NCBI RefSeq assembly: GCF_023091245.1
Contig: NZ_JAHWXN010000001.1
Location: forward strand, 806,001-870,000
Length of the DNA stretch: 64,000 bases
Reading direction: 5' to 3'
Source: Microbacterium croceum
GTDB lineage: Bacteria > Actinomycetota > Actinomycetes > Actinomycetales > Microbacteriaceae
Under the pieces are notes generated by a model. It was given only the letters and a program-made list of their open reading frames with translations. It ran no database searches and was not told the DNA's origin. This document shows positions 1 through 64,000 of this stretch, piece by piece. Numbering within the stretch: position 1 is the first letter of the stretch; each line of letters starts with the position of its first letter. The position numbers and the translations under genes are program-made.

Positions 1-1
1 G

Positions 2-1279
2 GCAAGACGCACCTTGATCGCGGCGGCCGCTTCACTGGCCGCTGTGCTGGCCGTCACCGGATGCAGCTCAGGTACCGGCAACGGCGGAGGAGGCGACGCC
101 GAGAGCGGAGACCTCCGCGTGTGGCTCATGCAGGACTCCGTCTCCGAAGATGCGGTCGCGTGGCTCGAAGAGGAGTTCGCCGCTCAGAACCCCGGCTCCA
201 CGCTGACAGTGGAGATGCAGCCCTGGGACGACATCGTCTCCCGGCTCCAGACCTCGCTGGCGAGCAAGTCCGAGACGCCCGACATCGTCGAGATCGGCAA
301 CACCAAGACCGCGACCTTCGCCAACGTGGGCGCGCTCGCCGACATCTCCGACCTCTACGACGAGGTCGACGGAGACGACCTGATCCCGAGCTTCGTCGAG
401 CAGGCGACGCTCGACGGCAAGACCTACGCGTATCCGCTCTACGCCGGCACCAGCGTCGTCTTCTACCGCACCGACCTCCTCGAGAAGGCCGGCATCCCCG
501 CGCCGGAGACGCTCGATGACCTCGTCGCCGCCGCCGCCACGGTGCAGAAGGCGAACCCCGACGGCGTCGACGGCTTCAAGGGCATCTACTTCCCGGTCGT
601 CGACGTGCACGGGCTCGAGGGCTGGCTGTTCTCGCACGGCGCGAACTACGCCCACGAGAAGGACGGCGCCTGGGTCAGCGGGCTCGACACCCCCGAGGCC
701 AAGGCCGCGCTCGAGCAGATGCAGACCATCTGGCAGAACTCCGCCCTCGGGGCCCTCGACGCCAAGGAGACCGCCGGCAACCCCTGGGTGCCGTACAACA
801 ACGGCGAGGTCGCGATGTTCTCCTACCGCGTGTTCGCGCAGGACAGCATCTCCCCCGAGCTCGCGGACGTCACCGGAGTGATGGCGCTTCCGCCGGTCGA
901 GGCCGGAGGCGAGAGCCACCAATTCCTCGGCGGGTCCAACGTCGGCATCGCGGCGAACTCGTCGCAGCAGGCGCTGGCCAAGAAGGCCATGAAGCTGATC
1001 CTCAGCGAGGAGTTCATGACCCAGCTCGCCGAGGACTCCGGATGGGTGCCGGGGAACACCACCTTCGCCTCCGCGATCCCCGACGGCATCGTCGCCCCGG
1101 AGCTCCAGCAGCAGATCGCCCAGACGAGCGAGCTGACCCCGGCGGCCCCGAACTGGGCGATCGTGGAGGGCAACAACATCCCGGTCGACCTCTACTCGGC
1201 GGTCGCGAAGGGTGAGGACATCGACGACGTGGTCACGCGCATCGGCGCGAAGATCGAAGAGACCCTCAACGCCGACTGA
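2..1279 (+). CDS. Sugar ABC transporter substrate-binding lipoprotein (5' end cut off)
   Basis: Extracellular solute-binding protein of the carbohydrate-uptake (CUT1) type that would deliver sugar or polyol to the two permeases encoded next. The open frame runs to the left edge, and the visible start (ARRTLIAAAASLAAVLAVTGC) is the end of a lipoprotein signal peptide with a VTGC lipobox, so the true start lies a few codons outside the window. A Gly-rich linker follows the Cys, then a typical binding-protein body of about 400 residues. The stop overlaps the next start by one base (TGATG), so it is the first gene seen of a three-gene transport operon. No ATPase gene is present; such operons usually share an MsiK-like ATPase. 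The substrate is not determined; the polyol/uronate-type dehydrogenase nearby makes a sugar alcohol or sugar acid plausible. Confidence 0.9.
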   Translation, partial: ARRTLIAAAASLAAVLAVTGCSSGTGNGGGGDAESGDLRVWLMQDSVSEDAVAWLEEEFAAQNPGSTLTVEMQPWDDIVSRLQTSLASKSETPDIVEIGNTKTATFANVGALADISDLYDEVDGDDLIPSFVEQATLDGKTYAYPLYAGTSVVFYRTDLLEKAGIPAPETLDDLVAAAATVQKANPDGVDGFKGIYFPVVDVHGLEGWLFSHGANYAHEKDGAWVSGLDTPEAKAALEQMQTIWQNSALGALDAKETAGNPWVPYNNGEVAMFSYRVFAQDSISPELADVTGVMALPPVEAGGESHQFLGGSNVGIAANSSQQALAKKAMKLILSEEFMTQLAEDSGWVPGNTTFASAIPDGIVAPELQQQIAQTSELTPAAPNWAIVEGNNIPVDLYSAVAKGEDIDDVVTRIGAKIEETLNAD

Positions 1280-2259
1280 TGATGACCACTCCCGTGCTCG
1301 ATGTCGAGGTCGCCCCCGAGGCAGCCCCGCAGCAGAACGCTCCCCGCACGCGCTCGCGTCGCGTGCGGGGAGCGCTGCTCCCGTACCTGCTGATCGCGCC
1401 GCTGCTGGCGGCGGTGCTGATCGCGCTGGGCTGGCCCCTGCTGCAGCAGTTCCTCATGTCGCTGCAGAAGTTCGGACTCGCGCAGCAGTTCGGCGCCGAA
1501 CCCGAATGGGTCGGACTCGCCAACTACGGCAAGATCCTCACCGACCCGAACATGTGGGTGGTGTTCTTCCGTTCCGTGCTCTTCTGCGCCGTGTGCGCAT
1601 CGCTGTCGATGGTCATCGGGATGCTGATCGCGCTGCTGCTGACCAAGGTGAGCAGCTGGGCGCGCATCGCGCTGCAGGTGACGCTGCTGCTCGTGTGGGC
1701 GACTCCCGCCCTGGTGACCATGGTCATCTGGCAGTGGCTCTTCGACGCCCGCTACGGACTGGTGAACTGGATCCTCGCGCGGATCGGCTTTCCGGACATG
1801 GCGGGATTCCCGTGGACCTCCACCCCGATGGGCGTCTTCACGATCGCCGCGATCACCGTGATCTGGGGCAGTCTGCCGCTGATCGTCTTCATGATCTACT
1901 CCGCGCTGACGCAGGTCCCCGCCGAGGTTCTCGAGGCGGCGGAACTCGACGGGGCGGGACCGTTGACGCGTTTCCGCCACGTCACGATGCCCCTCATCAC
2001 CCCCGCGGTCATGATCGTCGGCCTCCTGCAGATCGTGTGGGATCTGCGCGTGTTCACGCAGATCTACGTGCTCCAGCAGGCCGGTGTCTCGATCGAGGAG
2101 ACCAACCTCCTCGGCACCTACATCTATCGGATCGGCATCGGGCAGGGCGAGTACGGCGACGCGTCGGCACTCGCGACGATCGTGCTGATCCTCACCCTGC
2201 TGCTCACCTGGAAGTACATCGCGAAGATGTTCGCCCAGCAGAAGGAGGTCTCGGAATGA
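1279..2259 (+). CDS. Sugar ABC transporter permease, MalF type
   Basis: Inner-membrane permease subunit of 326 residues with six predicted membrane segments after an Arg-rich cytoplasmic N-terminus. The EAA loop that contacts the ATPase is visible as EVLEAAELDGAGPLTRFRHV at about residues 215-234. The ATG shares one base with the preceding stop, and the end overlaps the next permease by 4 bases (ATGA), so translation of the three genes is coupled. Family assignment is secure; the transported sugar is not known. Confidence 0.93.
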   Translation: MMTTPVLDVEVAPEAAPQQNAPRTRSRRVRGALLPYLLIAPLLAAVLIALGWPLLQQFLMSLQKFGLAQQFGAEPEWVGLANYGKILTDPNMWVVFFRSVLFCAVCASLSMVIGMLIALLLTKVSSWARIALQVTLLLVWATPALVTMVIWQWLFDARYGLVNWILARIGFPDMAGFPWTSTPMGVFTIAAITVIWGSLPLIVFMIYSALTQVPAEVLEAAELDGAGPLTRFRHVTMPLITPAVMIVGLLQIVWDLRVFTQIYVLQQAGVSIEETNLLGTYIYRIGIGQGEYGDASALATIVLILTLLLTWKYIAKMFAQQKEVSE

Positions 2260-3161
2260 GCGCCCCGACCATGACCAGGACCACCGACCTCCCGGCCGTC
2301 GTGCCCCCGCGCTCGCGGCGGACGATCGGCAGTCGCAACGACACCCGACGGCGCGCCTGGAACGGTGTCGCAGTGGCTGCGGCCTTCCTCCTGGTGTTCC
2401 CCATCTACTGGATGGTCAACACGGCGCTGTCGGAGAACGAGGACCTGTTCTCACGCACGCCGCGATTCTTCCCGTTCCCGCTCAGCTTCGACAGCTTCGC
2501 CGGGATCCTCGCCGACGGCGGCTTCTGGTCGGCGCTCGGCATGAGCGCGGGGGTGACGGTGATCGTGGTCGTCGTCGCGGTGCTGTTCGGGTTCTTCGCG
2601 GCCATCGCCGTGAGCCGCTTCCGGTTCAGAGGCGGCGGGCTCATCATCCTGCTCGTGCTGGTCGTGCAGATGATCCCCACCGAGGCGCTGTTCATCTCGC
2701 AGTTCCGGATGCTCGACGGCTGGCACCTGCTGAACACGGTCGGCGGTCTGTCGCTGCTCTACATCGGCACGGTCGTCCCATTCACCGTCTGGCTGCTGCG
2801 CGGGTTCATCCACGGCATCCCTGCCGAACTCGAAGAAGCGGCCATGGTCGACGGATGCAGCCGGTTCGGTGCGTTCCTGCGCGTCACGCTGCCGCTGCTC
2901 GGGCCGGGCATCGTGACGGCATCGGTCTTCGCGTTCCTGCAGGCGTGGAACGAGTACACCCTGGCGCTCGTGGTGATGACGAAGCCGGGCAACGCCACAC
3001 TGCCGCTCTGGTTGCAGACGTTCAGCAGTGAGCTGTCGGCCACCGACTGGGCGGGGATCATGGCGGGCGCCACGTTGATCTCGGTGCCCGTCGTCATCCT
3101 GTTCCTGATCGTGCAGGGCCGCCTGGGCGCCGGAATGATGGCGGGTGCGGTGAAGGGCTGA
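2256..3161 (+). CDS. Sugar ABC transporter permease, MalG type
   Basis: Second membrane subunit of the transporter, 301 residues with six membrane segments. The EAA loop is visible as ELEEAAMVDGCSRFGAFLRV. The ATG at 2256 was chosen because a GAAGGAGG ribosome site sits 8 bases upstream and it overlaps the previous stop as ATGA; the frame stays open further upstream across the MalF-type gene, but that stretch reads as a shadow. It is the last gene of the operon and is followed by a strong hairpin at 3176-3210. Confidence 0.94.
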   Translation: MSAPTMTRTTDLPAVVPPRSRRTIGSRNDTRRRAWNGVAVAAAFLLVFPIYWMVNTALSENEDLFSRTPRFFPFPLSFDSFAGILADGGFWSALGMSAGVTVIVVVVAVLFGFFAAIAVSRFRFRGGGLIILLVLVVQMIPTEALFISQFRMLDGWHLLNTVGGLSLLYIGTVVPFTVWLLRGFIHGIPAELEEAAMVDGCSRFGAFLRVTLPLLGPGIVTASVFAFLQAWNEYTLALVVMTKPGNATLPLWLQTFSSELSATDWAGIMAGATLISVPVVILFLIVQGRLGAGMMAGAVKG

Positions 3162-3175
3162 GCCGCGCCGAGGCA

Positions 3176-3210
3176 GGGAGAGCGCCGGCCCCTCGGGGCG
3201 GCGCTCTCCC
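3176..3210. terminator. Bidirectional hairpin terminator between convergent genes
   Basis: A perfect 11-bp stem (GGGAGAGCGCC with GGCGCTCTCCC) closes a 13-nt loop. It lies between the stops of the permease on + and the dehydrogenase on -. There is no U-tract, which is common in high-GC actinobacteria. Confidence 0.75.
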
Positions 3211-3231
3211 TCCGTCTCCCGGTGCCAGGCC

Positions 3232-4638
3232 TCAGCCGGCGTGACGGGCGAGCATCCTGCGGACGGAGGGATCCGCGGCGAGATCGGGGGCGAGCAGCTC
3301 GAGCAGGGCTCGGTGCGGATCCGGTTGCACGGCCCGCGCATCGAGCTCGGGCGCGGCGGCGTCGTCGAGCGGATGCCCCGCCTGCACTTCGGAGATCACG
3401 AACCGCGTCCAGGCGGCGACGGCCGCGATGCCCGCCTCCCCGGTCTCGCCGTCGGACCGCGCTCGACGGACCGGATCGATGATGCGGGCGCGCAGCTTGA
3501 GGCTGCTGTCCGCGGCGATCTGGCTCAGCCGGTGGACGATCGCCGGGTTCGCGAATCGGTCGAGAAGGGCCGCGCGGTAGCCGGGGAGGTCGAGGTCGAT
3601 TCCGGCCTGGCGGGCAGCGGGTTCGAGGCGACCCTCGGCGAGGTCCCAGAGATCGTGCGTGAGTGCGGCGCAGGTCGGATCGGCGATGGCCTCCGCGACC
3701 GTCGCGTGTCCGCGCGCGATGCCCGCACAGGCGAGGAGGGAGTGGGCGCCGTTGAGCATCCAGAGCTTGCGCTGTTCGAAAGGGGCGATGTCGGAGACGA
3801 AGACGGCCCCGGCATCCTCCCACCGCGGACGGTCGGCACGGCTGCGTCCGCTGAGGATCCAGCTGTGGAACGGCTCGGTCACCACGAGAGTCTCGTCGCG
3901 CACGCCCTCGTGCGCGGCGACCATATCGACATCGGCCGCGGTGGTGCGTGGCGTGATGCGATCAACCGAGGTGCTGAGGATGTCGACGTGGGCAGCGATC
4001 CACGCCCCGAGCGCGGGAGAGGTCAGCGAGGCGAGATCGCCGAGTACGGCGCGGAGTGCGCCGCCGTTGTCATCGAGGTTGTCGCAGGGGATCAGCGTGA
4101 TGGTGCTGTCGGGCCGTGCGCGCCGACGGGCGTCGAGCGCCCAGAGCACGCGGCCGGGCATGGTGCGCAGGGCGCCGGGGGTGATGGTGTGCGGCGTCTC
4201 TGGGTGGCCGGCGACCGCATCGACCAGCACACGGATGTCGGCGGCAATGTCGGGGTCGGCCGTGTCGAGGCGCCCGTCTCTGCCGCGTCGATAGCCCTTC
4301 TCGGTGACCGTCAGTGTCACCACGGTCACCTCGGGGCGGATGGCGTAGTCGCACAGGGCGTCGGTGTCGTCGCCGTCGTGGGCGGCCACGATGCTCTCGA
4401 CGGTGTCGAGGCGATCGCCGTCCGGTCCGCGCGTGAGCAGCGTGTAGACGGCGTCCTGGCGTTCGAGGATCGTGGCGGCAGTGGGCGAGCGGCCCGTGAA
4501 CGCCGCGATGCCCCATTCCCGGTGTGCGTCGACCCGCGACGTATACCAGGCCTGGTGCGCGCGATGGAAGGCGCCGAGGCCGAGATGGATGATGCGCACG
4601 GGCGCTCGAGCGGCGCGGCGGCGCGGGCTGTGGGCCAC
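3232..4638 (-). CDS. Mannitol dehydrogenase / fructuronate reductase family oxidoreductase
   Basis: NAD(P)-dependent polyol or aldonate dehydrogenase of the long-chain mannitol dehydrogenase family, 468 residues. The N-terminal Rossmann motif reads HLGLGAFHRAHQAWY at about residues 18-32. The catalytic Lys-x4-Asn-x2-His signature of the family is visible as KLWMLNGAH. The GTG at 4638 is preferred because GAGGAG lies 5-6 bases upstream and the Rossmann fold then begins at the usual distance; the frame is open for 25 more codons without a good ribosome site. Members oxidise mannitol, arabinitol, fructuronate or tagaturonate, and the motif alone does not separate these. It sits tail-to-tail with the sugar ABC operon and downstream of a perfect operator palindrome at 4705-4726, so it probably handles the imported substrate. 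Confidence 0.88.
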   Translation of the reverse strand: MAHSPRRRAARAPVRIIHLGLGAFHRAHQAWYTSRVDAHREWGIAAFTGRSPTAATILERQDAVYTLLTRGPDGDRLDTVESIVAAHDGDDTDALCDYAIRPEVTVVTLTVTEKGYRRGRDGRLDTADPDIAADIRVLVDAVAGHPETPHTITPGALRTMPGRVLWALDARRRARPDSTITLIPCDNLDDNGGALRAVLGDLASLTSPALGAWIAAHVDILSTSVDRITPRTTAADVDMVAAHEGVRDETLVVTEPFHSWILSGRSRADRPRWEDAGAVFVSDIAPFEQRKLWMLNGAHSLLACAGIARGHATVAEAIADPTCAALTHDLWDLAEGRLEPAARQAGIDLDLPGYRAALLDRFANPAIVHRLSQIAADSSLKLRARIIDPVRRARSDGETGEAGIAAVAAWTRFVISEVQAGHPLDDAAAPELDARAVQPDPHRALLELLAPDLAADPSVRRMLARHAG

Positions 4639-4704
4639 GGAACTCCTCGGTAGGCCGGATGAGCCCGGAACCGGGCACGCTCTCAACCTATGATGCGGGG
4701 AGTC

Positions 4705-4726
4705 GTGATGCAAGCGATTGCATCAC
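4705..4726. promoter_or_regulatory. Perfect LacI-type operator palindrome upstream of the dehydrogenase
   Basis: Two perfect 9-bp arms (GTGATGCAA and TTGCATCAC) flank GCGA. The core TGCAAGCGATTGCA fits the generic LacI-family pattern TGNAANCGNTTNCA with its central CG. It is 67 bp upstream of the dehydrogenase start and overlaps the stop codon of the regulator gene. The adjacent GntR/LacI hybrid regulator is the obvious candidate ligand, although the motif looks more like a site for a classical LacI protein. Confidence 0.75.
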
Positions 4727-5808
4727 GAGGTCGGTGCCGGCGCGGAGGATGCTCGTGCGCGTACGGAGGGTTGCAGCAGCATCCGCACCGGAGCCCGGTC
4801 GCCGGTCCGCCCCAGCTGTCGCAGCAGGGTGGCCGCGGCAAGGCGGCCGACCTCGCGCTTCGGAGGCGAGACGGCCGTGAGCGGGAGCGGGGCATCCGCG
4901 GCCTCCTCGTCGTCGAACGCGACGAGCGCGAGGTCGCTGGGCAGGGAGAACCCGACTCCTCTCAGATGGGGGAGCAGCGCCGTCGCCTCGCGGTCGCCGA
5001 GGCAGACGATGCCGTCGAGCCCGGCCGCGTGCGCTCGGCGCGCGTAGTCCGCGAGGGCCGCATCGTCCCATGCGTCGCGGCGCGCCACTGCGTGCGGGAG
5101 ATCGGCGAGGGCGAGGTCGTCGATCGCGCGACGATAGCCGCGCAGTGCGGCGTCGGCCGTTGCGGTGTCACGGCGGCCGAGGAATCCGATGCGCCGTCGT
5201 CCCCGTCTGGCGAGATGCCGTACCGCCGCGTACCCGCCGGCGACGACATCGGTGCAGACCGCCGAGAGCCCGTCGTCCGGAGGGGAATCCTGCGGCATCC
5301 GCTCCACGAGCACTGCCGGGATCGGCAGGGATCGGAGCAGGTCGAGCCGCGCGGAAGGGTCGGTCAGGTGCAGGGTGGGGGTGATGAGCAGGCCATCGCA
5401 TCCGGCGGCCAGGTGCTCGCGGATGCCGCGGATCTCGAGGGCGTCGTCGTAGTCGCTCGATGTGATCCGCAGGATCGCGCCCGAGGTCTGGGCCACCTCC
5501 TCGATCCCCTTCAGGACGGTCGGGAAGTAGTAGCTGAGCGAAGGGACGATCACACCGATGAGCGGCGTTCTTGCTGCCGGAGGCGTCGAGACGTAGGTGC
5601 CGGATCCCTGCCGACGGACCACGACTCCGTCGGCGACGAGCAGACTCATGGCCCGCCGGACGGTGTTGACCCCGACCGCGTGCGTCGCCGCCAGAGCGGC
5701 CTCCGGGGGCAGGCGCTCGCCGCGTGACCACTCGCCGACGGCGATGCGGTCGCGGAGGTGCTGCGCAAGACTCACGAACAGTGGCTGGCTGTTCGGAAAC
5801 GCTCCCAT
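4723..5808 (-). CDS. Transcriptional regulator, GntR DNA-binding domain fused to LacI-type sensor
   Basis: A 361-residue repressor-like protein. Residues about 8-75 form a GntR winged helix (LFVSLAQHLRDRIAVGEW, then GERLPPEAALAATHAVGVNT). From about residue 85 it is a periplasmic-binding-protein-like sugar sensor (TPLIGVIVPSLSYYF), as in AraR of Bacillus. It should release DNA when a sugar ligand binds. The ATG at 5808 has AGGGGG just upstream. It is divergent from the GH18-like secreted gene and upstream of the dehydrogenase, so it is a candidate regulator for the sugar locus. Ligand unknown. Confidence 0.9.
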   Translation of the reverse strand: MGAFPNSQPLFVSLAQHLRDRIAVGEWSRGERLPPEAALAATHAVGVNTVRRAMSLLVADGVVVRRQGSGTYVSTPPAARTPLIGVIVPSLSYYFPTVLKGIEEVAQTSGAILRITSSDYDDALEIRGIREHLAAGCDGLLITPTLHLTDPSARLDLLRSLPIPAVLVERMPQDSPPDDGLSAVCTDVVAGGYAAVRHLARRGRRRIGFLGRRDTATADAALRGYRRAIDDLALADLPHAVARRDAWDDAALADYARRAHAAGLDGIVCLGDREATALLPHLRGVGFSLPSDLALVAFDDEEAADAPLPLTAVSPPKREVGRLAAATLLRQLGRTGDRAPVRMLLQPSVRARASSAPAPTS

Positions 5809-6030
5809 GTCGCCCCCTGTCCGCGTGCTCTGCTGTGTGCAACCGTATTCATTCTCGGCGGCTCGGGCAAGGGTCGGGGTCGGCGAGACAAGGGATCCGG
5901 AGGCCGGGACCGCCCCGATTCCTTCCTCGATTCCTTCCCCTGTGCCGTGACGTCGTTGACCGGCGGATGCCCGCGCGCCACGGTGGCAGACACGACGACT
6001 CCGCGCCCGGCGGAGCGGAAGGAGACACCG

Positions 6031-7686
6031 ATGAGACGCACACGCTGGCTGTCGGCGCTGGTCGCCGCGAGCCTTCTCGCCGGAGGGGTGGTCGCCGCGG
6101 GCGGCGCATCCTCGGCGCAGGCCGTCACGACCGAGCTCGCGATCACCACTCCCACCGACGGCAGCACCGTCAGCGGCTCCACACTCACGGTCGAGGGGAC
6201 GTTCGCGAACGCCTCCGAGCTCGTGCTCGTCGTGGGTGCCCAAGAGGTGATCCCGATCCCGGTGACCGGCACGGCCGGCACCTGGAGCATCGATCTCGAC
6301 ATCGCCGACCGTGACGGTCGGCTCGACCTCGCGGTGCGTGCCCGCGACCTCACCACGCTCTACACGACCTGGTCGGAGTTCCTCGCCGTCGAGGTCGACA
6401 ACCCCGCGGCATCGCGCCCGGTCGTCACGGTCGTCTCGCCGACTGAGGGGGCGTATGCCGGGTCGTCCCTCGACGTCGTCGTCGATGTGGCATCCGACCG
6501 CGCGCTCTCGGCCGTCCAGGTGCGGGTGAACGGCGGTGCCTGGCAGGCGGCGACCGCGCAGGGGAGCGCGTACGCGGCATCCTTCCCGGTCACCGGCGCG
6601 CGGTTCGCGAGCATCGAGGCTCGCGCGACCGACGTGTCGGGACACACTTCGGACTCGTCGACGACGTACGTCGCTCTCGGTGGCGCCACGGCCGCGACTC
6701 CCGTGGTCTACGACCAGGACCGGGCGATGTGGATCTGGGAGCGCGCGTCCTACGAGGCCGTGTTCGACGAAGACGCCCGCGACCGGCTCGGCGCGGTGAT
6801 GGATGACACCACGACCTTCGGATCCGACCCCGTCCGCACGATCTATCTCGGCGTCGACAAGTACGGCACCACCGACATGCTGCGCGATTCGCGGGCCGAG
6901 GTCGCGGCCTTCGTCGAGTGGGCCCGGGCCCGCGGCTACCACGTGCAGGCCACGGTCGCCGGGGGGACGCGACCGCCGTACCTCGGGGCGCTGGAGCAGT
7001 TCGAGCATTTCGCGGTCGACGAGTTCGAGAAGGTCCTCGACTACAACCTCGCCGTCCCGGAGGGCGCGCGGTTCGACGGCATCAACGTCGATATCGAGCC
7101 GTACATCCTCAGCGACTGGAAGCTGCCCGACAACGGTGGGCTCCCGAACCGGTGGCTGGAGATCCTCGACACCCTCATCGAGCGCCGCGACGCCTCCGGG
7201 CTCCCCGTGCTGGTCGGGCCTGCGATCCCGCGCTGGCTGGACTCATCGGCGTGCTGCACCTCGATTACCTGGAACGGCCAGACCAAGGCGCTCAGCGACC
7301 ACATCCAGGACATGACCGACTACATCGCGATCATGGACTACCGCGATACGGCCGACGGCAGTGCCGGCATTATCGCCCAGGCGCAGCACGAGATCGACTA
7401 CGCGAACCAGATCGGCAAGCCGAACTCGGTGGTGGTCGGCATCGAGACCAAGGACCTCTCCGGAACGGGTGACCCCGAGACGGTGACGTTCTGGGAGGAG
7501 GGGCGCACGTACCTCGAGGGTGAGCTCGACAAGACGTATGCCGCGTTCCAGGATGACGCCTCGTTCGGCGGCATCGCCATGCACCACTACGACGACCTGC
7601 TCATGCTGCCGTCGGCGTGGGACGACGCGCCGCCGGTGTACTACCCGGTGCCGGGATCAGGGCCGGGAGGTCCGGCGATGCCGTGA
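6031..7686 (+). CDS. Secreted protein with Ig-like domains and GH18-like barrel
   Basis: Exported protein of 551 residues. An Arg-rich signal peptide ends near ASSAQA; two bacterial Ig-like domains follow (about residues 35-125 and 130-220). The C-terminal 320 residues look like a TIM barrel: at about residues 348-357 the strand FDGINVDIEP closely resembles the DGxxxDxE catalytic motif of glycoside hydrolase family 18, with the last Glu in the acid position. The ATG at 6031 has GGAAGGAG upstream. A terminator follows at 7696. The polysaccharide target is unknown; GH18-like proteins include chitinases, endo-N-acetylglucosaminidases and inactive binders. Divergence from the GntR/LacI-type regulator may link it to the sugar locus. 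Confidence 0.72.
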   Translation: MRRTRWLSALVAASLLAGGVVAAGGASSAQAVTTELAITTPTDGSTVSGSTLTVEGTFANASELVLVVGAQEVIPIPVTGTAGTWSIDLDIADRDGRLDLAVRARDLTTLYTTWSEFLAVEVDNPAASRPVVTVVSPTEGAYAGSSLDVVVDVASDRALSAVQVRVNGGAWQAATAQGSAYAASFPVTGARFASIEARATDVSGHTSDSSTTYVALGGATAATPVVYDQDRAMWIWERASYEAVFDEDARDRLGAVMDDTTTFGSDPVRTIYLGVDKYGTTDMLRDSRAEVAAFVEWARARGYHVQATVAGGTRPPYLGALEQFEHFAVDEFEKVLDYNLAVPEGARFDGINVDIEPYILSDWKLPDNGGLPNRWLEILDTLIERRDASGLPVLVGPAIPRWLDSSACCTSITWNGQTKALSDHIQDMTDYIAIMDYRDTADGSAGIIAQAQHEIDYANQIGKPNSVVVGIETKDLSGTGDPETVTFWEEGRTYLEGELDKTYAAFQDDASFGGIAMHHYDDLLMLPSAWDDAPPVYYPVPGSGPGGPAMP

Positions 7687-7695
7687 GCCCCGAAC

Positions 7696-7723
7696 GGCGG
7701 GCGGCCTCTCGGGGCCGCCCGCC
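7696..7723 (+). terminator. Hairpin terminator after the GH18-like gene
   Basis: Perfect 11-bp stem GGCGGGCGGCC / GGCCGCCCGCC with a 6-nt loop, starting 10 bases after the stop codon. Confidence 0.75.
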
Positions 7724-7787
7724 TGCGTCTGCGGCAGGGTTCCCCGCGCTCGCCTCCCGGACGCCAGAGGCGCGCACGCCCCCAGGC

Positions 7788-8138
7788 TCAGCGCCCGAGC
7801 TTCTCCGCGCACGCGACGCAGTACTCGGCGAACGGCCGCACCGCCAGGCGTGCCGCCGGGATCGGCCGCCCGCAGTTCGCGCAGATGCCGTAGGTACCGG
7901 CATCCATCCGGGCGAGCGCGTCGTCGACCTGGTGGAGTTCGGAGGCTGCGGCCTCTGCGAGCCCGGTCAGGCGCGACCACTCCGACGAGAGGGTGACGCC
8001 TTCGGGGTCGTGCTCGTCGTCGTCGTTCGAGCCTGCGCGGTCATGCGTCAGCTCGGCCAGCATCGCGGAGGTGGAGGCCACACGTGCCTCGGCCTGCGCG
8101 CGGAGGTCCGTGAGGAGGGCGCGAAGGTCGGTGGTCAT
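7788..8138 (-). CDS. DksA/TraR-type C4 zinc-finger protein
   Basis: A 116-residue protein with a long helical N-terminal half and a C-terminal four-cysteine zinc finger (CANCGRPIPAARLAV, then YCVAC). This is the architecture of DksA/TraR proteins, which bind RNA polymerase. The acidic tip residues of true DksA are not clearly present, so a direct ppGpp-linked role is only possible. Its start has no ribosome site; instead TAGAGT lies exactly 6 nt upstream of the ATG, which predicts a leaderless mRNA. It follows the small membrane gene and purL on the same strand but has its own promoter. Confidence 0.85.
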   Translation of the reverse strand: MTTDLRALLTDLRAQAEARVASTSAMLAELTHDRAGSNDDDEHDPEGVTLSSEWSRLTGLAEAAASELHQVDDALARMDAGTYGICANCGRPIPAARLAVRPFAEYCVACAEKLGR

Positions 8139-8144
8139 CCGCCC

Positions 8145-8150
8145 ACTCTA
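8145..8150 (-). promoter_or_regulatory. -10 element for a leaderless transcript of the DksA-like gene
   Basis: TAGAGT on the minus strand, 6 nt before the ATG at 8138, with no Shine-Dalgarno sequence. The same spacing recurs before several other genes in the window. Confidence 0.55.
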
Positions 8151-8229
8151 GGCACACGCACCGCTTCGGGAGGAGTTCTCGGACTCGGGCGGAGCATCCG
8201 CGCGAAGCCGTCCGCCGGGACCGCGCGTC

Positions 8230-8385
8230 TCAGCCGAGCAGCAGCGTGAGCACGGTCGCGCCTCCGCCGCCGAGGATCAGCGCGACGATGACGGTCCAGG
8301 CCACGATGCGGATGCGACGGTTGCGGCGCTCGCCGAGGCTGCCGTAATCCTCTTCGTTCGGGTTCTGGCGGCTGACGTCGCTCAT
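8230..8385 (-). CDS. Small single-pass membrane protein, translationally coupled to purL
   Basis: A 51-residue protein beginning [21 protein letters not shown] polar, charged N-terminus is followed by one hydrophobic segment ([20 protein letters not shown]). Its ATG overlaps the purL stop as ATGA, so it is expressed with purine synthesis. Such tiny coupled membrane proteins are common after housekeeping genes in Microbacteriaceae; no function can be assigned. Confidence 0.75.
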
Positions 8386-10712
8386 GCGGTCACCGGCTCC
8401 GTGACGGTCGGACCGAAGTACGACGGAAGCGTGGCGGCCGAGCGCTCGCGCAGCTCCGCGGCCGAGACCGTGAAGACGCCCTGCACCTCGAGCTGCGGTT
8501 CGCTGTCGGTCACGCCGATGCGTGCTACCGGGTAGCCGCGTCCCTCGCAGAGTCCGCGGAACTTCACGTCGTCCTCACGGGGAACCGTCACGATGACGCG
8601 ACCGGTCGACTCGGAGAACAGAGCGGATGCCACATCGACCCCGTCGCGCTCGATGATCTCGTTCAGCCACACACGGGCGCCGACGCCGAAGCGCATGACG
8701 CCCTCGGCGAGGGCCTGGCCGAGGCCGCCCTCCGACACATCGTGCGCCGAGGAGATGAGCCACTCGTCACGCGCTGCCGCGAGCAGGCCGGCGAGGCGTT
8801 TCTCTCCGGCGAGGTCGACCTTCGGGGGCAGTCCGCCGAGGTGGTCGTGCACGACGTCTGCCCAGGCCGAACCCGACAGCTCGGTCGAGGTGGTGCCGAG
8901 CAGGTAGATGTTCTGGCCGATGTCCTGCCATCCGGAGGGGATGCGGCGCGAGACGTCGTCGATGATGCCGAGCACGCCCACCAGCGGGGTCGGGTGGATC
9001 GGTACATCGCCGGTCTGGTTGTAGAACGAGACGTTGCCGCCGGTGACCGGGGTGCCGAGTTCGTAGCATCCGTCGGCGAGGCCGTCGACCGTCTGCCCGA
9101 ACTGCCACATGACCTCGGGGTTCTCGGGGGAGCCGAAGTTCAGGCAGTCGGTGATAGCGGTCGGGGTCGCTCCGGTGACGGCGACGTTGCGGTACGCCTC
9201 GGCCAGCGCGAGCTGCGCACCCGCGTAGGGGTCGAGCTGGCAGTAGCGGCCGTTCGCGTCGGTCGAGATCGCGAAGCCCAGGCCCGACTCCTCGTCGACG
9301 CGGATCATGCCGGCGTCGTCGGGGAAGCTCAGTGCCGTGTTGCCGAGCACGAAGTAGTCGTACTGGTTCGTGATCCAGCGGGTGTCGGCCAGGTTCGGCG
9401 AGCCGACCAGGTTCAGGAACTGCTCGCGCAGCGTCTCGGGGTCGTCGGAGCGCGCGAGGTTCTCGGCAGCATCCGCCTGCAGCGCGTCGATCCACGTCGG
9501 GTACGCGACCGGACGGTCGTAGACCGGGCCGTCGACCGCGACGGTCGAGGGGTCGACGTCGACGATGCGCTCGCCCTGCCAGTCGATCACGAGGCGTCCG
9601 TCTCCGGTGACCTCACCGAGCACCGAGGTCTCCACGTCCCACTTCTTCACGACCGCGAGGAACGCGTCGAGCTTCTCGGGGGCGACGATCGCCATCATGC
9701 GCTCCTGCGACTCCGACATGAGGATCTCCTCGGCCGTGAGCGTGGGGTCGCGCAGCAGCACGTTGTCGAGCGAGACCTTCATGCCGCTGTTGCCGTTGGC
9801 GGCGAGCTCGCTCGTGGCGCAGGAGATGCCGGCGGCACCGAGGTCCTGGATCGCCTCGACCAGCTCGTCGCGGTAGAGCTCGAGGCAGCACTCGATGAGC
9901 ACCTTCTCGGCGAACGGGTCGCCGACCTGCACCGCGGGGCGCTTGGTCGGGCCGCCGTCGGCGAACGTGTCGGAGGCCAGGATGCTGGCGCCGCCGATGC
10001 CGTCACCACCCGTGCGAGCGCCGAAGAGCACGACCTTGTTGCCGACGCCGGTCGCGTTGGCCAGCTTGAGGTCCTCATGGCGGAGCACGCCGACCGCCAG
10101 CGCGTTCACGAGCGGGTTCGCCTGGTAGACCGCGTCGAACACGGTCTCGCCGCCGATGTTCGGCAGGCCGAGGCAGTTGCCGTAGAAGCTGATGCCGCTG
10201 GTCACGCCGTGCACGACGCGGGCGGTGTCGGGGTGGTCGATCGCGCCGAAGCGCAGGGCGTCCATGACCGCGACCGGGCGGGCGCCCATCGAGATGATGT
10301 CGCGCACGATGCCGCCGACGCCGGTCGCCGCACCCTGGAAGGGCTCGATGAACGAGGGGTGGTTGTGCGACTCGGCCTTGAAGGTGACGGCCCAGCCCTC
10401 GCCGACGTCGATGACGCCCGCGTTCTGGCCCATGCCCACCATGAGGCGTTCCTTCATCTCGTCGCTGACCTTCTGACCGAAGCGACGCAGGTAGTTCTTG
10501 CTGCTCTTGTACGAGCAGTGCTCGCTCCACATGACGGAGTACATCGCCAGCTCGCCCGAGGTGGGGCGGCGGCCGAGGATCTCCTTGATGCGCTCGTACT
10601 CGTCGGGCTTGAGTCCGAGGGCCGCGTACGGCTGCTCCTTCTCGGGCGTCGCGATCGCGTTCTCGACAGAGTCGGGGACGTGCTTGTGGGAAGGTGCAGG
10701 GGCGGTGGTCAC
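8382..10712 (-). CDS. purL: Phosphoribosylformylglycinamidine synthase subunit PurL
   Basis: ATP-dependent synthetase of the fourth step of purine biosynthesis, converting FGAR and ammonia to FGAM together with PurS and PurQ. At 776 residues it has the length of the stand-alone (small) PurL. Clear family sequence includes [16 protein letters not shown], the Mg-ATP segment [15 protein letters not shown] and [13 protein letters not shown]. Of two GTG codons six bases apart, the downstream one (10712) is chosen because GGAG lies 5 nt before it and the protein then starts [14 protein letters not shown]. purQ and purS are not in the window. The stop is coupled to a small membrane protein. Confidence 0.97.
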
Positions 10713-10751
10713 GCGCACTCCAAAGGAAGGGGCCGGCGGGGCAGCTCCATT

Positions 10752-11747
10752 CTACCGGCGTGTGTCCACCCGGATTTCCGCATCGCGTGCGGCCTCGAAC
10801 CGTTCCGCCAGCACCCCGGCCGCATCGCGCAGCGCGGCAGGTCCCACGATCGTGAACGGGGCGTCGAACCGGGCGACCGCGGCGAGCACGCCGGTCCACG
10901 ACCACGAGCCCACCGTGATCCGGCAGGACCTGTCGTCGATCTCCTCGAGCGTGCCGTCGCCGATCCACGGGGCGACCTCGCGAGCGGTCAGCGCGATCTC
11001 GACCACGCCGGTGCACGGCCAACGGTCCTCGGTCGTCGATCCCTTCGCCCGCGCCGCCAGGTAGGTCTGTGCATCCGCCGCCGGCAGCGGTCGGGGCGTG
11101 AAAGAGGGGCCGGTCGGGATGCGGGGATGCACGCGGTCGAGCCGGAAGATGCGCCAGTCGCCGGCATCCAGATCCCAGGCGAGCAGGTACCAGCGTCCCT
11201 CGCGCGCCACGACGGCATGCGGCTCAGTGCGCCGGACGGGCCGATCGCCCGACGCCGGGCCCGACGCCGGGTCATAGTCGAACCGCAGCACGAGCCGGTC
11301 GCGCACGGCCGCGCTCGCCGCCTCCAGCACGGCCGGATCGACCCTGGTCGTGTTCTCGACGTCGGTGAAGCGGATGCCGTCGACGCGGTGCCGCAGCCGC
11401 GAGGGCATCACCTGCCGCACGGTCGCGAGCGCGCGCGACGCGGCCTCGTCGATGTCGATGCCGCTCGAGGGCACGCTCTGCAGGGCGACCGCGATCGCCA
11501 CGGCCTGATCGTCGTCGAACAGCAGCGGTGGCAGCTCCGACCCCGCCGCGAGACGGTACCCGCCGTCCGGTCCCTTGACCGCGCCGATCCGGTATCCCAG
11601 TTCACGCAGTCGATCCACATCGCGGCGCACGGTACGCGGGCTCACCGCCAGTCGCTCGGCCAGCACGTGGCCCGGCCAGTCCCGCGGCGTCTGCAGCAGC
11701 GAGAGCAGCGCGAGCATGCGCGAGGAGCTTCCGGTCATGTCGTCCAT
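10752..11747 (-). CDS. WYL-domain transcriptional regulator
   Basis: A 331-residue regulator with an N-terminal HTH (about residues 10-60, LAVSPRTVRRDVDRLRELGY) and a WYL sensor domain (RTEPHAVVAREGRWYLLAWDL, about residues 170-190), plus a C-terminal extension. WYL regulators respond to nucleic-acid or small ligands and include DNA-damage and defence regulators. It is divergent from a VOC-family gene that shares the 98-bp intergenic region, a pairing suggesting local control of that gene. The ATG at 11738, three codons downstream, is an equally possible start. Confidence 0.9.
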   Translation of the reverse strand: MDDMTGSSSRMLALLSLLQTPRDWPGHVLAERLAVSPRTVRRDVDRLRELGYRIGAVKGPDGGYRLAAGSELPPLLFDDDQAVAIAVALQSVPSSGIDIDEAASRALATVRQVMPSRLRHRVDGIRFTDVENTTRVDPAVLEAASAAVRDRLVLRFDYDPASGPASGDRPVRRTEPHAVVAREGRWYLLAWDLDAGDWRIFRLDRVHPRIPTGPSFTPRPLPAADAQTYLAARAKGSTTEDRWPCTGVVEIALTAREVAPWIGDGTLEEIDDRSCRITVGSWSWTGVLAAVARFDAPFTIVGPAALRDAAGVLAERFEAARDAEIRVDTRR

Positions 11748-11845
11748 TGTGCGCCGAGAAGAGGACCGAAGCTGACCGCTTCTGTTGCGATCGTTGATCC
11801 GATGGCGGTTCCGACCGACGGAACGCCTGAAGAAAGGGACATCCC

Positions 11846-12304
11846 ATGACTCTCACGACCACCACGCACCTGAACTTCCGCGGCGTCGCCCGGCAGGCGC
11901 TCGACTTCTACCAGTCCGTGTTCGGCGGCGAGATCACGGCCGCGACCTATGGCGACGTCGGCATGCCCGCGGGGGTGCCCGGCGCCGACAAGATCGTGTT
12001 CGGACAGCTGCAGACCGCCGACGGCATCCGCCTGATGGCCTACGACGTCCCGGGTCAGGACGATCCGGATGCCTCGGCCACCGCCGGTTCGACGCACCGC
12101 GAGAACGGCGCCACGATCACGGATCGCACGTTCTTCCAGTCCCTGCGCGGCGACTCGCTCGACCAGATCACAAGTTACTGGGACGCGCTGGCCGACGGCG
12201 CCGTGATCGTCGAGCCGCTCGCGGCCTCGGCCTGGTCGGCGGGCTTCGGCATGCTCACCGACCGCTTCGGGGTGACCTGGGTGCTCGACGTGCAGGCCGG
12301 CTGA
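11846..12304 (+). CDS. VOC (glyoxalase/PhnB-like) family protein
   Basis: A 152-residue protein of the vicinal-oxygen-chelate fold, PhnB-like: it opens with the first strand THLNFRGVARQALDFYQSVF and ends with FGMLTDRFGVTWVLDV, the usual closing of the second module. Family members include metal-dependent dioxygenases, glyoxalases and antibiotic-binding proteins; a substrate cannot be named. Ribosome site GAAAGGG precedes the ATG. It is divergent from the WYL regulator. Confidence 0.88.
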   Translation: MTLTTTTHLNFRGVARQALDFYQSVFGGEITAATYGDVGMPAGVPGADKIVFGQLQTADGIRLMAYDVPGQDDPDASATAGSTHRENGATITDRTFFQSLRGDSLDQITSYWDALADGAVIVEPLAASAWSAGFGMLTDRFGVTWVLDVQAG

Positions 12305-12375
12305 GGCCGCGGCGGCGCTTCGCGCGACCGTCGGGGCATGCGCGCCCGGCGCTTCCGTCGGCCGATGTTCCCGGC

Positions 12376-12436
12376 GGCCAGATGCACGTTCTTCGGCCAA
12401 TTCCGCTCAGTATGGCCGAGAATCGTGCGTCTGGCC
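12376..12436. repeat. Long imperfect inverted repeat between convergent genes
   Basis: Two 23-nt arms (12376-12398 and 12414-12436), starting GGCCAGATGCACG and ending CGTGCGTCTGGCC, match at 19 of 23 positions around a 15-nt loop. It lies between the stops of the VOC gene and the kinase gene and probably serves as a bidirectional terminator. The arms are longer than a simple terminator needs. Confidence 0.6.
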
Positions 12437-12483
12437 GCGCAAAGCGCGCGCAGAATCCGCACCGCGCACCCCGGCGCCACGGC

Positions 12484-13362
12484 TTACGCGGTCTCGGGGG
12501 CCACGACGGTGGTCGCGCCGCGCCTCACGCGCATGAGCGACTCTGCCGAGAGGGCGGCCTCCGCGGCCGTGGGGCGCTCGGCCGGGTCCAGGCGCGTCAT
12601 CCGCTCGAGCAGGTGGCGCCAGTCGTCGCGGATGCGATCCGGGATCGCGGGCGGATTCATGACGCGGGCGGTCGCGGCGCCGCGGCCGGATCCGTTCGCG
12701 GGGTACGCCAGGGACCCGGTCAGCGCCTCGAGCGCGACCAGGCCGAGGCTGAACACGTCACCGGCAGTGCCGGGCTCGGCGTCACGCAGCAGCTCTGGCG
12801 CCATGTACGCGAAGGTGCCGAGCACGACGCCGGGTGCCGTCATGCGGGGGCTGCCGACTTCGCAGGCGATGCCGAAGTCCGCGAGCTTCGCCGTCCACGG
12901 ACCCCCGAGCGCGTCGCGGGCGAGCATGATGTTGGACGGCTTCACGTCTCGGTGGATGATCCCCGCCGCATGCACGACGGCCAGCCCCTCGGCGAGGTCC
13001 CTGGTGAAACGGGCGACCTGGCGAGGGCGCATCGGACCGCTGGTGAGCCGTCGGGCGAGCGTGGGGCCGTCGACGAACTCCATCACCAGGTAGCGAGGGC
13101 GTCCGGGGATCAGCTGCGCGTCGTACAGCGTCACCAGCGAGCGGTGGTCGACGGCGGCCAGCAGCGCCTTCTCGGTGTGGGCGCGGTCGGCGGATGCGGC
13201 GGCGCGGTCATCCTCGTGGATCATCTTGATCGCGACCGGGCGCTCCATGCGGGTGTCCATCGCGTGATAGACGGTCGACATCCCGCCGCGTCCGACGCGC
13301 TCCTGGAGCAGGTAGCGGTCGTCGAGCAGAGCGGTCGCCGGTGAGACGACGTCGAGCGTCAT
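12484..13362 (-). CDS. Serine/threonine protein kinase, soluble
   Basis: A 292-residue Hanks-type kinase consisting of the catalytic domain only. Visible motifs: glycine loop GRGGMSTVYHA, Lys in VAIKMI, catalytic HRDVKPSN, DFG in LADFGIA, and APELL. There is no membrane segment or extracellular sensor, unlike PknB, so it must act in the cytoplasm or be recruited by a partner. The ATG at 13362 has GAGGGTG upstream. Substrates are unknown. Confidence 0.93.
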   Translation of the reverse strand: MTLDVVSPATALLDDRYLLQERVGRGGMSTVYHAMDTRMERPVAIKMIHEDDRAAASADRAHTEKALLAAVDHRSLVTLYDAQLIPGRPRYLVMEFVDGPTLARRLTSGPMRPRQVARFTRDLAEGLAVVHAAGIIHRDVKPSNIMLARDALGGPWTAKLADFGIACEVGSPRMTAPGVVLGTFAYMAPELLRDAEPGTAGDVFSLGLVALEALTGSLAYPANGSGRGAATARVMNPPAIPDRIRDDWRHLLERMTRLDPAERPTAAEAALSAESLMRVRRGATTVVAPETA

Positions 13363-13598
13363 CGCGGCACCCTCGCGGCGGCATTCTCGTGAAGCATGCT
13401 CCGAAACTATGTCGCCCGCACGAACGCGTCTGCTCCCTTGACTCCGATGCGCAGTCGTGAGAGGCGCGGCGTCTCGGGGCGCGCCACGATCACCTCACAC
13501 GTGCGCTGACCCCTCTCGCGTTATCCGCCGACATGTGAAGTGCGGGGTGCGAGTCGCATCCGTAGATTGGTCGAGTCCCGCTGTGAAGGAGCTGTCCC

Positions 13599-13649
13599 AT
13601 GACCGAGATCCAGACCACGACTTGTCGGTCCTGTCCGGGCGCTGCCTGA
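13599..13649 (+). CDS. 16-codon Cys-containing leader peptide upstream of the C-S lyase
   Basis: Reads MTEIQTTTCRSCPGAA followed by TGA. It has the best ribosome site in this stretch (GAAGGAG, about 7 nt before ATG), whereas the downstream aminotransferase gene has none and begins only 8 nt after this stop in another frame. That geometry is typical of a translated leader that controls the next gene by coupling or attenuation. Two Cys codons precede a gene for a cysteine-desulfhydrase/cystathionine-lyase-type enzyme, which fits sensing of cysteine supply. This is inference from layout only. Confidence 0.5.
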   Translation: MTEIQTTTCRSCPGAA

Positions 13650-13657
13650 GTCCTGCC

Positions 13658-14836
13658 ATGGCCGAGTCCCTCCCGTCCCATCCGTTCGACGCCCGTTCGC
13701 GGGTGCAGCTCGATCGACCGCACAGCCGCAAGTGGAGCCTGCATCCGGGCACGATCGGTGCCTGGGTCGCGGAGATGGACTTCGGGGTCGCGCCCCCGAT
13801 CGCCGAGGCTCTGGGCCGCGCGGTGGCCGACGAGAACCTCGGCTACCTGTCGCCTCCGGTGGCGGCGGACCTCAGCGAGGCCACGTCCGACTGGATGCGG
13901 AACGAGTACGGATGGGCGGTCGACCCCGAGCGTGTGCATCATGTGGCGGATGTGATGGCCGCACTGGGCGTGGCCGTGAGGGAGTACTCGCCGGCCGGCT
14001 CGGCCGTGATCGTACCCACCCCGGCATACATGCCGTTTCTGACATATCTACCCTCGATCGGCCATCCCGTGATCGAGGTGCCGGGCGTCGAGGTCGATGG
14101 CCGCTGGCAGCACGACCTGGAACGCATCGATGAGGCCTTCGCCGCCGGGGCGCGGACGCTGGTGCTCTGCAATCCGCACAACCCCACCGGCACCATCGCC
14201 GGGCGCGAAGAGCTCGAGGCGATCGCGGAGATCGTCGAGCGGCACGGCGGACGCGTGTTCGCCGATGAGATCCACGCGCCGCTGCGTTTCGACCAGGCGC
14301 CGTTCATCCCCTACGCGTCGATCTCGGGTGCCGCGGCCGGCCACACCGTCACCGGGACCAGCGCCTCGAAGGCGTGGAACATCGCGGGACTCAAGACCGC
14401 GCAGCTGATCACCTCGAACGACGCCGACCAGGAGCTGTACCGAAAGTTCGGCTTCGCGGTGCACCACGGTGCGTCGACGCTCGGAGTCGTGGCCTCGACC
14501 GCCGCGTACCGGCACGGCAGGCCCTGGCTCGACGAGGTGATCGAGTACCTCGACGGTTCGCGAAGGCAGCTCGCGTCGCTCGTGGAACAGCACCTTCCCG
14601 GCGCCGTGTACCGCATGCCCGAAGCGACATACATCGGCTGGATCGACGTCGGAGCGCTCGGTATCGACAGCCCTCCCGCGGAGTTCTTCCGTGAGCAGGC
14701 CGACGTGGTGCTCACCGAGGGGCGCCTGCTCGGACGCGGATACGAGGACTACGTGCGTATCGTCTTCGCGACCCCGCGACCGATCCTGGAAGAGGCCTTC
14801 GTCGCCATGGGTGATGCCGTGCGGGGGCGGGCGTAG
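13658..14836 (+). CDS. PLP-dependent C-S lyase / aminotransferase, MalY/PatB family
   Basis: Fold-type I PLP enzyme of 392 residues. The family segments are clear: GAWVAEMDFGVAPPIAEAL near the N-terminus, NPHNPTG, FADEIHAPLRF and the PLP lysine in SASKAWNIAG (about residue 238). MalY/PatB proteins cleave cystathionine or cysteine to pyruvate, ammonia and a thiol or sulfide. The ATG at 13658 was chosen because the conserved region begins about 20 residues later; the frame is open upstream, but the strong ribosome site there serves the leader peptide. It probably acts in sulfur amino-acid turnover. Confidence 0.9.
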   Translation: MAESLPSHPFDARSRVQLDRPHSRKWSLHPGTIGAWVAEMDFGVAPPIAEALGRAVADENLGYLSPPVAADLSEATSDWMRNEYGWAVDPERVHHVADVMAALGVAVREYSPAGSAVIVPTPAYMPFLTYLPSIGHPVIEVPGVEVDGRWQHDLERIDEAFAAGARTLVLCNPHNPTGTIAGREELEAIAEIVERHGGRVFADEIHAPLRFDQAPFIPYASISGAAAGHTVTGTSASKAWNIAGLKTAQLITSNDADQELYRKFGFAVHHGASTLGVVASTAAYRHGRPWLDEVIEYLDGSRRQLASLVEQHLPGAVYRMPEATYIGWIDVGALGIDSPPAEFFREQADVVLTEGRLLGRGYEDYVRIVFATPRPILEEAFVAMGDAVRGRA

Positions 14837-14883
14837 GAGGCATCCGAGCATCTACCTCGGGCGCGGCATCCACCTGAGGTCTT

Positions 14884-14927
14884 GCATCCGCCTGCATCCG
14901 CCTGCAGCCCCTGCAGCCCCTGCAGCC
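14884..14927. repeat. Short tandem repeats after the C-S lyase gene
   Basis: Two copies of GCATCCGCCT are followed directly by two and a half copies of GCAGCCCCT. They lie in a 253-bp gap between genes; the rest of the gap holds only a possible AT-rich promoter (GGAATATATC near 15012) for the next gene. Confidence 0.6.
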
Positions 14928-15089
14928 ATCCCTAACGGCATGCATGGACTGGGCGCATCGATTCGATGAACCGTCTCCCCGGCGCCTCAACGCTCTCACT
15001 GAGATCGGTGTGGAATATATCGGGGCGTCCTCGTATGTGTGCTTTCATTTCTCATGCAAGGTACTCGACTGTCCTGAGGAGACAAGTTC

Positions 15090-16091
15090 GTGAACTCACA
15101 GATCGATATCGCCGGCGGGCAACATTACCCGTCAAGCGGAGTAAGAAAGCGGGCCGCGCTGATCGCCACCGCGACCGTGTTCGCGATGGTCTTCGCAGGG
15201 ACGGTGCCTGCCAATGCGGCTTCGGATTCCGACCCGGATGCTGTCGCTGAGGCTGTCGCGGAAGCAGCTCCCACCGATCTCGAAGCGTTGCCCGTCGAGC
15301 AGTTTGGCGACCTTTTGACGGCCTCTCTCGATGACGGCGGAACGGTTGCCACCGGGGTGGACGCCGCAGACGGCCTGACATTCTCATCGGCCGACGGTTC
15401 GCAGGTCGCGAATGTTGCGCTACCGGGAGGGACCGAGCTGAGCCAGGCGTCCGTCAGTGAAGACGGGTCGATCACTTTCGCGGGAGACAGAAGCGTCCCG
15501 TCCGTGAACGTCCTTGCTTCCGCGAATGCGGTGCGCGTCGCTACGGTGATCGCCTCGGCGGAGCAAACCGAGGAGTTCGCATACGATTTCGGGCATGAGG
15601 CGACTGTGGAGATCCGTGAGGACGGCGGCGCCCTCGTGGTGATTCCGGGTGCGGACGGAACCGAGGTGATCATCGCTGACATCGACACACCCTGGGCGAC
15701 GGATGCCAGCGGTGCTCCCGTGTCGACCCACTACGTTGCTGAAAGTGGTGTTCTGACGCAGGTCGTTAGTCACCGTGCCGAGGGCGTCACCTATCCGGTG
15801 GTCGCCGATCCGAAGTTCGACAGCCCGAATGCCCTCCAGGTGCGGGTGCGGTTCACACGCGCCGAGACCGGCACCATCGCTGCGGGAGGGTGGGGCGGCG
15901 CGATCGGCTCATTCTCCTGTGGTGCGATGATGGCGGTCTGTGCGTTGGCGAGCGGCGTGCTGGTCTATCAGGCCGGTGTCGCCCAGCGGTCAAAGCCGAA
16001 GCGTTGCGTGCAGGTCACCGCCACGTCGCCCATCGTCATCCCGGGCCTTGTATGGTGGGTCGACACATACTCAGGCGGGGCGTGTAGATGA
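15090..16091 (+). CDS. Secreted protein of unknown function with VVADP motif and Cys-rich C-terminus
   Basis: A 333-residue exported protein. A signal peptide (RKRAALIATATVFAMVFAG, cleavage near ANA) follows a 17-residue polar N-terminus. The middle is beta-rich and ends HRAEGVTYPVVADP; then comes a module with RVRFTRAETGTIAAGGWGG, a hydrophobic Gly/Ala/Cys stretch and a short tail with WWVDTYSGGACR. From memory, the same order (PVVADP, then a 'xRxxxxETxxIA' segment, then Cys-containing tail) occurs in an orphan family of actinobacterial secreted proteins; no function is known to me. GTG at 15090 has GAGGA upstream. It overlaps the next gene by 4 bases, so the secreted protein and a membrane protein are made together. 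Confidence 0.8.
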   Translation: MNSQIDIAGGQHYPSSGVRKRAALIATATVFAMVFAGTVPANAASDSDPDAVAEAVAEAAPTDLEALPVEQFGDLLTASLDDGGTVATGVDAADGLTFSSADGSQVANVALPGGTELSQASVSEDGSITFAGDRSVPSVNVLASANAVRVATVIASAEQTEEFAYDFGHEATVEIREDGGALVVIPGADGTEVIIADIDTPWATDASGAPVSTHYVAESGVLTQVVSHRAEGVTYPVVADPKFDSPNALQVRVRFTRAETGTIAAGGWGGAIGSFSCGAMMAVCALASGVLVYQAGVAQRSKPKRCVQVTATSPIVIPGLVWWVDTYSGGACR

Positions 16092-16528
16092 TGAGTAACG
16101 CTTCGCCTTTCCGACCGACCCACAGGCCCGTCTGGCGACTGGTTTTCACGATCGTGGCCTTCGTCCTCTACGTCGCGGGGATCGCGCTCAGCGTGCGCGT
16201 TCCGGAGTATCGGCTCTGGTTGCAGCTTCCGGCGAACCTCATCCTGATGGTCTGGTTCTTCGTCATGCTCTGGCACCAGCGGCGTACCGACGCAGAGGGG
16301 GAAGGCCGAGCGACATGGTGGGGATTCCTCACTCGATCGTCGCGGCACTTCGCGCTGACGGTCGCCGTCTTCGCCACCTATGCGGCCTGCGTGCTCATCG
16401 CCGCGGTGCAGCCGTCGTGGCAGCCGACGCTGATCCTGCTCGGCGCGGTCCCCGCGGCCGTCTGGTTCCTGGTCGCGGCGGTGATCCACTTCCGCACGAG
16501 CGCCGCGACGACCGATCGCGCCGACTGA
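16088..16528 (+). CDS. Four-TM membrane protein coupled to the secreted orphan protein
   Basis: A 146-residue protein with four predicted membrane segments (starting near LVFTIVAFVLYVAGIALSV, LPANLILMVWFFVMLW, FALTVAVFATYAACVLIAAV and LLGAVPAAVWFLVAAVI). Its ATGATG start overlaps the upstream stop (ATGA) and has no ribosome site of its own, so it depends on translation of the secreted gene. A role as immunity or export partner of that protein is possible but unproven. Confidence 0.8.
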   Translation: MMSNASPFRPTHRPVWRLVFTIVAFVLYVAGIALSVRVPEYRLWLQLPANLILMVWFFVMLWHQRRTDAEGEGRATWWGFLTRSSRHFALTVAVFATYAACVLIAAVQPSWQPTLILLGAVPAAVWFLVAAVIHFRTSAATTDRAD

Positions 16529-16550
16529 CCCTGCACCCCCACGCATGAGA

Positions 16551-16583
16551 GAAGCGCACGCCCGGGGGGAGGGCGTGCGCTTC
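16551..16583 (+). terminator. Strong hairpin terminator
   Basis: Perfect 13-bp stem GAAGCGCACGCCC / GGGCGTGCGCTTC with a 7-nt purine loop, 22 bases after the stop of the four-TM protein gene. Confidence 0.8.
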
Positions 16584-16602
16584 CCATCCCCAGGGGGATG
16601 GC

Positions 16603-16635
16603 GACGGATGCCGTGTTCGGGTCACGGCATCCGTC
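16603..16635 (-). terminator. Hairpin terminator of the M1 peptidase gene
   Basis: Perfect 13-bp stem GACGGATGCCGTG / CACGGCATCCGTC with a 7-nt loop, just beyond the peptidase stop on the minus strand. With the hairpin at 16551 it gives each of the two convergent genes its own terminator. Confidence 0.75.
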
Positions 16636-16640
16636 GGGCC

Positions 16641-19007
16641 TCAGGAGGCGTCGATGCCGCGACGCCGCCGCATCGCGACGATCGCCCCGCCGAGCGACAA
16701 CAGCACCAGGCCGATGAGGATGCCGCCGATCGGCAGATCACCACCCGTGGAGCTGAGCTCATCGTCGCCCGGAGCGCTCACGCCGCCGGTGTCGGGGTCG
16801 CCGCCGTTGCCCGGCACGGCCGCCGCGGTGACCACGGCTGTGGCCGCACTCGTGGCCGAGCCCGTGCGGAACCCTTCCAGAGACCCGGTCACCGTGACCG
16901 AGATGCGCGCGCCGAGCGCGCTCGCGGGGATCGTGAACGTCGTGGCGGGATCCGCCGCCCGAGCCGCGCGCGCCGTGTTCACGACGGGTTCGCCGTCGAT
17001 CGCCCACTCGTAGCTGAGCTGGGTGCCCTCGGGCCAGCCGTCGGAGCTCGCGGTCAGCGTCTGTCCGACGACGGCCTTGCCCGCGATGGTCGGTGCCGTG
17101 GTGGGTGCGAGCACCTGCATGACGTCGGCTTCGGCGACGCAGCCGTCGCACGTGCCGCCGAGCGTGGCGACGCGGCCGGTGACCGAGAAGGTGCCGCCGG
17201 GGGCGGTATCGATCACGGTCGCGCTGAAGGTGAGCTCGGCCGTCGTCGCCGGAGCCGTGCCGACCGGGACGTTCCAGGTCAGCGTCGTGCCGTCGAGCGT
17301 TGCTCCGGCCGGGATGGCGTCGAGCGTTGCGCGGGTCAGCAGCTCGCTCAGGTCGACCGTGATGACCGAAGACGCCAGGGGCACGAGGCCGGTGTTGGCG
17401 GCTGCGACCGTGTAGGTCACGGTGTCACCGACCGCGAGCGGGTCGGCCCCGGCATCCGTCACCGAGAGCGAGAGCTTGTCGGGCCAGGCGGGCTTGCCGG
17501 GCTCGAGGATCCAGTCGTTCCACAGAGTGGTGATGTCGCGGCCGGAGATCTCTTCGGCGAGGGCCTTGAGGTCGGCGGCGGTGCGGCTCTGGCCGGCGAA
17601 GCGCGTCTGCCACTCCTTGATCAGCGAGAAGAAGGCGTCGTCGCCGATGGAGATCTTCAGCGCCTCCCAGAACTGCGCGCTGCGCGTGTAGGTCTGGTAG
17701 CCGTAGAGGTCTTCCGAGGCCGTCTGTGCGCCGGGAGGGGTGTTCCAGTTCGCGCTGCTCGAGGCCGTGCGGTTCCACGACGAGTAGTAGCTCTGCTCGG
17801 TGCTCGTTCCGCTGCCGAAGCCGGCCGTGCTGTTGTAGTGCGTCGGGCCCCAGGTGGCCATGCCCTCGCCGATCCAGATGTCGGTCCACGTGGTCGGAGC
17901 GACGTTGTCGCCGTACCACTGGTGCACGAGCTCGTGGATGAGCGTGTTGCCGTTGACCGAACTGGTGCTCGGGAAGAACGACCGGTCCTGCGTCTCGAGC
18001 GCGTAGTTCACGCCGCTCGGCACGGTGTCGACGATCACGCCGGTGCTGTTGCCCGGGTAGGGGCCGTACATCGACTCGAGGTTGCGCGTGATGGTCTCGA
18101 GTTGAGCGACGCGGTTGCGGATCGTGGTCTTGTTGCCGTCGCTGAGGCCCGAGTCCATGAACGACCACGAGGGGATGTTGCGACCATCCGTCAGCGTGAT
18201 CGAACCCTCGATCACGTCGAAGCGGCCGATCGCGATGACCGCGAGCTCGGAGGCCATCTGCTTGTCCTGACGCCACACCCAGGTCGTGCGGTCGCCGGAG
18301 ACGGTCTTGGACTTCAGCTCGCCGTTGCTGGCGACGGCCGCATCACCCGTGACGCCCGAGGCGTTCGCGAGCACCGAGGGCGCATCGACCGAGATCGTGT
18401 AGGTCGCCTTGTCGCCCGGGGTGTTGTTGTGCGGGAACCCGGCCATCATGCCGATCGGCTGTCCGAGCAGGATCGCTCCGTCGTTCGTGCCGTTCCATCC
18501 CTCGTAGCTGCCGTCGGTGTCGACGTGGCGCTCGGGGGTGCCGCTGTAGGTGACCGCGACCGTGAACTCGCCGTCGACCGGCGTGGCCGGGGTGACGATG
18601 AGCTTGTACTTCACGGCATCCGCGTCGATGTCGCGCTCCCACGTCGCGGGGGCGCCGTTGACGGTGACAGCCGAGATGGTCATGCCTTCGAAGTCGAGCG
18701 AGAAGCTGCGCAGCGGCGAGAGCGCCTTGGCGGTCATGGTGGTCGTAGCCGTCGTGATGTCGCCGGTGATGAGGCCGCCGGCGACGCCGGTCGGGCTCCA
18801 GGCGAGGGACACGTCGTAGTTCAGGGCGTCGTAGCCGCCGTTGCCGACGTTCGGGAACATCGCGTCGCCGGAGGTGCGGGGGCCGTCGATCGGGCCGTCG
18901 GCCGCGGTGGCGGGAACGGAGGTGACGAGGAGGGATCCGGCGAGCAGCGCGGTGACCGGGAGGGTCGCGAGCATTCGCCGACGGGCAGGGGAGGTCAGTC
19001 GGAGCAT
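16641..19007 (-). CDS. Secreted, cell-surface M1 family metallopeptidase
   Basis: A 788-residue exported zinc aminopeptidase. A signal peptide (MLATLPVTALLAGSLLVTS, ending near ATAA) precedes an N-terminal beta domain. The substrate strand reads NYALETQ in place of GAMEN, as in many actinobacterial members. The zinc site is HELVHQW with the third ligand in WIGEGMATW, near residues 356-380. After the catalytic part come a DUF11-like and an Ig-like domain, then LSSTGGD, a hydrophobic helix and RRRR: a sortase-type tail similar to LAxTG class E signals, so the enzyme is probably wall-linked. The ATG at 19007 was preferred over upstream codons because the signal peptide begins there. It likely trims peptides outside the cell. 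Confidence 0.92.
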   Translation of the reverse strand: MLRLTSPARRRMLATLPVTALLAGSLLVTSVPATAADGPIDGPRTSGDAMFPNVGNGGYDALNYDVSLAWSPTGVAGGLITGDITTATTTMTAKALSPLRSFSLDFEGMTISAVTVNGAPATWERDIDADAVKYKLIVTPATPVDGEFTVAVTYSGTPERHVDTDGSYEGWNGTNDGAILLGQPIGMMAGFPHNNTPGDKATYTISVDAPSVLANASGVTGDAAVASNGELKSKTVSGDRTTWVWRQDKQMASELAVIAIGRFDVIEGSITLTDGRNIPSWSFMDSGLSDGNKTTIRNRVAQLETITRNLESMYGPYPGNSTGVIVDTVPSGVNYALETQDRSFFPSTSSVNGNTLIHELVHQWYGDNVAPTTWTDIWIGEGMATWGPTHYNSTAGFGSGTSTEQSYYSSWNRTASSSANWNTPPGAQTASEDLYGYQTYTRSAQFWEALKISIGDDAFFSLIKEWQTRFAGQSRTAADLKALAEEISGRDITTLWNDWILEPGKPAWPDKLSLSVTDAGADPLAVGDTVTYTVAAANTGLVPLASSVITVDLSELLTRATLDAIPAGATLDGTTLTWNVPVGTAPATTAELTFSATVIDTAPGGTFSVTGRVATLGGTCDGCVAEADVMQVLAPTTAPTIAGKAVVGQTLTASSDGWPEGTQLSYEWAIDGEPVVNTARAARAADPATTFTIPASALGARISVTVTGSLEGFRTGSATSAATAVVTAAAVPGNGGDPDTGGVSAPGDDELSSTGGDLPIGGILIGLVLLSLGGAIVAMRRRRGIDAS

Positions 19008-19085
19008 GGGTGCTTTCGGGTTGGCATGGCGAGGGCGACCGATCACGTCGTCGTGGTGCGGGGTGGGCTTGTGGCCCGGAGGGAT

Positions 19086-19110
19086 ACGTATGAAACGTAT
19101 GGAACGTATG
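19086..19110. repeat. Three 9-bp iterons upstream of the M1 peptidase gene
   Basis: ACGTATG occurs at 19086, 19095 and 19104, a strict 9-bp period, within an unusually AT-rich stretch followed by CAATATATCG. On the minus strand it lies 80-105 bp upstream of the peptidase start, in the likely promoter region. The 361-bp gap 19008-19368 otherwise holds only the inverted repeat at 19247-19302. Confidence 0.6.
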
Positions 19111-19246
19111 TTTCGGCAATATATCGTGTTCCTCACGGTTCGGTTGCGGCGAGATTTTCTGCGCGCGGACCGGGAGAATTGTTCGACGCTGTCCAGCTAA
19201 GGTCGCGCAGCACCATGGTTCGAGTCCCCGAGACGGACTCGGCCGC

Positions 19247-19302
19247 GAGGGGTCAAGACGCGCCGCGCTGAGGCGTGTGGGGTCGGCGCGTCTTGACCCC
19301 TC
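19247..19302. repeat. Perfect 18-bp inverted repeat
   Basis: Arms GAGGGGTCAAGACGCGCC (19247-19264) and its exact complement (19285-19302) enclose a 20-nt loop. It is downstream of the small membrane gene at 19369-19710 on the minus strand and may end that transcript. The long perfect arms resemble a dispersed palindromic repeat as much as a terminator. Confidence 0.7.
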
Positions 19303-19368
19303 ACGCGCAGGCCGGGTATGCGCAGGGGCGTGCGACGGCCGAGGGGTGGGGGAGTTGTGGGGGTGAGG

Positions 19369-19710
19369 CTATCGCCCGGTGGTGCCGGTCTCGTTCTGTT
19401 GGGTGCCGCCGGCCGGATAGCGCCCTGAGGGATCCATGAGGACTTGCCGCCAGTAAGGTTCGCCGCGGAATGCAGGTTCGTCACGGCGGACAGCGGCAGA
19501 TGCGAGCACGCTCGTGGTGGCGCAGACGATTCCGAAGATGGGTCCCGCCCAGTCCGCGGTCGGGCCCAGCGCGATGGCTCCGATGAAGGCTGCCGCGACG
19601 ACGAGAAGAGGGGCGAGGGTCAGCATCCAGCGATGCGGCCCCGTGGTTCGCGCTCCGAACATCAGACCCGCGCTCACAGCGAGGAGTACTGCGACGGTGT
19701 TGATCAGCAT
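19369..19710 (-). CDS. Small membrane protein, unknown function
   Basis: A 113-residue protein with three hydrophobic segments (MLINTVAVLLAVSAGLMFG; MLTLAPLLVVAAAFIGAIAL; WAGPIFGIVCATTSVLASAA) and a polar C-terminal tail of about 35 residues. AGAGGA precedes the ATG by 5 nt. No family recognised; the neighbours give no hint. Confidence 0.7.
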   Translation of the reverse strand: MLINTVAVLLAVSAGLMFGARTTGPHRWMLTLAPLLVVAAAFIGAIALGPTADWAGPIFGIVCATTSVLASAAVRRDEPAFRGEPYWRQVLMDPSGRYPAGGTQQNETGTTGR

Positions 19711-19883
19711 GCATCCTCTTCTCGTTGACGTAGAAAGGAAACGATCGACGTCTTCCGAGCAACTAAAGCACGCATACGAGGGCGCAGTCCTGGGGGGTCT
19801 GCGCGGATCCTGACGTGCGCGTTCGTAGGCGCCGCCGTCCGGATCATGCGGCCTCGCATCTATCCCGCCCCGCGCCCGAGCGC

Positions 19884-19889
19884 TACTGT
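19884..19889 (+). promoter_or_regulatory. -10 element for a leaderless transcript
   Basis: TACTGT ends exactly 6 nt before the ATG at 19896; AGGA directly abuts the ATG and is too close to serve as a ribosome site. The identical hexamer and spacing recur at 26653. Confidence 0.55.
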
Positions 19890-19895
19890 GCAGGA

Positions 19896-20228
19896 ATGGA
19901 TGCGACTCAGGATGCTGCGCAGGAGCGCGCTGCGGATGCTCGATTCGACGACGTCATGGTCGAGGAGGCCGAGCTGCGGGAGAAGCAACGGATGCTGGCG
20001 CGGAGGTTCTCGTGGAGCGTCGCCTGGATCGTGCCGCTGGTCACACTGATCGTCGGCATCTGGCTCACGAGCGCTGGGACGATCGAGGGGCTCAACGACC
20101 TGGGCGATGGCACATTCGAGGCCACGTATCGCGTGGTCTGGCCGGCCGGGCTCGTGCTTCTCGGAGTCGGAGCTCTCGGTGTGGTCGCGGCGGCCATCAC
20201 CACCGCAGTGGTCACGACCGACCGCTGA
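19896..20228 (+). CDS. Small two-TM membrane protein
   Basis: A 110-residue protein. The first 45 residues are charged and helical (DATQDAAQERAADARFDDVM), possibly a coiled coil. Two hydrophobic segments follow (WIVPLVTLIVGIWLTSAG and AGLVLLGVGALGVVAAAITT). The ATG at 19896 fits a leaderless start. No family recognised. Confidence 0.7.
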   Translation: MDATQDAAQERAADARFDDVMVEEAELREKQRMLARRFSWSVAWIVPLVTLIVGIWLTSAGTIEGLNDLGDGTFEATYRVVWPAGLVLLGVGALGVVAAAITTAVVTTDR

Positions 20229-20246
20229 GCATCTGCCCGTAGACGC

Positions 20247-20280
20247 GACAGCGCCCCCGCCGACCGGCAGGGGCGTTGTC
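20247..20280. terminator. Hairpin terminator between convergent genes
   Basis: GACAGCGCCCC pairs with GGGGCGTTGTC (10 of 11 pairs plus one G-U) after the small membrane gene and before the SDR stop. Confidence 0.65.
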
Positions 20281-20294
20281 TTCGCGGATGCGAC

Positions 20295-21296
20295 TTACTG
20301 CACCGACCATCCGCCGTCGGAGGCGAGGATGGCGCCGTTGATGTTCACGGCGTCGTCCGACAGCAGGAACGTGATCGACGCGGCCAGGTGCTCGGCGGTC
20401 GCGATGGTCGGGATCGCCTGCTGGAATGGAGCCAGTCGACCCGAGCCGTACTCCGACATGTGCGGGGGCATCGGGATGCCCGTGGCCACGCCGCCGGGGG
20501 CGACGGAGTTCACGCGGATGCCCTTCGGCCCGTACATGAACGCCGCGGACTTCGTGACGCCGATGATGCCGTGCTTGCTGGCGGTGTAGGCGTTACCCGA
20601 GGCGTTGCCGCGCAGGCCCGCTTCGCTCGAGACGTTGAGGATCGAGCCGCGGCCCGCTGCCTCCATGATCGGGAGCACGGCGCGCATGAGCTTGAACGGT
20701 GCGGTGAGGTTGATCGCGATGACGCGGTCCCACACGGCATCCGTCGTCTCGCCTGCGGGGGAGAAGTCGTCGTTGATGCCGGCGACGTTCGCGAGGGCGT
20801 CGATGTGGTCGCCTGCGGCGGCGAGCACGGCATCGATCGCGTCCTGCTTCGTGAGGTCGCCGGGGACCGTGACGATGTCGGCATCCGGCAGCTCCGTCTT
20901 GAGGGCCTCGAGCTTCTCGGCGGCGATGTCGCTGGCGATCACGCGTCCGCCTTCGCGGGCGATGCGGGATGCCGTGGCCTTGCCGATGCCGGACGCCGCT
21001 CCGGTGACGATGACGGTCTTGCTGGCGAAACGTCCGGTCGTGGGCTTCTCGGTCCAGCCCTCGTCGCCGGTGTCTTCGGGGATCTCGCCGCCGTTGGCCG
21101 CGCGCACGAGGTCGTCGACGACAGACTGCGGGAGGGCGCCCTGGCTCATCGCGACCAGTTGCTGCAGCGGGAGGCCCAGCACCGGGGTGAGCAGTTCGGG
21201 ATCGGCGCCCGTCTTCTCGAACAGGCCGCGGATGAGCGGACCGCCGGTGGGGTCGTTCAGCCAGTCGCCGATGGTGGAGTGAGCGGTGAGGGCCAT
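20295..21296 (-). CDS. Short-chain dehydrogenase with N-terminal extension
   Basis: NAD(P)-dependent oxidoreductase of 333 residues. The first 90 residues are an extra domain (TIGDWLNDPTGGPLIRGLFE...) not found in ordinary SDRs; it may be a dimerisation or targeting module. The SDR core shows TGAASGIG, NVAG, the Ser of NVSSEAG and YTASK. The ATG at 21296 has GGAGAAC upstream. It is divergent from a TetR regulator sharing the promoter region, so it is probably repressed by it. Substrate unknown. Confidence 0.9.
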   Translation of the reverse strand: MALTAHSTIGDWLNDPTGGPLIRGLFEKTGADPELLTPVLGLPLQQLVAMSQGALPQSVVDDLVRAANGGEIPEDTGDEGWTEKPTTGRFASKTVIVTGAASGIGKATASRIAREGGRVIASDIAAEKLEALKTELPDADIVTVPGDLTKQDAIDAVLAAAGDHIDALANVAGINDDFSPAGETTDAVWDRVIAINLTAPFKLMRAVLPIMEAAGRGSILNVSSEAGLRGNASGNAYTASKHGIIGVTKSAAFMYGPKGIRVNSVAPGGVATGIPMPPHMSEYGSGRLAPFQQAIPTIATAEHLAASITFLLSDDAVNINGAILASDGGWSVQ

Positions 21297-21339
21297 TTGT
21301 TCTCCTTGTTCGAGTTTCGCAACGGTGCGTCTACTTATG

Positions 21340-21367
21340 TTCGAGTCTACGCCTGAGTACGCTCGAA
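21340..21367. promoter_or_regulatory. Dyad in the SDR/TetR divergent promoter
   Basis: TTCGAG and CTCGAA arms lie 28 bp end to end between the two divergent genes, with a further TTCGAGT copy at 21309. The spacing and position suit a TetR operator controlling both genes. Confidence 0.45.
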
Positions 21368-21939
21368 TGGTGCCCCGTCCTCGCAGTGAAAAAGCGCGCC
21401 AGTCCGTTCTGGAGGCGATGCGCGTTGCCCTGTCGGCCGGTGGCTACGAGGCCGTGACGATCGAGGGGCTCGCGGAGTCTGCCGGGGTGTCGAAGCAGAC
21501 GATCTACCGCTGGTGGGGGTCGAAGGCGGCGATCCTCGGGGAGGCACTGCGCGAGGGGTCGGTGCCCGGAGCGGATGCCGCCGTGCCCTTCTCGGATGAT
21601 CTGGGTGCCGACCTGCGGGCGTGGTTCTCGGCGGTGTCGGCCGGGCTGGCGGATGCGGATGGCGTCGCCGTCGCGCGAGCGCTGATCGTGGTGACCGCGT
21701 CGGACCCGGCGCTGGGGCTGGAGCTGAACGAGAAGCTGGCTGCACCGATCCGGGAGTGGGTGACGTCGCGCCTGTCGCTCGCGGTTGCCGCGGGTGATGT
21801 GCGGGCGGACGTGGATGCTGCCGCGGTTGCGGATCAGTTCATCGCGATGGCGAGTTATGCAGCGCTGTTGGGGCGGCCGTTGGGAGATGCACGGGTGGAC
21901 GCGACGGTGGGAGTGCTGCTGCGGGGGATTGTGGCGTAG
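21367..21939 (+). CDS. TetR family transcriptional regulator
   Basis: A 190-residue repressor-type protein. The N-terminal HTH is clear (YEAVTIEGLAESAGVSKQTI, then YRWWGSKAAIL), followed by an all-helical ligand domain. ATG 21367 gives the usual start MVPRPRSEKARQ; an in-frame ATG at 21337 is possible. Divergent from the SDR gene, which is its likely target. Ligand unknown. Confidence 0.9.
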   Translation: MVPRPRSEKARQSVLEAMRVALSAGGYEAVTIEGLAESAGVSKQTIYRWWGSKAAILGEALREGSVPGADAAVPFSDDLGADLRAWFSAVSAGLADADGVAVARALIVVTASDPALGLELNEKLAAPIREWVTSRLSLAVAAGDVRADVDAAAVADQFIAMASYAALLGRPLGDARVDATVGVLLRGIVA

Positions 21940-21950
21940 GCGCCGGAGGC

Positions 21951-22706
21951 TCAGCGCTCCCGGATCTTGCGCAGGTCAGCCGCGTCGATGTCCTGGAATC
22001 CGATCGTGACCGGAGCGAGCCGGGTGCTGCGGGCGGCCCCTTCGCGATCTGTGTACTCGAGCGTGGGGCTGAAGATGTGGAAGTCCACATCGTCGCTGCA
22101 TGACAGTGCGACGGTGACGGATGCGGACTCCGGATGCAGCTGGACCTCGTCGGCCTGGACGTCGCTCGAGCCGGTGCTGAATGACTCCAGCGATGCGGTC
22201 GATGCGGGAACGGGGAAGTCGGCGCTCGTGCATCCCGACATGGCGACGACCTCGGCGCCGGCATCCCGGGTCGCGAACTGGTCGGCGGCGACCGCCATGA
22301 AGGCCCATGATCCGACGTCGACTCGGATGGGATCTTTCGTATCGGCGTAGATCAGCCCGACGGTCTCGAAAGCGATGCCGTCAGCTGTCGGGATGATGTT
22401 GAAGGCCACGTTCCCCAGGTCGAAGCCGTCGGAACCCTCGCCGCGGATGACCTCGAAGTCGCCGGGTCCGACTGCGGCGCCGCCCGGCAGATCGATGCCG
22501 GTGAGATCGGTCCAGATCGGGTCATCCTTCGCTGCGGCGAAGATCAGGTTGACCGGGTAGGCCTGTCCTGTCGGGTAGACGACTTCCGCCGACGTGAGCG
22601 CGAAGGATGGCGCGACGGGCTCGCCCTGCGCAGGAGCGCAAGAGGTGGCCGCGGTGATGGTGAGAAGGAGGAGCGTTGCTGCCGCCGCCCGAGTGCGTGC
22701 CGTCAT
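21951..22706 (-). CDS. Lipoprotein of unknown function
   Basis: A 251-residue exported protein with a lipoprotein signal peptide ending TITAATSC. The mature part is beta-rich (SFALTSAEVVYPTGQAYPVN; GSWAFMAVAADQF) with no domain I can name. It starts 2 nt downstream of the stop of the broken secreted gene on the same strand, so it may once have formed an operon with it. Confidence 0.75.
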   Translation of the reverse strand: MTARTRAAAATLLLLTITAATSCAPAQGEPVAPSFALTSAEVVYPTGQAYPVNLIFAAAKDDPIWTDLTGIDLPGGAAVGPGDFEVIRGEGSDGFDLGNVAFNIIPTADGIAFETVGLIYADTKDPIRVDVGSWAFMAVAADQFATRDAGAEVVAMSGCTSADFPVPASTASLESFSTGSSDVQADEVQLHPESASVTVALSCSDDVDFHIFSPTLEYTDREGAARSTRLAPVTIGFQDIDAADLRKIRER

Positions 22707-22707
22707 G

Positions 22708-23099
22708 TCACTGGTAGTAGACGACGAGGTATTGGTCCTTCGTTGGTGTGTACAGGTCTCCGTAGGTCCACGTCGCACCGGAGACGGGCTTCCCGCTCTG
22801 GAAGTAGGCCGTCTTCACCCGATACTTGTTGTAGTTCGACGCCAGGCCGAGCTTGGAGTATTTGCTGCTGCTCGCGGCGATGTTGATGGTGATCGAGTAG
22901 TCCTTGGTCACGCTCGCCGTGGCGCCGATGTTGCCCGCCGCGACGGGCCCGGTGATTCCCAGGCCTGCGGAGATGGTGGAGCTCACAGTGGTGGATGCGC
23001 TCCAGGAGTAGCCGGTTGACTTCGCCCATGCGTCGGTGAGATGTTTCACGAACTGGCGAGCGCGGCCGCCAGGCTGGTGATGCGAGATCGTGCCTTCAT
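22708..23099 (-). pseudogene. Secreted protein gene broken between signal peptide and mature domain
   Basis: A strong ribosome site (GGGGGGA) precedes ATG 23099 and an ordinary signal-peptide start, MKARSRITSLAAALASS, that hits TGA at codon 18. One frame over, a good reading frame runs to 22708 and encodes a secreted-looking domain rich in Ser, Thr and Tyr (KHLTDAWAKSTGYSW ... YLVVYYQ). Together they read like one exported protein joined out of frame, by a small deletion or a 1-base shift. A GTG at 23049 could start the mature part alone, but it has no ribosome site. The domain resembles short actinobacterial secreted proteins of unknown role. A sequencing error or programmed frameshift cannot be excluded. 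Confidence 0.55.
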
Positions 23100-23290
23100 G
23101 TGTTTCCCCCCAGAAATGTTCGTGCGCTGTGTCTGAGTGACATACAAGTCCACATATGAGGACGATTGCAATATATAGGGAGACGATATGGGTTGCTTGA
23201 TCGAGTCAGAGCTCGGTGGAACTGGTGCGCGAACCCAGCCCTAGCCTGGCGCGATGGCATCGGTTGAAACGTTCTGCGCCCCGGAGTGGG

Positions 23291-23830
23291 TCACGTTCCG
23301 CTCGGGGTTCGATTGACCGATCGATCGTCGACGATCTTCGAACGGGCAGCTTTGGTTCGCCCATCCGCAAACCGCGCCTGCGCTCGGTCGTGACGGCGGG
23401 GAACCTCGACGAGCTCCGTGGCCTTCGGCAACCCCATCGGCTTCGTCGATGCGTACACGCTCTCGGCGGTGTCGATGAGGAAGGTCTCGTGCCAGATGCC
23501 GACTGCTCCCGGAGCCTTTCGGGCCATCTTGTTGAAGCGGGTCCAGGCCGGACGATGCTCCTGCGAAGGACTGGATGCATAGGCGTAGAGCTTGTCGACG
23601 GATGACCAGTACTGCACGACGTAGGGTCCGCCGGCGCCGAGGAGCAGGTGGAAGCCGAGCAGGCCCGAGTCGGTGTCGATGGAGAGTTCTCGCAGCATCC
23701 GCGGCATGGCGAGGAAGGGCGGCAACCACAGGTCGGGGCGCCACCAGCGGTTGATCTGCATCCCGATGTGGAACACGACGAGCTCCCCGTCGTGGCGGTG
23801 GGTCATGCGGCCCGGGATGATCTTCGACAT
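23291..23830 (-). CDS. DUF4188 family protein
   Basis: A 179-residue cytoplasmic protein with family features RMTHRHDGELVVFHIGMQIN, PYVVQYWSSVDKLYAYA and GIWHETFLI. DUF4188 proteins resemble ferredoxin-like monooxygenases (antibiotic-biosynthesis-monooxygenase fold); the reaction is unknown. The last 35 residues are basic and poorly conserved-looking. The ATG at 23830 was chosen over an upstream one because the conserved domain begins there. Divergent from a MerR-type regulator with tandem operators between them, so it is probably induced by that regulator's ligand. Confidence 0.85.
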   Translation of the reverse strand: MSKIIPGRMTHRHDGELVVFHIGMQINRWWRPDLWLPPFLAMPRMLRELSIDTDSGLLGFHLLLGAGGPYVVQYWSSVDKLYAYASSPSQEHRPAWTRFNKMARKAPGAVGIWHETFLIDTAESVYASTKPMGLPKATELVEVPRRHDRAQARFADGRTKAARSKIVDDRSVNRTPSGT

Positions 23831-23847
23831 GATGACTCCTCTTAGTT

Positions 23848-23885
23848 GGATAGTTTCACTATCCATAATGGATAGCGCTACTATC
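23848..23885. promoter_or_regulatory. Tandem palindromic operators between DUF4188 and MerR genes
   Basis: GGATAGTTTCACTATCC (23848-23864) is followed after 5 bp by GGATAGCGCTACTATC (23870-23885). Both have GGATAG/CTATCC arms with a 5-bp spacer and cover the likely promoters of both divergent genes. Binding by the adjacent MerR-type protein is expected. Confidence 0.7.
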
Positions 23886-23902
23886 GAAGTCAAGAGGTGG
23901 CG

Positions 23903-24517
23903 ATGAGAATTTCCGAACTGTCAGCCCAGACCGGCGTGACCGTGCCGACGATCAAGTACTACCTGCGCGAGGGTCTGCTGCCCGAGGGGGAGCGGTCATC
24001 TGCGACTCAGGCTGCATACTGCGAGAAGCACGTGGAGCGGCTGCGGGTGATCCGGGCGCTGCTCGATGCCGGCGTGAGCATCGCCGAGACGCGACGGGTG
24101 CTGGCGGCGCTGGATGATCCGCCGGCGAACCCGCACGAGCTGCTCGGGACCGCGCATGCGGCGATCACTCCCCCGGTGGATGAAGCCCTGGATCTGACCG
24201 AGGCCGAGCGGCTGGTCGAGGGACTCGGGTGGAAGCCCGGGATGTGCGACGAAGCTGTGCTGCACGCGGTTGCTCGGGCGCTGCAGGGGTTGGAGCGAGC
24301 CGGATTCACCGTGCCGGATGCAGTGATGGCGGAGTACCTCGCGAGCGCACGGCGGATCGCGGATGCCGAGCTCGCGGGCGTGCCGGAGGAGTCTGCGGAA
24401 GCCGCGGTGCGCTACGTGGTGCTGGGGTCGGTGCTGGTGGAGCCGTTGTTGTTGGCGTTGCGGCGGGTGGCGCAGCAGGTGAGTTCGGGGGAGCGGTTTG
24501 GTGGGAGCGTCGGCTAG
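23903..24517 (+). CDS. MerR-type transcriptional regulator
   Basis: A 204-residue regulator with an N-terminal MerR winged helix (MRISELSAQTGVTVPTIKYY) and a longer-than-usual helical effector part. AAGAGGTGG precedes ATG 23903. No metal-binding Cys pattern is seen, so an organic ligand is more likely. Tail-to-tail with the helicase gene, overlapping by 4 bases. Confidence 0.9.
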   Translation: MRISELSAQTGVTVPTIKYYLREGLLPEGERSSATQAAYCEKHVERLRVIRALLDAGVSIAETRRVLAALDDPPANPHELLGTAHAAITPPVDEALDLTEAERLVEGLGWKPGMCDEAVLHAVARALQGLERAGFTVPDAVMAEYLASARRIADAELAGVPEESAEAAVRYVVLGSVLVEPLLLALRRVAQQVSSGERFGGSVG

Positions 24518-26253
24518 CGCGCGAGGAGCGCGGAGAGCCGTTCCCGAAGCGTCGGATCGCACACATACACATACGTTCCACGCATTCCGCGAGTCAGCAG
24601 CACCCCATAGATGTTCCTGATGAAAGTCAGCAAGTCATCGTCCCCAAAGGCATCCTTGAGGTGCCCCGTGTTCTCCTTGCCCTTCTTGTCACGGTAGTTG
24701 TCGCGGTCGGCGACGATGAGCCCGGTCTCGGGATCGAGGCGGAGATCCGGTCCGATGATGACGCCGGCGTAGTTGAGGTCGTACCCCTGAACGGTATGGA
24801 TAGAGCCGACCTCTTCGAGGGAACCTGACGAGTTGATCCAGTCCTTATCTGTGCCGTTCCACCTCATGCGCTCGCCGTCGAGCTCGATGTCGAAGGCACT
24901 GGGGTTCTTCTTCGAAACCCAGTCCCATGCGTAGCCGGCGACAAACCGTGAGAGGCCGACCTCAGCATCCCTCTGACGGATAGCGGCACGCATCTCACCG
25001 AGATCGTCGAAGAGTCGGAGGTCATACTCGCCTAGGTCGGGGAGTGAGGGCGATTCGTCTCTCAGCAGAGCCCGGACAAACTCGACGTAGTCGGCACCGG
25101 CTTGAACGCGCATCTGAGTAGTCAGGCGGAAGAACCGGTGCGCATCGTTGGCCGCCCGCAATTCAGCCGCCAGGATCGTCGGTGAAAGGTCGTGCGGTCG
25201 CACGCTCTGTTCGCCATCGACGAGCAGGAGCTGATGACGGCTCCGAGCCTTGATCCAGTCGAGCTGCGTGTAGCGCGGGTCATCTTCGCCGAACAGAGCC
25301 GCATTGATGTCACGGAACTTCTTGTTCTGGACACCGGATGCTTGATTCGCTCGCTGTCCGAGACGATGGGTCTCATCGACCAGCACGAGGTCGAACTCAG
25401 CATCAGACTCTCCGAGCTGGAAGGGTGACATCACCATGCTTGCGTCGAGTTTCGGGGTCTTCTTGAAGACCTTCTTGACCGACTCGCGCAGCGACTGCTG
25501 CGGGATGACGAGCGCCATCCGAAGAGTCTTGAGAAGTTCGCGATTCTCAGGGACGAAGAACTCCGAGAACATCGAGTCGGGTTCGACACCGTCGTGGTCT
25601 TGGTAGTCGCGAATGTCAGCGAGCAGCTTCATGAGGAAGATCGCGATGATCGTCTTCCCTGTCCCGGGGTTTCCCTGCACGACGAGCGTCGATCGAACGC
25701 CTGGATGCTGGAGGTCCTCGAGCAGGCCTTCGACGATGTCCATGATTGCGATCGCTTGATCATCGGTCAGCGCTTTGAACGGTGACAACTTGAAGAGGTC
25801 GGAGTTCTCGATCTGCGGGATGCTGCGTGAGAAGAGCCCTTCCGCTCGCAAGGCTTCGAAAACATCGCGGAAGGACTCCCGGTAGAGATCGCGATCGTAG
25901 TACTGCGAATCGGTCAGGCCATCGTTGCCGTTGAGGATGCGATATTGACCATCGCCCGAGAACCAGCGGATGAGGTGCGACTCGAGGTCGAGGCAGACCG
26001 ACTTGTTGAAAGTGTGATCAATGACGACCCGGATCGATTCAAGGTCTTCGTTCTTCTTGGCCCCTGCGAGGTGCTGGCGCATCCGAGTTGCGGCGCTTAC
26101 CGTCTCGCCGACGTAGAGACCGGGAGAACTGCGCCGGTTATCGCCTTCGATCACGTAGACGACGGGCCAGTTGGTGTGCCTGGCATCGTCCCGAGCCCAG
26201 GCGTCCACTGACTCGCGGCGAAAGGGAAGCCGCTGGATGTTGAATTCGGTCAC
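24514..26253 (-). CDS. GIY-YIG nuclease domain fused to DUF2075 helicase
   Basis: A 579-residue fusion. Residues about 30-100 form a GIY-YIG domain (PVVYVIEG, LYVGE at 46-50, Arg57, and the metal-binding Glu91 in DLESHLIRW). From about 160 it is an SF1-like helicase/ATPase of the DUF2075 type with Walker A GNPGTGKT (194-201), Walker B LVLVDETHR (289-297), TQMR and HTVQGYDLNYAGVIIG motifs. Such fusions are candidate DNA- or RNA-processing defence effectors. GTG 26253 overlaps the upstream mazG-like stop (GTGA), so the two are co-translated. Base composition is less GC-rich than the flanking genes, suggesting transfer. Confidence 0.88.
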   Translation of the reverse strand: MTEFNIQRLPFRRESVDAWARDDARHTNWPVVYVIEGDNRRSSPGLYVGETVSAATRMRQHLAGAKKNEDLESIRVVIDHTFNKSVCLDLESHLIRWFSGDGQYRILNGNDGLTDSQYYDRDLYRESFRDVFEALRAEGLFSRSIPQIENSDLFKLSPFKALTDDQAIAIMDIVEGLLEDLQHPGVRSTLVVQGNPGTGKTIIAIFLMKLLADIRDYQDHDGVEPDSMFSEFFVPENRELLKTLRMALVIPQQSLRESVKKVFKKTPKLDASMVMSPFQLGESDAEFDLVLVDETHRLGQRANQASGVQNKKFRDINAALFGEDDPRYTQLDWIKARSRHQLLLVDGEQSVRPHDLSPTILAAELRAANDAHRFFRLTTQMRVQAGADYVEFVRALLRDESPSLPDLGEYDLRLFDDLGEMRAAIRQRDAEVGLSRFVAGYAWDWVSKKNPSAFDIELDGERMRWNGTDKDWINSSGSLEEVGSIHTVQGYDLNYAGVIIGPDLRLDPETGLIVADRDNYRDKKGKENTGHLKDAFGDDDLLTFIRNIYGVLLTRGMRGTYVYVCDPTLRERLSALLAR

Positions 26254-26585
26254 TCTGGGGACTCGCCGAGCTCGGTGTACTTCGTCATCCGGCCCCTGGC
26301 CAGGTCGACGGGGTACTTTATCCTCGTCGACTCCAGCTTCTTCAAGACGATCTCGTCGAGGTCGACGCCGATCTTGTTGGCGAGGTGGATGCAGTAGGTG
26401 ACGACATCAGCGAGCTCCGCCTCGACCTTTTCCTGTTCGAAGTCAGGAGACCACTGGAAGCACTCGAGGAGCTCGCCAGCCTCGATCGAGATGCTCTTCG
26501 CGAGGTTCTCTGGAGAGTGGAACTGATCCCAATCGCGCTCTGCGACAAAGGTGCGGAGGGCGGCCAGAGTCTCGGATGAAGGCAT
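26250..26585 (-). CDS. MazG-like nucleotide pyrophosphohydrolase
   Basis: A 111-residue all-alpha NTP-PPase of the short RS21-C6/MazG-like group. The metal-binding signature is visible as EAGELLE followed by ELADVVTYC, and SPENLAKSISIEAGEL is typical. It would hydrolyse (d)NTPs or modified nucleotides to monophosphates. TAGCGT lies exactly 6 nt before the ATG with no ribosome site, predicting a leaderless mRNA. Coupling to the GIY-YIG/DUF2075 gene suggests one functional unit, possibly nucleotide control during phage infection. Confidence 0.9.
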   Translation of the reverse strand: MPSSETLAALRTFVAERDWDQFHSPENLAKSISIEAGELLECFQWSPDFEQEKVEAELADVVTYCIHLANKIGVDLDEIVLKKLESTRIKYPVDLARGRMTKYTELGESPE

Positions 26586-26591
26586 GATGTG

Positions 26592-26597
26592 ACGCTA
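26592..26597 (-). promoter_or_regulatory. -10 element of the mazG-helicase operon
   Basis: TAGCGT on the minus strand, 6 nt before ATG 26585, leaderless geometry. It is almost back-to-back with the divergent -10 at 26653. Confidence 0.5.
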
Positions 26598-26652
26598 GCA
26601 GGACCTGTATACGGTCACCGGCGAAGTTGCGTGTGCGCGCCGTCAGCGCCGC

Positions 26653-26658
26653 TACTGT
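26653..26658 (+). promoter_or_regulatory. -10 element of the SRA-like restriction gene
   Basis: TACTGT, 6 nt before ATG 26665 with no ribosome site. This placement favours the second of two nearby ATGs (26659, 26665) as the start. Confidence 0.55.
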
Positions 26659-26664
26659 ATGACC

Positions 26665-27609
26665 ATGCCTATCGACCCGTTTCGCTTGCGTGTGGGAGAT
26701 GTCGTCACACGAAGTGAGCTCGCCGTCGAGTACGGAGGGGCGACTCAGGGTGGAATTATCGCCAGCAGGCGCACGAACCGAGTTTTCATCTTCACTGATC
26801 ACAGCGAGGGGAACCAGTTCGGATACGTGTACGACGGTTTCTCGAGCGACGGCAGCGTGTTGTTCTACACCGGGGCAGGGCAGAGCGGAGACCAGCTTGA
26901 GTCGGGGTCGAACTCACCGATCCTCACGCACGCGGAAAAGGGTCGATCACTTCACGCGTTCGTTGCTGACGGTTTTGTGGCTGGCACTCAAACGAAGCGC
27001 CAACGGTATCTCGGAGAGTTCATCCTCGACCCAAGCCGAGGGTTCGAACGGATGGCAGCCCCTGACCGGTGGGGCGCTTCGCGAACCGTAATAGTGTTTC
27101 GCCTGCTTGCCGTGACGGAGGTGCCTAGCTCTCTTGTAGAGAGAGTGGGTTTCAGCGGCATCACCGATCGACCCGGAGCGTTGGAAGTGCCGCTTGAGAT
27201 CAACTCCAGGTTCTTCTTCGAAACCGCCCCTCGCGCTGCAAGCTCCGCGGTCCGCAAGGAGTCTCAGCTCGTAGACGAGTTTGTTGCGAATCAGGCTGGA
27301 CACGAGTTCAAGCGATGGGCGATCAAGCTGCCAGAAGAGCGCTCACCTCTTCTGACTGACGTCTACGACCGGACTGATCGGGTTCTGTATGAGGCGAAGG
27401 CGATCGCGGGCAGGGCGGATCTTCGTATGGCTGTCGGGCAACTCTTTGACTATCGCCGACATGTCAACGTCGACAACCTTCGTTGCAGCGTGCTGCTGCC
27501 ATCGCGTCCAAGCGCAGACCTTCGGGACTACCTTCAAGCCGCTGGCCTGGGGCTCGCGTATAAGGACGGAGATCGCTTCTCGTTCGAAGGGACAGCTACT
27601 GCTGCATAG
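26665..27609 (+). CDS. Putative modification-dependent restriction endonuclease (SRA-like plus PD-(D/E)XK)
   Basis: A 314-residue two-domain protein. The N-terminal half (about 1-155) matches in layout the SRA-like reader of ScoMcrA-type enzymes: YGGATQGGI, then FGYVYDGF with the YDG triad at 56-58, YTGAGQSGDQ and HAEKGRSLHAF. The C-terminal half (about 190-300) carries a PD-(D/E)XK-like core: Glu199, Asp232 in LLTDVYDRTD and Glu243-x-Lys245 in VLYEAKA, followed by GQLFDYRRH. This suggests a type IV-like enzyme that recognises modified cytosine. It starts from a leaderless promoter divergent from mazG and its 3' end overlaps the NUDIX gene by 14 bases. I rely on remembered family patterns; a profile search would settle the reader domain. 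Confidence 0.7.
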   Translation: MPIDPFRLRVGDVVTRSELAVEYGGATQGGIIASRRTNRVFIFTDHSEGNQFGYVYDGFSSDGSVLFYTGAGQSGDQLESGSNSPILTHAEKGRSLHAFVADGFVAGTQTKRQRYLGEFILDPSRGFERMAAPDRWGASRTVIVFRLLAVTEVPSSLVERVGFSGITDRPGALEVPLEINSRFFFETAPRAASSAVRKESQLVDEFVANQAGHEFKRWAIKLPEERSPLLTDVYDRTDRVLYEAKAIAGRADLRMAVGQLFDYRRHVNVDNLRCSVLLPSRPSADLRDYLQAAGLGLAYKDGDRFSFEGTATAA

Positions 27610-28003
27610 CCTCAAGTTGTGAAGCAACAGCAGCGACTGCCGGTAGGTCAGCGGCGGCCCAGTCCAAGGACCTAAGTTCGGGGGCAGTGCACCAGCGCAC
27701 CTCTGCATGCTCGACAGGGGCTGGCTCTCCAGCCTCAATCGAGGCGAAGTAGGTCGCCAGAACGATGGTCGCGAAGTCATACTCATGCCGCGTCTCGACG
27801 ATCGGCGCCCCCACCCTGACCGTGCAGCCGAGCTCCTCGTATAGCTCGCGGACAAGCGCAGCTCGAGGGGACTCGCCTGGCTCGATTTTTCCGCCGGGGA
27901 ACTCCCACAGGTTCGGCAGCGACATGGCCGTGCTTCGCTTTGCCGCAAGCACTCGACCATCACGCACGATCACCGCAGCTACGACATGAACTTGCTTGGG
28001 CAT
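27596..28003 (-). CDS. NUDIX hydrolase, MutT-like
   Basis: A 135-residue pyrophosphohydrolase with a complete Nudix box (GGKIEPGESP, then RELYEELG) and the MutT-like start VVAAVIVRDGRVLAAKR and NLWEFPGG. It likely sanitises 8-oxo-dGTP or related nucleotides. It converges on, and overlaps by 14 bases, the putative restriction gene. It is the second nucleotide-cleaving enzyme of the island besides MazG. Confidence 0.93.
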   Translation of the reverse strand: MPKQVHVVAAVIVRDGRVLAAKRSTAMSLPNLWEFPGGKIEPGESPRAALVRELYEELGCTVRVGAPIVETRHEYDFATIVLATYFASIEAGEPAPVEHAEVRWCTAPELRSLDWAAADLPAVAAVASQLEAMQQ

Positions 28004-28065
28004 TCGAGTCCGATCCTTATGGGCAGCCTAGCGACTTGTGAACCGAACGCTGGTCGACCGCCGCG

Positions 28066-28091
28066 CGAAAGCCACGCCGACGCGGCTTTCG
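28066..28091. repeat. Short hairpin in the NUDIX / HsdR-N intergenic region
   Basis: CGAAAGCC and GGCTTTCG arms with a 10-nt loop between divergent genes. Possibly an operator or leader hairpin for the gene at 28170. The 166-bp gap holds nothing else clear. Confidence 0.35.
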
Positions 28092-28169
28092 ACCATGGTG
28101 TGGCCCATACGATGTTCCGGTTCCGCTATCGTCTGGATGAATGCGTGTTCAACGATGAACGGAGTGACG

Positions 28170-29252
28170 ATGGAGTTTGCAGAGCGCCTCGATTCCCTGG
28201 CGACGAAAGTGAAGAACCAGGCAACCGCGATCGGGACCGAAGAAGCGACGAAGAACGCATTCGTGATGCCGTTCATCTCGACGATTCTCGGGTATGACGT
28301 CTTCGACCCCCTAGAGGTCGTGCCGGAGTTCACCGCAGACGTCGGTACCAAGAAGGGGGAGAAGATTGACTACGCGATCATGCGTGAGAGCGAAGTCCAG
28401 ATTCTCATCGAGTGCAAGCCCTCTATGGGGCCGCTCAAGATCGAGCACGCCTCGCAGCTTTTCCGCTACTTCTCCGTCACCAACGCGCGCATCGCTGTCC
28501 TGACAAACGGTGTCCTCTGGCACTTCTACACAGACCTTGATGCACCGAACCGGATGGACGCGAAGCCGTTCCTCGTCCTCGACTTGCTTGACATTGACGA
28601 GACGTTGATCCCTGAGATTCAGAAGCTGAGCAAGGAGAGCTTCGATCTCGACTCGATCATTAGTGCGGCCGAGGAGCTCAAGTACATCGGTGCGCTCAAG
28701 CGCGAGATCGCAAGTCAGTTCCGCGAGCCGACCGACGAGTGGATCAAGTTCTTCGCCACACGCGTTTACGAAGGTTCGTACACGCAGAAGGTTCGTCAGC
28801 AGTTCACGAGCCTCGTAAGCAAGGCTGCGCAGCAGTTCCTCACCGAGCGAGTCAACGACCGGCTGAAGACCGCACTAGGAGTCAGCGGGATCACTCGCAC
28901 CGCGGAAGCGCCGCCGGCGACCAGCGCCGAGGTCGTCGAGGCCGACCTTGACCGCGACACCGAGATCGAGACAACCCTGGAAGAGCTCGAGGGGTACCAG
29001 ATCGTCAAGGCCATCGCCTGCGGTGATGTGAAGCCGCAGCGGGTGACACACAGAGATGCGAAGAGCTACTTCGCTGTGTTGTTGGACGACAACAACCGGA
29101 AGCCGATCGCCAGACTGCATTTCAACGGCAAGCAGAAGTACCTCGGCCTGCTGGACGAAGAGAAAGTCGAGACGCGGCATCCGATCGAGGAACTCGACGA
29201 GATATACGCCCATGCGGATGGCATCCGCGAGGCGGTGCGGCGCTACGCCTAG
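28170..29252 (+). CDS. Solitary type I restriction HsdR-N-type nuclease protein
   Basis: A 360-residue protein. The N-terminal 130 residues form the endonuclease domain of HsdR proteins: PD-(D/E)XK core Asp68 (GEKIDYAI) and Glu81-x-Lys83 (LIECKPS), plus the type I QxxxY motif at 96-100 (QLFRY). There is no helicase motor, and no hsdM or hsdS is nearby, so it is not a type I subunit in the usual sense. The C-terminal part ends with a domain (KSYFAVLLDDNNRKPIARLH) common to stand-alone members in phages and islands. ATG 28170 has GGAG 5 nt upstream. Probably a defence or DNA-repair nuclease. Confidence 0.85.
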   Translation: MEFAERLDSLATKVKNQATAIGTEEATKNAFVMPFISTILGYDVFDPLEVVPEFTADVGTKKGEKIDYAIMRESEVQILIECKPSMGPLKIEHASQLFRYFSVTNARIAVLTNGVLWHFYTDLDAPNRMDAKPFLVLDLLDIDETLIPEIQKLSKESFDLDSIISAAEELKYIGALKREIASQFREPTDEWIKFFATRVYEGSYTQKVRQQFTSLVSKAAQQFLTERVNDRLKTALGVSGITRTAEAPPATSAEVVEADLDRDTEIETTLEELEGYQIVKAIACGDVKPQRVTHRDAKSYFAVLLDDNNRKPIARLHFNGKQKYLGLLDEEKVETRHPIEELDEIYAHADGIREAVRRYA

Positions 29253-29354
29253 GTGGAGTGTCCGATCGAACCGGACGAAGCATGGTGGTGTATTGCGTTC
29301 GATCCGCAGCGTGGGCGCCGGAAGCTTGCCCCTCGCCGTACATAGCCTCAGCGC

Positions 29355-29861
29355 ATGTCACTTGGATCGGTCGCCGATATCGTCACTGCGCTCACCGCCG
29401 TCTTTGCCCTGCTCGCTGCAATCGCCGCGACGCGTCACGCCCGTCAGCTGTTCGATGTGGAATCACGGCGGGACGAAGCCGCGGCCGCTCGCGAACGGCA
29501 GTCTCAGGCGAGCAAGGTCTTCGCGTGGGTCGCGTCCCGTATCGGGGACGAGACAACCTACGGAGTGGTCGTCGTGAACTCTTCCGAGCAGGCGATCTAC
29601 GACGTCGAAGTGCGGGTGACCGACTCGCAATCCCATGAGCGCCGACCTGTCACGCTTACTATCCTCCCGCCCGGCGCCTATTACTTAGGAGAGAGCATGG
29701 AAGCGTATGGGTGGGAGTTTGCGTCACGCCTTCGGTCTTTCGATGACGAGATCCGTCCAGTTACGAAGTCAAAGAAGCGCCGAATACTAGGAATGTCGTT
29801 TCGCGACAGCTCAAATCTCGAGTGGACTCGCGATGGTGCAGGAACGCTCGCAACTGCCTAG
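29355..29861 (+). CDS. Membrane-anchored protein of unknown function
   Basis: A 168-residue protein with one N-terminal membrane helix (DIVTALTAVFALLAAIAATR), a short charged coil, and a cytoplasmic beta-rich domain (TYGVVVVNSSEQAIYDVEVR). TAGCCT lies exactly 6 nt before the ATG, again a leaderless geometry. It closes the less GC-rich island. It could be a membrane effector, but no domain is recognised. Confidence 0.7.
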   Translation: MSLGSVADIVTALTAVFALLAAIAATRHARQLFDVESRRDEAAAARERQSQASKVFAWVASRIGDETTYGVVVVNSSEQAIYDVEVRVTDSQSHERRPVTLTILPPGAYYLGESMEAYGWEFASRLRSFDDEIRPVTKSKKRRILGMSFRDSSNLEWTRDGAGTLATA

Positions 29862-29875
29862 GGCGAAGAAGAGCC

Positions 29876-31372
29876 CTACTCGAACCCACCCGTCAACCGC
29901 CCCCGCATCCGCTCACTCGCGTCATTCATCCCGACGATCTCCACCGTCTTCCCCAGCGCGGCATACTTCGTCTCGATCGCATCCAACGCGGCAACCGTCG
30001 ACGCATCCCACACATGCGACCCCGACAGATCGATCACCACGCGAGACGGATCGTCCGAGTACGAGAACAACGTCGTCAGATCATTGCTCGACGCGAAGAA
30101 CAGCTCGCCGTCGACCACATAGCGGGCAACAGAACCGGACACAGTCCGCGACACCGTCACGAAGTGCGCCACCCGCCGCACGAACAGCACCGACGCGACC
30201 AGCACCCCACCGACGACTCCGACCGCCAGGTTGTGCGTGATCAGCACCAGCACGACGGTGGCGACCATCACGAAGGTCTCGCTCTTCGGCATCCGCTTCA
30301 ACGTCGACGGACGGATGCTGTGCCAGTCGAACGCCCCGATCGCGACCATGATCATCACGGCGACGAGTGCCGCCATGGGGATCGTCCCGACGAAGTCGCC
30401 GAACACGACCACCAGCAGGAAAAGGAAGATCCCAGCGCAGAACGTCGAGATGCGGGTCCGCGCGCCCGAGGCCTTCACGTTGATCATGGTCTGACCGATC
30501 ACGGCGCAACCGCCCATGCCGCCGAAGATGCCCGACAGCACGTTCGCGACTCCCTGCGCCCACGCCTCACGGCTCTTGCGTGAGTGGGTGTCGGTGATCT
30601 CGTCGACGAGCTTCGCAGTGAGCAGCGACTCCAGCAGCCCCACCACCGCGACTCCGAGCGCGAACGGAGCGATGATCGTGAACGTCTCCCACGTCAACGG
30701 CACATCCGGCAAGAAGAGAGAGGGAAGGCTCCGCGGCAGCTCGCCCTGATCGCCGACGGTCGGCACGGTGATCGCGAACGTCAGCACGACGCCCGTCACG
30801 ATCACGACCGACACCAGCGGCGCCGGCACGATCTTCGTGATCTTCGGCATCACGATCATCACGAGAATCCCGAGCGCCACCAGCGGATACACCAGCCACG
30901 GCACATCGATCAGCTGCGGGAACTGCGAGCTGAACACGAAGATCGCCAGCGCGTTCACGAACCCGACCATGACGCTGCGGGGGATGAACCGCATCAGCTT
31001 CGCGACGCCGACGACACCGAGGATCACCTGGAAGATGCCGGCGAGGATGACGGTCGCGATGAAGTAGTCGAGCCCGTACATCGGCGCGACCGGGGCGATC
31101 ACGAGCGCGACGGCTCCGGTCGCCGCGGTCACCATCGCCGGACGTCCGCCGAGGAACGCGATCGACACCGCCATGATGAACGACGAGAACAGCCCCACCT
31201 TCGGGTCGACGCCCGCGATCACCGAGAACGCGATGGCCTCGGGGATGAGGGCGAGCCCGACGACGAGTCCGGCCAGCACCTCGCGCGTCAGCATCCGCGG
31301 GTTCTTCAGCGCGGTCAGCACAGAGGGATTCGCCCGATAGCGGGCACGATCATCGACCGTCGTCACAGACAT
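29876..31372 (-). CDS. SulP family anion transporter with STAS domain
   Basis: A 498-residue inner-membrane transporter. The SulP signature is clear in the first helices (VGLALIPEAIAFSVIAGVDP, then GLFSSFIMAV), there are about ten membrane segments, and the C-terminal 90 residues are a STAS domain (VVIDLSGSHVWDASTVAALD). SulP proteins carry sulfate, bicarbonate or dicarboxylates; specificity cannot be read here. ATG 31372 has GGAG upstream. It is divergent from the LacI-regulated secreted gene. Confidence 0.93.
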   Translation of the reverse strand: MSVTTVDDRARYRANPSVLTALKNPRMLTREVLAGLVVGLALIPEAIAFSVIAGVDPKVGLFSSFIMAVSIAFLGGRPAMVTAATGAVALVIAPVAPMYGLDYFIATVILAGIFQVILGVVGVAKLMRFIPRSVMVGFVNALAIFVFSSQFPQLIDVPWLVYPLVALGILVMIVMPKITKIVPAPLVSVVIVTGVVLTFAITVPTVGDQGELPRSLPSLFLPDVPLTWETFTIIAPFALGVAVVGLLESLLTAKLVDEITDTHSRKSREAWAQGVANVLSGIFGGMGGCAVIGQTMINVKASGARTRISTFCAGIFLFLLVVVFGDFVGTIPMAALVAVMIMVAIGAFDWHSIRPSTLKRMPKSETFVMVATVVLVLITHNLAVGVVGGVLVASVLFVRRVAHFVTVSRTVSGSVARYVVDGELFFASSNDLTTLFSYSDDPSRVVIDLSGSHVWDASTVAALDAIETKYAALGKTVEIVGMNDASERMRGRLTGGFE

Positions 31373-31576
31373 GGATGCTCCAGGGGAAGGCGCCTCGAGA
31401 ATGAGGCAGACGTTCCAGCGTAGAGCGGATGCCGGGCGGCTTTCGCCGGTGCCTGTCTCGTGCGGGTACCGGAGTCGTATGTGCGAAGGGGCAGCGCGAC
31501 CTGATCCGCGCGAAGCGCCAGCCCCGAGACCGGATGGCCGTAGATCTCCTGCGATCACCCTCTGGTCTACCGAGTT

Positions 31577-31588
31577 CTACTCGTGTAG
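31577..31588. promoter_or_regulatory. LacI-type operator box 1
   Basis: CTACTCGTGTAG, one base off the perfect palindrome CTACTCGAGTAG found at 40103. It is 49 bp upstream of the first secreted propeller gene, with a half-site-like CTACCGAG just before it. Confidence 0.6.
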
Positions 31589-31636
31589 CGTTCGAGCAAC
31601 CGCACCGGCGGATGACGCGTTCGAGGAGGAACGGTG

Positions 31637-32713
31637 ATGCTGAAGAAGTCCCTGAAGACAACTGTGCTGAGGCTCATACCGGCGGCGTTGCTCGCCGTCG
31701 CGCTGGTGGCCTCCGCGGCTCCAGCTGCTGTCGCGGCGGGGCCCTGGTCGACTCCGACGCCCGTGTATGCGGCATCCTCGATCCAGACTCCCGGGTACGC
31801 CTACGCGCCCTCCGCCATCGCCGGCACGACGGAGCGATCGTTCGTCTGCCACAGTCGCGCCGCCGGCGATGTGCGCGACGACATCTTCCTCGTGAAGCGC
31901 ACCGGCTCGACGGTGACCTCGAGCGCGTCGGTGCTGACGGCATCCGCCTCGGGCTGGGACTCGTTCCATATCTGCGACCCGAGCGTGGTGAGAGTCGACG
32001 CGACGCTCGGCGGGCAGAGCTACGACTACGCGATGTTCTACCTCGGCAACGATCAGAACTGCTCCTGCCACAACCAGATCGGCGTCGCGTACGCCGACAG
32101 CCTCGATGGCCCGTGGGTCAAGGCTCCGAACCCGGTCGTCGGTTTCAAGGCCGGCGCGAGCTCCTCCGAGTGGGGAGTGGGCCAGCCGAGCGCCACGACC
32201 ATCGATGCCGCGGCGGGAACGGTGCTGCTCACCTGGACCGAGGGGTACTCGACGGGAACGGTCGCGAAGCTCGGGCAGGTGAGTCTGCTGTCGGGCACGC
32301 CGACGCTCTCGGGTGTCGGCGCCGTGCCCACGGCCGGCCTGCTCGACAGCTCGGGTGCTGCGGACTTCCTCAACAACTTCGACATCGCCTACTCGCCGCA
32401 GCGCGACCGCTTCTACCTGGTGCGCGAGATGCATCCGTATCCGTCGACGAGCCCCAACTACATCTCCACCGCGGTGCAGGTGCTGAGTATCTCCGGCGCG
32501 GGCATGTGGTCCGGCACCGGAACCTGGTCCGCTGAGGGCGTGATCGACAGCTCGGTCACCGGGGCGTCGCGCAGCCACAACCCGGGCTTCCTGCGCACGC
32601 AGTTCGGCACCCTGCCCGACGAATCGCAACTGACCGTGTTCGTCACGACCGCTTCTCTCGACCCGAACTCGCTCTGGTCGTACGCCATTGTGCGCACGAC
32701 GGCGAGCCTCTGA
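31637..32713 (+). CDS. Secreted beta-propeller protein, GH43/GH117-like (copy 1)
   Basis: A 358-residue exported protein; signal peptide ends near AAVAA. The body shows propeller repeats seen in GH43/GH32/GH117-type glycosidases: YAYAPSAI, SFHICDPSVV, YAMFYLGND and QIGVAYADSLDGPWVK. The Asp of CDPSVV is a candidate catalytic base. It is about 40% similar by eye to the next gene, so the two are tandem paralogues. ATG 31637 is chosen over GTG 31634 because of GAGGAGGA 6 nt upstream. A LacI-type box precedes it. It probably releases a sugar from an extracellular polymer or glycoside; the substrate is unknown, and members of such clans that act on pentofuranosides are known. Confidence 0.75.
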   Translation: MLKKSLKTTVLRLIPAALLAVALVASAAPAAVAAGPWSTPTPVYAASSIQTPGYAYAPSAIAGTTERSFVCHSRAAGDVRDDIFLVKRTGSTVTSSASVLTASASGWDSFHICDPSVVRVDATLGGQSYDYAMFYLGNDQNCSCHNQIGVAYADSLDGPWVKAPNPVVGFKAGASSSEWGVGQPSATTIDAAAGTVLLTWTEGYSTGTVAKLGQVSLLSGTPTLSGVGAVPTAGLLDSSGAADFLNNFDIAYSPQRDRFYLVREMHPYPSTSPNYISTAVQVLSISGAGMWSGTGTWSAEGVIDSSVTGASRSHNPGFLRTQFGTLPDESQLTVFVTTASLDPNSLWSYAIVRTTASL

Positions 32714-32721
32714 CAGCGTCG

Positions 32722-32746
32722 CGAGTGCATTTCCGCCACGCACTCG
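32722..32746 (+). terminator. Hairpin between the two secreted propeller genes
   Basis: CGAGTGC and GCACTCG arms around an 11-nt loop, 8 bases after the stop of copy 1 and before the operator of copy 2. This supports separate transcription of the two paralogues. Confidence 0.5.
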
Positions 32747-32758
32747 TGCACACATCGT

Positions 32759-32770
32759 CTACTCGAGTAA
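32759..32770. promoter_or_regulatory. LacI-type operator box 2
   Basis: CTACTCGAGTAA matches CTACTCGAGTAG at 11 of 12 positions and is followed by a second degenerate copy (CTCGCTCGAGTGG). It is 34 bp upstream of the second secreted gene. Confidence 0.65.
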
Positions 32771-32803
32771 ACTCGCTCGAGTGGCGCGACAGAAAGGAAT
32801 GCG

Positions 32804-33982
32804 ATGACGCATGACCACCTGGCACCGCGCAGGCGCCTGACCCGACGGCTGCTCGCGGCCGCGACCACCGCAGCTCTCGGAGCAGCTCTCCTCATCGGAG
32901 TCGCCCCCGCCACCGCCGACACCTCGCCGACCGGCGACGAGGCGTCCCGCACGCAGGCCCCGGTGACATGGGACCCGGCCTCGCAGCGGGAGGTCTACGC
33001 ACCGGCCGACGGCTTCTACTCCTATGCCCCATCGGTCGTGCGCGACGGCGACACCGAATGGATCTGGACCTGTCACAACGACGAGTTCCGCGTGATCAAG
33101 GACCACATCTACCTGACGAAGATCGTCGACGGCGTCGTGGTCGACTCCCGGTCGGTGCTGGAGGCATCGCCCGCCCCGGCGTGGGACAGCTTTCACGTGT
33201 GCGACCCGAGCGTCGTCGCCGGGAAGTTCCGCTACCTGGGTGTGAAGTACTCGCTCGCGATGTTCTATCTGGGCAACGACCTCGATGCGAGCGCGCACAA
33301 TCAGATCGGCGTCGCGTTCGCGAACAGTCCGGAGGGGCCGTGGGTCAAGCTTCCCGAGCCGATCGTGACGTTCGACCGCACCGACCAGTGGGGTGCCGGT
33401 CAGCCCACGGCGGTGATGATGCCCGGCAAGCCCGGCACGATTCTGCTCGGGTACACCCAGGGAGACACCTCGACACGCGCCTACGTGACCGAGGTGAATC
33501 TGAAGAAGGCCGAGGCCTTCACCACGACTGCTCCTGTGCAGTTGCCGACCTCGGGCCTGACCGGTACCGACGGTGCTCCGGACTATCTCAACGGCTTCGA
33601 CCTGGTCTTCGACAAGAAGGGCGGTCAGTTCCTCACCGTGCGGGAACAGCATCCGTACGCCTTCGACAACCCCTGGTGGATCGGTCCCGCCGTGCAGGTG
33701 GCGACCATCCCACAGCGCGATCTGCTGCGCGGGCGAGGAACGTGGAAGCCCGTCGGTGACGTGAACGAGGCCCTGACCGGTTTCGACCGCAACCACAACG
33801 CCGGTTTCGCGCGGGACTGGCAAGGACATCTCGCGGAGAAGAACGCGGTGTCCGTCGTCTTCACGACGAGCTGTTCCAGCCTGCCGACGATCGACGACCA
33901 GGACTGGAGTCTCGCCACCTGTGACTCGCTCTACTCCTACGACCTGTGGTCGATCGACGGTGCCCTGAACAGACGACGATGA
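32804..33982 (+). CDS. Secreted beta-propeller protein, GH43/GH117-like (copy 2)
   Basis: A 392-residue exported paralogue of the preceding protein with a signal peptide ending near TAD. It shares YSYAPSVV, SFHVCDPSVV, LAMFYLGND, QIGVAFANSPEGPWVK and QHPYAFDNPWW. The conserved Cys-Asp-Pro-Ser and Asn-Gln-Ile-Gly segments suggest the same fold and active site. ATG 32804 has AAAGGAA upstream. It has its own LacI-type box and lies just before the lacI-type gene. Probably a secreted glycosidase of the same catabolic system, with a related but not identical target. Confidence 0.75.
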   Translation: MTHDHLAPRRRLTRRLLAAATTAALGAALLIGVAPATADTSPTGDEASRTQAPVTWDPASQREVYAPADGFYSYAPSVVRDGDTEWIWTCHNDEFRVIKDHIYLTKIVDGVVVDSRSVLEASPAPAWDSFHVCDPSVVAGKFRYLGVKYSLAMFYLGNDLDASAHNQIGVAFANSPEGPWVKLPEPIVTFDRTDQWGAGQPTAVMMPGKPGTILLGYTQGDTSTRAYVTEVNLKKAEAFTTTAPVQLPTSGLTGTDGAPDYLNGFDLVFDKKGGQFLTVREQHPYAFDNPWWIGPAVQVATIPQRDLLRGRGTWKPVGDVNEALTGFDRNHNAGFARDWQGHLAEKNAVSVVFTTSCSSLPTIDDQDWSLATCDSLYSYDLWSIDGALNRRR

Positions 33983-33986
33983 GCGT

Positions 33987-34020
33987 GGCGGGGTCGGCTC
34001 ATCCCAGAGTCGGCCCCGCC
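33987..34020 (+). terminator. Hairpin terminator after secreted copy 2
   Basis: GGCGGGG and CCCCGCC arms extended by GUC/GGC pairs around a 10-12-nt loop, directly after the stop at 33982. It separates the secreted gene from the lacI-type gene, whose own -10 (TATCCT) lies near 34045. Confidence 0.6.
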
Positions 34021-34072
34021 TCCGCTCGTGCCCGGCCCAACGGTTATCCTTTTCCCCAGCAGAAAGCACCCC

Positions 34073-35107
34073 ATGACACTCCCTCACGAAAACGCGGCCC
34101 CCCGCGCCGCCACCCGCACCGATGTGGCCAAGCTGGCCGGTGTGAGCGCTGCCGTCGTGAGCTATGTCGTGAACAACGGCCCTCGGCCGGTCGCGACCGC
34201 CACCCGCAAACGGGTGGAGGCGGCCATGGAGCAGCTCGACTACCGGCCGAACGCTCTTGCGCGGGCGCTCAAGCTCCGCCGCGCGCAGGCGGTGGGAGTG
34301 GTCGTGCCAGACGTGAGCAACACGTTCTTCGGAGCTCTGGCGCGCGAGCTATCGAACCAGGCTTTCGAGACCGGCTACGCACTGCTGCTCGGCGACGCCG
34401 ACAACGACATCGAGCGGGAGCGCGCGCAGATCGAGTCGCTCGTCAGTCATCAGATCGACGGGCTCATCATCACGAGCCTCGAGCCCGGCTCCGTGGTCGA
34501 TGCCCGCGGCACGCGCACCGTGTTCCTGGGCCAGCGCACGCTCTCGGGTCAGACGTCGATCGTCGTCGACAACGAGGGAGGGGCGCGCATGGCGGTGGAG
34601 CACCTCGCGAAGCACGGGCGTCGCCGCATCGCGCATCTGGGCGGTCTCGAAGGGCTGCCGGGCGCCGAGGAGCGTGTGCGGGGGTGGAGCGCCCAGTGCG
34701 AGGAGCTCGGCCTCGACATCGACGACGAGCTCCTCGTCCGCTCGGAGTTCAGCCGCGCCGGAGGTCTCGACGCAGGAAGGACGCTCCTGGCGGGTGCCCT
34801 GCACCCGGATGCCGTGTTCGTCGCCTCCGATGTTCAGGCCCTCGGGCTGTTGGCCGCTGCACGCGAGCGCGGCATCCGCGTGCCAGAGGACCTGGCTGTG
34901 ATCTCGTTCGACGGCACGGACGACGCCGTGTTCAGCGATCCGCCCCTCACCGCGGTGGAGCAGCCGATCGCCGCGCTCGCTGCGGCCGCGCTCGAAGCGG
35001 TGGTCGGTACGCAGCCGGTCGAGTCATCGATCGTGCCGGTGTCGCTCGTCATCCGCTCATCGTGCGGATGCGATCAGGATCAGCAGGAGGGCGCCGCCCG
35101 GCGCTAG
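34073..35107 (+). CDS. LacI family transcriptional regulator
   Basis: A 344-residue repressor. The HTH reads TRTDVAKLAGVSAAVVSYVV, followed by the hinge helix (ALARALKLRRAQAVGVVVPD) and a periplasmic-binding-like sensor with NTFFGALARELSNQAFETGY and ISFDGTDDAVFSDPPLTAVE. ATG 34073 gives the usual N-terminus. It overlaps the convergent ribokinase by 4 bases. Near-identical CTACTCGAGTAG boxes precede the two secreted genes before it and the nucleoside-hydrolase/ABC/ribokinase operon after it, so it is the likely local regulator. The ligand is probably a ribose- or nucleoside-like sugar. Confidence 0.92.
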   Translation: MTLPHENAAPRAATRTDVAKLAGVSAAVVSYVVNNGPRPVATATRKRVEAAMEQLDYRPNALARALKLRRAQAVGVVVPDVSNTFFGALARELSNQAFETGYALLLGDADNDIERERAQIESLVSHQIDGLIITSLEPGSVVDARGTRTVFLGQRTLSGQTSIVVDNEGGARMAVEHLAKHGRRRIAHLGGLEGLPGAEERVRGWSAQCEELGLDIDDELLVRSEFSRAGGLDAGRTLLAGALHPDAVFVASDVQALGLLAAARERGIRVPEDLAVISFDGTDDAVFSDPPLTAVEQPIAALAAAALEAVVGTQPVESSIVPVSLVIRSSCGCDQDQQEGAARR

Positions 35108-36003
35108 CCCTGCAGCCAGCGATCGAGCTCGGCGGAGGTCGGATACGACGACTGCGTTCCCGGCCGCGTGGCGGCATGGGCGCCCACCTGCGTGGCGAAG
35201 ACGGTTGCCGCCTCCAGTGCGTCTCCTGCGGCGAGTCGGGCGACCAGGGCACCGGTGAACGCGTCGCCAGCGCCGCTCGTGTCGACCGCGGTCACGGCGC
35301 GGCCGGGTGCGCGGAAGACGCCGGATCCGGAGACGGCAGCGGCACCCGCGGCTCCGAGCGTCACCACGAGCTGCGGCACGGAGAGGCTCGCGCGCGCCTG
35401 CTGCAGCTCCGCGTCAGAGGAACTGTCGACGGCCGCCCCCAGCGCCTCGACGAGCTCGTGCTCGTTGACCACCATCACATCGACCGCGTGCCTCAGCGCG
35501 TCGGGGATCAGGCGGAAAGGCGACGGGTTGAGCACGAAACGGGCATCCGCTGCATGCGCGTGATGCGCGGCGGCGATCACGGCCTCGTCGGGGATCTCGA
35601 AGCCGCTGAGCACCCAGTCCGCGTCCACGGTCGCCACATCGTCGGCGGCGACCGTGGCGTTCGCCCCGGGAGAGATGACGATGAGGTTCTGACCGTCGTC
35701 ATCGACGAAGATCACCGCCTCGCCGGTCGAACCGTCGGGTCGACGACGCACGCCGGTCACGTCGACGCCGGACGCGGCGACCGCGTCGAGCAGCAGCGTG
35801 CCCGCGGCATCCGCTCCGACCGCTCCGACCAGACGCACGTCTGCCCCGAGCAGGGACGCCGCGACCGCCTGGTTGGCGCCCTTGCCGCCCGATGCCACCT
35901 CGTGGCCGGTGGCGTGCAGCGATTCCCCTTCGCGTGGGAGGCGACCCAGGGAGTAGGTGCGGTCGAGGTTGAGAGATCCGACGACGACGATCCGTGCATT
36001 CAT
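35104..36003 (-). CDS. rbsK: Ribokinase
   Basis: PfkB-family sugar kinase of 299 residues. Features: GSLNLDRTY at the N-terminus, the first PfkB signature as GHEVASGGKGANQAVAAS, and the ATP/anion-hole signature VDTSGAGDAFTGAL with the catalytic Asp. It would phosphorylate D-ribose at O5 for entry into the pentose phosphate pathway. It is last in the LacI-controlled operon and overlaps the permease by 4 bases. Its presence with a nucleoside hydrolase supports ribose as the intracellular intermediate; a related pentose is possible. Confidence 0.88.
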   Translation of the reverse strand: MNARIVVVGSLNLDRTYSLGRLPREGESLHATGHEVASGGKGANQAVAASLLGADVRLVGAVGADAAGTLLLDAVAASGVDVTGVRRRPDGSTGEAVIFVDDDGQNLIVISPGANATVAADDVATVDADWVLSGFEIPDEAVIAAAHHAHAADARFVLNPSPFRLIPDALRHAVDVMVVNEHELVEALGAAVDSSSDAELQQARASLSVPQLVVTLGAAGAAAVSGSGVFRAPGRAVTAVDTSGAGDAFTGALVARLAAGDALEAATVFATQVGAHAATRPGTQSSYPTSAELDRWLQG

Positions 36004-36836
36004 CCCTTGAGTCCTGTCGTGGAGAGCGATTCGGTGTACTGCTTCTGGAAGAAGAGCAGCAGGATCATGGGGATGATGCTGAGCACGAAGGATCCGGCCA
36101 TGATCTGCCCCAGGTCGACCGTGAACATCGTGCTCAGGTTGGCGAGCGCGATCGGAGCGAGCTGGCGCTCCGGCGAGGTGCCGATCAGCAGCGGCCACAG
36201 GTACGCCTGCCATTGCGATAGGAACAGCATCATGCCGGCGCCGATCAATGCCGGCTTCGACAGGGGCAGCACGATGCGCCACAGCGTGCCGAAGGTGCCG
36301 AGGCCGTCGATCTCCGCGGCTTCCATGAGCTCCGACGGGATGCCGAGGAAGAACTGCCGCAGGACGAAGATCGCGAAGCCGTTGGCGAGCGCGGGAAGGA
36401 TGAGGCCGGCATAGGAATCCGACAGATTCCAGCCTTGGAACAGTGAGGAGAGGGGGATGGCGATCGCGTCGAACGGGATCATCGCGACGATCACGATGAA
36501 ACTGAACACGATGCCTCTGCCTCGGAATCGCATGGTGGCGAGGGCGTACGCGGCGGGGATCGCGATGAGCAGCCCGAACAGGATCGTGGCCCCGGCGACG
36601 AAGAAGCTGTTGAAGAGCCCGAGCACGAACGGACCGCTCAGCAGTCCGGTGTAGTTGGTGAGCTCGCCACCCCAGGGGATGAAAGCCAGCCACGACAGCG
36701 GCGTCATGTTGTCGACGTAGGTGTTGCCCGGTCGGGTCGACGAGACGAACACCCACCAGAGCGGCAGGAAGATCGCGACGGCGATCAGGCCGCCGGCGAT
36801 GGACAGCGTGATCGTGGCGCCCCGAGATCGCCTCAT
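36000..36836 (-). CDS. ABC transporter permease, MalG type
   Basis: A 278-residue inner-membrane permease with six membrane segments and the EAA loop ELMEAAEIDGLGTFGTLWRI. Overlaps both neighbours by 4 bases (ATGA each side), so the operon is translationally coupled. It is a CUT1 carbohydrate permease rather than an Rbs- or BmpA-type nucleoside permease, which suggests a glycoside substrate. Confidence 0.93.
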   Translation of the reverse strand: MRRSRGATITLSIAGGLIAVAIFLPLWWVFVSSTRPGNTYVDNMTPLSWLAFIPWGGELTNYTGLLSGPFVLGLFNSFFVAGATILFGLLIAIPAAYALATMRFRGRGIVFSFIVIVAMIPFDAIAIPLSSLFQGWNLSDSYAGLILPALANGFAIFVLRQFFLGIPSELMEAAEIDGLGTFGTLWRIVLPLSKPALIGAGMMLFLSQWQAYLWPLLIGTSPERQLAPIALANLSTMFTVDLGQIMAGSFVLSIIPMILLLFFQKQYTESLSTTGLKG

Positions 36837-37795
36837 GACTTCTCCTCGCGAAGCAGACGGAACTGGATGGCGACGATGATCGACAGCAGGAGCATGAGGA
36901 CGACGACCTCGGCCTGTCCCACGCCCAGGTCGTTCAGCAGATATGCGCGGTTGTAGATGTCGTACATGATGAAGTTGGTGGCGCCGTTCGGACCGCCCTT
37001 GGTCAGCACCTGGACCGGGGCGAACACGAGGAACGAACCGACCGTGCAGGCGATGAGCACGAACGACATCGGCCGCTTGAGCAGCGGCAGCGTGATGGCG
37101 AACAGTCGGCGCCACCACCCGGCACCGTCGAGTGCGGCGGCCTCGTACAGGCTCTCCGGGATGTCCTTGAGTCCGGCGATGATGAAGATCATCCAGTAGC
37201 CGATCGCACCCCAGGTGACCATGATGCCGATGGAGAACGCGGCCTGGTTCGCCGACGTGAGGAACGGCTGCGGGGGGAGGCCGATCGTCTCGAGGATGCT
37301 GTTGACGAGTCCGTCCGGCTGGAGCGCGGTCGACCAGATGAGGGCGACGACAGCGCCGGGCACGGCGGCGGGCACGAAGATGAGCGAGCGCCACAGCCCC
37401 ACGAAGGGGACGTTCTGCACGGTCAGCAGCGCGAGCGCGGCCGACAGGATCACGATCGCGGGGTTCAGCACGAGGTTGAACAACAGGGTCACAGCCAACA
37501 CGGCGTGGAAACCGGGGTCCGTGAACAGGTACGCGTAGTTCTCGATGCCCGCGAACGACGTGGTGCCGGTGGCGAGAGACGTGCTCTGGAAGCTCTGGCC
37601 GACGGCCGTGATCATCGGCAGGACGCGCAGGAAGAACAGTGCGAGGAGGGCGGGGGCGAGCATGAGCAGCGCCATGGCCGTGGTGCGAGCGGCGCGGCTG
37701 CGTCGGGTGGGTGTGCGGCGGTCGGGGGCTCGGAGAGCGGCGGAACCCGTGGGTGCCGCCGCTCCCGCCCGACGCTCTCGCGTCGTGGTGCTCAT
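36833..37795 (-). CDS. ABC transporter permease, MalF type
   Basis: A 320-residue permease with an Arg-rich cytoplasmic N-terminus, six membrane segments and EAA loop SLYEAAALDGAGWWRRLFAI. It starts 5 bases after the binding-protein stop and overlaps the next permease by 4 bases. No ATPase is encoded in the operon, so a shared MsiK-type ATPase is implied. Confidence 0.93.
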   Translation of the reverse strand: MSTTTRERRAGAAAPTGSAALRAPDRRTPTRRSRAARTTAMALLMLAPALLALFFLRVLPMITAVGQSFQSTSLATGTTSFAGIENYAYLFTDPGFHAVLAVTLLFNLVLNPAIVILSAALALLTVQNVPFVGLWRSLIFVPAAVPGAVVALIWSTALQPDGLVNSILETIGLPPQPFLTSANQAAFSIGIMVTWGAIGYWMIFIIAGLKDIPESLYEAAALDGAGWWRRLFAITLPLLKRPMSFVLIACTVGSFLVFAPVQVLTKGGPNGATNFIMYDIYNRAYLLNDLGVGQAEVVVLMLLLSIIVAIQFRLLREEKS

Positions 37796-37800
37796 CTGTC

Positions 37801-39099
37801 CTACTTCAGTCGGTCGATCTGCTCGGTGATCTCCTTGTCGGCCTGCGCCGCGCGTTCCGCCGGGTCGGACCCGTTGCGGATGTCGGAGAACATCTGGTTG
37901 GCGCCGGGCTCGAACACGCTGTATCCGACGACGACCGGTCGGTGCACCGCGTTGTCCTGCAACTGGTACTCCATGATGTCGCCGAAGGGCGCGGACGATT
38001 CGCCCGCGGTGCCGCTGACCCGCTCGGCGTACTGGGCGTAGGCCTCCTTCGTCGTCGGCGCGATTCCTGCCACCTCCGCGGACTGGGCGTTGCCGGTCGC
38101 GTCGATCGTGATGTAGCGGAGGAAGGCTTCGGCGGCCTCCTGGTTCTCGGACTTCTCGGCGATCGCGACGCCCCAGGAATCGGTCGACGTCGCGCGCTCA
38201 CCGCCCTCGAAGTAGGGAGCGGGGGCCATGCCCCAGGCGATGTCTCCGTCTTCGTTCACGGCCACGCCCCAGGGGCCTGAGATCATGAACGCCGCCTTGC
38301 CGGTCTGGAAGAGCGCGCCGTTCTTGTCGTTCGTGATTCCCCGAGGAGAGAGACCCTCTTCGAAGAGGTCGTGGTACCACGACAGCGCCCGCTGCCATCC
38401 GTCGTTCGAGAAGTCGACGACACCCTCGTCATCGATCCCGTCGCCGCCGCCCGCAGATCGGCCCAGCATCTGCAGCTGGTAGTACGAGTCCCACTGGTCG
38501 AACAGGAACGGATACTCGGCGACGCCGGCTTCCTGCACCTTTCGGGCCGCTTCGGTGAGCTGCTCATACGTCCATGGATCGGTCGGATCGGTCGACGGCG
38601 GCTCGACGCCGGCCGCGGCGAGCAGATCGGCGTTGTAGTAGAGGAACTGCGACGTCGTCCACGGCTCGATCGCGCGCAACGTGCCGTCGACCTCCCGCGC
38701 CGTGACCATGCTCTCCGAGACGGATGCCTCGACGGCGTCCTCCTTGAGGGCGCTGAGGTCGGCGAGGAAGCCGCGGTTGGTCCAGTCGAGCAGGCCGCCG
38801 CCGGCATCCACGACCATGACGTCGATACCGCCGCCTCCGCCGCCGAGGCGCTGGTTGATCGTGCTCGTGTACTGCGCGTACGGGATGTTGAGCTGCTTGA
38901 TGGTGATGCCCGGGTGCTCCTTCTGGAACGCCTCGATCACCGGTGCCCAGGTCTCTGCGGGGTCGGCGTTCGCGAAGGTGAGCGTGACCGCCCCGCCTTC
39001 GTCTCCGGCCTGGCTCTGGCCGCCGGCGCAGCCGGCCAGGACCAGGCCGGCGATGGTCAGCCCGGCGACGGCGGTCGCACGCATCGGGTTCGTGTGCAT
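37801..39099 (-). CDS. ABC transporter substrate-binding lipoprotein
   Basis: A 432-residue extracellular binding protein. Signal peptide ends LTIAGLVLAGC, a clear lipobox, followed by a short Gly/Gln linker and the CUT1 binding-protein body (TLTFANADPAETWAPVIEAF; GKAAFMISGPWGVAV). ATG 39099 has GAGGAG upstream. It follows the nucleoside hydrolase gene by 34 bases. It would bind the product of the secreted hydrolases. Ligand unknown. Confidence 0.92.
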   Translation of the reverse strand: MHTNPMRATAVAGLTIAGLVLAGCAGGQSQAGDEGGAVTLTFANADPAETWAPVIEAFQKEHPGITIKQLNIPYAQYTSTINQRLGGGGGGIDVMVVDAGGGLLDWTNRGFLADLSALKEDAVEASVSESMVTAREVDGTLRAIEPWTTSQFLYYNADLLAAAGVEPPSTDPTDPWTYEQLTEAARKVQEAGVAEYPFLFDQWDSYYQLQMLGRSAGGGDGIDDEGVVDFSNDGWQRALSWYHDLFEEGLSPRGITNDKNGALFQTGKAAFMISGPWGVAVNEDGDIAWGMAPAPYFEGGERATSTDSWGVAIAEKSENQEAAEAFLRYITIDATGNAQSAEVAGIAPTTKEAYAQYAERVSGTAGESSAPFGDIMEYQLQDNAVHRPVVVGYSVFEPGANQMFSDIRNGSDPAERAAQADKEITEQIDRLK

Positions 39100-39133
39100 G
39101 TGCTGGTCTCCTCGTTGAGTGTGATGCAGGGTG

Positions 39134-40042
39134 TCAGATGGGGGTGGAAGCGGACGTGGAGGTATCCGCGGCGGTGAGGATGCGATCGGTGATCTCGGCA
39201 GCGACGGCATCGACATCCATGTCCGTCACGATCGAATGGATGCCGTCGGAGTCGTGCTGGAAGAGGGTCCGGCCCTCCGGTGTCACCGTCACGGTCCCGG
39301 CCGAGATCTCGAAGAGGTCGGGACGGGCGAGCGTGAGCACGGCGATCGGGTCGTGGGGCACGTTGTAGTCCTGCTCGGCGAAGGCCCAGAATCGGGTCAT
39401 CTCGGCGGCGACCATGGCGCCCAGCGGGCCCGCCGCGCCGATGCGTGCGAGCTCGTCGCTGCCGAGGCGTACACGCTCGGTCTGCTCGAGTCCGACGGCG
39501 AGCACAGGGACGCCTGACGCGAAGAGCGAGCGGGCGGCATCGATGTCGCACTTGATGTTGTGCTCGACGATGTCGCGGCGGAAGTCGCCGCCCATGATGA
39601 CGACCTGGTTCACGCGGTGCCCTGCCTGCATGGTGGCGGCGGCCGCGTCGGTGAGGGGGCCGATCGCGACGAGGGTGGCGCTCGCGGCGAGCAGGTCGAT
39701 GGCAGAGACCGCGGACTCGAACTCATGGTCGTCGAGGTCGGCGATGGTCGATCCTTCGTGCCCTGGCCACCAGACGGGCCGTCCCGACTGCGTCTCCGCG
39801 TGGCCGGCGGCGATCGGGGGAGGAGTCAGGCCGGCGGCGCGGTAGGTTGCCGCGACGATCCGTGCGCGAAGCTCGACATCACCGTAGACAGTAGTGACTC
39901 CTGTGACGTGGAGCTCGGGGGAGCCGAAGATCATCGACAAGGCGAGAAGGTCATCGACATCCGTGCCGATGTCGGTGTCGAGGACGAACTCTCTCGACGG
40001 ACGACCGGAGCTTCGGTCTGCCGTCAGCAGTGACTGGCTCAT
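39134..40042 (-). CDS. Nucleoside hydrolase (inosine-uridine type)
   Basis: A 302-residue N-ribohydrolase. The calcium-binding signature is present as FVLDTDIGTDVDDLLALSM at about residues 18-36, with VVIMGGDF and the later DPIAVL segment that supplies a further ligand. It would split an N-glycosidic (or related ribosyl) bond to free ribose. It is the first gene of the operon and has AAGGA before its ATG; two LacI-type boxes lie 61-106 bp upstream. With the transporter and ribokinase it makes a complete import-cleave-phosphorylate route. Confidence 0.92.
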   Translation of the reverse strand: MSQSLLTADRSSGRPSREFVLDTDIGTDVDDLLALSMIFGSPELHVTGVTTVYGDVELRARIVAATYRAAGLTPPPIAAGHAETQSGRPVWWPGHEGSTIADLDDHEFESAVSAIDLLAASATLVAIGPLTDAAAATMQAGHRVNQVVIMGGDFRRDIVEHNIKCDIDAARSLFASGVPVLAVGLEQTERVRLGSDELARIGAAGPLGAMVAAEMTRFWAFAEQDYNVPHDPIAVLTLARPDLFEISAGTVTVTPEGRTLFQHDSDGIHSIVTDMDVDAVAAEITDRILTAADTSTSASTPI

Positions 40043-40102
40043 GTGTTCCTTACGCGACGGGTCCCGAGGCTTCGCCTGGGAAGTGGTGCTGATATGGCGA
40101 TG

Positions 40103-40114
40103 CTACTCGAGTAG
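40103..40114. promoter_or_regulatory. LacI-type operator box 3 (perfect palindrome)
   Basis: CTACTCGAGTAG, a perfect 12-bp palindrome, 61 bp upstream of the nucleoside hydrolase start. It is the reference copy for the boxes at 31577, 32759 and 40137. Confidence 0.75.
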
Positions 40115-40136
40115 ATTCACGCCTGCAAGAGAGAAT

Positions 40137-40148
40137 CTACTCGAGTTG
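40137..40148. promoter_or_regulatory. LacI-type operator box 4
   Basis: CTACTCGAGTTG, 10 of 12 matches, centred 34 bp from box 3. Paired sites at this distance could allow cooperative binding. TAGATT sequences between the two boxes on the minus strand may be promoter elements. Otherwise the 236-bp gap 40043-40278 holds only promoters for both divergent genes. Confidence 0.65.
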
Positions 40149-40278
40149 AACGCTGGTTTCGCATCGCAGGCGAGATGGCTGTACCGGTCGATAAGTCAGG
40201 GTCGGTCCGGGCGGGTCCCCTCCACTATCCTCAGAAGCGATCGGACGAGGGGCTCGGCAACGCGATAAGGGGAGAACC

Positions 40279-40725
40279 ATGGAAGAGCCGAACGCACCGG
40301 ATCGACGCACCGTGTTGCGAGCGGCCGTCTGGTCCGCGCCCGTCATCGCCGTCACCGCCGCGACCCCGCTGGCCGCAGCGAGCGCGCAGGCCCTGACGTG
40401 GACATGGACGGCCCAGATGATCACGTCCCGACAGGCGCAGACCAATTTCACCGCGACGAACTCCACTGACGATCCCATCGACGTCGTCTTCGTCGCTCCC
40501 CGGTTGCAGGGCGCGGTCGAACTCTACGGCTACGGGTTCGGCTCATGGGTGATCACCCTCACGTCGACCACCGTCGTGTGCACGGCTACCGTTCCCGCGC
40601 AGGGGTCCTTGACCACCCCGTTCCTCGGCTACTTCACCCGCACGCCGCCCACGACCGAGGTGCTCGTCGGTTCACTGACGCCGAGCGGGTCCTCCGTGCC
40701 GACCCTCACTCTCACCTTCACCTGA
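40279..40725 (+). CDS. Tat-exported small protein of unknown function
   Basis: A 148-residue protein with a twin-arginine type signal (PDRRTVLRAAVWSAPVIAVT) ending near AASA. The mature part is about 110 residues, Thr-rich and beta-rich (TWTAQMITSRQAQTNF). Similar short Tat substrates are frequent in Microbacterium; their function is unknown. AGGGGAG precedes the ATG. Confidence 0.75.
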   Translation: MEEPNAPDRRTVLRAAVWSAPVIAVTAATPLAAASAQALTWTWTAQMITSRQAQTNFTATNSTDDPIDVVFVAPRLQGAVELYGYGFGSWVITLTSTTVVCTATVPAQGSLTTPFLGYFTRTPPTTEVLVGSLTPSGSSVPTLTLTFT

Positions 40726-40867
40726 GGACCGCTCGGCCACCGGCCTGCATCTGCCGCTCCTGCGTCCGTGCCCGACTGAGGCGACGCGGGTGTCGCGCAC
40801 TCCACGCCCCTTCCGCCCCGCCATCACGTGCGCCATGATGAGACGACCGACCTCCCAGGAGACCGCC

Positions 40868-41377
40868 TTGTCACTCGCTCAGAATCCTCTACCGCCCACG
40901 GCCGTCGCCGGGCTCGCCGGCGTCGCAGTGATCGGGAGGATCCGTCGGGTGCTGATCCTCGCGGTGATCGCCGCCATGATCTACCCGACGTTGATGGTCG
41001 CCAGCTCCGGGTTCTGCCCGGGCGGGGTGGACGGAAACGGCGGCTTCATCGACGCATCCGGCCGACCGGTGGACGAGCCGCTGCCCTGCATCCAGATGAC
41101 GCTCGGCCCGAGCCCGCTGGTCTACGTGGGTATCGCGCTGATCGTGCTGCTCGCTCTCGGCCGTGTGATGAGGGCATCCGACGAAGCCACCGCCCTGCGC
41201 ACCCTGGACCGCGAGGCCATCGGCGTCGCCGCGCTCGTGTCCGTCGCGGTCGTCGTCTCGGTGGTGTGGTTCCGGATGATCCCGCTCGACCAGTTCTCTT
41301 CGGGTTCCTGGTCGGTGTTCAGTCCGTTCCCGTTCGGCGTCATCAGCGTCGACGTGACGCCCATGACCGAGTCCTGA
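40868..41377 (+). CDS. Membrane protein of unknown function
   Basis: A 169-residue protein with three hydrophobic segments (VLILAVIAAMIYPTLMVAS; PLVYVGIALIVLLALG; GVAALVSVAVVVSVVWF) and an extracytoplasmic loop holding CPGGVDGNGGFID and LPC, perhaps a disulfide. TTG 40868 is preferred because AGGAG lies 6 nt upstream; ATG codons at 40835 are in frame but lack a ribosome site. No family recognised. Confidence 0.65.
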   Translation: MSLAQNPLPPTAVAGLAGVAVIGRIRRVLILAVIAAMIYPTLMVASSGFCPGGVDGNGGFIDASGRPVDEPLPCIQMTLGPSPLVYVGIALIVLLALGRVMRASDEATALRTLDREAIGVAALVSVAVVVSVVWFRMIPLDQFSSGSWSVFSPFPFGVISVDVTPMTES

Positions 41378-41393
41378 GCCGGTTCCGGCCATA

Positions 41394-41903
41394 GTGAGAG
41401 CGCGCGCACCACTTGCAAGCGCAGCCCTTGTTGCCCTCGTGCTCGGCGGCGCCGGATGCTCGGCGATTCGGTCAGAGGGTCCCCTGGAGATCGGCGCGGA
41501 CTCAGGGGCCTACTGCGCCCCTGGTGATGTCGGCCGCGAGGTCGGATTCGGCGACGCCGGTGTCCTCACGGGTGACGCTCCGGCAACGATCGCCTCTGTC
41601 GACCTCGTCGATGCGGACGGTCTCCGTCTGACAGAGGCGTACGTCGCGCCGCTGCGTCAGGGTCAGGTGGGTTTCGGCACGTTCTTCCCGGAGGATGAGG
41701 ATTCCGAAGGCTGGTCGAATCGGGAGGACCCTGCCGGGTACGAGGTCGAACCGGGGGAAATGGTCAGTGTGATCGTGATCGCGGCTCGTACCGGCGCTGA
41801 GGGCGGAACGGCGTCGATGATACGCGTCATCTACGAAGTCCAGGGCGTGCGCTACGAGGCCTTCACTTCCACGGAGCTCACCATCACGGACAGCTGTCTC
41901 TGA
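41394..41903 (+). CDS. Lipoprotein of unknown function
   Basis: A 169-residue exported protein whose signal peptide ends LVLGGAGC, a lipobox. The mature beta-rich part contains two further Cys (SGAYCAPGDVG and the C-terminal DSCL), possibly a disulfide. GTG 41394 is 16 bases after the preceding stop, so it is probably in one operon with the membrane protein. No family recognised. Confidence 0.72.
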   Translation: MRARAPLASAALVALVLGGAGCSAIRSEGPLEIGADSGAYCAPGDVGREVGFGDAGVLTGDAPATIASVDLVDADGLRLTEAYVAPLRQGQVGFGTFFPEDEDSEGWSNREDPAGYEVEPGEMVSVIVIAARTGAEGGTASMIRVIYEVQGVRYEAFTSTELTITDSCL

Positions 41904-41945
41904 CGAGAGACGGTCCCGATCAACCCGGGTTGATCGCCATCTGCT

Positions 41946-43217
41946 CTACCGCCCGGCCCGCGCCCGCAGTCCGAACGCGACCCCCGCCAGCGCGATCACC
42001 ACGACGCCGTACCCGATGCACACGGCCTCCAGCCCGACGACCCCCACGAGCGCTCCGGCGATCACGGCCGGCACCCCGAAAGCCAGGTACGCGAGCAGGT
42101 AGATGACGGCGAAGGTGTCGGCACGCTGGGTCGCCGGGATGCGCGGGGCGAGCGAGCCGACCACTCCCGAGAACGCGGTGCCGAAGCCCATGCCGGTGAC
42201 GGCGGCGGCGACGAGGTAGAACGGCAACGAGCCGACGCCCAGTGCGATGAGCGACAGCAGCGTGCCGACCGCCAGGGCCGAGGTGCCGAACAGCACCATC
42301 GAGCGCGCTGCGATCTTCCTCAGCACGAACGCGGTGATGGCGCCGACTCCGGCGAGCAGTACGACGCCGAGCCCCTGCCAGATGTGGTCTGTGCCGCCGA
42401 GCTCGCCGCGCACGATGTTGGCCCCGAGCGACAGGAACAGTCCGCCGGTCGCCCAGCCGGCGATCACGGCGGGGGCTCCGCGCCAGAAGTCCGCGCGGAT
42501 CTCCTGCGGGATCGACAGGCGGAAGCTCAGTGACGCCCACACTCCCGGCTTCCGTGGTGCGGTCTCGGGGATGAGGAAGAAGAGTGCCGCGAGCACGATG
42601 TACGCGGAAGTCAGCGGCGCGAACACGTCGAGCAGCGCCTCGCCGCTGACGTCGAGCACCACGGCCGAGGTGAGCGCCCCGAGGGCGAGTCCGATGCCGG
42701 GGCTCAGCGCGTTCCACAGGGCCGCGACGCCGGGGCGACCGCCGGGCGCGAAGTCGAGCACGGTCGCCGACAGTGCCGAGATCAGCAGACCGCTCGCGAT
42801 GCCCTGCAGGATGCGGGCGAGGAACAGCACGGCGACGGCATCCGCGTGCCAGAACAGGAACATGCTCCCCGCCAGCAGCAGGAACCCGGCGATCGCGACC
42901 GGACGGCGGCCGATGTGGTCCGAGAGCGACCCGGCGGTGAGGAGGGTGAGCAGCAGCGCCACGGCGTAGACCGCGAAGACGGCGCTGATGACGATCGCGT
43001 CGAAACCGATGTCCTGCGCGAGCACCGGATAGAACGGCGACGGCGCACTCGCCCCGACCATCATCAGGATCTGCGCCACGATCGCCAGCACGAACCCGAA
43101 TCGCGCACGCGGGTGGGGCCCTGAGCCTGTCGAAGGGCCCTGATCCGTGGTGGGTCCCTGCGCCTGTCGATGGGCAGCGGATGCCGTCGGCACGACGATC
43201 GGCGCGGTACTGGTCAT
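41946..43217 (-). CDS. MFS transporter (drug-efflux type)
   Basis: A 423-residue transporter with twelve predicted membrane segments. The A-like motif appears as GSLSDHIGRRPVAIAGF, and the family resembles YfcJ/AraJ-type efflux proteins. The cytoplasmic N-terminus (about residues 18-34) is encoded by two adjacent copies of a dispersed repeat (43116-43140 and 43152-43174), which lengthens it. GAGGAG precedes the ATG. Divergent from an ArsR-like regulator with operator-like dyads between them, so expression is probably derepressed by an inducer. Confidence 0.92.
   Translation of the reverse strand: MTSTAPIVVPTASAAHRQAQGPTTDQGPSTGSGPHPRARFGFVLAIVAQILMMVGASAPSPFYPVLAQDIGFDAIVISAVFAVYAVALLLTLLTAGSLSDHIGRRPVAIAGFLLLAGSMFLFWHADAVAVLFLARILQGIASGLLISALSATVLDFAPGGRPGVAALWNALSPGIGLALGALTSAVVLDVSGEALLDVFAPLTSAYIVLAALFFLIPETAPRKPGVWASLSFRLSIPQEIRADFWRGAPAVIAGWATGGLFLSLGANIVRGELGGTDHIWQGLGVVLLAGVGAITAFVLRKIAARSMVLFGTSALAVGTLLSLIALGVGSLPFYLVAAAVTGMGFGTAFSGVVGSLAPRIPATQRADTFAVIYLLAYLAFGVPAVIAGALVGVVGLEAVCIGYGVVVIALAGVAFGLRARAGR
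43116..43140. repeat. Dispersed palindromic repeat inside the MFS gene (copy a)
   Basis: GGGCCCTGAGCCTGTCGAAG followed by GGCCC. The same element (reverse orientation CCCTTCGACAGGCTCAGGG) occurs at 56186-56209 within another gene. It is translated here as GPSTGSG. Confidence 0.75.
43152..43174. repeat. Dispersed repeat inside the MFS gene (degenerate copy b)
   Basis: GGGTCCCTGCGCCTGTCGATGG and one more base; about 80% identical to copy a, 11 bp away, same orientation. Confidence 0.6.
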
Positions 43218-43233
43218 GGCGACTCCTCATAAG

Positions 43234-43298
43234 GTTCGAGAATCATCGAACTATCGGAGCGTACTCGCCATCCGTCAATTGTTCAACTATTATCGAAC
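43234..43298. promoter_or_regulatory. Operator-like dyads between MFS and ArsR genes
   Basis: GTTCGA-GAATCA-TCGAAC (43234-43251) is a perfect 6-bp dyad; a second degenerate copy, GTTCAACTATTATCGAAC (43281-43298), overlaps the -10 of the regulator gene. Two sites with one covering a promoter fit autoregulation by the ArsR-like protein. Confidence 0.6.
43288..43293 (+). promoter_or_regulatory. -10 element of the ArsR-like gene (leaderless)
   Basis: TATTAT, exactly 6 nt before ATG 43300, with no ribosome site. Confidence 0.6.
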
Positions 43299-43299
43299 C

Positions 43300-43605
43300 A
43301 TGCCTGGCGATCTTCCGCACCCGGAGCGCTCCGAGATCCAGCTGACCGACGTGCTCTTCGCGCTCAGCGACCCCGAGCGCCTCGCCATCACGCGCCAGCT
43401 CGCCGATGGCCCGCTCGACATGGCCGCCTGCCACGCCACCGACCCGAACCTCCCCAAGTCGACCAAGTCGCACTTCATGAAGGTGCTGCGCGAGGCGGGT
43501 GTCATCCGCAATGAGCCCAACGGCCGCCGACGGATGCTGACGCTCCGTCGTGACGACCTCGACGCGCTGTTCCCCGGCCTGCTGGAATCGGTGCTCCGGA
43601 GCTAG
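43300..43605 (+). CDS. ArsR-type winged-helix regulator
   Basis: A 101-residue regulator: ALSDPERLAITRQLADGPLD and KSTKSHFMKVLREAGVI form the winged HTH. No metal-binding Cys cluster is seen (one Cys only), so it is of the metal-independent type that often controls MFS exporters. The leaderless ATG is within 83 bp of the divergent MFS start. Likely represses both. Confidence 0.9.
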   Translation: MPGDLPHPERSEIQLTDVLFALSDPERLAITRQLADGPLDMAACHATDPNLPKSTKSHFMKVLREAGVIRNEPNGRRRMLTLRRDDLDALFPGLLESVLRS

Positions 43606-43768
43606 CCGCCGGGTCGGGGTGGCTGAACCCGGCGGCCGAACCCGGTGCCCCAGCCAGGCTCCAACCAGACGTGACGTCACCGCGCCGGCCTCCCCGGACT
43701 CCCACTGCAGCATGCTGAAGTATCGGAATACATTCGAACAAAACTACGAAGAGGGTCTTTCTCCGCAG

Positions 43769-43774
43769 TAAAAT
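43769..43774 (+). promoter_or_regulatory. -10 element of the DUF222-HNH gene (leaderless)
   Basis: TAAAAT, 5 nt before ATG 43780. Upstream the sequence GAATACATTCGAACAAAAC is AT-rich and of the kind seen before DUF222-HNH genes. Confidence 0.5.
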
Positions 43775-43779
43775 CGAGT

Positions 43780-45123
43780 ATGTCCAAACTCCTCGCTCTG
43801 CACGACGCGGTCCTCCGCCTCGATGCCGCGTGGGCAGATGCGGATGACGCGCTCGAGCTGACGCGGAAACAGCTCATCGGGGTCCACGAGGCGATCGGAG
43901 CGCTGCAGCGTCAGCTCGATGCGGTGCATGCGGACGTGGCTGCGGGTATCGCGCGGGAGTCTCGTCCTGAACTCGGCGCCGATGGCCTGGCCAAGCAACA
44001 GGGATACCGTTCTCCCGCCAAGCTCATCGCCGCGACCACGGGTATCTCGACCGGAGACGCCGCGCGACTGGTCGCGGTGGGCGAGGCGACGGCTCCGCGC
44101 AGCGACCTTCTGGGAGCTCGCCTGCCGGCGAAGTATCCCGCTGTGCGTGCCGCACTCGATTCCGGGGCGATCGGCGCCCAGGCTGCCGCGTTGATCGTCG
44201 CTCTTCTCGACCGATGCCGCGTCGCGGCCGGTGTCGAGCGCATCGCGGAGGGAGAGCGGATGCTGGCAGAAGCCGCCCCCGGTCTCGCGCTCGACGACCT
44301 GCGCAAGCTCATCGTGCGGGCGGAGGCGTGGTTGGATCCGGATGGGGTCGAACCGCGCGCCGACGAGCAGCGTGGTGCACGGTCGCTCACGATGTTCGAG
44401 CGGAACGGGATGCTGCACCTCGACGCGAAGCTCGATGTCGAGACGGCGGCTCCGATCGTCGCTGCCATCCGCGGATATGTCACCGCGGCATTCGCGGCGC
44501 GCGCAGAAGCTCCCGATCCCGAATCGCCGGATGCTGATCGTCGCACGGTCGCGATGATCCAGGCCGATGGCCTCGCCGTCTTCTGCGCCCACGCGCTCGG
44601 TTGCACGGCGGAGCGGCTCCCGTTGGCCGGAGCGACGGTCATCGTCCGCATCGGCCTCGATGCACTGGAGTCCGGAACGGGTTCCGCGGCGATCGACGGC
44701 ATCGACCAGCCCATCAGCGTTGCGGCGGCCCGCCGGATGGCGGCCGGAGGTGGCGTGATCCCCTGTGTGCTCGGCGGTGAGAGCGAGATCCTCGACTGGG
44801 GTCGGGAGAAGCGCCTCTTCACCCGCGCGCAACGACGGGCGCTGGTGGAACGTGACGGAGGATGTGCGATGTGCGGGCTGCCGCCCGAGATGACCAAAGC
44901 GCATCACATCCGATGGTGGAGGCGAGATCACGGGCCGACCGATCTTGCCAACGGCGTTCTGCTCTGCGAGACATGTCACCACCGCATCCATGACAACGAC
45001 TGGGAGATCCGTATCGACGGCGCAGGTGTCACCGCGCGGGTCTGGTTCGTGCCACCTCGGTATGTCGATCCCGCGCGAACGCCACGGCTGGGCGGTCGCG
45101 CCCGCTTCGACATCGCCGCCTGA
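43780..45123 (+). CDS. DUF222 and HNH endonuclease domain protein (REP13E12 type)
   Basis: A 447-residue protein. The N-terminal 300 residues are the DUF222 region (GYRSPAKLIAATTGISTGDA; HLDAKLDVETAAPIVAAIRG); the C-terminus carries an HNH domain with CAMCGLP, KAHHIRWW and CETCHHRIH, including both zinc-binding Cys pairs and the catalytic His. Members occur in several to many copies per actinobacterial genome and are suspected selfish or homing-type nucleases. Full length and apparently intact. Confidence 0.92.
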   Translation: MSKLLALHDAVLRLDAAWADADDALELTRKQLIGVHEAIGALQRQLDAVHADVAAGIARESRPELGADGLAKQQGYRSPAKLIAATTGISTGDAARLVAVGEATAPRSDLLGARLPAKYPAVRAALDSGAIGAQAAALIVALLDRCRVAAGVERIAEGERMLAEAAPGLALDDLRKLIVRAEAWLDPDGVEPRADEQRGARSLTMFERNGMLHLDAKLDVETAAPIVAAIRGYVTAAFAARAEAPDPESPDADRRTVAMIQADGLAVFCAHALGCTAERLPLAGATVIVRIGLDALESGTGSAAIDGIDQPISVAAARRMAAGGGVIPCVLGGESEILDWGREKRLFTRAQRRALVERDGGCAMCGLPPEMTKAHHIRWWRRDHGPTDLANGVLLCETCHHRIHDNDWEIRIDGAGVTARVWFVPPRYVDPARTPRLGGRARFDIAA

Positions 45124-45213
45124 CGAGCGGGCGTGCGGTTGCGCGGATGGGCGGCCTCGCAGCGGCGACGCAACCCCCTTGTTCCCTCGCTGCTCACGCG
45201 GCACCATCGACGC

Positions 45214-45552
45214 ATGACAAAGTTCCTCATCTCATTCCCGAGTGCAGCCATGCAGGTCGCCGAGGAGGACTTCCCGACCGTCGTGGCCGAGTCCCATGCG
45301 GTGATCGCCGAGGCCAAAGCGGCCGGCGTCTACGTCTTCGGCGGGGGCATCGCCGAGGAGATCGACCCCGTGCTGGTCGCGGTCGACGGCACCGTCCAGA
45401 AGACCACGTATCCGGGCAGCGAGCTCACCGGCGGCTTCACCGTGCTCGAGCTGCCGACCCGTGAGGACGCCGTCGAGTGGGCGCACAAGATCGCCGCGGC
45501 GTGCCGGTGCGCGCAGGAACTCCGCGAGTTCGGCTTCGACCCGGATAGCTGA
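45214..45552 (+). CDS. YCII-related (DGPF) domain protein
   Basis: A 112-residue protein of the YciI-like dimeric alpha-beta fold: KFLISFPSAAMQVAEEDFPT, AGVYVFGGGI and GGFTVLELPTREDAVEWAHK. The catalytic role of the family is uncertain; members are often linked to sigma-factor genes, absent here. No ribosome site before ATG 45214, so the start is by homology. Confidence 0.85.
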   Translation: MTKFLISFPSAAMQVAEEDFPTVVAESHAVIAEAKAAGVYVFGGGIAEEIDPVLVAVDGTVQKTTYPGSELTGGFTVLELPTREDAVEWAHKIAAACRCAQELREFGFDPDS

Positions 45553-45560
45553 GCCCTCGA

Positions 45561-45845
45561 CTACGAGGCGATCCGCTCCCGACCGGTCGTGAGGCCGACG
45601 GCATCCGTTCCGATCTCGGCCCACAGGGCATCCAGCGAGATCTCGAGCACTCCGGCGATCGCGGCGATCGTCGAGAACGCCGGAGTCGCGACCCGCCCTG
45701 ACTCGATCTTGCGCAGCGTCTCGGGTGAGACCCCGGCGTCGAGCGCGACGCTCAGCATCGACCGCTCCCCGCGCGCGCGGCGCAGCAGGGCGCCCAGGCG
45801 CTCGCCGCGTTCGAGCTCGGCGGGGGTGAGCGGCATCCGAACCAT
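45561..45845 (-). CDS. XRE family transcriptional regulator
   Basis: A small HTH protein of about 94 residues: RARGERSMLSVALDAGVSPE, then TLRKIESGRVATP. ATG 45845 follows TAGTAT by 7 nt (leaderless); ATGs at 45848 and 45857 are alternatives. Divergent from a methionine aminopeptidase gene with 12-bp direct repeats between them, so it likely controls that gene and itself. Confidence 0.85.
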   Translation of the reverse strand: MVRMPLTPAELERGERLGALLRRARGERSMLSVALDAGVSPETLRKIESGRVATPAFSTIAAIAGVLEISLDALWAEIGTDAVGLTTGRERIAS

Positions 45846-45862
45846 CATGATGCCCATACTAA

Positions 45863-45888
45863 TACCGGGATAGTATTACCGGGATAGT
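45863..45888. promoter_or_regulatory. Direct-repeat operator between XRE and map-like genes
   Basis: TACCGGGATAGT occurs twice (45863-45874 and 45877-45888) with a 14-bp period in the 68-bp divergent region. The AT-rich flanks (AATACC, TAGTATT) hold the promoters. A likely site for the XRE protein. Confidence 0.65.
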
Positions 45889-45913
45889 TTTCGGCTCCCA
45901 CGGAGAGACCCCC

Positions 45914-46687
45914 ATGATCGAGATCCTGACCCCTGCTGAGTTGGACCGCGCCCGCGAGACGGGGGCGCTCGTCGGCACCATCCTGCAGACGATGAAGGAG
46001 CGCGCCACGGTCGGAGTGAACCTGCTCGACATCGACAGGTGGACGAAGCAGATGATCGAGGATGCCGGCGCCGTCTCCTGCTACGTCGACTACGCGCCCT
46101 CGTTCGGCCGCGGGCCCTTCGGCCACTACATCTGCACGGCCGTGAACGACGCCGTGCTGCACGGGCTCCCTCACGACTATGTGCTCCGCGACGGCGACCT
46201 GCTCACGCTCGACCTGGCCGTCACGCTCCGCGGTATCTCGGCCGATGCCGCGATCAGCTTCGTGGTCGGCGAGACCCGCGCACCCGAAGACCTCGCCATG
46301 ATCGACGCGACCGAGCGCGCGCTCGCCGCAGGTATCGCCGCGGCCCGTCCGAAGGCGCGCATCGGCGACATCTCCCGCGCGATCGGCACCGTGCTGCGCG
46401 GTGCCGGCTACCCGATCAACCTCGAGTTCGGCGGGCACGGCATCGGCTCGACCATGCACCAGGACCCGCACATCGCGAACGACGGACGCCCCGGGCGCGG
46501 CTACATCCTGCGCCCCGGTCTGCTGCTCGCGATCGAGCCGTGGGTCATGGCCGACACCGACGAGCTCGTGACGGATGACGACGGCTGGACCCTCCGCAGC
46601 GCGACCGGCGCCCGCACCGCGCACACCGAGCACACGATCGCGATCACCGAGAAGGGCGCGGAGATCCTGACCCTGCCGCGGGGCTGA
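45914..46687 (+). CDS. map: Methionine aminopeptidase, type I
   Basis: A 257-residue metallopeptidase that removes N-terminal Met. Metal ligands of the pita-bread fold are visible: Asp in LLTLDLAVTL, Asp in ISADAAISF, His in GGHGIGSTMH, Glu in LLLAIEPW and Glu in HTEHTIAI. GGAGAG precedes the ATG. The usual map gene sits in the ribosomal-protein region, so this is probably a second copy; its private XRE regulator sets it apart from a housekeeping role. Confidence 0.93.
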   Translation: MIEILTPAELDRARETGALVGTILQTMKERATVGVNLLDIDRWTKQMIEDAGAVSCYVDYAPSFGRGPFGHYICTAVNDAVLHGLPHDYVLRDGDLLTLDLAVTLRGISADAAISFVVGETRAPEDLAMIDATERALAAGIAAARPKARIGDISRAIGTVLRGAGYPINLEFGGHGIGSTMHQDPHIANDGRPGRGYILRPGLLLAIEPWVMADTDELVTDDDGWTLRSATGARTAHTEHTIAITEKGAEILTLPRG

Positions 46688-46693
46688 CGGCCG

Positions 46694-48283
46694 CTACTTC
46701 CGTCGCGCGCGCCAGCGCCGCATCGTGCGACCGGCAGAATCCCTCAGGCGTCCGCCCGGCCACTCGCGCCGCAGCTCGACGCCCCCGTCATCCGTGGCGA
46801 CGAGTTCGCACGGGCGGCCGGCGAGGAACGGCGAACGGCCGGCGCGGGCGAGCGTCTCGGGGTCGGCGTGCACCGGCACGTCGAAGGTCCATCCTGCGCG
46901 CCGCACCTTCGCGGTCAGGCGCGCGCTGCGCAGAGCATCCGTCGGCCCGAACGTCTTCAGCGGGTCGATCGCCACGGCGACGGCGCCCAGATCGGGCTGC
47001 CGCTGACGCGCCAGTGACCGCTCGCCCCCTTCGGAGTCCCCCGACACGATGTCGGACAGCACGAGCTCGACACGATCGTTGTCGAACTCGTGGCCGGCGA
47101 CGAGCGCATCCGACGGCAGATCTGCGAGCCAGGGCACCGACACGAGTCGCTCCGCGCCGGCGCTGGTCGTCTCGAAGACCAGCGCATCGTGACCGTCGTG
47201 CGTGATCGTCACCCGGAGCGTGAGATGCAGTCCTCCGCCGCGCGACCAGGCGGCCGAGGTCACCGTCGCCCGGCACTCCATGTCGGTCTCGAACCGCGCG
47301 AAGCGCACGAGGTCCTCCCACCGGCCTGCGCGGAGCAGCCCAGAGCGGATGCGGTGCGGGAATGCCAGACCGCCGTCGACACCGGGCCCGAACCTCCTCT
47401 GCACCAGCGGGGCGACCACGCGGAGCAGGCGCTCGCGGTAGGCGTCGGGATACTTCACCATGCGGCGCCCCGCGAGCCGGTTCAGGATCTTCCCCCGATA
47501 CCAGTGCCGCAGCAGTCGGTCGCGCAGTCGGCCGGGTTCGGTGTGCGCCTCGACCAGGTCGAGCACGGCCTCCAGGTGCGGGAAGTACGACTCCGGATCG
47601 ATGCGCGACGAACTGGCGCTTCCCGGTTGCTTGACCCAGGCGTAGCAGGGCTCGCTCGCCAGGATCGAGATCGTCGTGGCCGCGAAGTACGCCTGCATCA
47701 CGAAGAGGTGGTCTTCCAGCCGCACCTTCCCGTCGGGGAAGCGGATGCCGTTCTCACGCAGGAACGCCGTGCGGAACAGCTTGTGCGGCGTGAGCATCTC
47801 CAGCAGCGGGTCGCTGCCCAGCTTCGCGCGGGGGATGTCGCGGCGGAAGATCCGCGAGGGCAGGTCGCGTCCGATCCCGACCTCGCGTCCGACGACCACA
47901 TCCGACCCGTGCAGGTCGGCGTAGTCGCACAGCTTCTCGAGCGCGCCGTCGAAGAGCCAGTCATCCTGATCGACGAACTGCACGTAGGTGCCGCGGGCGG
48001 CCTCGACTCCGCGGTTGCGCGGTGTTCCCGGCCAACCGGAGTGCGGCAGATCCAGCACGCGGACGTTCGGCCGGGTGCGCGCGACCTCGGTCAGCCGCGC
48101 GTGCGTCTCCTGGCCGGAACCGTCATCGCACAGCAGCACTTCGAACGCGGTGGCCGGGAGCGTCTGCCGGTCGAATGAGGCGATCAGATCGTCGAAGGTG
48201 GGGCCGGGGCGGAACACCGGGACCACCACACTCACTCGGACGGACGCGGACGGCTCGTGAAGCTCAGACTCTGGGGACACCAT
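46694..48283 (-). CDS. Family 2 glycosyltransferase
   Basis: A 529-residue protein with an N-terminal GT-A domain: VSVVVPVFRPGPTFDDLIAS, LCDDGSG, and the DxD-like YVQFVDQDDWL, then RLEDHLFVMQAY. The C-terminal 250 residues are beta-rich and unassigned. It likely transfers a sugar to a wall or surface glycan, or to teichoic-acid-like polymer, from the cytoplasmic side. It has no membrane segment. Start at ATG 48283 is tentative, as no ribosome site is seen. Confidence 0.88.
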   Translation of the reverse strand: MVSPESELHEPSASVRVSVVVPVFRPGPTFDDLIASFDRQTLPATAFEVLLCDDGSGQETHARLTEVARTRPNVRVLDLPHSGWPGTPRNRGVEAARGTYVQFVDQDDWLFDGALEKLCDYADLHGSDVVVGREVGIGRDLPSRIFRRDIPRAKLGSDPLLEMLTPHKLFRTAFLRENGIRFPDGKVRLEDHLFVMQAYFAATTISILASEPCYAWVKQPGSASSSRIDPESYFPHLEAVLDLVEAHTEPGRLRDRLLRHWYRGKILNRLAGRRMVKYPDAYRERLLRVVAPLVQRRFGPGVDGGLAFPHRIRSGLLRAGRWEDLVRFARFETDMECRATVTSAAWSRGGGLHLTLRVTITHDGHDALVFETTSAGAERLVSVPWLADLPSDALVAGHEFDNDRVELVLSDIVSGDSEGGERSLARQRQPDLGAVAVAIDPLKTFGPTDALRSARLTAKVRRAGWTFDVPVHADPETLARAGRSPFLAGRPCELVATDDGGVELRREWPGGRLRDSAGRTMRRWRARRK

Positions 48284-48378
48284 AGGGAGTAAAACATGAC
48301 TTCCTGTGCATGGCACGGGGGTTGCCTTTTCGGCGCGCCCCGTGCATGGTGTCGTGCGATCGGTGCAGAGAGACTCCT

Positions 48379-48612
48379 ATGCCAGCACGAGACCGATCTC
48401 GAACGAACGTCGCCACGGCAGCGTCAGCTCCGCGATCTGCACGCCGTCGGCAGGCAGCATCGCGTGCAGGAGTGAGGAGAGTTCGTCGCGGATCGCCGCC
48501 TCGAGAGAAGACGGGCGCCGCGGGGTCGGTCGGGCACATCGAGCTCGCCCTTCCCGCGCGGCTGGCGATCGGTGCCGGCCTCACGGGTGCGGCCCTCCTC
48601 GCTGCCGGCTAG
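48379..48612 (+). CDS. Possible small Arg-rich protein with C-terminal hydrophobic segment
   Basis: A 77-residue frame: highly basic for 55 residues (RSARRRQAASRAGVRRVRRG), then a hydrophobic end (LPARLAIGAGLTGAALLAAG). The layout resembles the 85-residue protein at 58842. AGAGAG before ATG is a weak ribosome site, and the 3' end overlaps the convergent aldehyde dehydrogenase by 4 bases. It may be real, but could be chance in high-GC DNA. Confidence 0.4.
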   Translation: MPARDRSRTNVATAASAPRSARRRQAASRAGVRRVRRGSPPREKTGAAGSVGHIELALPARLAIGAGLTGAALLAAG

Positions 48613-50024
48613 GCGCTCTGCACCCAGATCGCCTTCTCGCGGCTCCACTGCGCGAACGCCTGCAGCGACTTCTCGGCGCCGCCGAATCCCGACTGACGCC
48701 ATCCTCCGAACGGCACGGTCATGTCGCCCTCGCTGTAGGTGCCGACCGAGACGAGCCCGGCGCGGATGCCGCGGGCCACGGCAAGCGCATCATCGATGTC
48801 CTTGGTCCAGACGGATGCCGCGAGTCCGTAGTCGACGGCGTTCGCGAGGGCGATCGCCTCGTCGCGTGTACCGAACCGCTGCACCGTGACCACCGGGCCG
48901 AAGATCTCGGTGCGCAGGACCTCCGCATTCGCGGGCAGCTCCGTCAGCACGGTCGGCGCGATGTAACGACCGCCCTGGACGACCGGCACCTCGACGCCGC
49001 CGGTGGCGATGCGGGCGCCGTCGGCGACGGCGGTGTCGATCGCCCCCAGGATGCGGTCGGCGGCCACCGCATCGATCACCGGTCCGATCTGGGTGGCCGC
49101 GTCGGACGGGTCCCCCACGGTCAGTTCCGCGGCGGCCCGGCTGAGCCGGTCGACGATCTCGTCGTGGATCGACTCGTGCACGAGGATGCGCGAACCGGCG
49201 GTGCAGTTCTGCCCCGCAGTGAGGAACGCGGCCTCGATGAGGCCGTCGATGAGGTGGTCTCCGAAAGCGAGCGCATCGGCCATCAGCACCTGCGGGCTCT
49301 TGCCGCCGAGCTCGAGGCTGACGCGCTTGAGGTTGGTGGCAGCAGCTGCCGTGAGGATCTTGCGGCCTGTCGTCGTGGAGCCGGTGAACGAGATCGCCTC
49401 GACGATCGGATCCGCCGCCAGGGCGGCCCCGGTCTCTGCCCCGGTGCCGGGGAGCACCCGCAGCACACCGGGCGGGATGCCCGCCTCCTCGGCGAGGGCC
49501 GCGAGGTGCAGTGTCGAGCGCGGCGTCGCATCCGCGGGTTTGAGGATGAGCGCGTTGCCGACCGCCAGGGCCGGGCCGAGCTTCCAGCAGGCCATCGCCA
49601 GCGGGTAGTTCCACGGCAGGATGGCCGCGACGACACCGAACGGCTCGCGTTCGGTGAAGGCCAGCACGTCGGACGACGTGGTCGATACGCGTCCATACTG
49701 CTTGTCGAGCGCCTCGGCGAACCAGCGGATCGACTCGATCGCCCCGGGTACGTCGTTCTCCCGGCACTCGGTGATCGGCTTGCCGGCGTCCTCGCTGTCG
49801 AGGCGGGCCAGCGTCTCGGCATCGCGCTGCATCAGATCGGCCAGGCGCAGCAGTGCAGCCGCGCGCGCCCGCGGCGGTGCGCTCGACCAGACGCCCGAAC
49901 GGTGCACTTCGAGGGCGTCAGCGGTGTGCCATGCGACCTCGCTCGCGGCGGTGACCGGAATCCGGGCGAGCTCAGCACCATCCGCGGGGTTGCGTATGAC
50001 CAGGGTGTCCGTCGTCGGCATCAT
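48609..50024 (-). CDS. Aldehyde dehydrogenase
   Basis: NAD(P)-dependent ALDH of 471 residues. Catalytic Cys in AGQNCTAGSR, general-base Glu in LELGGKSP, and PWNYPLAM/FTGSTTTGR motifs are all present. It resembles betaine- or aminobutyraldehyde-type ALDHs but specificity is not readable. Its start overlaps the stop of the SDR gene, last in a three-gene operon; it would oxidise the aldehyde formed by the pathway to an acid. Confidence 0.94.
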   Translation of the reverse strand: MMPTTDTLVIRNPADGAELARIPVTAASEVAWHTADALEVHRSGVWSSAPPRARAAALLRLADLMQRDAETLARLDSEDAGKPITECRENDVPGAIESIRWFAEALDKQYGRVSTTSSDVLAFTEREPFGVVAAILPWNYPLAMACWKLGPALAVGNALILKPADATPRSTLHLAALAEEAGIPPGVLRVLPGTGAETGAALAADPIVEAISFTGSTTTGRKILTAAAATNLKRVSLELGGKSPQVLMADALAFGDHLIDGLIEAAFLTAGQNCTAGSRILVHESIHDEIVDRLSRAAAELTVGDPSDAATQIGPVIDAVAADRILGAIDTAVADGARIATGGVEVPVVQGGRYIAPTVLTELPANAEVLRTEIFGPVVTVQRFGTRDEAIALANAVDYGLAASVWTKDIDDALAVARGIRAGLVSVGTYSEGDMTVPFGGWRQSGFGGAEKSLQAFAQWSREKAIWVQSA

Positions 50025-50896
50025 CGGGGCTCCACCAGTTCGGGTGCACCATCACGGCGCACGATGTGTCCTGCGTTCTCGAGGTGCCGCAGATAGGTCG
50101 CCATGCCGCGCTCGCCGCGTCGTCGGAACAGCGTCATCAGGCGCGGCAGCGCGTTGGGGAACAGCATCGCGACGCGTACCAGCACCGACTCGCTGCGCCG
50201 GGGGTAGACCTCCAGCCGCGGGCGGTCCAGCAGTGACACCAGCGCCTTCGCCACCGCGTCCGGCGGTTGAGGTTTGTCCTGGAACTGCAGGGAGTTGCCG
50301 CCGTCGATGGCTTCCTGGCGCAGCATCCGGGTATCGGTCGCGGAGGGGAGGACCGACCCGGCCGTGATCCCCCGCGCGCGCAGATCGAGGCTGATCGAGA
50401 GCATCGCCCCGCGCAGCCCGAACTTGCTCGCGGTGTAGATCGGTGTCTCCCCGAGTGGGAAGATGCCGCCCAGAGACACCGTGGTCGCCACGCGCGCATC
50501 GACGGAGCGATGCAGCAACGGCACCGCGAGCCTGGTCAGCACCAGCGGTGAGAGCAGGTTGACCTCGATCTCCTGACGGATGCTGTCGACGCTGCGCTGG
50601 TCGAAGCGCTCGGAGCTGGTCATGCCGACGTTGTTGACCAGCACGTCGATGCGGTCGTGCAGTTGGGCGATCTCGTCGACCAGGGATCGCACGGCGGCCT
50701 CGTCGGTCAGATCGCAGAGGTGGGCGGTGTGGCCGACGCCCGGCAGCGCGTCGACCGCCGCCTGCAGGGGATCGGCGCGCCGGTCGACCAGGGCGAGGAT
50801 GGCGCCGGCGGCGGCCGCCCGTGCGCTGAAGGCGCGGGCGATGTCACCCGCCCCGCCGGTGACGACGACGACCGTGCCGCGGAAGTCGAAGCTCAT
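50021..50896 (-). CDS. Short-chain dehydrogenase/reductase
   Basis: A 291-residue SDR. Core: VVVVTGGAGDIARAF cofactor loop, NNVGM, the active Ser in TTVSLGGIF and YTASK. The C-terminal 60 residues (VRVAMLFPNALPRLMTLFRR) form a hydrophobic/basic extension seen in lipid- or steroid-type SDRs, perhaps peripheral membrane binding. Overlaps the monooxygenase stop (ATGA) and the ALDH start. Probably interconverts an alcohol and a ketone. Confidence 0.92.
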   Translation of the reverse strand: MSFDFRGTVVVVTGGAGDIARAFSARAAAAGAILALVDRRADPLQAAVDALPGVGHTAHLCDLTDEAAVRSLVDEIAQLHDRIDVLVNNVGMTSSERFDQRSVDSIRQEIEVNLLSPLVLTRLAVPLLHRSVDARVATTVSLGGIFPLGETPIYTASKFGLRGAMLSISLDLRARGITAGSVLPSATDTRMLRQEAIDGGNSLQFQDKPQPPDAVAKALVSLLDRPRLEVYPRRSESVLVRVAMLFPNALPRLMTLFRRRGERGMATYLRHLENAGHIVRRDGAPELVEPR

Positions 50897-52230
50897 GCCG
50901 GCACCGCCGCCTGGGTGCCGGATCGTGCCGCCGAGAACGGTGGTGACTGCAGCGGCCATCCGAGCTCGCGGGAGAGCGAGCGCAGGTACTTGGCGTAGGC
51001 ATCGGCGTCGACGTAGCCGCGATGGCGCGGCGAGGAGTCGAACCGCAGCCCGTTCGACATGTCGGGGTCGTCGGTGCGGATCCGCTGCCGGAAGCGGCTC
51101 GCGGCCGCGCCTCCGCGTGCACCGTCTGCCAGGAAGGCGGCGATCAGGTGCGCCTGCTGGTCGAACAGCTGGTATGCGCCGCTGTTCGTCTCGATGAAGC
51201 CCACCCCGAACAGTCCGCTGTGCTCCCGCGACGCGAAGTTCAGGTACAGGTCGGGGTGCTGCTCGTCGCCGAAGAACTCCTGCGCGACCGGCACGCGATG
51301 CCGATAGCCCGTCGCCATCAGGATCAGGTCGAACTGGTCCGAGGTGCCGTCCGTGAAGTACACGGTGCGGCCGGCGGCGTGCCGGATGCCGGGGCGGGCG
51401 GTGATGTCGCCGTGCTGCAGATAGTGCAGGAGCTGCGAGTTGAGCACGGGATGCGTCTCGAACAGCTTGTGGTCGGGCTTCTGCAGTCCCAGGCGGGTGG
51501 GGTCGCCGACGAGCAGCCGCAGCATGGGCTGCAGCAGCGCGCGTTCGAGCCGCTTCGGAAGGAACGACCCCTTCCCGCCCACGATGTCGCTGGGCACCCC
51601 GAACACGTGCTTCGGGATGAACCAGTACCCGCGGCGCATGCTGATGCTCGCGGCATCCGCCGTGCGCGCGGCGTCGCACGCGATGTCGCAGGCGGAGTTG
51701 CCGCCCCCGACGATGAGCACGCGTCTGCCCGCGAACTCCGACGCCGAGCGGAAGCTCTGACTGTGGCGGATCTCTCCGTCGAAGGTGCCAGGCACCTCGG
51801 GGATGCTCGGGTGCCACTGCGATCCGGTGCAGACGATCACGCTCTGATGCAGCGACTCCTCGCCGGCGGCGGTCGTGACGCGCCACTCCGCGCCGTCGCG
51901 AGCGATGCCGGCGACCTCGGTGCCGAAGCGGATGCGCGGTGTGAGCCCGTAGGCGTCGGCGAAGGCGCGCAGGTAGCGCAGGATCTGCGCATGACCGGGG
52001 TAGTCGGGGTAGTCGTCGGGCATGGGGTAGCCGCTGAACCCGGAGACGGTCCGGCTGGAGATGAAGTGCGCCGACTCGTACATGGGGCCGCCGGGGTTGT
52101 CGATGTCCCAAGCTCCTCCGGCGGAGGTGTGTCGTTCGAGGTGCACGTAGTCGATGCCGCGCTCGGTGAGTGCGCGGGCGACGGCGAGGCCGGCGGGGCC
52201 GGCGCCGATGATGCAGACAGGGGAGGGCAT
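50893..52230 (-). CDS. Flavin-containing monooxygenase
   Basis: A 445-residue NADPH/FAD monooxygenase. FAD site CIIGAGPAGLAV near the N-terminus, the FMO fingerprint FDGEIRHSQSF, NADPH site VLIVGGGNSA and ATGY in LILMATGYRH. It could insert oxygen into a ketone (Baeyer-Villiger) or oxidise a heteroatom. The W of the classical BVMO fingerprint is replaced by F, so it belongs to the FMO type, some of which also do Baeyer-Villiger chemistry. ATG 52230 has GAAGGAG upstream. First gene of the FMO-SDR-ALDH operon. Confidence 0.92.
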   Translation of the reverse strand: MPSPVCIIGAGPAGLAVARALTERGIDYVHLERHTSAGGAWDIDNPGGPMYESAHFISSRTVSGFSGYPMPDDYPDYPGHAQILRYLRAFADAYGLTPRIRFGTEVAGIARDGAEWRVTTAAGEESLHQSVIVCTGSQWHPSIPEVPGTFDGEIRHSQSFRSASEFAGRRVLIVGGGNSACDIACDAARTADAASISMRRGYWFIPKHVFGVPSDIVGGKGSFLPKRLERALLQPMLRLLVGDPTRLGLQKPDHKLFETHPVLNSQLLHYLQHGDITARPGIRHAAGRTVYFTDGTSDQFDLILMATGYRHRVPVAQEFFGDEQHPDLYLNFASREHSGLFGVGFIETNSGAYQLFDQQAHLIAAFLADGARGGAAASRFRQRIRTDDPDMSNGLRFDSSPRHRGYVDADAYAKYLRSLSRELGWPLQSPPFSAARSGTQAAVPA

Positions 52231-52338
52231 CGCAGACTCCTTCGTACGCGGATGATGCGTGGATGTCGCGAGCCTACGAAGGGGGCGCACGGGTGCACGG
52301 GCCCGGTGAGACAGTCCACCGGGCTTGATCGGCCAGAA

Positions 52339-53418
52339 TCAGTGGCCGGATTGCAATCTTTCGCGCATGGTCGCCGGCGAGCATCCGAACCATCGGCGGG
52401 TGGCGCGGCGCAAGGAGCGATCGTCCCCGTACCCCGCGGCCGCGGCGACATCGTTCACCGAGAGCGCGCCCTGCGTGAGCATCCGCGTCACCGCGCGCCG
52501 CCGCACGTCGTCGACCAGCGCGGAGTACGTCGCCTGCACGTCGGTGAGACGGCGGCGCAGCGTCCGCTCGCTCAGCGCCAACGCGCGCGCATGCGCGCCC
52601 AAGGGCGCTATCTCCGGCAGGTCCGCGTCGATGCGTGCCGCCAGCACGGCGACGAGCTCCTGGCGATCGACGACTCCGGCCGATTCCTCCTCCAGCAGGG
52701 CGAGGGCGCCGCGCAATGTCCAGGCGTCGGCGAACGGGCTCGGCAGTCGCCACTGCTCCTCCGAGAGCGTCCAGGCGTTGCGGGCAGCGCCGAACTCGAC
52801 CGGCGCGCCGAACCAGCGGCCGTATCTGGCGGCATCCGTCGGGGCCGGCCGGGCGAGCTCGACGCGCACCGGATGGAAGCCCGACCCGGTGACATCGCGG
52901 GCCATGCGGGTGATGTTCGCGAATCCCTCGTCGATCAGGAATGCGCTCACGCGTTCCTCGCCGCCGGTGACCTCCGCAGTCACCGACAGCAGGTCGCCGC
53001 GTGTGCTCGTCGACCAGCGCACCATCGACCCGGCCAGGTTCTGGAAGCGGAGTCCGAGATGGATCGCGTCGACGATGCGCGGGCTGCTCATCATCCCCAG
53101 ACCCAGCACGCCGGATGCCGTGATCGGCTGCGACCCACCGACCACCAGTCCGGCGGCGGGGTCGTCGAAGAGACGCAGCGCGGCGTCGATCACGGCACTG
53201 CCCTGACGGAACGAGACCCGCAGCGACGGAGCATCGAGCACGTCGGGCGTCAGTCCGGCCTCGCGCAGCGGGCGCTCGAGCGAGATCCCGCGGCGCTCGG
53301 CATCCTTCACGAGATAGCGGATGACGTGGGGGTTGATCGTGGCCGACGGTGTCGGAGGGATCACGAGGGGGGACACCTGGACATTCTGTCTGGCCGATGA
53401 TGTCCGGTCAACGGACAC
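52339..53418 (-). CDS. AraC family transcriptional regulator
   Basis: A 359-residue regulator with an arabinose-binding-like N-terminal domain (ASGVLGLGMMSSPRIVDAIH) and a C-terminal double HTH (LALSERTLRRRLTDVQATYS; VNDVAAAAGYGDDRSLRRAT). It lies between the FMO operon and the divergent esterase gene, so it is the probable activator of both. The GTG at 53418 overlaps an operator-like dyad; GTG codons at 53382 or 53376 may be the real start. Confidence 0.9.
   Translation of the reverse strand: MSVDRTSSARQNVQVSPLVIPPTPSATINPHVIRYLVKDAERRGISLERPLREAGLTPDVLDAPSLRVSFRQGSAVIDAALRLFDDPAAGLVVGGSQPITASGVLGLGMMSSPRIVDAIHLGLRFQNLAGSMVRWSTSTRGDLLSVTAEVTGGEERVSAFLIDEGFANITRMARDVTGSGFHPVRVELARPAPTDAARYGRWFGAPVEFGAARNAWTLSEEQWRLPSPFADAWTLRGALALLEEESAGVVDRQELVAVLAARIDADLPEIAPLGAHARALALSERTLRRRLTDVQATYSALVDDVRRRAVTRMLTQGALSVNDVAAAAGYGDDRSLRRATRRWFGCSPATMRERLQSGH
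53401..53417. promoter_or_regulatory. Dyad at the start of the AraC-type gene
   Basis: TGTCCG-GTCAA-CGGACA, perfect 6-bp arms, 71 bp upstream of the esterase. A candidate AraC-type or autoregulatory site. Confidence 0.5.
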
Positions 53419-53487
53419 CGTGCACCCGGGGGAGAGCGATCGCGCGCTCTATCCTGGCGTTCCCTCCTCGACGACGAAAGGGCGGCC

Positions 53488-54558
53488 ATGGCGGCGACGC
53501 TCACGGCGCAACAGCGCATCATCCGATCCGTGATCAAGACCCTCGGGGCGCTCCCCGAACCGGCCCAGCGACTGATCGCGGGGAGGCCGGTGCAGATCGA
53601 CGGGCAGGCATTGCTCACCGAGGTGCAGATGGCGTTGCGCCTGCTCAACGCGCTTCCCGGTTCGAGCTTCGAAGAGCTGCCGCTGGCGGATGCCCGGGCT
53701 CAGGTCGATGCGGAGGCACTGATCTTCGGGGATCGCGAGCACGTCGACATCGCCGAGGACCTGCGCTTCCCGACACGCGGAGGGACCATCGGCGCCCGCC
53801 GCTATCAGCGTTCGGCGACCGAGCGGCCGTGGGGCGCGGTGACCTACTTCCACGGCGGCGGATGGGTGGTCGGCGGTCTGACCTCGACCGATGCGGTGTG
53901 TCGTTTCCTCGCAGCCCGCACGGGCCTGGAGGTGTACTCGATCGACTATCGCCTCGCGCCCGAGCATCCTTTCCCCGCCGCCGTCCACGATGCGGTCGAC
54001 GCCTATCGCTGGGTGCGCGCACGGACCGCGCCCGAGTTGCCGGTGGCCGTCGCCGGCGACAGTGCGGGGGGAAACCTCAGCGCCGTCGTGTGCGCCGAGA
54101 CCCGGGAGGATGCGGCGGCGCCCCCCGACTTCCAGCTGCTCTTCTTCCCGGTCGCCGATGCCTCGCGCCGCACCCGCTCCTACGAGCTGTTCGCCGACGG
54201 CTACTTCCTCACCGCGGCGCAGATGGAGTGGTACATCGACCACTACCTTCCCGACCCTGCGGACCGCACCGACCCGCGGGCCTCGCCGCTGTTCGCGGAC
54301 CTGACCGGACAGCCGCCCGCGCATGTGGCGATCTCGGGCTTCGACGTGCTCCGCGATGAGGGGCTGGCCTATGCCGAAGCGCTGCGTGCCGCGGGGGTGC
54401 CCACCACGACGCAACTGGTCGAGGGCCACATCCATGCCTTCGTCAACGCGACGGGAGTCGGCCGTCACAGCTCCCGCGCGCTGGCGGAGGCGGCCGCGGC
54501 GCTGGTCCGCGGCATGCAGCGCGCGCCGCGGAGACTCCCACCCCACGCACAGGGTTAA
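53488..54558 (+). CDS. Alpha/beta hydrolase of the hormone-sensitive-lipase family
   Basis: A 356-residue esterase. Oxyanion-hole motif HGGGW, nucleophile GDSAGG, acid Asp in ISGFDVLRDEG and His in EGHIHAF. The N-terminal 100 residues form a cap. GAAAGGG precedes ATG. The position next to a monooxygenase cluster suggests it hydrolyses the ester or lactone that a Baeyer-Villiger step would give. Confidence 0.92.
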   Translation: MAATLTAQQRIIRSVIKTLGALPEPAQRLIAGRPVQIDGQALLTEVQMALRLLNALPGSSFEELPLADARAQVDAEALIFGDREHVDIAEDLRFPTRGGTIGARRYQRSATERPWGAVTYFHGGGWVVGGLTSTDAVCRFLAARTGLEVYSIDYRLAPEHPFPAAVHDAVDAYRWVRARTAPELPVAVAGDSAGGNLSAVVCAETREDAAAPPDFQLLFFPVADASRRTRSYELFADGYFLTAAQMEWYIDHYLPDPADRTDPRASPLFADLTGQPPAHVAISGFDVLRDEGLAYAEALRAAGVPTTTQLVEGHIHAFVNATGVGRHSSRALAEAAAALVRGMQRAPRRLPPHAQG

Positions 54559-54570
54559 CGATATATCGTT
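54557..54570. promoter_or_regulatory. Perfect 14-bp palindrome upstream of the PadR gene
   Basis: AACGATATATCGTT, followed by GACTATCG. It lies 32 bp before the PadR start and is the only strongly AT-rich site here; a likely autoregulatory PadR operator. Confidence 0.7.
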
Positions 54571-54601
54571 GACTATCGCTACCCAGCTACGGGAGGTCAC
54601 C

Positions 54602-55192
54602 ATGAACAACGCATTCCCCTCGAACCCGTTCGGCGGATCCGGCTTCGGAGCCGGCGCCGGCGGCCCGGCATCCGCTCTGTTCGAAGCCATGGATCAGCTC
54701 CGCAAGTCGTTCGATCCGCGTCCGGGCGGCGGCTCGCGCATGGCGCGCGGCGACGTGCGCTCCGCCGTGCTCTCGCTGCTCGCCGAGAAGCCCATGCACG
54801 GCTATCAGATCATCAACGAGATCTCCGAACGCAGCGGCGGATCGTGGAAGCCCAGCGCGGGCTCCGTGTATCCCACCCTGCAGCTGCTCGCCGACGAAGG
54901 CCTGATCGAGGCCGAGGAGCAGAACGGTCGCAAGACCTACTCGCTCACCGAGGCGGGTCGTGATGTCGCGGCCGAGTCCGCCGACACCCCGGCCCCCTGG
55001 GAGTCGTCCGGTCACCGCGCCGGCGAGTCCCGCGACAGCGCTCGGTTCAACGCGCTGCCCAAGGCCGGCGTCGACCTCGCCGCCGCTGCCGCGCAGGTCG
55101 GTCGCAGCGGGAGCCCGGAGCAGGTGCAGGCCACGATCGAGGTGCTCGACGAGGCTCGCCGTAGGCTGTACTCGATCCTCGCCCAGGACTGA
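54602..55192 (+). CDS. PadR family transcriptional regulator
   Basis: A 196-residue regulator. A Gly-rich N-terminal tail of about 40 residues is followed by the PadR winged helix (VRSAVLSLLAEKPMHGYQII; GSVYPTLQLLADEGLI). The C-terminal helix (VQATIEVLDEARRRLYSIL) would mediate dimerisation. GGGAGG precedes ATG 54602. It is followed after 78 bp by the UbiB-type gene, probably co-transcribed. Confidence 0.92.
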   Translation: MNNAFPSNPFGGSGFGAGAGGPASALFEAMDQLRKSFDPRPGGGSRMARGDVRSAVLSLLAEKPMHGYQIINEISERSGGSWKPSAGSVYPTLQLLADEGLIEAEEQNGRKTYSLTEAGRDVAAESADTPAPWESSGHRAGESRDSARFNALPKAGVDLAAAAAQVGRSGSPEQVQATIEVLDEARRRLYSILAQD

Positions 55193-55270
55193 TCGGATGA
55201 GGAACGCGCTGGGCCGCTCCGACCGGCTCAGCGATCCGGCGCGTACGAGCGCAGTCGAAGGGAACCACCG

Positions 55271-56974
55271 ATGACGGATGCCGCGGCGCAGGGCGCCCAT
55301 CGTGCCCGCTACCGCCGCATCCTGTCGTTCGCCGCGCGCGAATTCGTCAAGATCTGGTGGTACGAGCTCGTCCTCCCGCGGTTCGGGATGAGCTCGGTCG
55401 CTGAGCGCACGCGCGGTCCGCGCATGCAGAAGTTCGCGCGGCGTTTCCATGCGCTCGCGATCGAGCTCGGCGGGCTCATGATCAAGGTCGGACAGTTCAT
55501 GTCGTCGCGCCTCGACGTGCTGCCGCCCGAGATCACGGCCGAGCTCGAAGGGCTGCAGGACGAGGTGCCGGCGGTGCCGTTCGCCGACATCCGCGCGGCT
55601 GCTGAAGCCGAGCTGGGGATCCCGCTCGACCGCGCCTACTCCTGGTTCGACGAGACGCCGGTGGCCGCGGCATCGCTCGGCCAGGTGCACCGCGCTCGGC
55701 TCTCGGAGCTCGACGCCGCCGACACCGGTCTCGAGAACGTCGTGGTCAAGGTGCAGCGTCCCGGCATCGACGGGATCGTGGCGGTCGACCTGGCCGCGCT
55801 CCGCCGCGTCGCCCGCTGGTTGACCCGTGTGCGTCTGGTCGCCGACCGCGTCGACGCCCCCGCGCTCGTCGAGGAGTTCGCCGAGACCAGTCTCGAAGAG
55901 ATCGACTACCTGCACGAGGCGGCGAGTGCCGAGCGGTTCCGCGAGAACTTCGCCGACGACCCGCGCGTCGACACCCCCGAGATCGTGTGGGAGCGTTCGA
56001 CCCGTCGGGTGCTCACCCTGTCGGATGTCACGGCGATCAAGATCAACGACACCGAGGCGCTCCGTGCCGCAGGCATCGACCCTGCGAAGGTCGCCGAGGT
56101 GTTCGCCGAGGTCATGTTCGACCAGGTCTTCACGCACAGCTTCGTGCACGCCGATCCGCATCCCGGCAACATCTTCGTGACACCCGGCCCTTCGACAGGC
56201 TCAGGGGCCGAGGAACAGAACTGGCGGCTCACTTTCATCGACTTCGGCATGATGGCCGAGGTGCCGGACAACCTGCGCGCCGGTCTGCGCACGCTGCTGA
56301 TCGCCGTGACGGGGCGCGACAGCCGCGGACTCGTCGCCGCCGCGCAGGAGATCGGCGTGCTGCTGCCTTCCGCCGACACCGCCGAGCTCGAACGCGCCCT
56401 GAAGGAGCTGTTCGCCCGCTTCGGCGGCATGGGCTTCGCCGAGCTGGCCACGGTCGACCCGCGCGAGTTCAAGGACTTCGCCGACGAGTTCGGCGACATG
56501 GTGCGCTCGCTCCCGTTGCAGCTGCCCGAGAACATGCTGCTTCTCATCCGCGCGGTCTCGCTCACCTCCGGCATGTGCAGCGGACTCGACCCCTCTTTCA
56601 ACGTGTGGGATGCCGCCGAGCCCTACGCCGGGCGCCTGCTGCGTGACGAGACCGGCAACGTGGTGCAGGCCTTCGCGTCGAGCGCGATGGAGACCGCCGG
56701 TATCACCATGCGGCTCCCGAAGCGGATCGACGACATCATCGGCCGTGTCGACGACGGCACGGTGACGTTCGACACCTCGCGACTGGAGCGCCGGCTCGAC
56801 CGCCTCGAAGGCATCGCCCGCCGGATCGCCTCGGGGGTGCTGTTCGCCGCGATGCTGGTGGGCGGCGCGCTGCTGGTCACGCCGTTGCCCCCGCTCGGCA
56901 TCACGCTGATCTGCGTCTCGGCGCTCCCGCTGCTGCACTCCGTGTTCGCCGGGGTCGGTCGGCGCGGGCGCTGA
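55271..56974 (+). CDS. ABC1/UbiB-type atypical kinase
   Basis: A 567-residue protein of the UbiB/ADCK family, linked to quinone or isoprenoid-lipid metabolism. The KxGQ motif is IKVGQFMSSR, the Ala-rich loop is AAASLGQVHRA, and the kinase-like site has HADPHPGNIF and FIDFGMM. Two C-terminal membrane helices (VLFAAMLVGGALLVTPL onward) anchor it. Between HPGNIF and FIDFG, the loop GPSTGSG is encoded by a dispersed repeat (56186-56209), so the repeat has landed in a surface loop without breaking the frame. Confidence 0.93.
   Translation: MTDAAAQGAHRARYRRILSFAAREFVKIWWYELVLPRFGMSSVAERTRGPRMQKFARRFHALAIELGGLMIKVGQFMSSRLDVLPPEITAELEGLQDEVPAVPFADIRAAAEAELGIPLDRAYSWFDETPVAAASLGQVHRARLSELDAADTGLENVVVKVQRPGIDGIVAVDLAALRRVARWLTRVRLVADRVDAPALVEEFAETSLEEIDYLHEAASAERFRENFADDPRVDTPEIVWERSTRRVLTLSDVTAIKINDTEALRAAGIDPAKVAEVFAEVMFDQVFTHSFVHADPHPGNIFVTPGPSTGSGAEEQNWRLTFIDFGMMAEVPDNLRAGLRTLLIAVTGRDSRGLVAAAQEIGVLLPSADTAELERALKELFARFGGMGFAELATVDPREFKDFADEFGDMVRSLPLQLPENMLLLIRAVSLTSGMCSGLDPSFNVWDAAEPYAGRLLRDETGNVVQAFASSAMETAGITMRLPKRIDDIIGRVDDGTVTFDTSRLERRLDRLEGIARRIASGVLFAAMLVGGALLVTPLPPLGITLICVSALPLLHSVFAGVGRRGR
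56186..56209. repeat. Dispersed palindromic repeat inside the UbiB-type gene
   Basis: GGCCCTTCGACAGGCTCAGG followed by GGCC: same element as at 43116-43140 and in the same reading frame relative to the protein (GPSTGSG). Confidence 0.75.
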
Positions 56975-56985
56975 CCCGGCCGCCG

Positions 56986-57066
56986 CGAAAACCCAGACCA
57001 TTCGGCATCCGGGCGGCGCGCCACATGGCGCCACGCCGCCCGCAGGCCGAAGCCTCTGGGTTTTCG
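56986..57066. repeat. 81-bp nested inverted repeat between convergent genes
   Basis: Three stacked stems: CGAAAACCCAGA/TCTGGGTTTTCG outside, TTCGGC/GCCGAA in the middle and GGGCGGCG/CGCCGCCC inside. It lies between the UbiB-type stop and the NmrA-like stop. It can act as a bidirectional terminator, but is larger and more elaborate than the others here. Confidence 0.65.
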
Positions 57067-57080
57067 ACCCTGCAGCGCGG

Positions 57081-58652
57081 CTAGTCCCGCGTCCGGTCCA
57101 CCCGGTCGGTGCCCTCGGCGGCGGCCGTGATCCGCGCCGCCATCCCGGCGAAGATGAACCCGTGGAACGGCAGCACGGCGAGCCAGTACAGGCGTCCACT
57201 CAGCCCCCTCGGGAAGAACACCGCGCGCTGCTCGTAGCGTGCCCCCTCGCCGTCCGCGATCGCGCGCAGTTCGAGCCACGCCGAGCCCGGCACCTTCATC
57301 TCGGCGCGCAGTCGCAGCAGGCCGGCCTGCTCGTCGCCCGAGCCCGGGGCCGACGCGGCCTCCACGCGCCAGAAGTCGATCGCATCGCCCACGCGTGCAG
57401 CGGTGCGGCTGCGGCGCCCGCGGCGCAGTCCGACGCCGCCGACCAGCCGGTCCATCCAGCCGCGGACGGCCCACAGGAACGGCGAGGAGTACCAGCCGTT
57501 CTCGCCGCCGATGCCGACGATCACGCCCCACAGGGCGTCGACGGATGCAGAGGTCTGCAGCGACCGTGCGTCGGTGAACGCCGTGCGGCCTGCCCAGTCG
57601 GGGTCGCTCGGCAGCGGGTCGCTCGGGGCGCCGGAGACCTCGGAGTCCTGCCAGCTGGTCTCGATCGTGTCGGCATCCACACGTCCGAGTGCCAGGGCGA
57701 CGGCCGTGCGATAGGGGGTCAGCCCGCCGGACGGCTGTGGAATCAGGTCGTCGACCGCATGGTCCTTCACGACGCACTCGTTCTGCAGCGAGGCGACGAG
57801 CGGGCGGGCGATCGATCGTGGCACCGGCGTCACGAGATTCACCCAGTGCGAGGCGAGGCCGGGAGTGAGCACCGGTAGTGCGGCGATGGCACGCTGCGGG
57901 AGCCCCGCCTCGACCGCGTAACCGTTCATCATCTGCCCGTAGCGCAGCACGTCGGGGCCGCCGATGTCGACGGCGCGGTTCACGTCCGGCTCCACCCGGG
58001 CCGCGCCCAGCAGATAGTGCAGCACGTCGCGCACCGCGATCGGCTGGATGCGGTTGCGCACCCACTTGGGCGCCGGCATGTACGGCAGCACGTCGGTGAG
58101 GTGCCGGATCATCTCGAACGACGCCGAACCCGAGCCGATCACGACGCCCGCCTGCAGCACGAGTGTCGGCACCCCCGAGTGCAGGAACGTCTCGCCGACC
58201 TGCACGCGGGAGCGCAGATGCGGCGAGAGCTTCGCGTCTTCCGGATGCAGTCCGCCGAGGTAGACGATCCGGCGCACCCCCGCGCGCTTCGCCGCCTCGG
58301 CGACCGTGCTGGCCGCACGGTCATCGCTCTCCTCGAACCCCTTGCCCGCGGTCATGGAGTGGATCAGGTAGTACACGACGTCGACGTCGTCCATAGCCTT
58401 CGCGACGGCATCCGCGTCGTCTGCCGACCCCTCGACGATCTCGCAGTCCGCGCCCCACGGGAAGGATGCGGCGCGGGCGGCGTCTCGGGCGAGCACGCGC
58501 ACGCGGTATCCGGCGTTGAGCAGGCGCGGTGTGAGTCGCCCGCCGATGTAGCCGGTGGCCCCGAGGACGAGGGCGCGCGGGGCGCTGCCGTCGTCACGCG
58601 GGACGGCGCGCAGCTCTTCTTCGCGGCCGGTGGGCTGAGTGAGCTCGGTCAT
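57081..58652 (-). CDS. NAD(P)-binding epimerase-like protein with DUF2867 domain
   Basis: A 523-residue protein. The N-terminal 230 residues are an atypical SDR/NmrA-like fold (ALVLGATGYIGGRLTPRLLN); the C-terminal 170 residues match DUF2867 (SPFLWAVRGWMDRLVGGVGL; FFPRGLSGRLYWLAVLPFHG). The function of this widespread fusion is unknown. The start at 58652 is the natural first Met. It is separated from the UbiB-type gene only by the nested repeat. Confidence 0.9.
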   Translation of the reverse strand: MTELTQPTGREEELRAVPRDDGSAPRALVLGATGYIGGRLTPRLLNAGYRVRVLARDAARAASFPWGADCEIVEGSADDADAVAKAMDDVDVVYYLIHSMTAGKGFEESDDRAASTVAEAAKRAGVRRIVYLGGLHPEDAKLSPHLRSRVQVGETFLHSGVPTLVLQAGVVIGSGSASFEMIRHLTDVLPYMPAPKWVRNRIQPIAVRDVLHYLLGAARVEPDVNRAVDIGGPDVLRYGQMMNGYAVEAGLPQRAIAALPVLTPGLASHWVNLVTPVPRSIARPLVASLQNECVVKDHAVDDLIPQPSGGLTPYRTAVALALGRVDADTIETSWQDSEVSGAPSDPLPSDPDWAGRTAFTDARSLQTSASVDALWGVIVGIGGENGWYSSPFLWAVRGWMDRLVGGVGLRRGRRSRTAARVGDAIDFWRVEAASAPGSGDEQAGLLRLRAEMKVPGSAWLELRAIADGEGARYEQRAVFFPRGLSGRLYWLAVLPFHGFIFAGMAARITAAAEGTDRVDRTRD

Positions 58653-58780
58653 GTCTCGAGAGTAGGCGCGGAGGAGGGCGGGCGATACGGGGTTGCGCAG
58701 GTCTTCGCGGCTCAGTAGGCATGCTCGCGAGGTGCCATCGCGGCGGGGCCGGCGAGGAGTTTGGCTAGGTTGTCAGATGA

Positions 58781-58793
58781 CTAGCTAAACTAG
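58781..58793. promoter_or_regulatory. CTAG-type operator (copy 1)
   Basis: CTAGCTAAACTAG followed by TAA, 49 bp upstream of the small gene at 58842. It matches 12 of 13 bases with the site at 62219. A candidate MarR site for the transporter operon. Confidence 0.65.
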
Positions 58794-58841
58794 TAACCTT
58801 TCCTTCGAGGACGAGATCGTCGTCCTGCGAGGGAGGCGCAC

Positions 58842-59099
58842 GTGACGTTGCAGACCGCGGAACCCCGCACGCCGCGAACCCGCCGAGAACGTCGTCTCAC
58901 GCACACCTCGGCCGGTCGTGGATCGGCGGAACCGTCGCCGTTCGCGCCGTTGCCCGCACGCGCGGCCGTCGGACGAGACTCGGGAATCCGCCGCGTCGCT
59001 CCGCACCGCGGATGGCTCCACGCGGGCGCGCTCGCAGTGGCGGTCGGGGCTCTCGTGGCCGCCGCTGCGTCGATCACGGATACCCTCATCGCCGGCTGA
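58842..59099 (+). CDS. Small basic protein with one C-terminal membrane helix
   Basis: An 85-residue protein: Arg-rich for 55 residues (TPRTRRERRLTHTSAGRG), then one helix (LHAGALAVAVGALVAAAASI). GGGAGG lies 5 nt before GTG 58842. It is followed by a perfect hairpin and the MHS transporter. It may be a membrane-bound accessory protein or a regulatory leader ORF of the transporter gene. No family recognised. Confidence 0.65.
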   Translation: MTLQTAEPRTPRTRRERRLTHTSAGRGSAEPSPFAPLPARAAVGRDSGIRRVAPHRGWLHAGALAVAVGALVAAAASITDTLIAG

Positions 59100-59122
59100 A
59101 CGCTGCCCCGGACCGCCAACAA

Positions 59123-59149
59123 GGGGAGGCGGTGACACACCGCCTCCCC
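59123..59149 (+). terminator. Hairpin terminator/attenuator before the MHS transporter
   Basis: Perfect 12-bp stem GGGGAGGCGGTG / CACCGCCTCCCC with a 3-nt loop, between the small ORF and the transporter. Its place inside an apparent operon suggests attenuation. Confidence 0.7.
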
Positions 59150-59184
59150 GCCTGCATGCTCGCGTGCCCACCAAGGAGAACCCC

Positions 59185-60702
59185 ATGTCCGCATCCATGA
59201 CTCGGCCCCCGCTCTGGCGTCGCCTCCTTGCGGGCATCGTCCCGTCGATGCGAGAGCCTCGTCGGTTGACCGTCGACGACATCACGATCGTCGATCGCCC
59301 GATGCTGCGCCGCGCGGTCGCCGGCACCGTGGTCGGCAACCTCATGGAGTGGTACGACATCGGCATCTACGGCTACCTCGCCGTGATCATCGGGCGCGTC
59401 TTCCTCCCGGATGCATCCGGCGCTGCGCAGTCGCTGTTCTCGCTCGGCGTCTTCGCCGTCACGTTCATCGCGCGTCCGGTCGGCGGGATCGTGCTCGGTC
59501 AGCTCGGCGACAGGCTCGGCCGTCAGCGCGTGCTCGCGTTCACCCTGATCATGATGGCGGCAGCCACCTTCCTGATCGGAGTCCTCCCCGACTTCTCGGT
59601 CATCGGCATCTGGGCGCCGATCCTGCTGATCGTGCTCAAGCTCGCTCAGGGCTTCTCCACCGGCGGCGAGTACGCGGGCGCGACCACCTTCATCACCGAG
59701 TACGCCCCCGATCGCCGTCGCGGGTTCTACGCCTCGCTCCTCGATCTCGGCTCCTACATGGGCTTCGCCGTCGGCGCCGCCTTCGTCTCGATCCTCCAGC
59801 TCACCGTGTCAGCGGAAGCCATGGAGGGCTTCGCCTGGCGGATCCCGTTCCTCGTCGCTCTGCCGCTGGGCCTCATCGCGATCTACTTCCGGCTGAAGAT
59901 CGAAGACACTCCGGCGTTCCAGGACGCGCAGGCGTCTGCCCAGGCCGCCGCGGATGACGCGCACGCCGCCGCCGATGCCCCCAAGGGTGTGGTCGCACTG
60001 GTGCGCGCCTACTGGCGCGAACTGCTGACCGCGTTCGTGCTCGTCGCCGCGGCCAACACCGTGGGCTACGCGCTCACCTCGTACATGCCGACGTATCTGA
60101 CCGGGACGCTCGGCTACGACGAGGTCCACGGCACGCTCCTCACCCTGCCGGTGCTCGTCGCGATGGCGTTGTGCATCCCGCTGACGGGCGCGCTCTCCGA
60201 CCGCATCGGCCGCCGCCGCGTCCTGTTCATCGGGTCGATCTCGGCGATCGTGCTCGCCGTCCCCGCCTTCCTCTTCATGATGCACGGAGAGATCTGGTCC
60301 ACGCTGCTGGGGCTGGTGCTGCTCGCGTTCCCCGTCACGTTCTACGTGGCGAATCTCGCGTCGTCGTTGCCGGCGCTGTTCCCCACGTCGTCCCGGTACG
60401 GCGGCATGGGGATCTCGTACAACCTCGCCGTCGCGCTGTTCGCCGGTACCGCGCCCTTCGTCATGGAAGCCCTCGTGCAGCTCACCGGATCGCCGTTGGC
60501 GCCCGCCTTCTACGTGATCGCGACCTCGATCGCGGGTGTCATCGCCGTCGCGGTGCTGAAGGAATCGGCACGCCGCCCGTTGCCCGGCGCGATGCCGAGC
60601 GTGCAGACGGAGGAAGAAGCCGTCGCGCTCGTCGAGACCCAGGAGGAGAACCCCGACCTCGACCTCGACGAGCTGTTCCCGGAGCGCACCGAGACCCCCT
60701 GA
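59185..60702 (+). CDS. MHS family MFS transporter
   Basis: A 505-residue symporter-type MFS protein with twelve membrane segments. Metabolite-H+-symporter features: NLMEWYDIGIYGYLAVIIGR and GQLGDRLGRQRVLAF, RPVGGIV, and GGEYAGATTFITEYAP. Family members carry proline/betaine, citrate or other organic acids. AAGGAG precedes ATG 59185. Long acidic C-terminal tail (ENPDLDLDELFPE). Its promoter has the CTAG-type site, so the neighbouring MarR proteins probably regulate it. Confidence 0.93.
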   Translation: MSASMTRPPLWRRLLAGIVPSMREPRRLTVDDITIVDRPMLRRAVAGTVVGNLMEWYDIGIYGYLAVIIGRVFLPDASGAAQSLFSLGVFAVTFIARPVGGIVLGQLGDRLGRQRVLAFTLIMMAAATFLIGVLPDFSVIGIWAPILLIVLKLAQGFSTGGEYAGATTFITEYAPDRRRGFYASLLDLGSYMGFAVGAAFVSILQLTVSAEAMEGFAWRIPFLVALPLGLIAIYFRLKIEDTPAFQDAQASAQAAADDAHAAADAPKGVVALVRAYWRELLTAFVLVAAANTVGYALTSYMPTYLTGTLGYDEVHGTLLTLPVLVAMALCIPLTGALSDRIGRRRVLFIGSISAIVLAVPAFLFMMHGEIWSTLLGLVLLAFPVTFYVANLASSLPALFPTSSRYGGMGISYNLAVALFAGTAPFVMEALVQLTGSPLAPAFYVIATSIAGVIAVAVLKESARRPLPGAMPSVQTEEEAVALVETQEENPDLDLDELFPERTETP

Positions 60703-60720
60703 GGGCTCCGTGCGTCGAGG

Positions 60721-61278
60721 TCAGTCGCCGGAGGACTCCGATTCCTCGTGGCTGCGGATGACATCGCGCAGCTCCTGATCGAGGTCCGATGCCTCCTCGA
60801 TGGCCGAGGTCATGCCGGCGAGGAAGCGTGTCACGACAGCGCGCTCCTCCGCCGACAGCTCGTCGACGAGCGAGAGCATCCGTCGGTGCATTGCGCCCAG
60901 GGTCGCCCGTACCTCGTCGTCACTGCTCACCGTCGGCACGACGACGCCTGCGCGGCGGTCGGTGGGGTGCGGCTCGCGGCGTGCGTGACCGCCCTTCTCG
61001 AGGCGATCGATGAGGGTCGTGGTGGATGCCGTCGAGATGTCGAGCGCACGGGCGATGTCGACGGGACGCACGATCCGTCCGGCCCCCTTCTCGCGCAGCA
61101 GGAAACGCAGCGCGATGAGGTCGGTCTCGTTCATGCCCATGGTGACGCGGGTGCGGGCGCGCATGGCGGTCTCGGCGCCGCGGTAGCGCCGAAGCATGTT
61201 GAGCACGTCGACCGTGCTGGCTGTCGCGCTCTCGGGATACCAGTAGCCCGACCGGGTGAATTCCTCGGAGCTGTCCAT
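60721..61278 (-). CDS. MarR family regulator (paralogue A)
   Basis: A 185-residue regulator. It begins with SGYWYPES and holds the MarR winged helix (VDIARALDISTASTTTLIDR, then HPTDRRAGVVVP). By eye roughly 60-65% identical to the regulator at 62632. Its ATG overlaps the stop of the 79-residue gene (ATGA). Confidence 0.92.
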   Translation of the reverse strand: MDSSEEFTRSGYWYPESATASTVDVLNMLRRYRGAETAMRARTRVTMGMNETDLIALRFLLREKGAGRIVRPVDIARALDISTASTTTLIDRLEKGGHARREPHPTDRRAGVVVPTVSSDDEVRATLGAMHRRMLSLVDELSAEERAVVTRFLAGMTSAIEEASDLDQELRDVIRSHEESESSGD

Positions 61279-61517
61279 CAGGCGACCTCGCCATCCTTCT
61301 GTGCTGGGGCGGAGTCGCGCGCCAGCATCTCTTCGGCGCCGGCCTCCACCTCTGCCGGCACGATCGTGAGCATTCCGCCCGTGATCGCCTCGTTCTCCGC
61401 GAAGATGATCTGCTCCACCCGCCAGCGCGGCACTGCGGGGTAGCGCTGCTGCAAGCGGTCGAGCACGTCGTCGTACTTCAGGTACCCCGCGTTCTCGGGG
61501 GTGAGTCGATCAGCCAT
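61278..61517 (-). CDS. Small acidic helical protein coupled to MarR A
   Basis: A 79-residue protein with helices (YLKYDDVLDRLQQRYPAVPR; WRVEQIIFAENEAITGGML). The pattern 'LxxRYPxVxxxxVExII' resembles three-helix-bundle dimerisation proteins of actinobacteria. GAAAGGA precedes ATG 61517, and it overlaps marR A by 4 bases, so the two are made together. It may modulate the regulator; unproven. Confidence 0.72.
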   Translation of the reverse strand: MADRLTPENAGYLKYDDVLDRLQQRYPAVPRWRVEQIIFAENEAITGGMLTIVPAEVEAGAEEMLARDSAPAQKDGEVA

Positions 61518-61593
61518 GGCATCCTTTCCCAACGGCATACTCCATCTTCGCATCCGCGCGTGCGTGCTCCGGTGCGTGATTTTGCTAGACAGT

Positions 61594-61620
61594 CATGTTG
61601 CCTGAGCGTCGAGTAACATG
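61594..61620. promoter_or_regulatory. Dyad in the 61.5-61.7 kb divergent region
   Basis: CATGTT and AACATG arms 15 bp apart, preceded by TTGCTAGAC, which resembles half of the CTAG-type site. A candidate operator for the divergent MarR genes. Confidence 0.35.
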
Positions 61621-61701
61621 GATCGACCCATCGGATGCGCGGGCCGTGAGGTGTCGCGCAGGAGGCGTGATCCTGCGATGTGCGTGGGAGTGAGGAGCGA
61701 G

Positions 61702-62148
61702 ATGTCCACCAGCGTGCACGTATCGACCTCCGAACTGGTGCGCCGCGTCGAGGAGCTTCGCCGCGCAGAAGCGCAGCTCACGCGTCGCTTGGCGGCCATG
61801 CGGGCCCCGAACGACACCGATCGTGAGGCGATGCGGTTCATCTCCGACGCGCCGATCGACGCTCCGGCCACGCCGGGTGAGCTCGCCGCGCATCTCGGCG
61901 TCAGCACGGCCGCGGTCACGAGCGTGATCCGACGGCTACGCGCTCGTGGGCAGGTGGTGGTCGCCCGGCATCCTGATGACGCCCGTTCCAAGGTGCTGCG
62001 GCCGTCGCTGCGAGATCTGCACAGCCCCGTCGATGAGCTCTCTCGACGCGTGGAGGCGCTGGCCGGCGAGTTCACTCCCGACCAGGTCGACACGGTCTCG
62101 CGGTTCCTCCGCCGCCTCGGCGAGGAGATCGCCGAGATCCCGGAGTGA
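61702..62148 (+). CDS. MarR family regulator (third, divergent type)
   Basis: A 148-residue regulator. HTH reads PGELAAHLGVSTAAVTSVIR and the wing is HPDDARSKVLRP. Sequence unlike the two paralogues A and B. GAGGAG lies 5 nt before ATG 61702; an in-frame ATG at 61618 lacks a ribosome site. Confidence 0.88.
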   Translation: MSTSVHVSTSELVRRVEELRRAEAQLTRRLAAMRAPNDTDREAMRFISDAPIDAPATPGELAAHLGVSTAAVTSVIRRLRARGQVVVARHPDDARSKVLRPSLRDLHSPVDELSRRVEALAGEFTPDQVDTVSRFLRRLGEEIAEIPE

Positions 62149-62218
62149 CGCCGAGCGTCCCCTGAGGCGAACATCTCATGGCTGCCTCGGAGCGCGATTT
62201 CTCTTGTTGTCTATTTAG

Positions 62219-62231
62219 CTAGTTAAACTAG
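62219..62231. promoter_or_regulatory. CTAG-type operator (copy 2)
   Basis: CTAGTTAAACTAG followed by TAA, 41 bp upstream of the gene at 62272; 12 of 13 identical to copy 1 at 58781. Set in an AT-rich stretch (CTATTTAG, AATATAAA). Confidence 0.65.
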
Positions 62232-62271
62232 TAATATAAATTCCCTGATACACGACGACGAGGGAGATCTC

Positions 62272-62601
62272 ATGGGGTACCTGAACTATGCCGGCGCGCC
62301 GACGTCGTTCACCATCGACGACGAGATGCTCGCGCACGTCCGCGCCGTCGTGGTGACCAAGCTTCGTCGCAGCGAGTCCTTCGCGCTCACCATCCCCACG
62401 ATCGGCGCCGCGTCGGAGACGCTGTGGATCCACGCCTCGATTCCCCTGCGGTTCTCCCTTGTCGACGATGTGCCTCTCGGGCGTCCTCTCCTGGTCGCGA
62501 TGATGGAGGCGGCGAGCTCGTCCGGTGGACTCGACCTGACGGACGAGAGGTTGGCGCGCTCGCTCGGGGAACGCTCCTTCACCCACGCCATGAGCGCCTG
62601 A
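62272..62601 (+). CDS. Small conserved Microbacteriaceae protein
   Basis: A 109-residue cytoplasmic protein (MGYLNYAGAPTSFTIDDEML; VVTKLRRSESFALTI; ETLWIHASIPLRF). I recall short proteins with the same 'DxxLAHxxxVVxTKLRRxESF' pattern in Microbacteriaceae, of unknown function, often near MarR genes. GAGGGAG precedes the ATG. Its promoter carries the CTAG-type site. Confidence 0.75.
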   Translation: MGYLNYAGAPTSFTIDDEMLAHVRAVVVTKLRRSESFALTIPTIGAASETLWIHASIPLRFSLVDDVPLGRPLLVAMMEAASSSGGLDLTDERLARSLGERSFTHAMSA

Positions 62602-62631
62602 TCGAAGTCGCGGCTGACTCGGCTCTCGCGG

Positions 62632-63144
62632 TCAGGGGGCCGGCGCGGTCGAAGCGTCCGATTCGACGGCGGCGCTCATCCCGCCGAGAAACCGCACGAT
62701 GATCGCGCGGTCGTGATCGGAGAGAGCGTCGACGTAGGCCAGCATCCTCTGATGCATGGCCCCCAGCGTCGCCCGCACCTCGTCGTCGCCGTGCGTCGTC
62801 GGAACGACGATGCCCGCCCTCCGGTCGCTGGGGTGCGGTGCGCGGTGCGCATGCCCGCCCCTCTCGAGACGGTCGATCAGCATGGTCGTCGAGGCCGTGG
62901 AGATGTCGAGGACCCGTGACAGATCGATCGGTCGCACGGACCTTCCTGCTCGCTGCTCATGCAACAGGAAACGCAATGCCCGCAGGTCGTTCTCGTTCAT
63001 GAGCATGGTCGCGCGTGTCCGTGCCCGCATGGCGGTCTCGGCCGCGCGATATCGGCGCAGCTGATCCAGCAGGGAGATCGTCTGGTCGGAGCCGCCGTCC
63101 GGATACCAGTATCCGGACGGCGAGAACTCGTCCGGATCCCGCAT
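62632..63144 (-). CDS. MarR family regulator (paralogue B)
   Basis: A 170-residue near-duplicate of the regulator at 60721: SGYWYPDG, RRYRAAETAMRARTRATMLM, and HTH IDLSRVLDISTASTTMLIDR with wing HPSDRRAGIVVP. ATG 63144 is chosen over GTG 63150 because it aligns with the paralogue's start. Its upstream region contains a 19-C tract on this strand. Confidence 0.92.
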   Translation of the reverse strand: MRDPDEFSPSGYWYPDGGSDQTISLLDQLRRYRAAETAMRARTRATMLMNENDLRALRFLLHEQRAGRSVRPIDLSRVLDISTASTTMLIDRLERGGHAHRAPHPSDRRAGIVVPTTHGDDEVRATLGAMHQRMLAYVDALSDHDRAIIVRFLGGMSAAVESDASTAPAP

Positions 63145-63259
63145 CGTCACAGCTCATCTCGATTGCGCATGCCGCTGGCCCCGATTCGGTCTGTGCTCTC
63201 ATGCCCCCCGGCGAGCCCCCATTGTCGCACTCGGCGGCGCGTGCGACAGCCCTATTTCC

Positions 63260-63278
63260 GGGGGGGGGGGGGGGGGGG
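63260..63278. repeat. 19-G homopolymer
   Basis: Nineteen consecutive G on the plus strand, in the 149-bp gap between the SDR stop and the marR B start. Either a slippage-prone tract or a sequencing/assembly artefact. Confidence 0.85.
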
Positions 63279-63293
63279 CAAGAGCTCCCGGCG

Positions 63294-64000
63294 TCACTGG
63301 GCGGTGTAACCGCCGTCGACCAGGTGGTAGCTGCCGGTGATGAAGCTCGCGGCATCGCTGGCGAGGAACGCGATCAGGTGTGCGACCTCATCGGCCTGTC
63401 CCAGGCGCCCGATCGGGTGCTTGCTCACGAGGAAGTCCTTCACCTCGGCGTCCATGTGCGCCAGCAGCGGGGTGTCGATGAAGCCGGGGCCCACCGAGTT
63501 CACGCGCACGCCCTGGCCGGAGTACTCCAGCGCCGCGGACTTGGTCATGCCGACCACGCCGTGTTTCGCCGTGACGTAGGCCGGGGCGTTCGCGAAACCG
63601 ACGCTGCCGAGGATCGACGCGATGTTCACGACCGATCCGCCGCCGTTCGCGAGGATCGACGGGATCTGCGCCTTCATGTTGCGGAACACCGCGTTGAGGT
63701 TGATCGCGATGACCTTGTCCCAGGCGTCGTCCGTGTAGTCCGCGGTCGGGGCGGATGCTCCGCCGATGCCGGCGTTGTTGACGCCGATGCGCAGCGGGGC
63801 GAGAGTGTTCGCGAGTTCGATGGAAGAGGTGATCCAGGCGGCGTCGGTCGCGTCGCCGACGGATGCCTCGGCGGTGCCGCCGGCGGCGCGGATCTCCTCG
63901 ACGACCGCGTTCGCGTGGTCTGCATCGAGGTCGTTCACGACCACGGCGGCGCCGTTCGCGGCGAGCAGGAGGGCGGTCGAGCGTCCGATTCCGCTGCCGG
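63294..64000 (-). CDS. SDR family oxidoreductase (5' end cut off)
   Basis: At least 235 residues visible. The cofactor loop is cut by the right edge (GSGIGRSTALLLAANGAAVV remains); NNAGIGG, NIASILG with the catalytic Ser, and YVTAKHG follow, and the C-terminus ends YHLVDGGYTAQ as in 3-ketoacyl reductase-like SDRs. Substrate unknown. The true start is beyond the window. Confidence 0.9.
   Translation of the reverse strand, partial: GSGIGRSTALLLAANGAAVVVNDLDADHANAVVEEIRAAGGTAEASVGDATDAAWITSSIELANTLAPLRIGVNNAGIGGASAPTADYTDDAWDKVIAINLNAVFRNMKAQIPSILANGGGSVVNIASILGSVGFANAPAYVTAKHGVVGMTKSAALEYSGQGVRVNSVGPGFIDTPLLAHMDAEVKDFLVSKHPIGRLGQADEVAHLIAFLASDAASFITGSYHLVDGGYTAQ

Follow-up and report, generated by a model that had tools for sequence, protein, structure and literature searches.

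A predicted LacI regulon joining secreted propeller proteins to a nucleoside hydrolase, a CUT1-type importer and a ribokinase in Microbacterium croceum

Why should genes for secreted propeller proteins share predicted regulatory sites with a nucleoside hydrolase (NH), a member of an enzyme class known for ribosides? This question is raised by a locus in a 64,000-nucleotide stretch of the Microbacterium croceum genome (contig NZ_JAHWXN010000001.1, positions 806,001 to 870,000), hereafter the window. The locus is a LacI-CUT1 sugar regulon, a known kind of system, but its secreted family is uncharacterised and its intracellular hydrolase is unusual. Such regulons with secreted glycosidases likewise combine a secreted enzyme, an importer, an intracellular hydrolase, a kinase and a LacI regulator; here, an NH serves as the hydrolase inside the cell, and the secreted component comes from that uncharacterised family. 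We consider the chances about even that the locus is a LacI-controlled catabolic regulon for an extracellular glycan or glycoside bearing ribofuranosyl groups. Its features, in window coordinates, are as follows.

31577..31588 (+), predicted LacI box CTACTCGTGTAG upstream of propA, 1 mismatch to CTACTCGAGTAG
31634-32713 (+), propA, secreted five-bladed-propeller-type protein, signal peptide by eye
32759..32770 (+), predicted LacI box CTACTCGAGTAA upstream of propB, 1 mismatch to CTACTCGAGTAG
32804-33982 (+), propB, secreted five-bladed-propeller-type protein, 39% identity to propA, signal peptide by eye
34073-35107 (+), LacI-family regulator, recognition helix VSAAVVSYVVNNGPRPV
35104-36003 (-), ribokinase-type PfkB kinase, by similarity
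36000-36836 (-), ABC permease 2, UgpE/MalG-like, CUT1 type
36833-37795 (-), ABC permease 1, UgpA/MalF-like, CUT1 type
37801-39099 (-), solute-binding protein (SBP), SBP_bac_1
39134-40042 (-), nucleoside hydrolase (NH), IU_nuc_hydro, DTDIGTDVDD motif
40103..40114 (+), predicted LacI box CTACTCGAGTAG, exact, perfect palindrome, promoter-proximal box of the import operon
40137..40148 (+), predicted LacI box CTACTCGAGTTG, 34 bp from the 40103 box, 1 mismatch to CTACTCGAGTAG

The genes for the NH, the solute-binding protein, permeases 1 and 2 and the ribokinase form one tight minus-strand operon, and the ribokinase and LacI genes meet tail to tail with a 4-bp overlap. No separate box precedes the LacI gene, whose start lies 90 bp past propB; the gene is therefore probably co-transcribed with propB and autoregulated. 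The start of propA is GTG at 31634 or, going by ribosome-binding-site spacing judged by eye, ATG at 31637.

The regulator matches both PF00356 (HTH) and PF13377 (periplasmic-binding-like domain) above the Pfam cut-offs. The importer has the make-up of the CUT1 type, SBP_bac_1 plus two BPD_transp_1 permeases in Pfam; the nearest NCBIfam models of the permeases are UgpA and UgpE, with scores below cut-off, and no ATPase gene is present among the genes of the locus. The kinase belongs to the PfkB family (179.3 against a Pfam cut-off of 25.8) and lies nearest to ribokinases (PDB 6znx, E 9.4e-54), although it scores below the cut-off of the NCBIfam ribokinase model TIGR02152 (249.5 bits, E 4.5e-74; cut-off 299.65). 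Like the IU_nuc_hydro enzymes RihA/B/C and plant NRH, the NH is well above the Pfam cut-off (122.4 bits against 34.2), its best PDB relatives are NHs, and the DTDxGxDxDD motif together with E160, N162, D166 and D231 is invariant in the 14 NHs aligned. Unlike those enzymes, it is associated with a CUT1 importer and a secreted protein, and it scores under every NCBIfam equivalog cut-off among the matches listed.

Among described systems, uridine utilisation through UriT and UriH comes closest. The Corynebacterium uridine operon has a ribokinase in its gene order, and the present locus shares with it LacI-family control, an NH, a transporter and the ribokinase. The accessible part of PMC3350403 describes uridine import by UriT and hydrolysis by UriH, and the title of one of its references presents UriR as a LacI regulator with cre-like operators. 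Against the MFS transporter and cre-like operators of that system, as far as this partial source describes it, the present locus has a CUT1 importer and secreted propellers, and in relatives a second NH-like protein (NH2). The NCBIfam scores of 138.3 for UriR (cut-off 550) and 54.3 for UriH (cut-off 450) likewise fall short. These resemblances nevertheless suggest another reading, namely regulated nucleoside use as in UriR/UriH systems, but with an ABC importer and an N-riboside as cargo; the propellers would then strip a sugar or other group from nucleoside conjugates, or release the nucleosides from them. We find this reading rather doubtful: the importer is of the CUT1 type, and CUT1 importers are known for serving oligosaccharides and glycosides rather than nucleosides; furthermore, conjugates needing a secreted GH-like propeller are rare. 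It does draw support from the full DTDxGTDVDD motif of the NH and from the combination of LacI, ribokinase, NH and transporter, the same set as in the uridine pathway.

Whether the genes form one system depends first on the boxes. The initial annotation had proposed four near-identical palindromes preceding three transcription units, and we recovered these boxes exactly where it had placed them. All four are of the CTACTCGAGTAG type, and perfect palindromic symmetry is confined to the 40103 box. With at most one mismatch, the window contains 4 sites, while 60 first-order Markov sequences averaged 0.05 such sites and none held more than 1; with at most two, the window contains 5, including a further CTACTCGAGTAG-type site with 2 mismatches at position 476, compared with a mean of 1.23 in dinucleotide shuffles, none of 100 of which reached 5. 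The whole genome (3,677,164 bases) holds 5 places with at most one mismatch, 4 of them the window boxes and the fifth (C1:36977) within an ORF resembling, by eye, a DNA methyltransferase. The reversed pattern, used as a control, occurs at 59 places per strand, so the rarity is specific to the box pattern and is not a general property of 12-mers of similar composition. A looser IUPAC scan of the M. croceum genome matched two other places and yielded no clear extra regulon member, and a consensus scan detected no sigma-70-like promoter around any of the three box regions.

Propellers are rare. In a survey of 247 Microbacterium genomes, they were found in 4 (G000, G185, G197 and G227); in a phylum-level survey, a propeller at E <= 1e-20 was present in 1 of 396 genomes, that of the window itself, so this survey contributed no further loci. 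NHs at E <= 1e-30 occur in 17 of the 247 genomes, and those with at least 60% identity are confined to the four propeller genomes and G021. The propeller genomes contain 5, 5, 4 and 4 boxes with at most one mismatch, and among the other 243 genomes, only G057 (5, spread across four contigs) and G083 (4) have at least 4; at least one such box is found, by chance or otherwise, in 121 of the 247. The entire locus with all four boxes is kept in G185, where boxes precede propA (L065:4667), propB (L065:5848) and the import operon (L065:13282). Conservation in this locus is uneven, with permeases 98-99.6% identical to those of the window and ribokinase, propB and NH at 86-88%.

Scanning one-genome-per-species contigs with propB gave 19 loci in other species, hosted by Microbacterium, Jiangella, Haloactinopolyspora, Agromyces, Kribbella, Nonomuraea, Fodinicola, Schaalia, Actinomyces, Paenibacillus and a Phycisphaerae MAG. 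This set overlaps the genus survey, the figures for G227 matching L006 and those for G197 matching L009. The initial annotation held that the propellers should accompany the import operon in other genomes, and this largely holds: 16 of the 19 propeller loci contain an NH (L006-L014, L016-L018, L020, L021, L023 and L024), of the Paenibacillus type in L013 and L014. L022, on a short contig, has NH2 alone; both NH and NH2 are missing near the propeller in L015 and L019, and no ribokinase match was obtained in L016, L017, L020, L022 or L024. According to a Pfam scan of 40 neighbour and core proteins, the outer neighbours vary between loci; we also considered neighbours as substrate clues, and the GH18 in L013, the sulfatases in L015 and the rhamnosidase in L055 seem local and uninformative.

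The boxes largely follow the recognition helix of the regulator. A LacI with the helix AVVSYV or AVISYV is encoded in 15 of the 19 loci; L013 has a LacI with another helix, and none was seen in L014, L015 or L019. Of the 15 loci with these helices, 13 have boxes with at most two mismatches, as against 0 of the 4 remaining loci; some two-mismatch matches in these counts are surely due to chance, and three close Jiangella loci are non-independent. At no more than one mismatch, 22 boxes are found in 10 of the 19 loci. The two Kribbella loci have no box, and in L020 a related palindrome, ATCTATACGCATAGAT, adjoins the LacI gene. The 34-bp spacing of the double box before the NH gene is kept in the window, L006, L007, L008, L023 and L065.

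The expectation that the boxes would track this particular LacI thus holds by helix, 13 of 15 loci against 0 of 4, and fails as an exclusive relation. The box is not private to the regulator of the locus: in G176, a LacI paralogue sharing the helix is accompanied by the same boxes next to a different operon. The box type seems characteristic of an entire LacI subfamily rather than of a single regulator. In that genome (L066, G176:C1:2770500-2787500), boxes at 8349 and 8370, 21 bp apart, lie between a ribokinase-like gene and a LacI gene with helix VSTAVVSYVLNDGPRPV, and a GH43 gene is nearby. G102 (L052/L071) has boxes with a variant centre, TGGA for TCGA, and the same LacI helix; these boxes, CTATTGGAGTAG (12915) and CTACTGGAGTAG (12940), precede a propeller-free NH-CUT1-ribokinase module.

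To what extent is the NH bound to the propeller? Outside the propeller loci, 14 NH places were found at E <= 1e-30, and 12 regions were compared; of G066 and G133, only short loci carrying NH and CUT1 permeases were seen. In 9 of the 12, NH occurs together with LacI, SBP and both permeases, and ribokinase is present in 7 of the 12; G021 has a close module that includes NH2, and the propeller is absent from its genome. Hence the NH-CUT1 core can stand alone, the propeller being an addition or being lost. Propeller-free NH-CUT1-ribokinase modules could represent plain nucleoside uptake, in keeping with the nucleoside reading. On a midpoint-rooted NH tree of 28 rows (which omits the L013 and L014 NHs, the M. 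croceum paralogues L062 and L064, and one of two NHs in L054, the second), the propeller label changes 4 times, against 9.4 in shuffles, with 0 of 500 as low; by that tree, the label is clustered but is not of single origin.

The strongest evidence in this work for a shared pathway is that the propeller makes the same choice of partner among NHs of different descent, appearing beside those of at least three distant lineages. The propellers of L011 and L012 share 62% and 60% identity with propB, and their NH2 shares 55% with that of L006, whereas NH identity is just 29% and 32% and SBP identity about 41%. The Paenibacillus NHs are 71% identical to each other, and that of L014 shows 20% identity to the window NH.

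NH2, of about 375 residues, is a conserved neighbour in 11 of the 19 propeller loci (L006-L012, L016, L020, L022 and L023) and, by sequence comparison, is classed as a divergent NH. Four of five NH2 proteins scanned match Pfam IU_nuc_hydro, three above the cut-off, and hhalign aligns NH2 with NH (probability 96.4, E 1.1e-9), pairing TDL...DPGDN with DTDIGTDVDD and EWN...DP with EHN...D. The kinship rests mostly on hhalign and Pfam because the NH2 fold model is weak (pLDDT 67.2); the Foldseek matches listed for it are NHs, with TM of about 0.3-0.45. In the genus, NH2 was found in 3 of 247 genomes (G021, G197 and G227), each copy inside this module; a search of the M. croceum genome showed it to be absent there.

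The propellers themselves, as modelled for propB, have a five-bladed fold of the GH43/GH117 kind, with arabinofuranosidases and fructofuranosidases (GH43, GH62 and GH32) among the top matches. The kinship with GH43 and GH117 raised by the initial annotation therefore stands at the level of fold; in sequence, propA (14.3 bits) and propB (12.7 bits) fall under the GH43 cut-off of PF04616 (32.2), on which score membership of GH43 was rejected, and no Pfam model exceeds its cut-off in either protein. GH43 matches at E <= 0.1 were obtained for 11 of 20 family members (best E 0.0046), and GH117 gave a short match (3p2n, E 1.8e-7) spanning 63 profile positions. A comparison by hhalign of the propeller profile with one bona fide-looking GH43, from L066, produced no match. 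GH183, also put forward initially and which we take to be Pfam DUF4185, found no support: at E <= 0.1, the 20 members matched no Pfam model except GH43 and, once, DUF4136, in a library assumed to hold DUF4185.

The family also seems to depart from GH43 at the predicted active site. Conservation was counted over 138 sequences, 118 among the 120 listed of 158 homologues plus 20 of A1. The position assigned by eye to the GH43 catalytic base is Ala75 (A in 132, G in 5, S in 1), with Asp in 0 of the 138, and the family has its own invariant pattern, WDSFHxCDPSV, GQP and RNHN. The alanine, together with the failure of any Pfam model to exceed its cut-off in the window copies and the name 'Sugar-binding protein' attached in one source to the homologue P0015, would suit non-enzymatic secreted glycan-binding proteins that help to capture cargo. 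We regard such a role as very unlikely, given that D100 and D134 (138 sequences), D128 (137), D266 (136) and E281 (132) are invariant or nearly so, as expected of an active site, and that some members already carry separate lectin-type domains. Activity of GH43-like proteins outside CAZy is on record, one being an endo-xylanase that, according to the accessible part of PMC11022575, retains the GH43 base.

The lectin-type domains are C-terminal in the distant relatives P0095, P0099, P0107 and P0113 (PF13385, or PF14200 with PF00652); domains of this kind are common in proteins that meet polysaccharide, and their presence in some family members also speaks against the nucleoside reading. Paenibacillus sp. 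D2_2 has a further propeller copy (L013, 1416-2470, minus strand) that runs over two overlapping frames, owing to a frameshift or an assembly error.

Under the ribofuranosyl reading, PropA and PropB, judging from fold and signal peptides, would act on a polymer or conjugate outside the cell, and an importer assigned to the CUT1 type by similarity would take up the released ribosylated oligosaccharide or glycoside. The cytoplasmic NH, with the fold and motif of its class and joined by NH2 in many relatives, would split D-ribose off an O- or N-riboside, and the kinase, by similarity, would convert ribose to ribose 5-phosphate. LacI would act on the CTACTCGAGTAG boxes of all three units until released by the ribosylated product or ribose. 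Many bacterial surface polysaccharides contain ribofuranose. In the accessible part of PMC8150971, the NH-fold protein XopQ has weak activity on p-nitrophenyl beta-D-ribofuranoside, with none shown there on common nucleosides; cleavage of an O-riboside by an NH is thus possible in principle. A literature search in a limited library returned nothing on ribofuranosidase, nor on ribofuranose together with glycoside hydrolase and kinase or NH.

The initial annotation joined secreted hydrolysis, CUT1 uptake, ribosyl cleavage and phosphorylation into one system. That these genes constitute one regulon is well supported, the predicted boxes recurring in other genera alongside a LacI of the same helix and an NH accompanying 16 of the 19 propellers; the proposed pathway is plausible, and its ribosylated substrate, hydrolysis by the propellers and the cutting of an O-riboside by the NH are what we infer. 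Arguing against a strict link or the pathway are the alanine at the GH43-base position, the 9 of 12 propeller-free NH-CUT1 modules, the loci L015 and L019, and the several loci that lack a ribokinase. The failed hhalign match to a GH43, the kinase score below the ribokinase cut-off and the lack of an ATPase gene in the locus also count against it.

The substrate might instead be another pentofuranoside or furanoside (arabinofuranosyl, apiofuranosyl or fructofuranosyl), with the specificity of NH and kinase shifted. The arabinofuranosidases and fructofuranosidases among the best fold matches agree with this, as do the scores of NH and kinase below the NCBIfam equivalog cut-offs among the matches listed; we still judge it unlikely, since the kinase is nearest to ribokinases and the recurring NH, drawn from at least three lineages, belongs to a riboside-acting class.

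Secreted propellers together with genes for riboside use hint at a ribose-containing natural material with an undescribed route of breakdown. A bolder form of the ribofuranosyl reading, which we offer tentatively as possible rather than expected, takes the propellers to be a new glycoside hydrolase family that acts on ribofuranosyl glycans outside the cell and whose active site is a reworking of the GH43 layout, and takes NH and NH2 to be O-ribosidases; this would be the first dedicated ribose-polysaccharide pathway, assembled more than once from unrelated NHs. Since these uncharacterised propellers occur with NHs of varied descent, a few assays could test whether ribosyl glycans have an enzyme class of their own. 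If the proposal is true, NHs would have a role outside nucleoside salvage, and proteins currently called 'hypothetical' or GH43 by default would receive names.

Elsewhere in the window, an ORF at 24514-26253 (-) appears by eye to open with a GIY-YIG-like part and continue as a helicase/ATPase-like body. It lies beside restriction-like ORFs at 26659 and 28038, and a defence island is possible.
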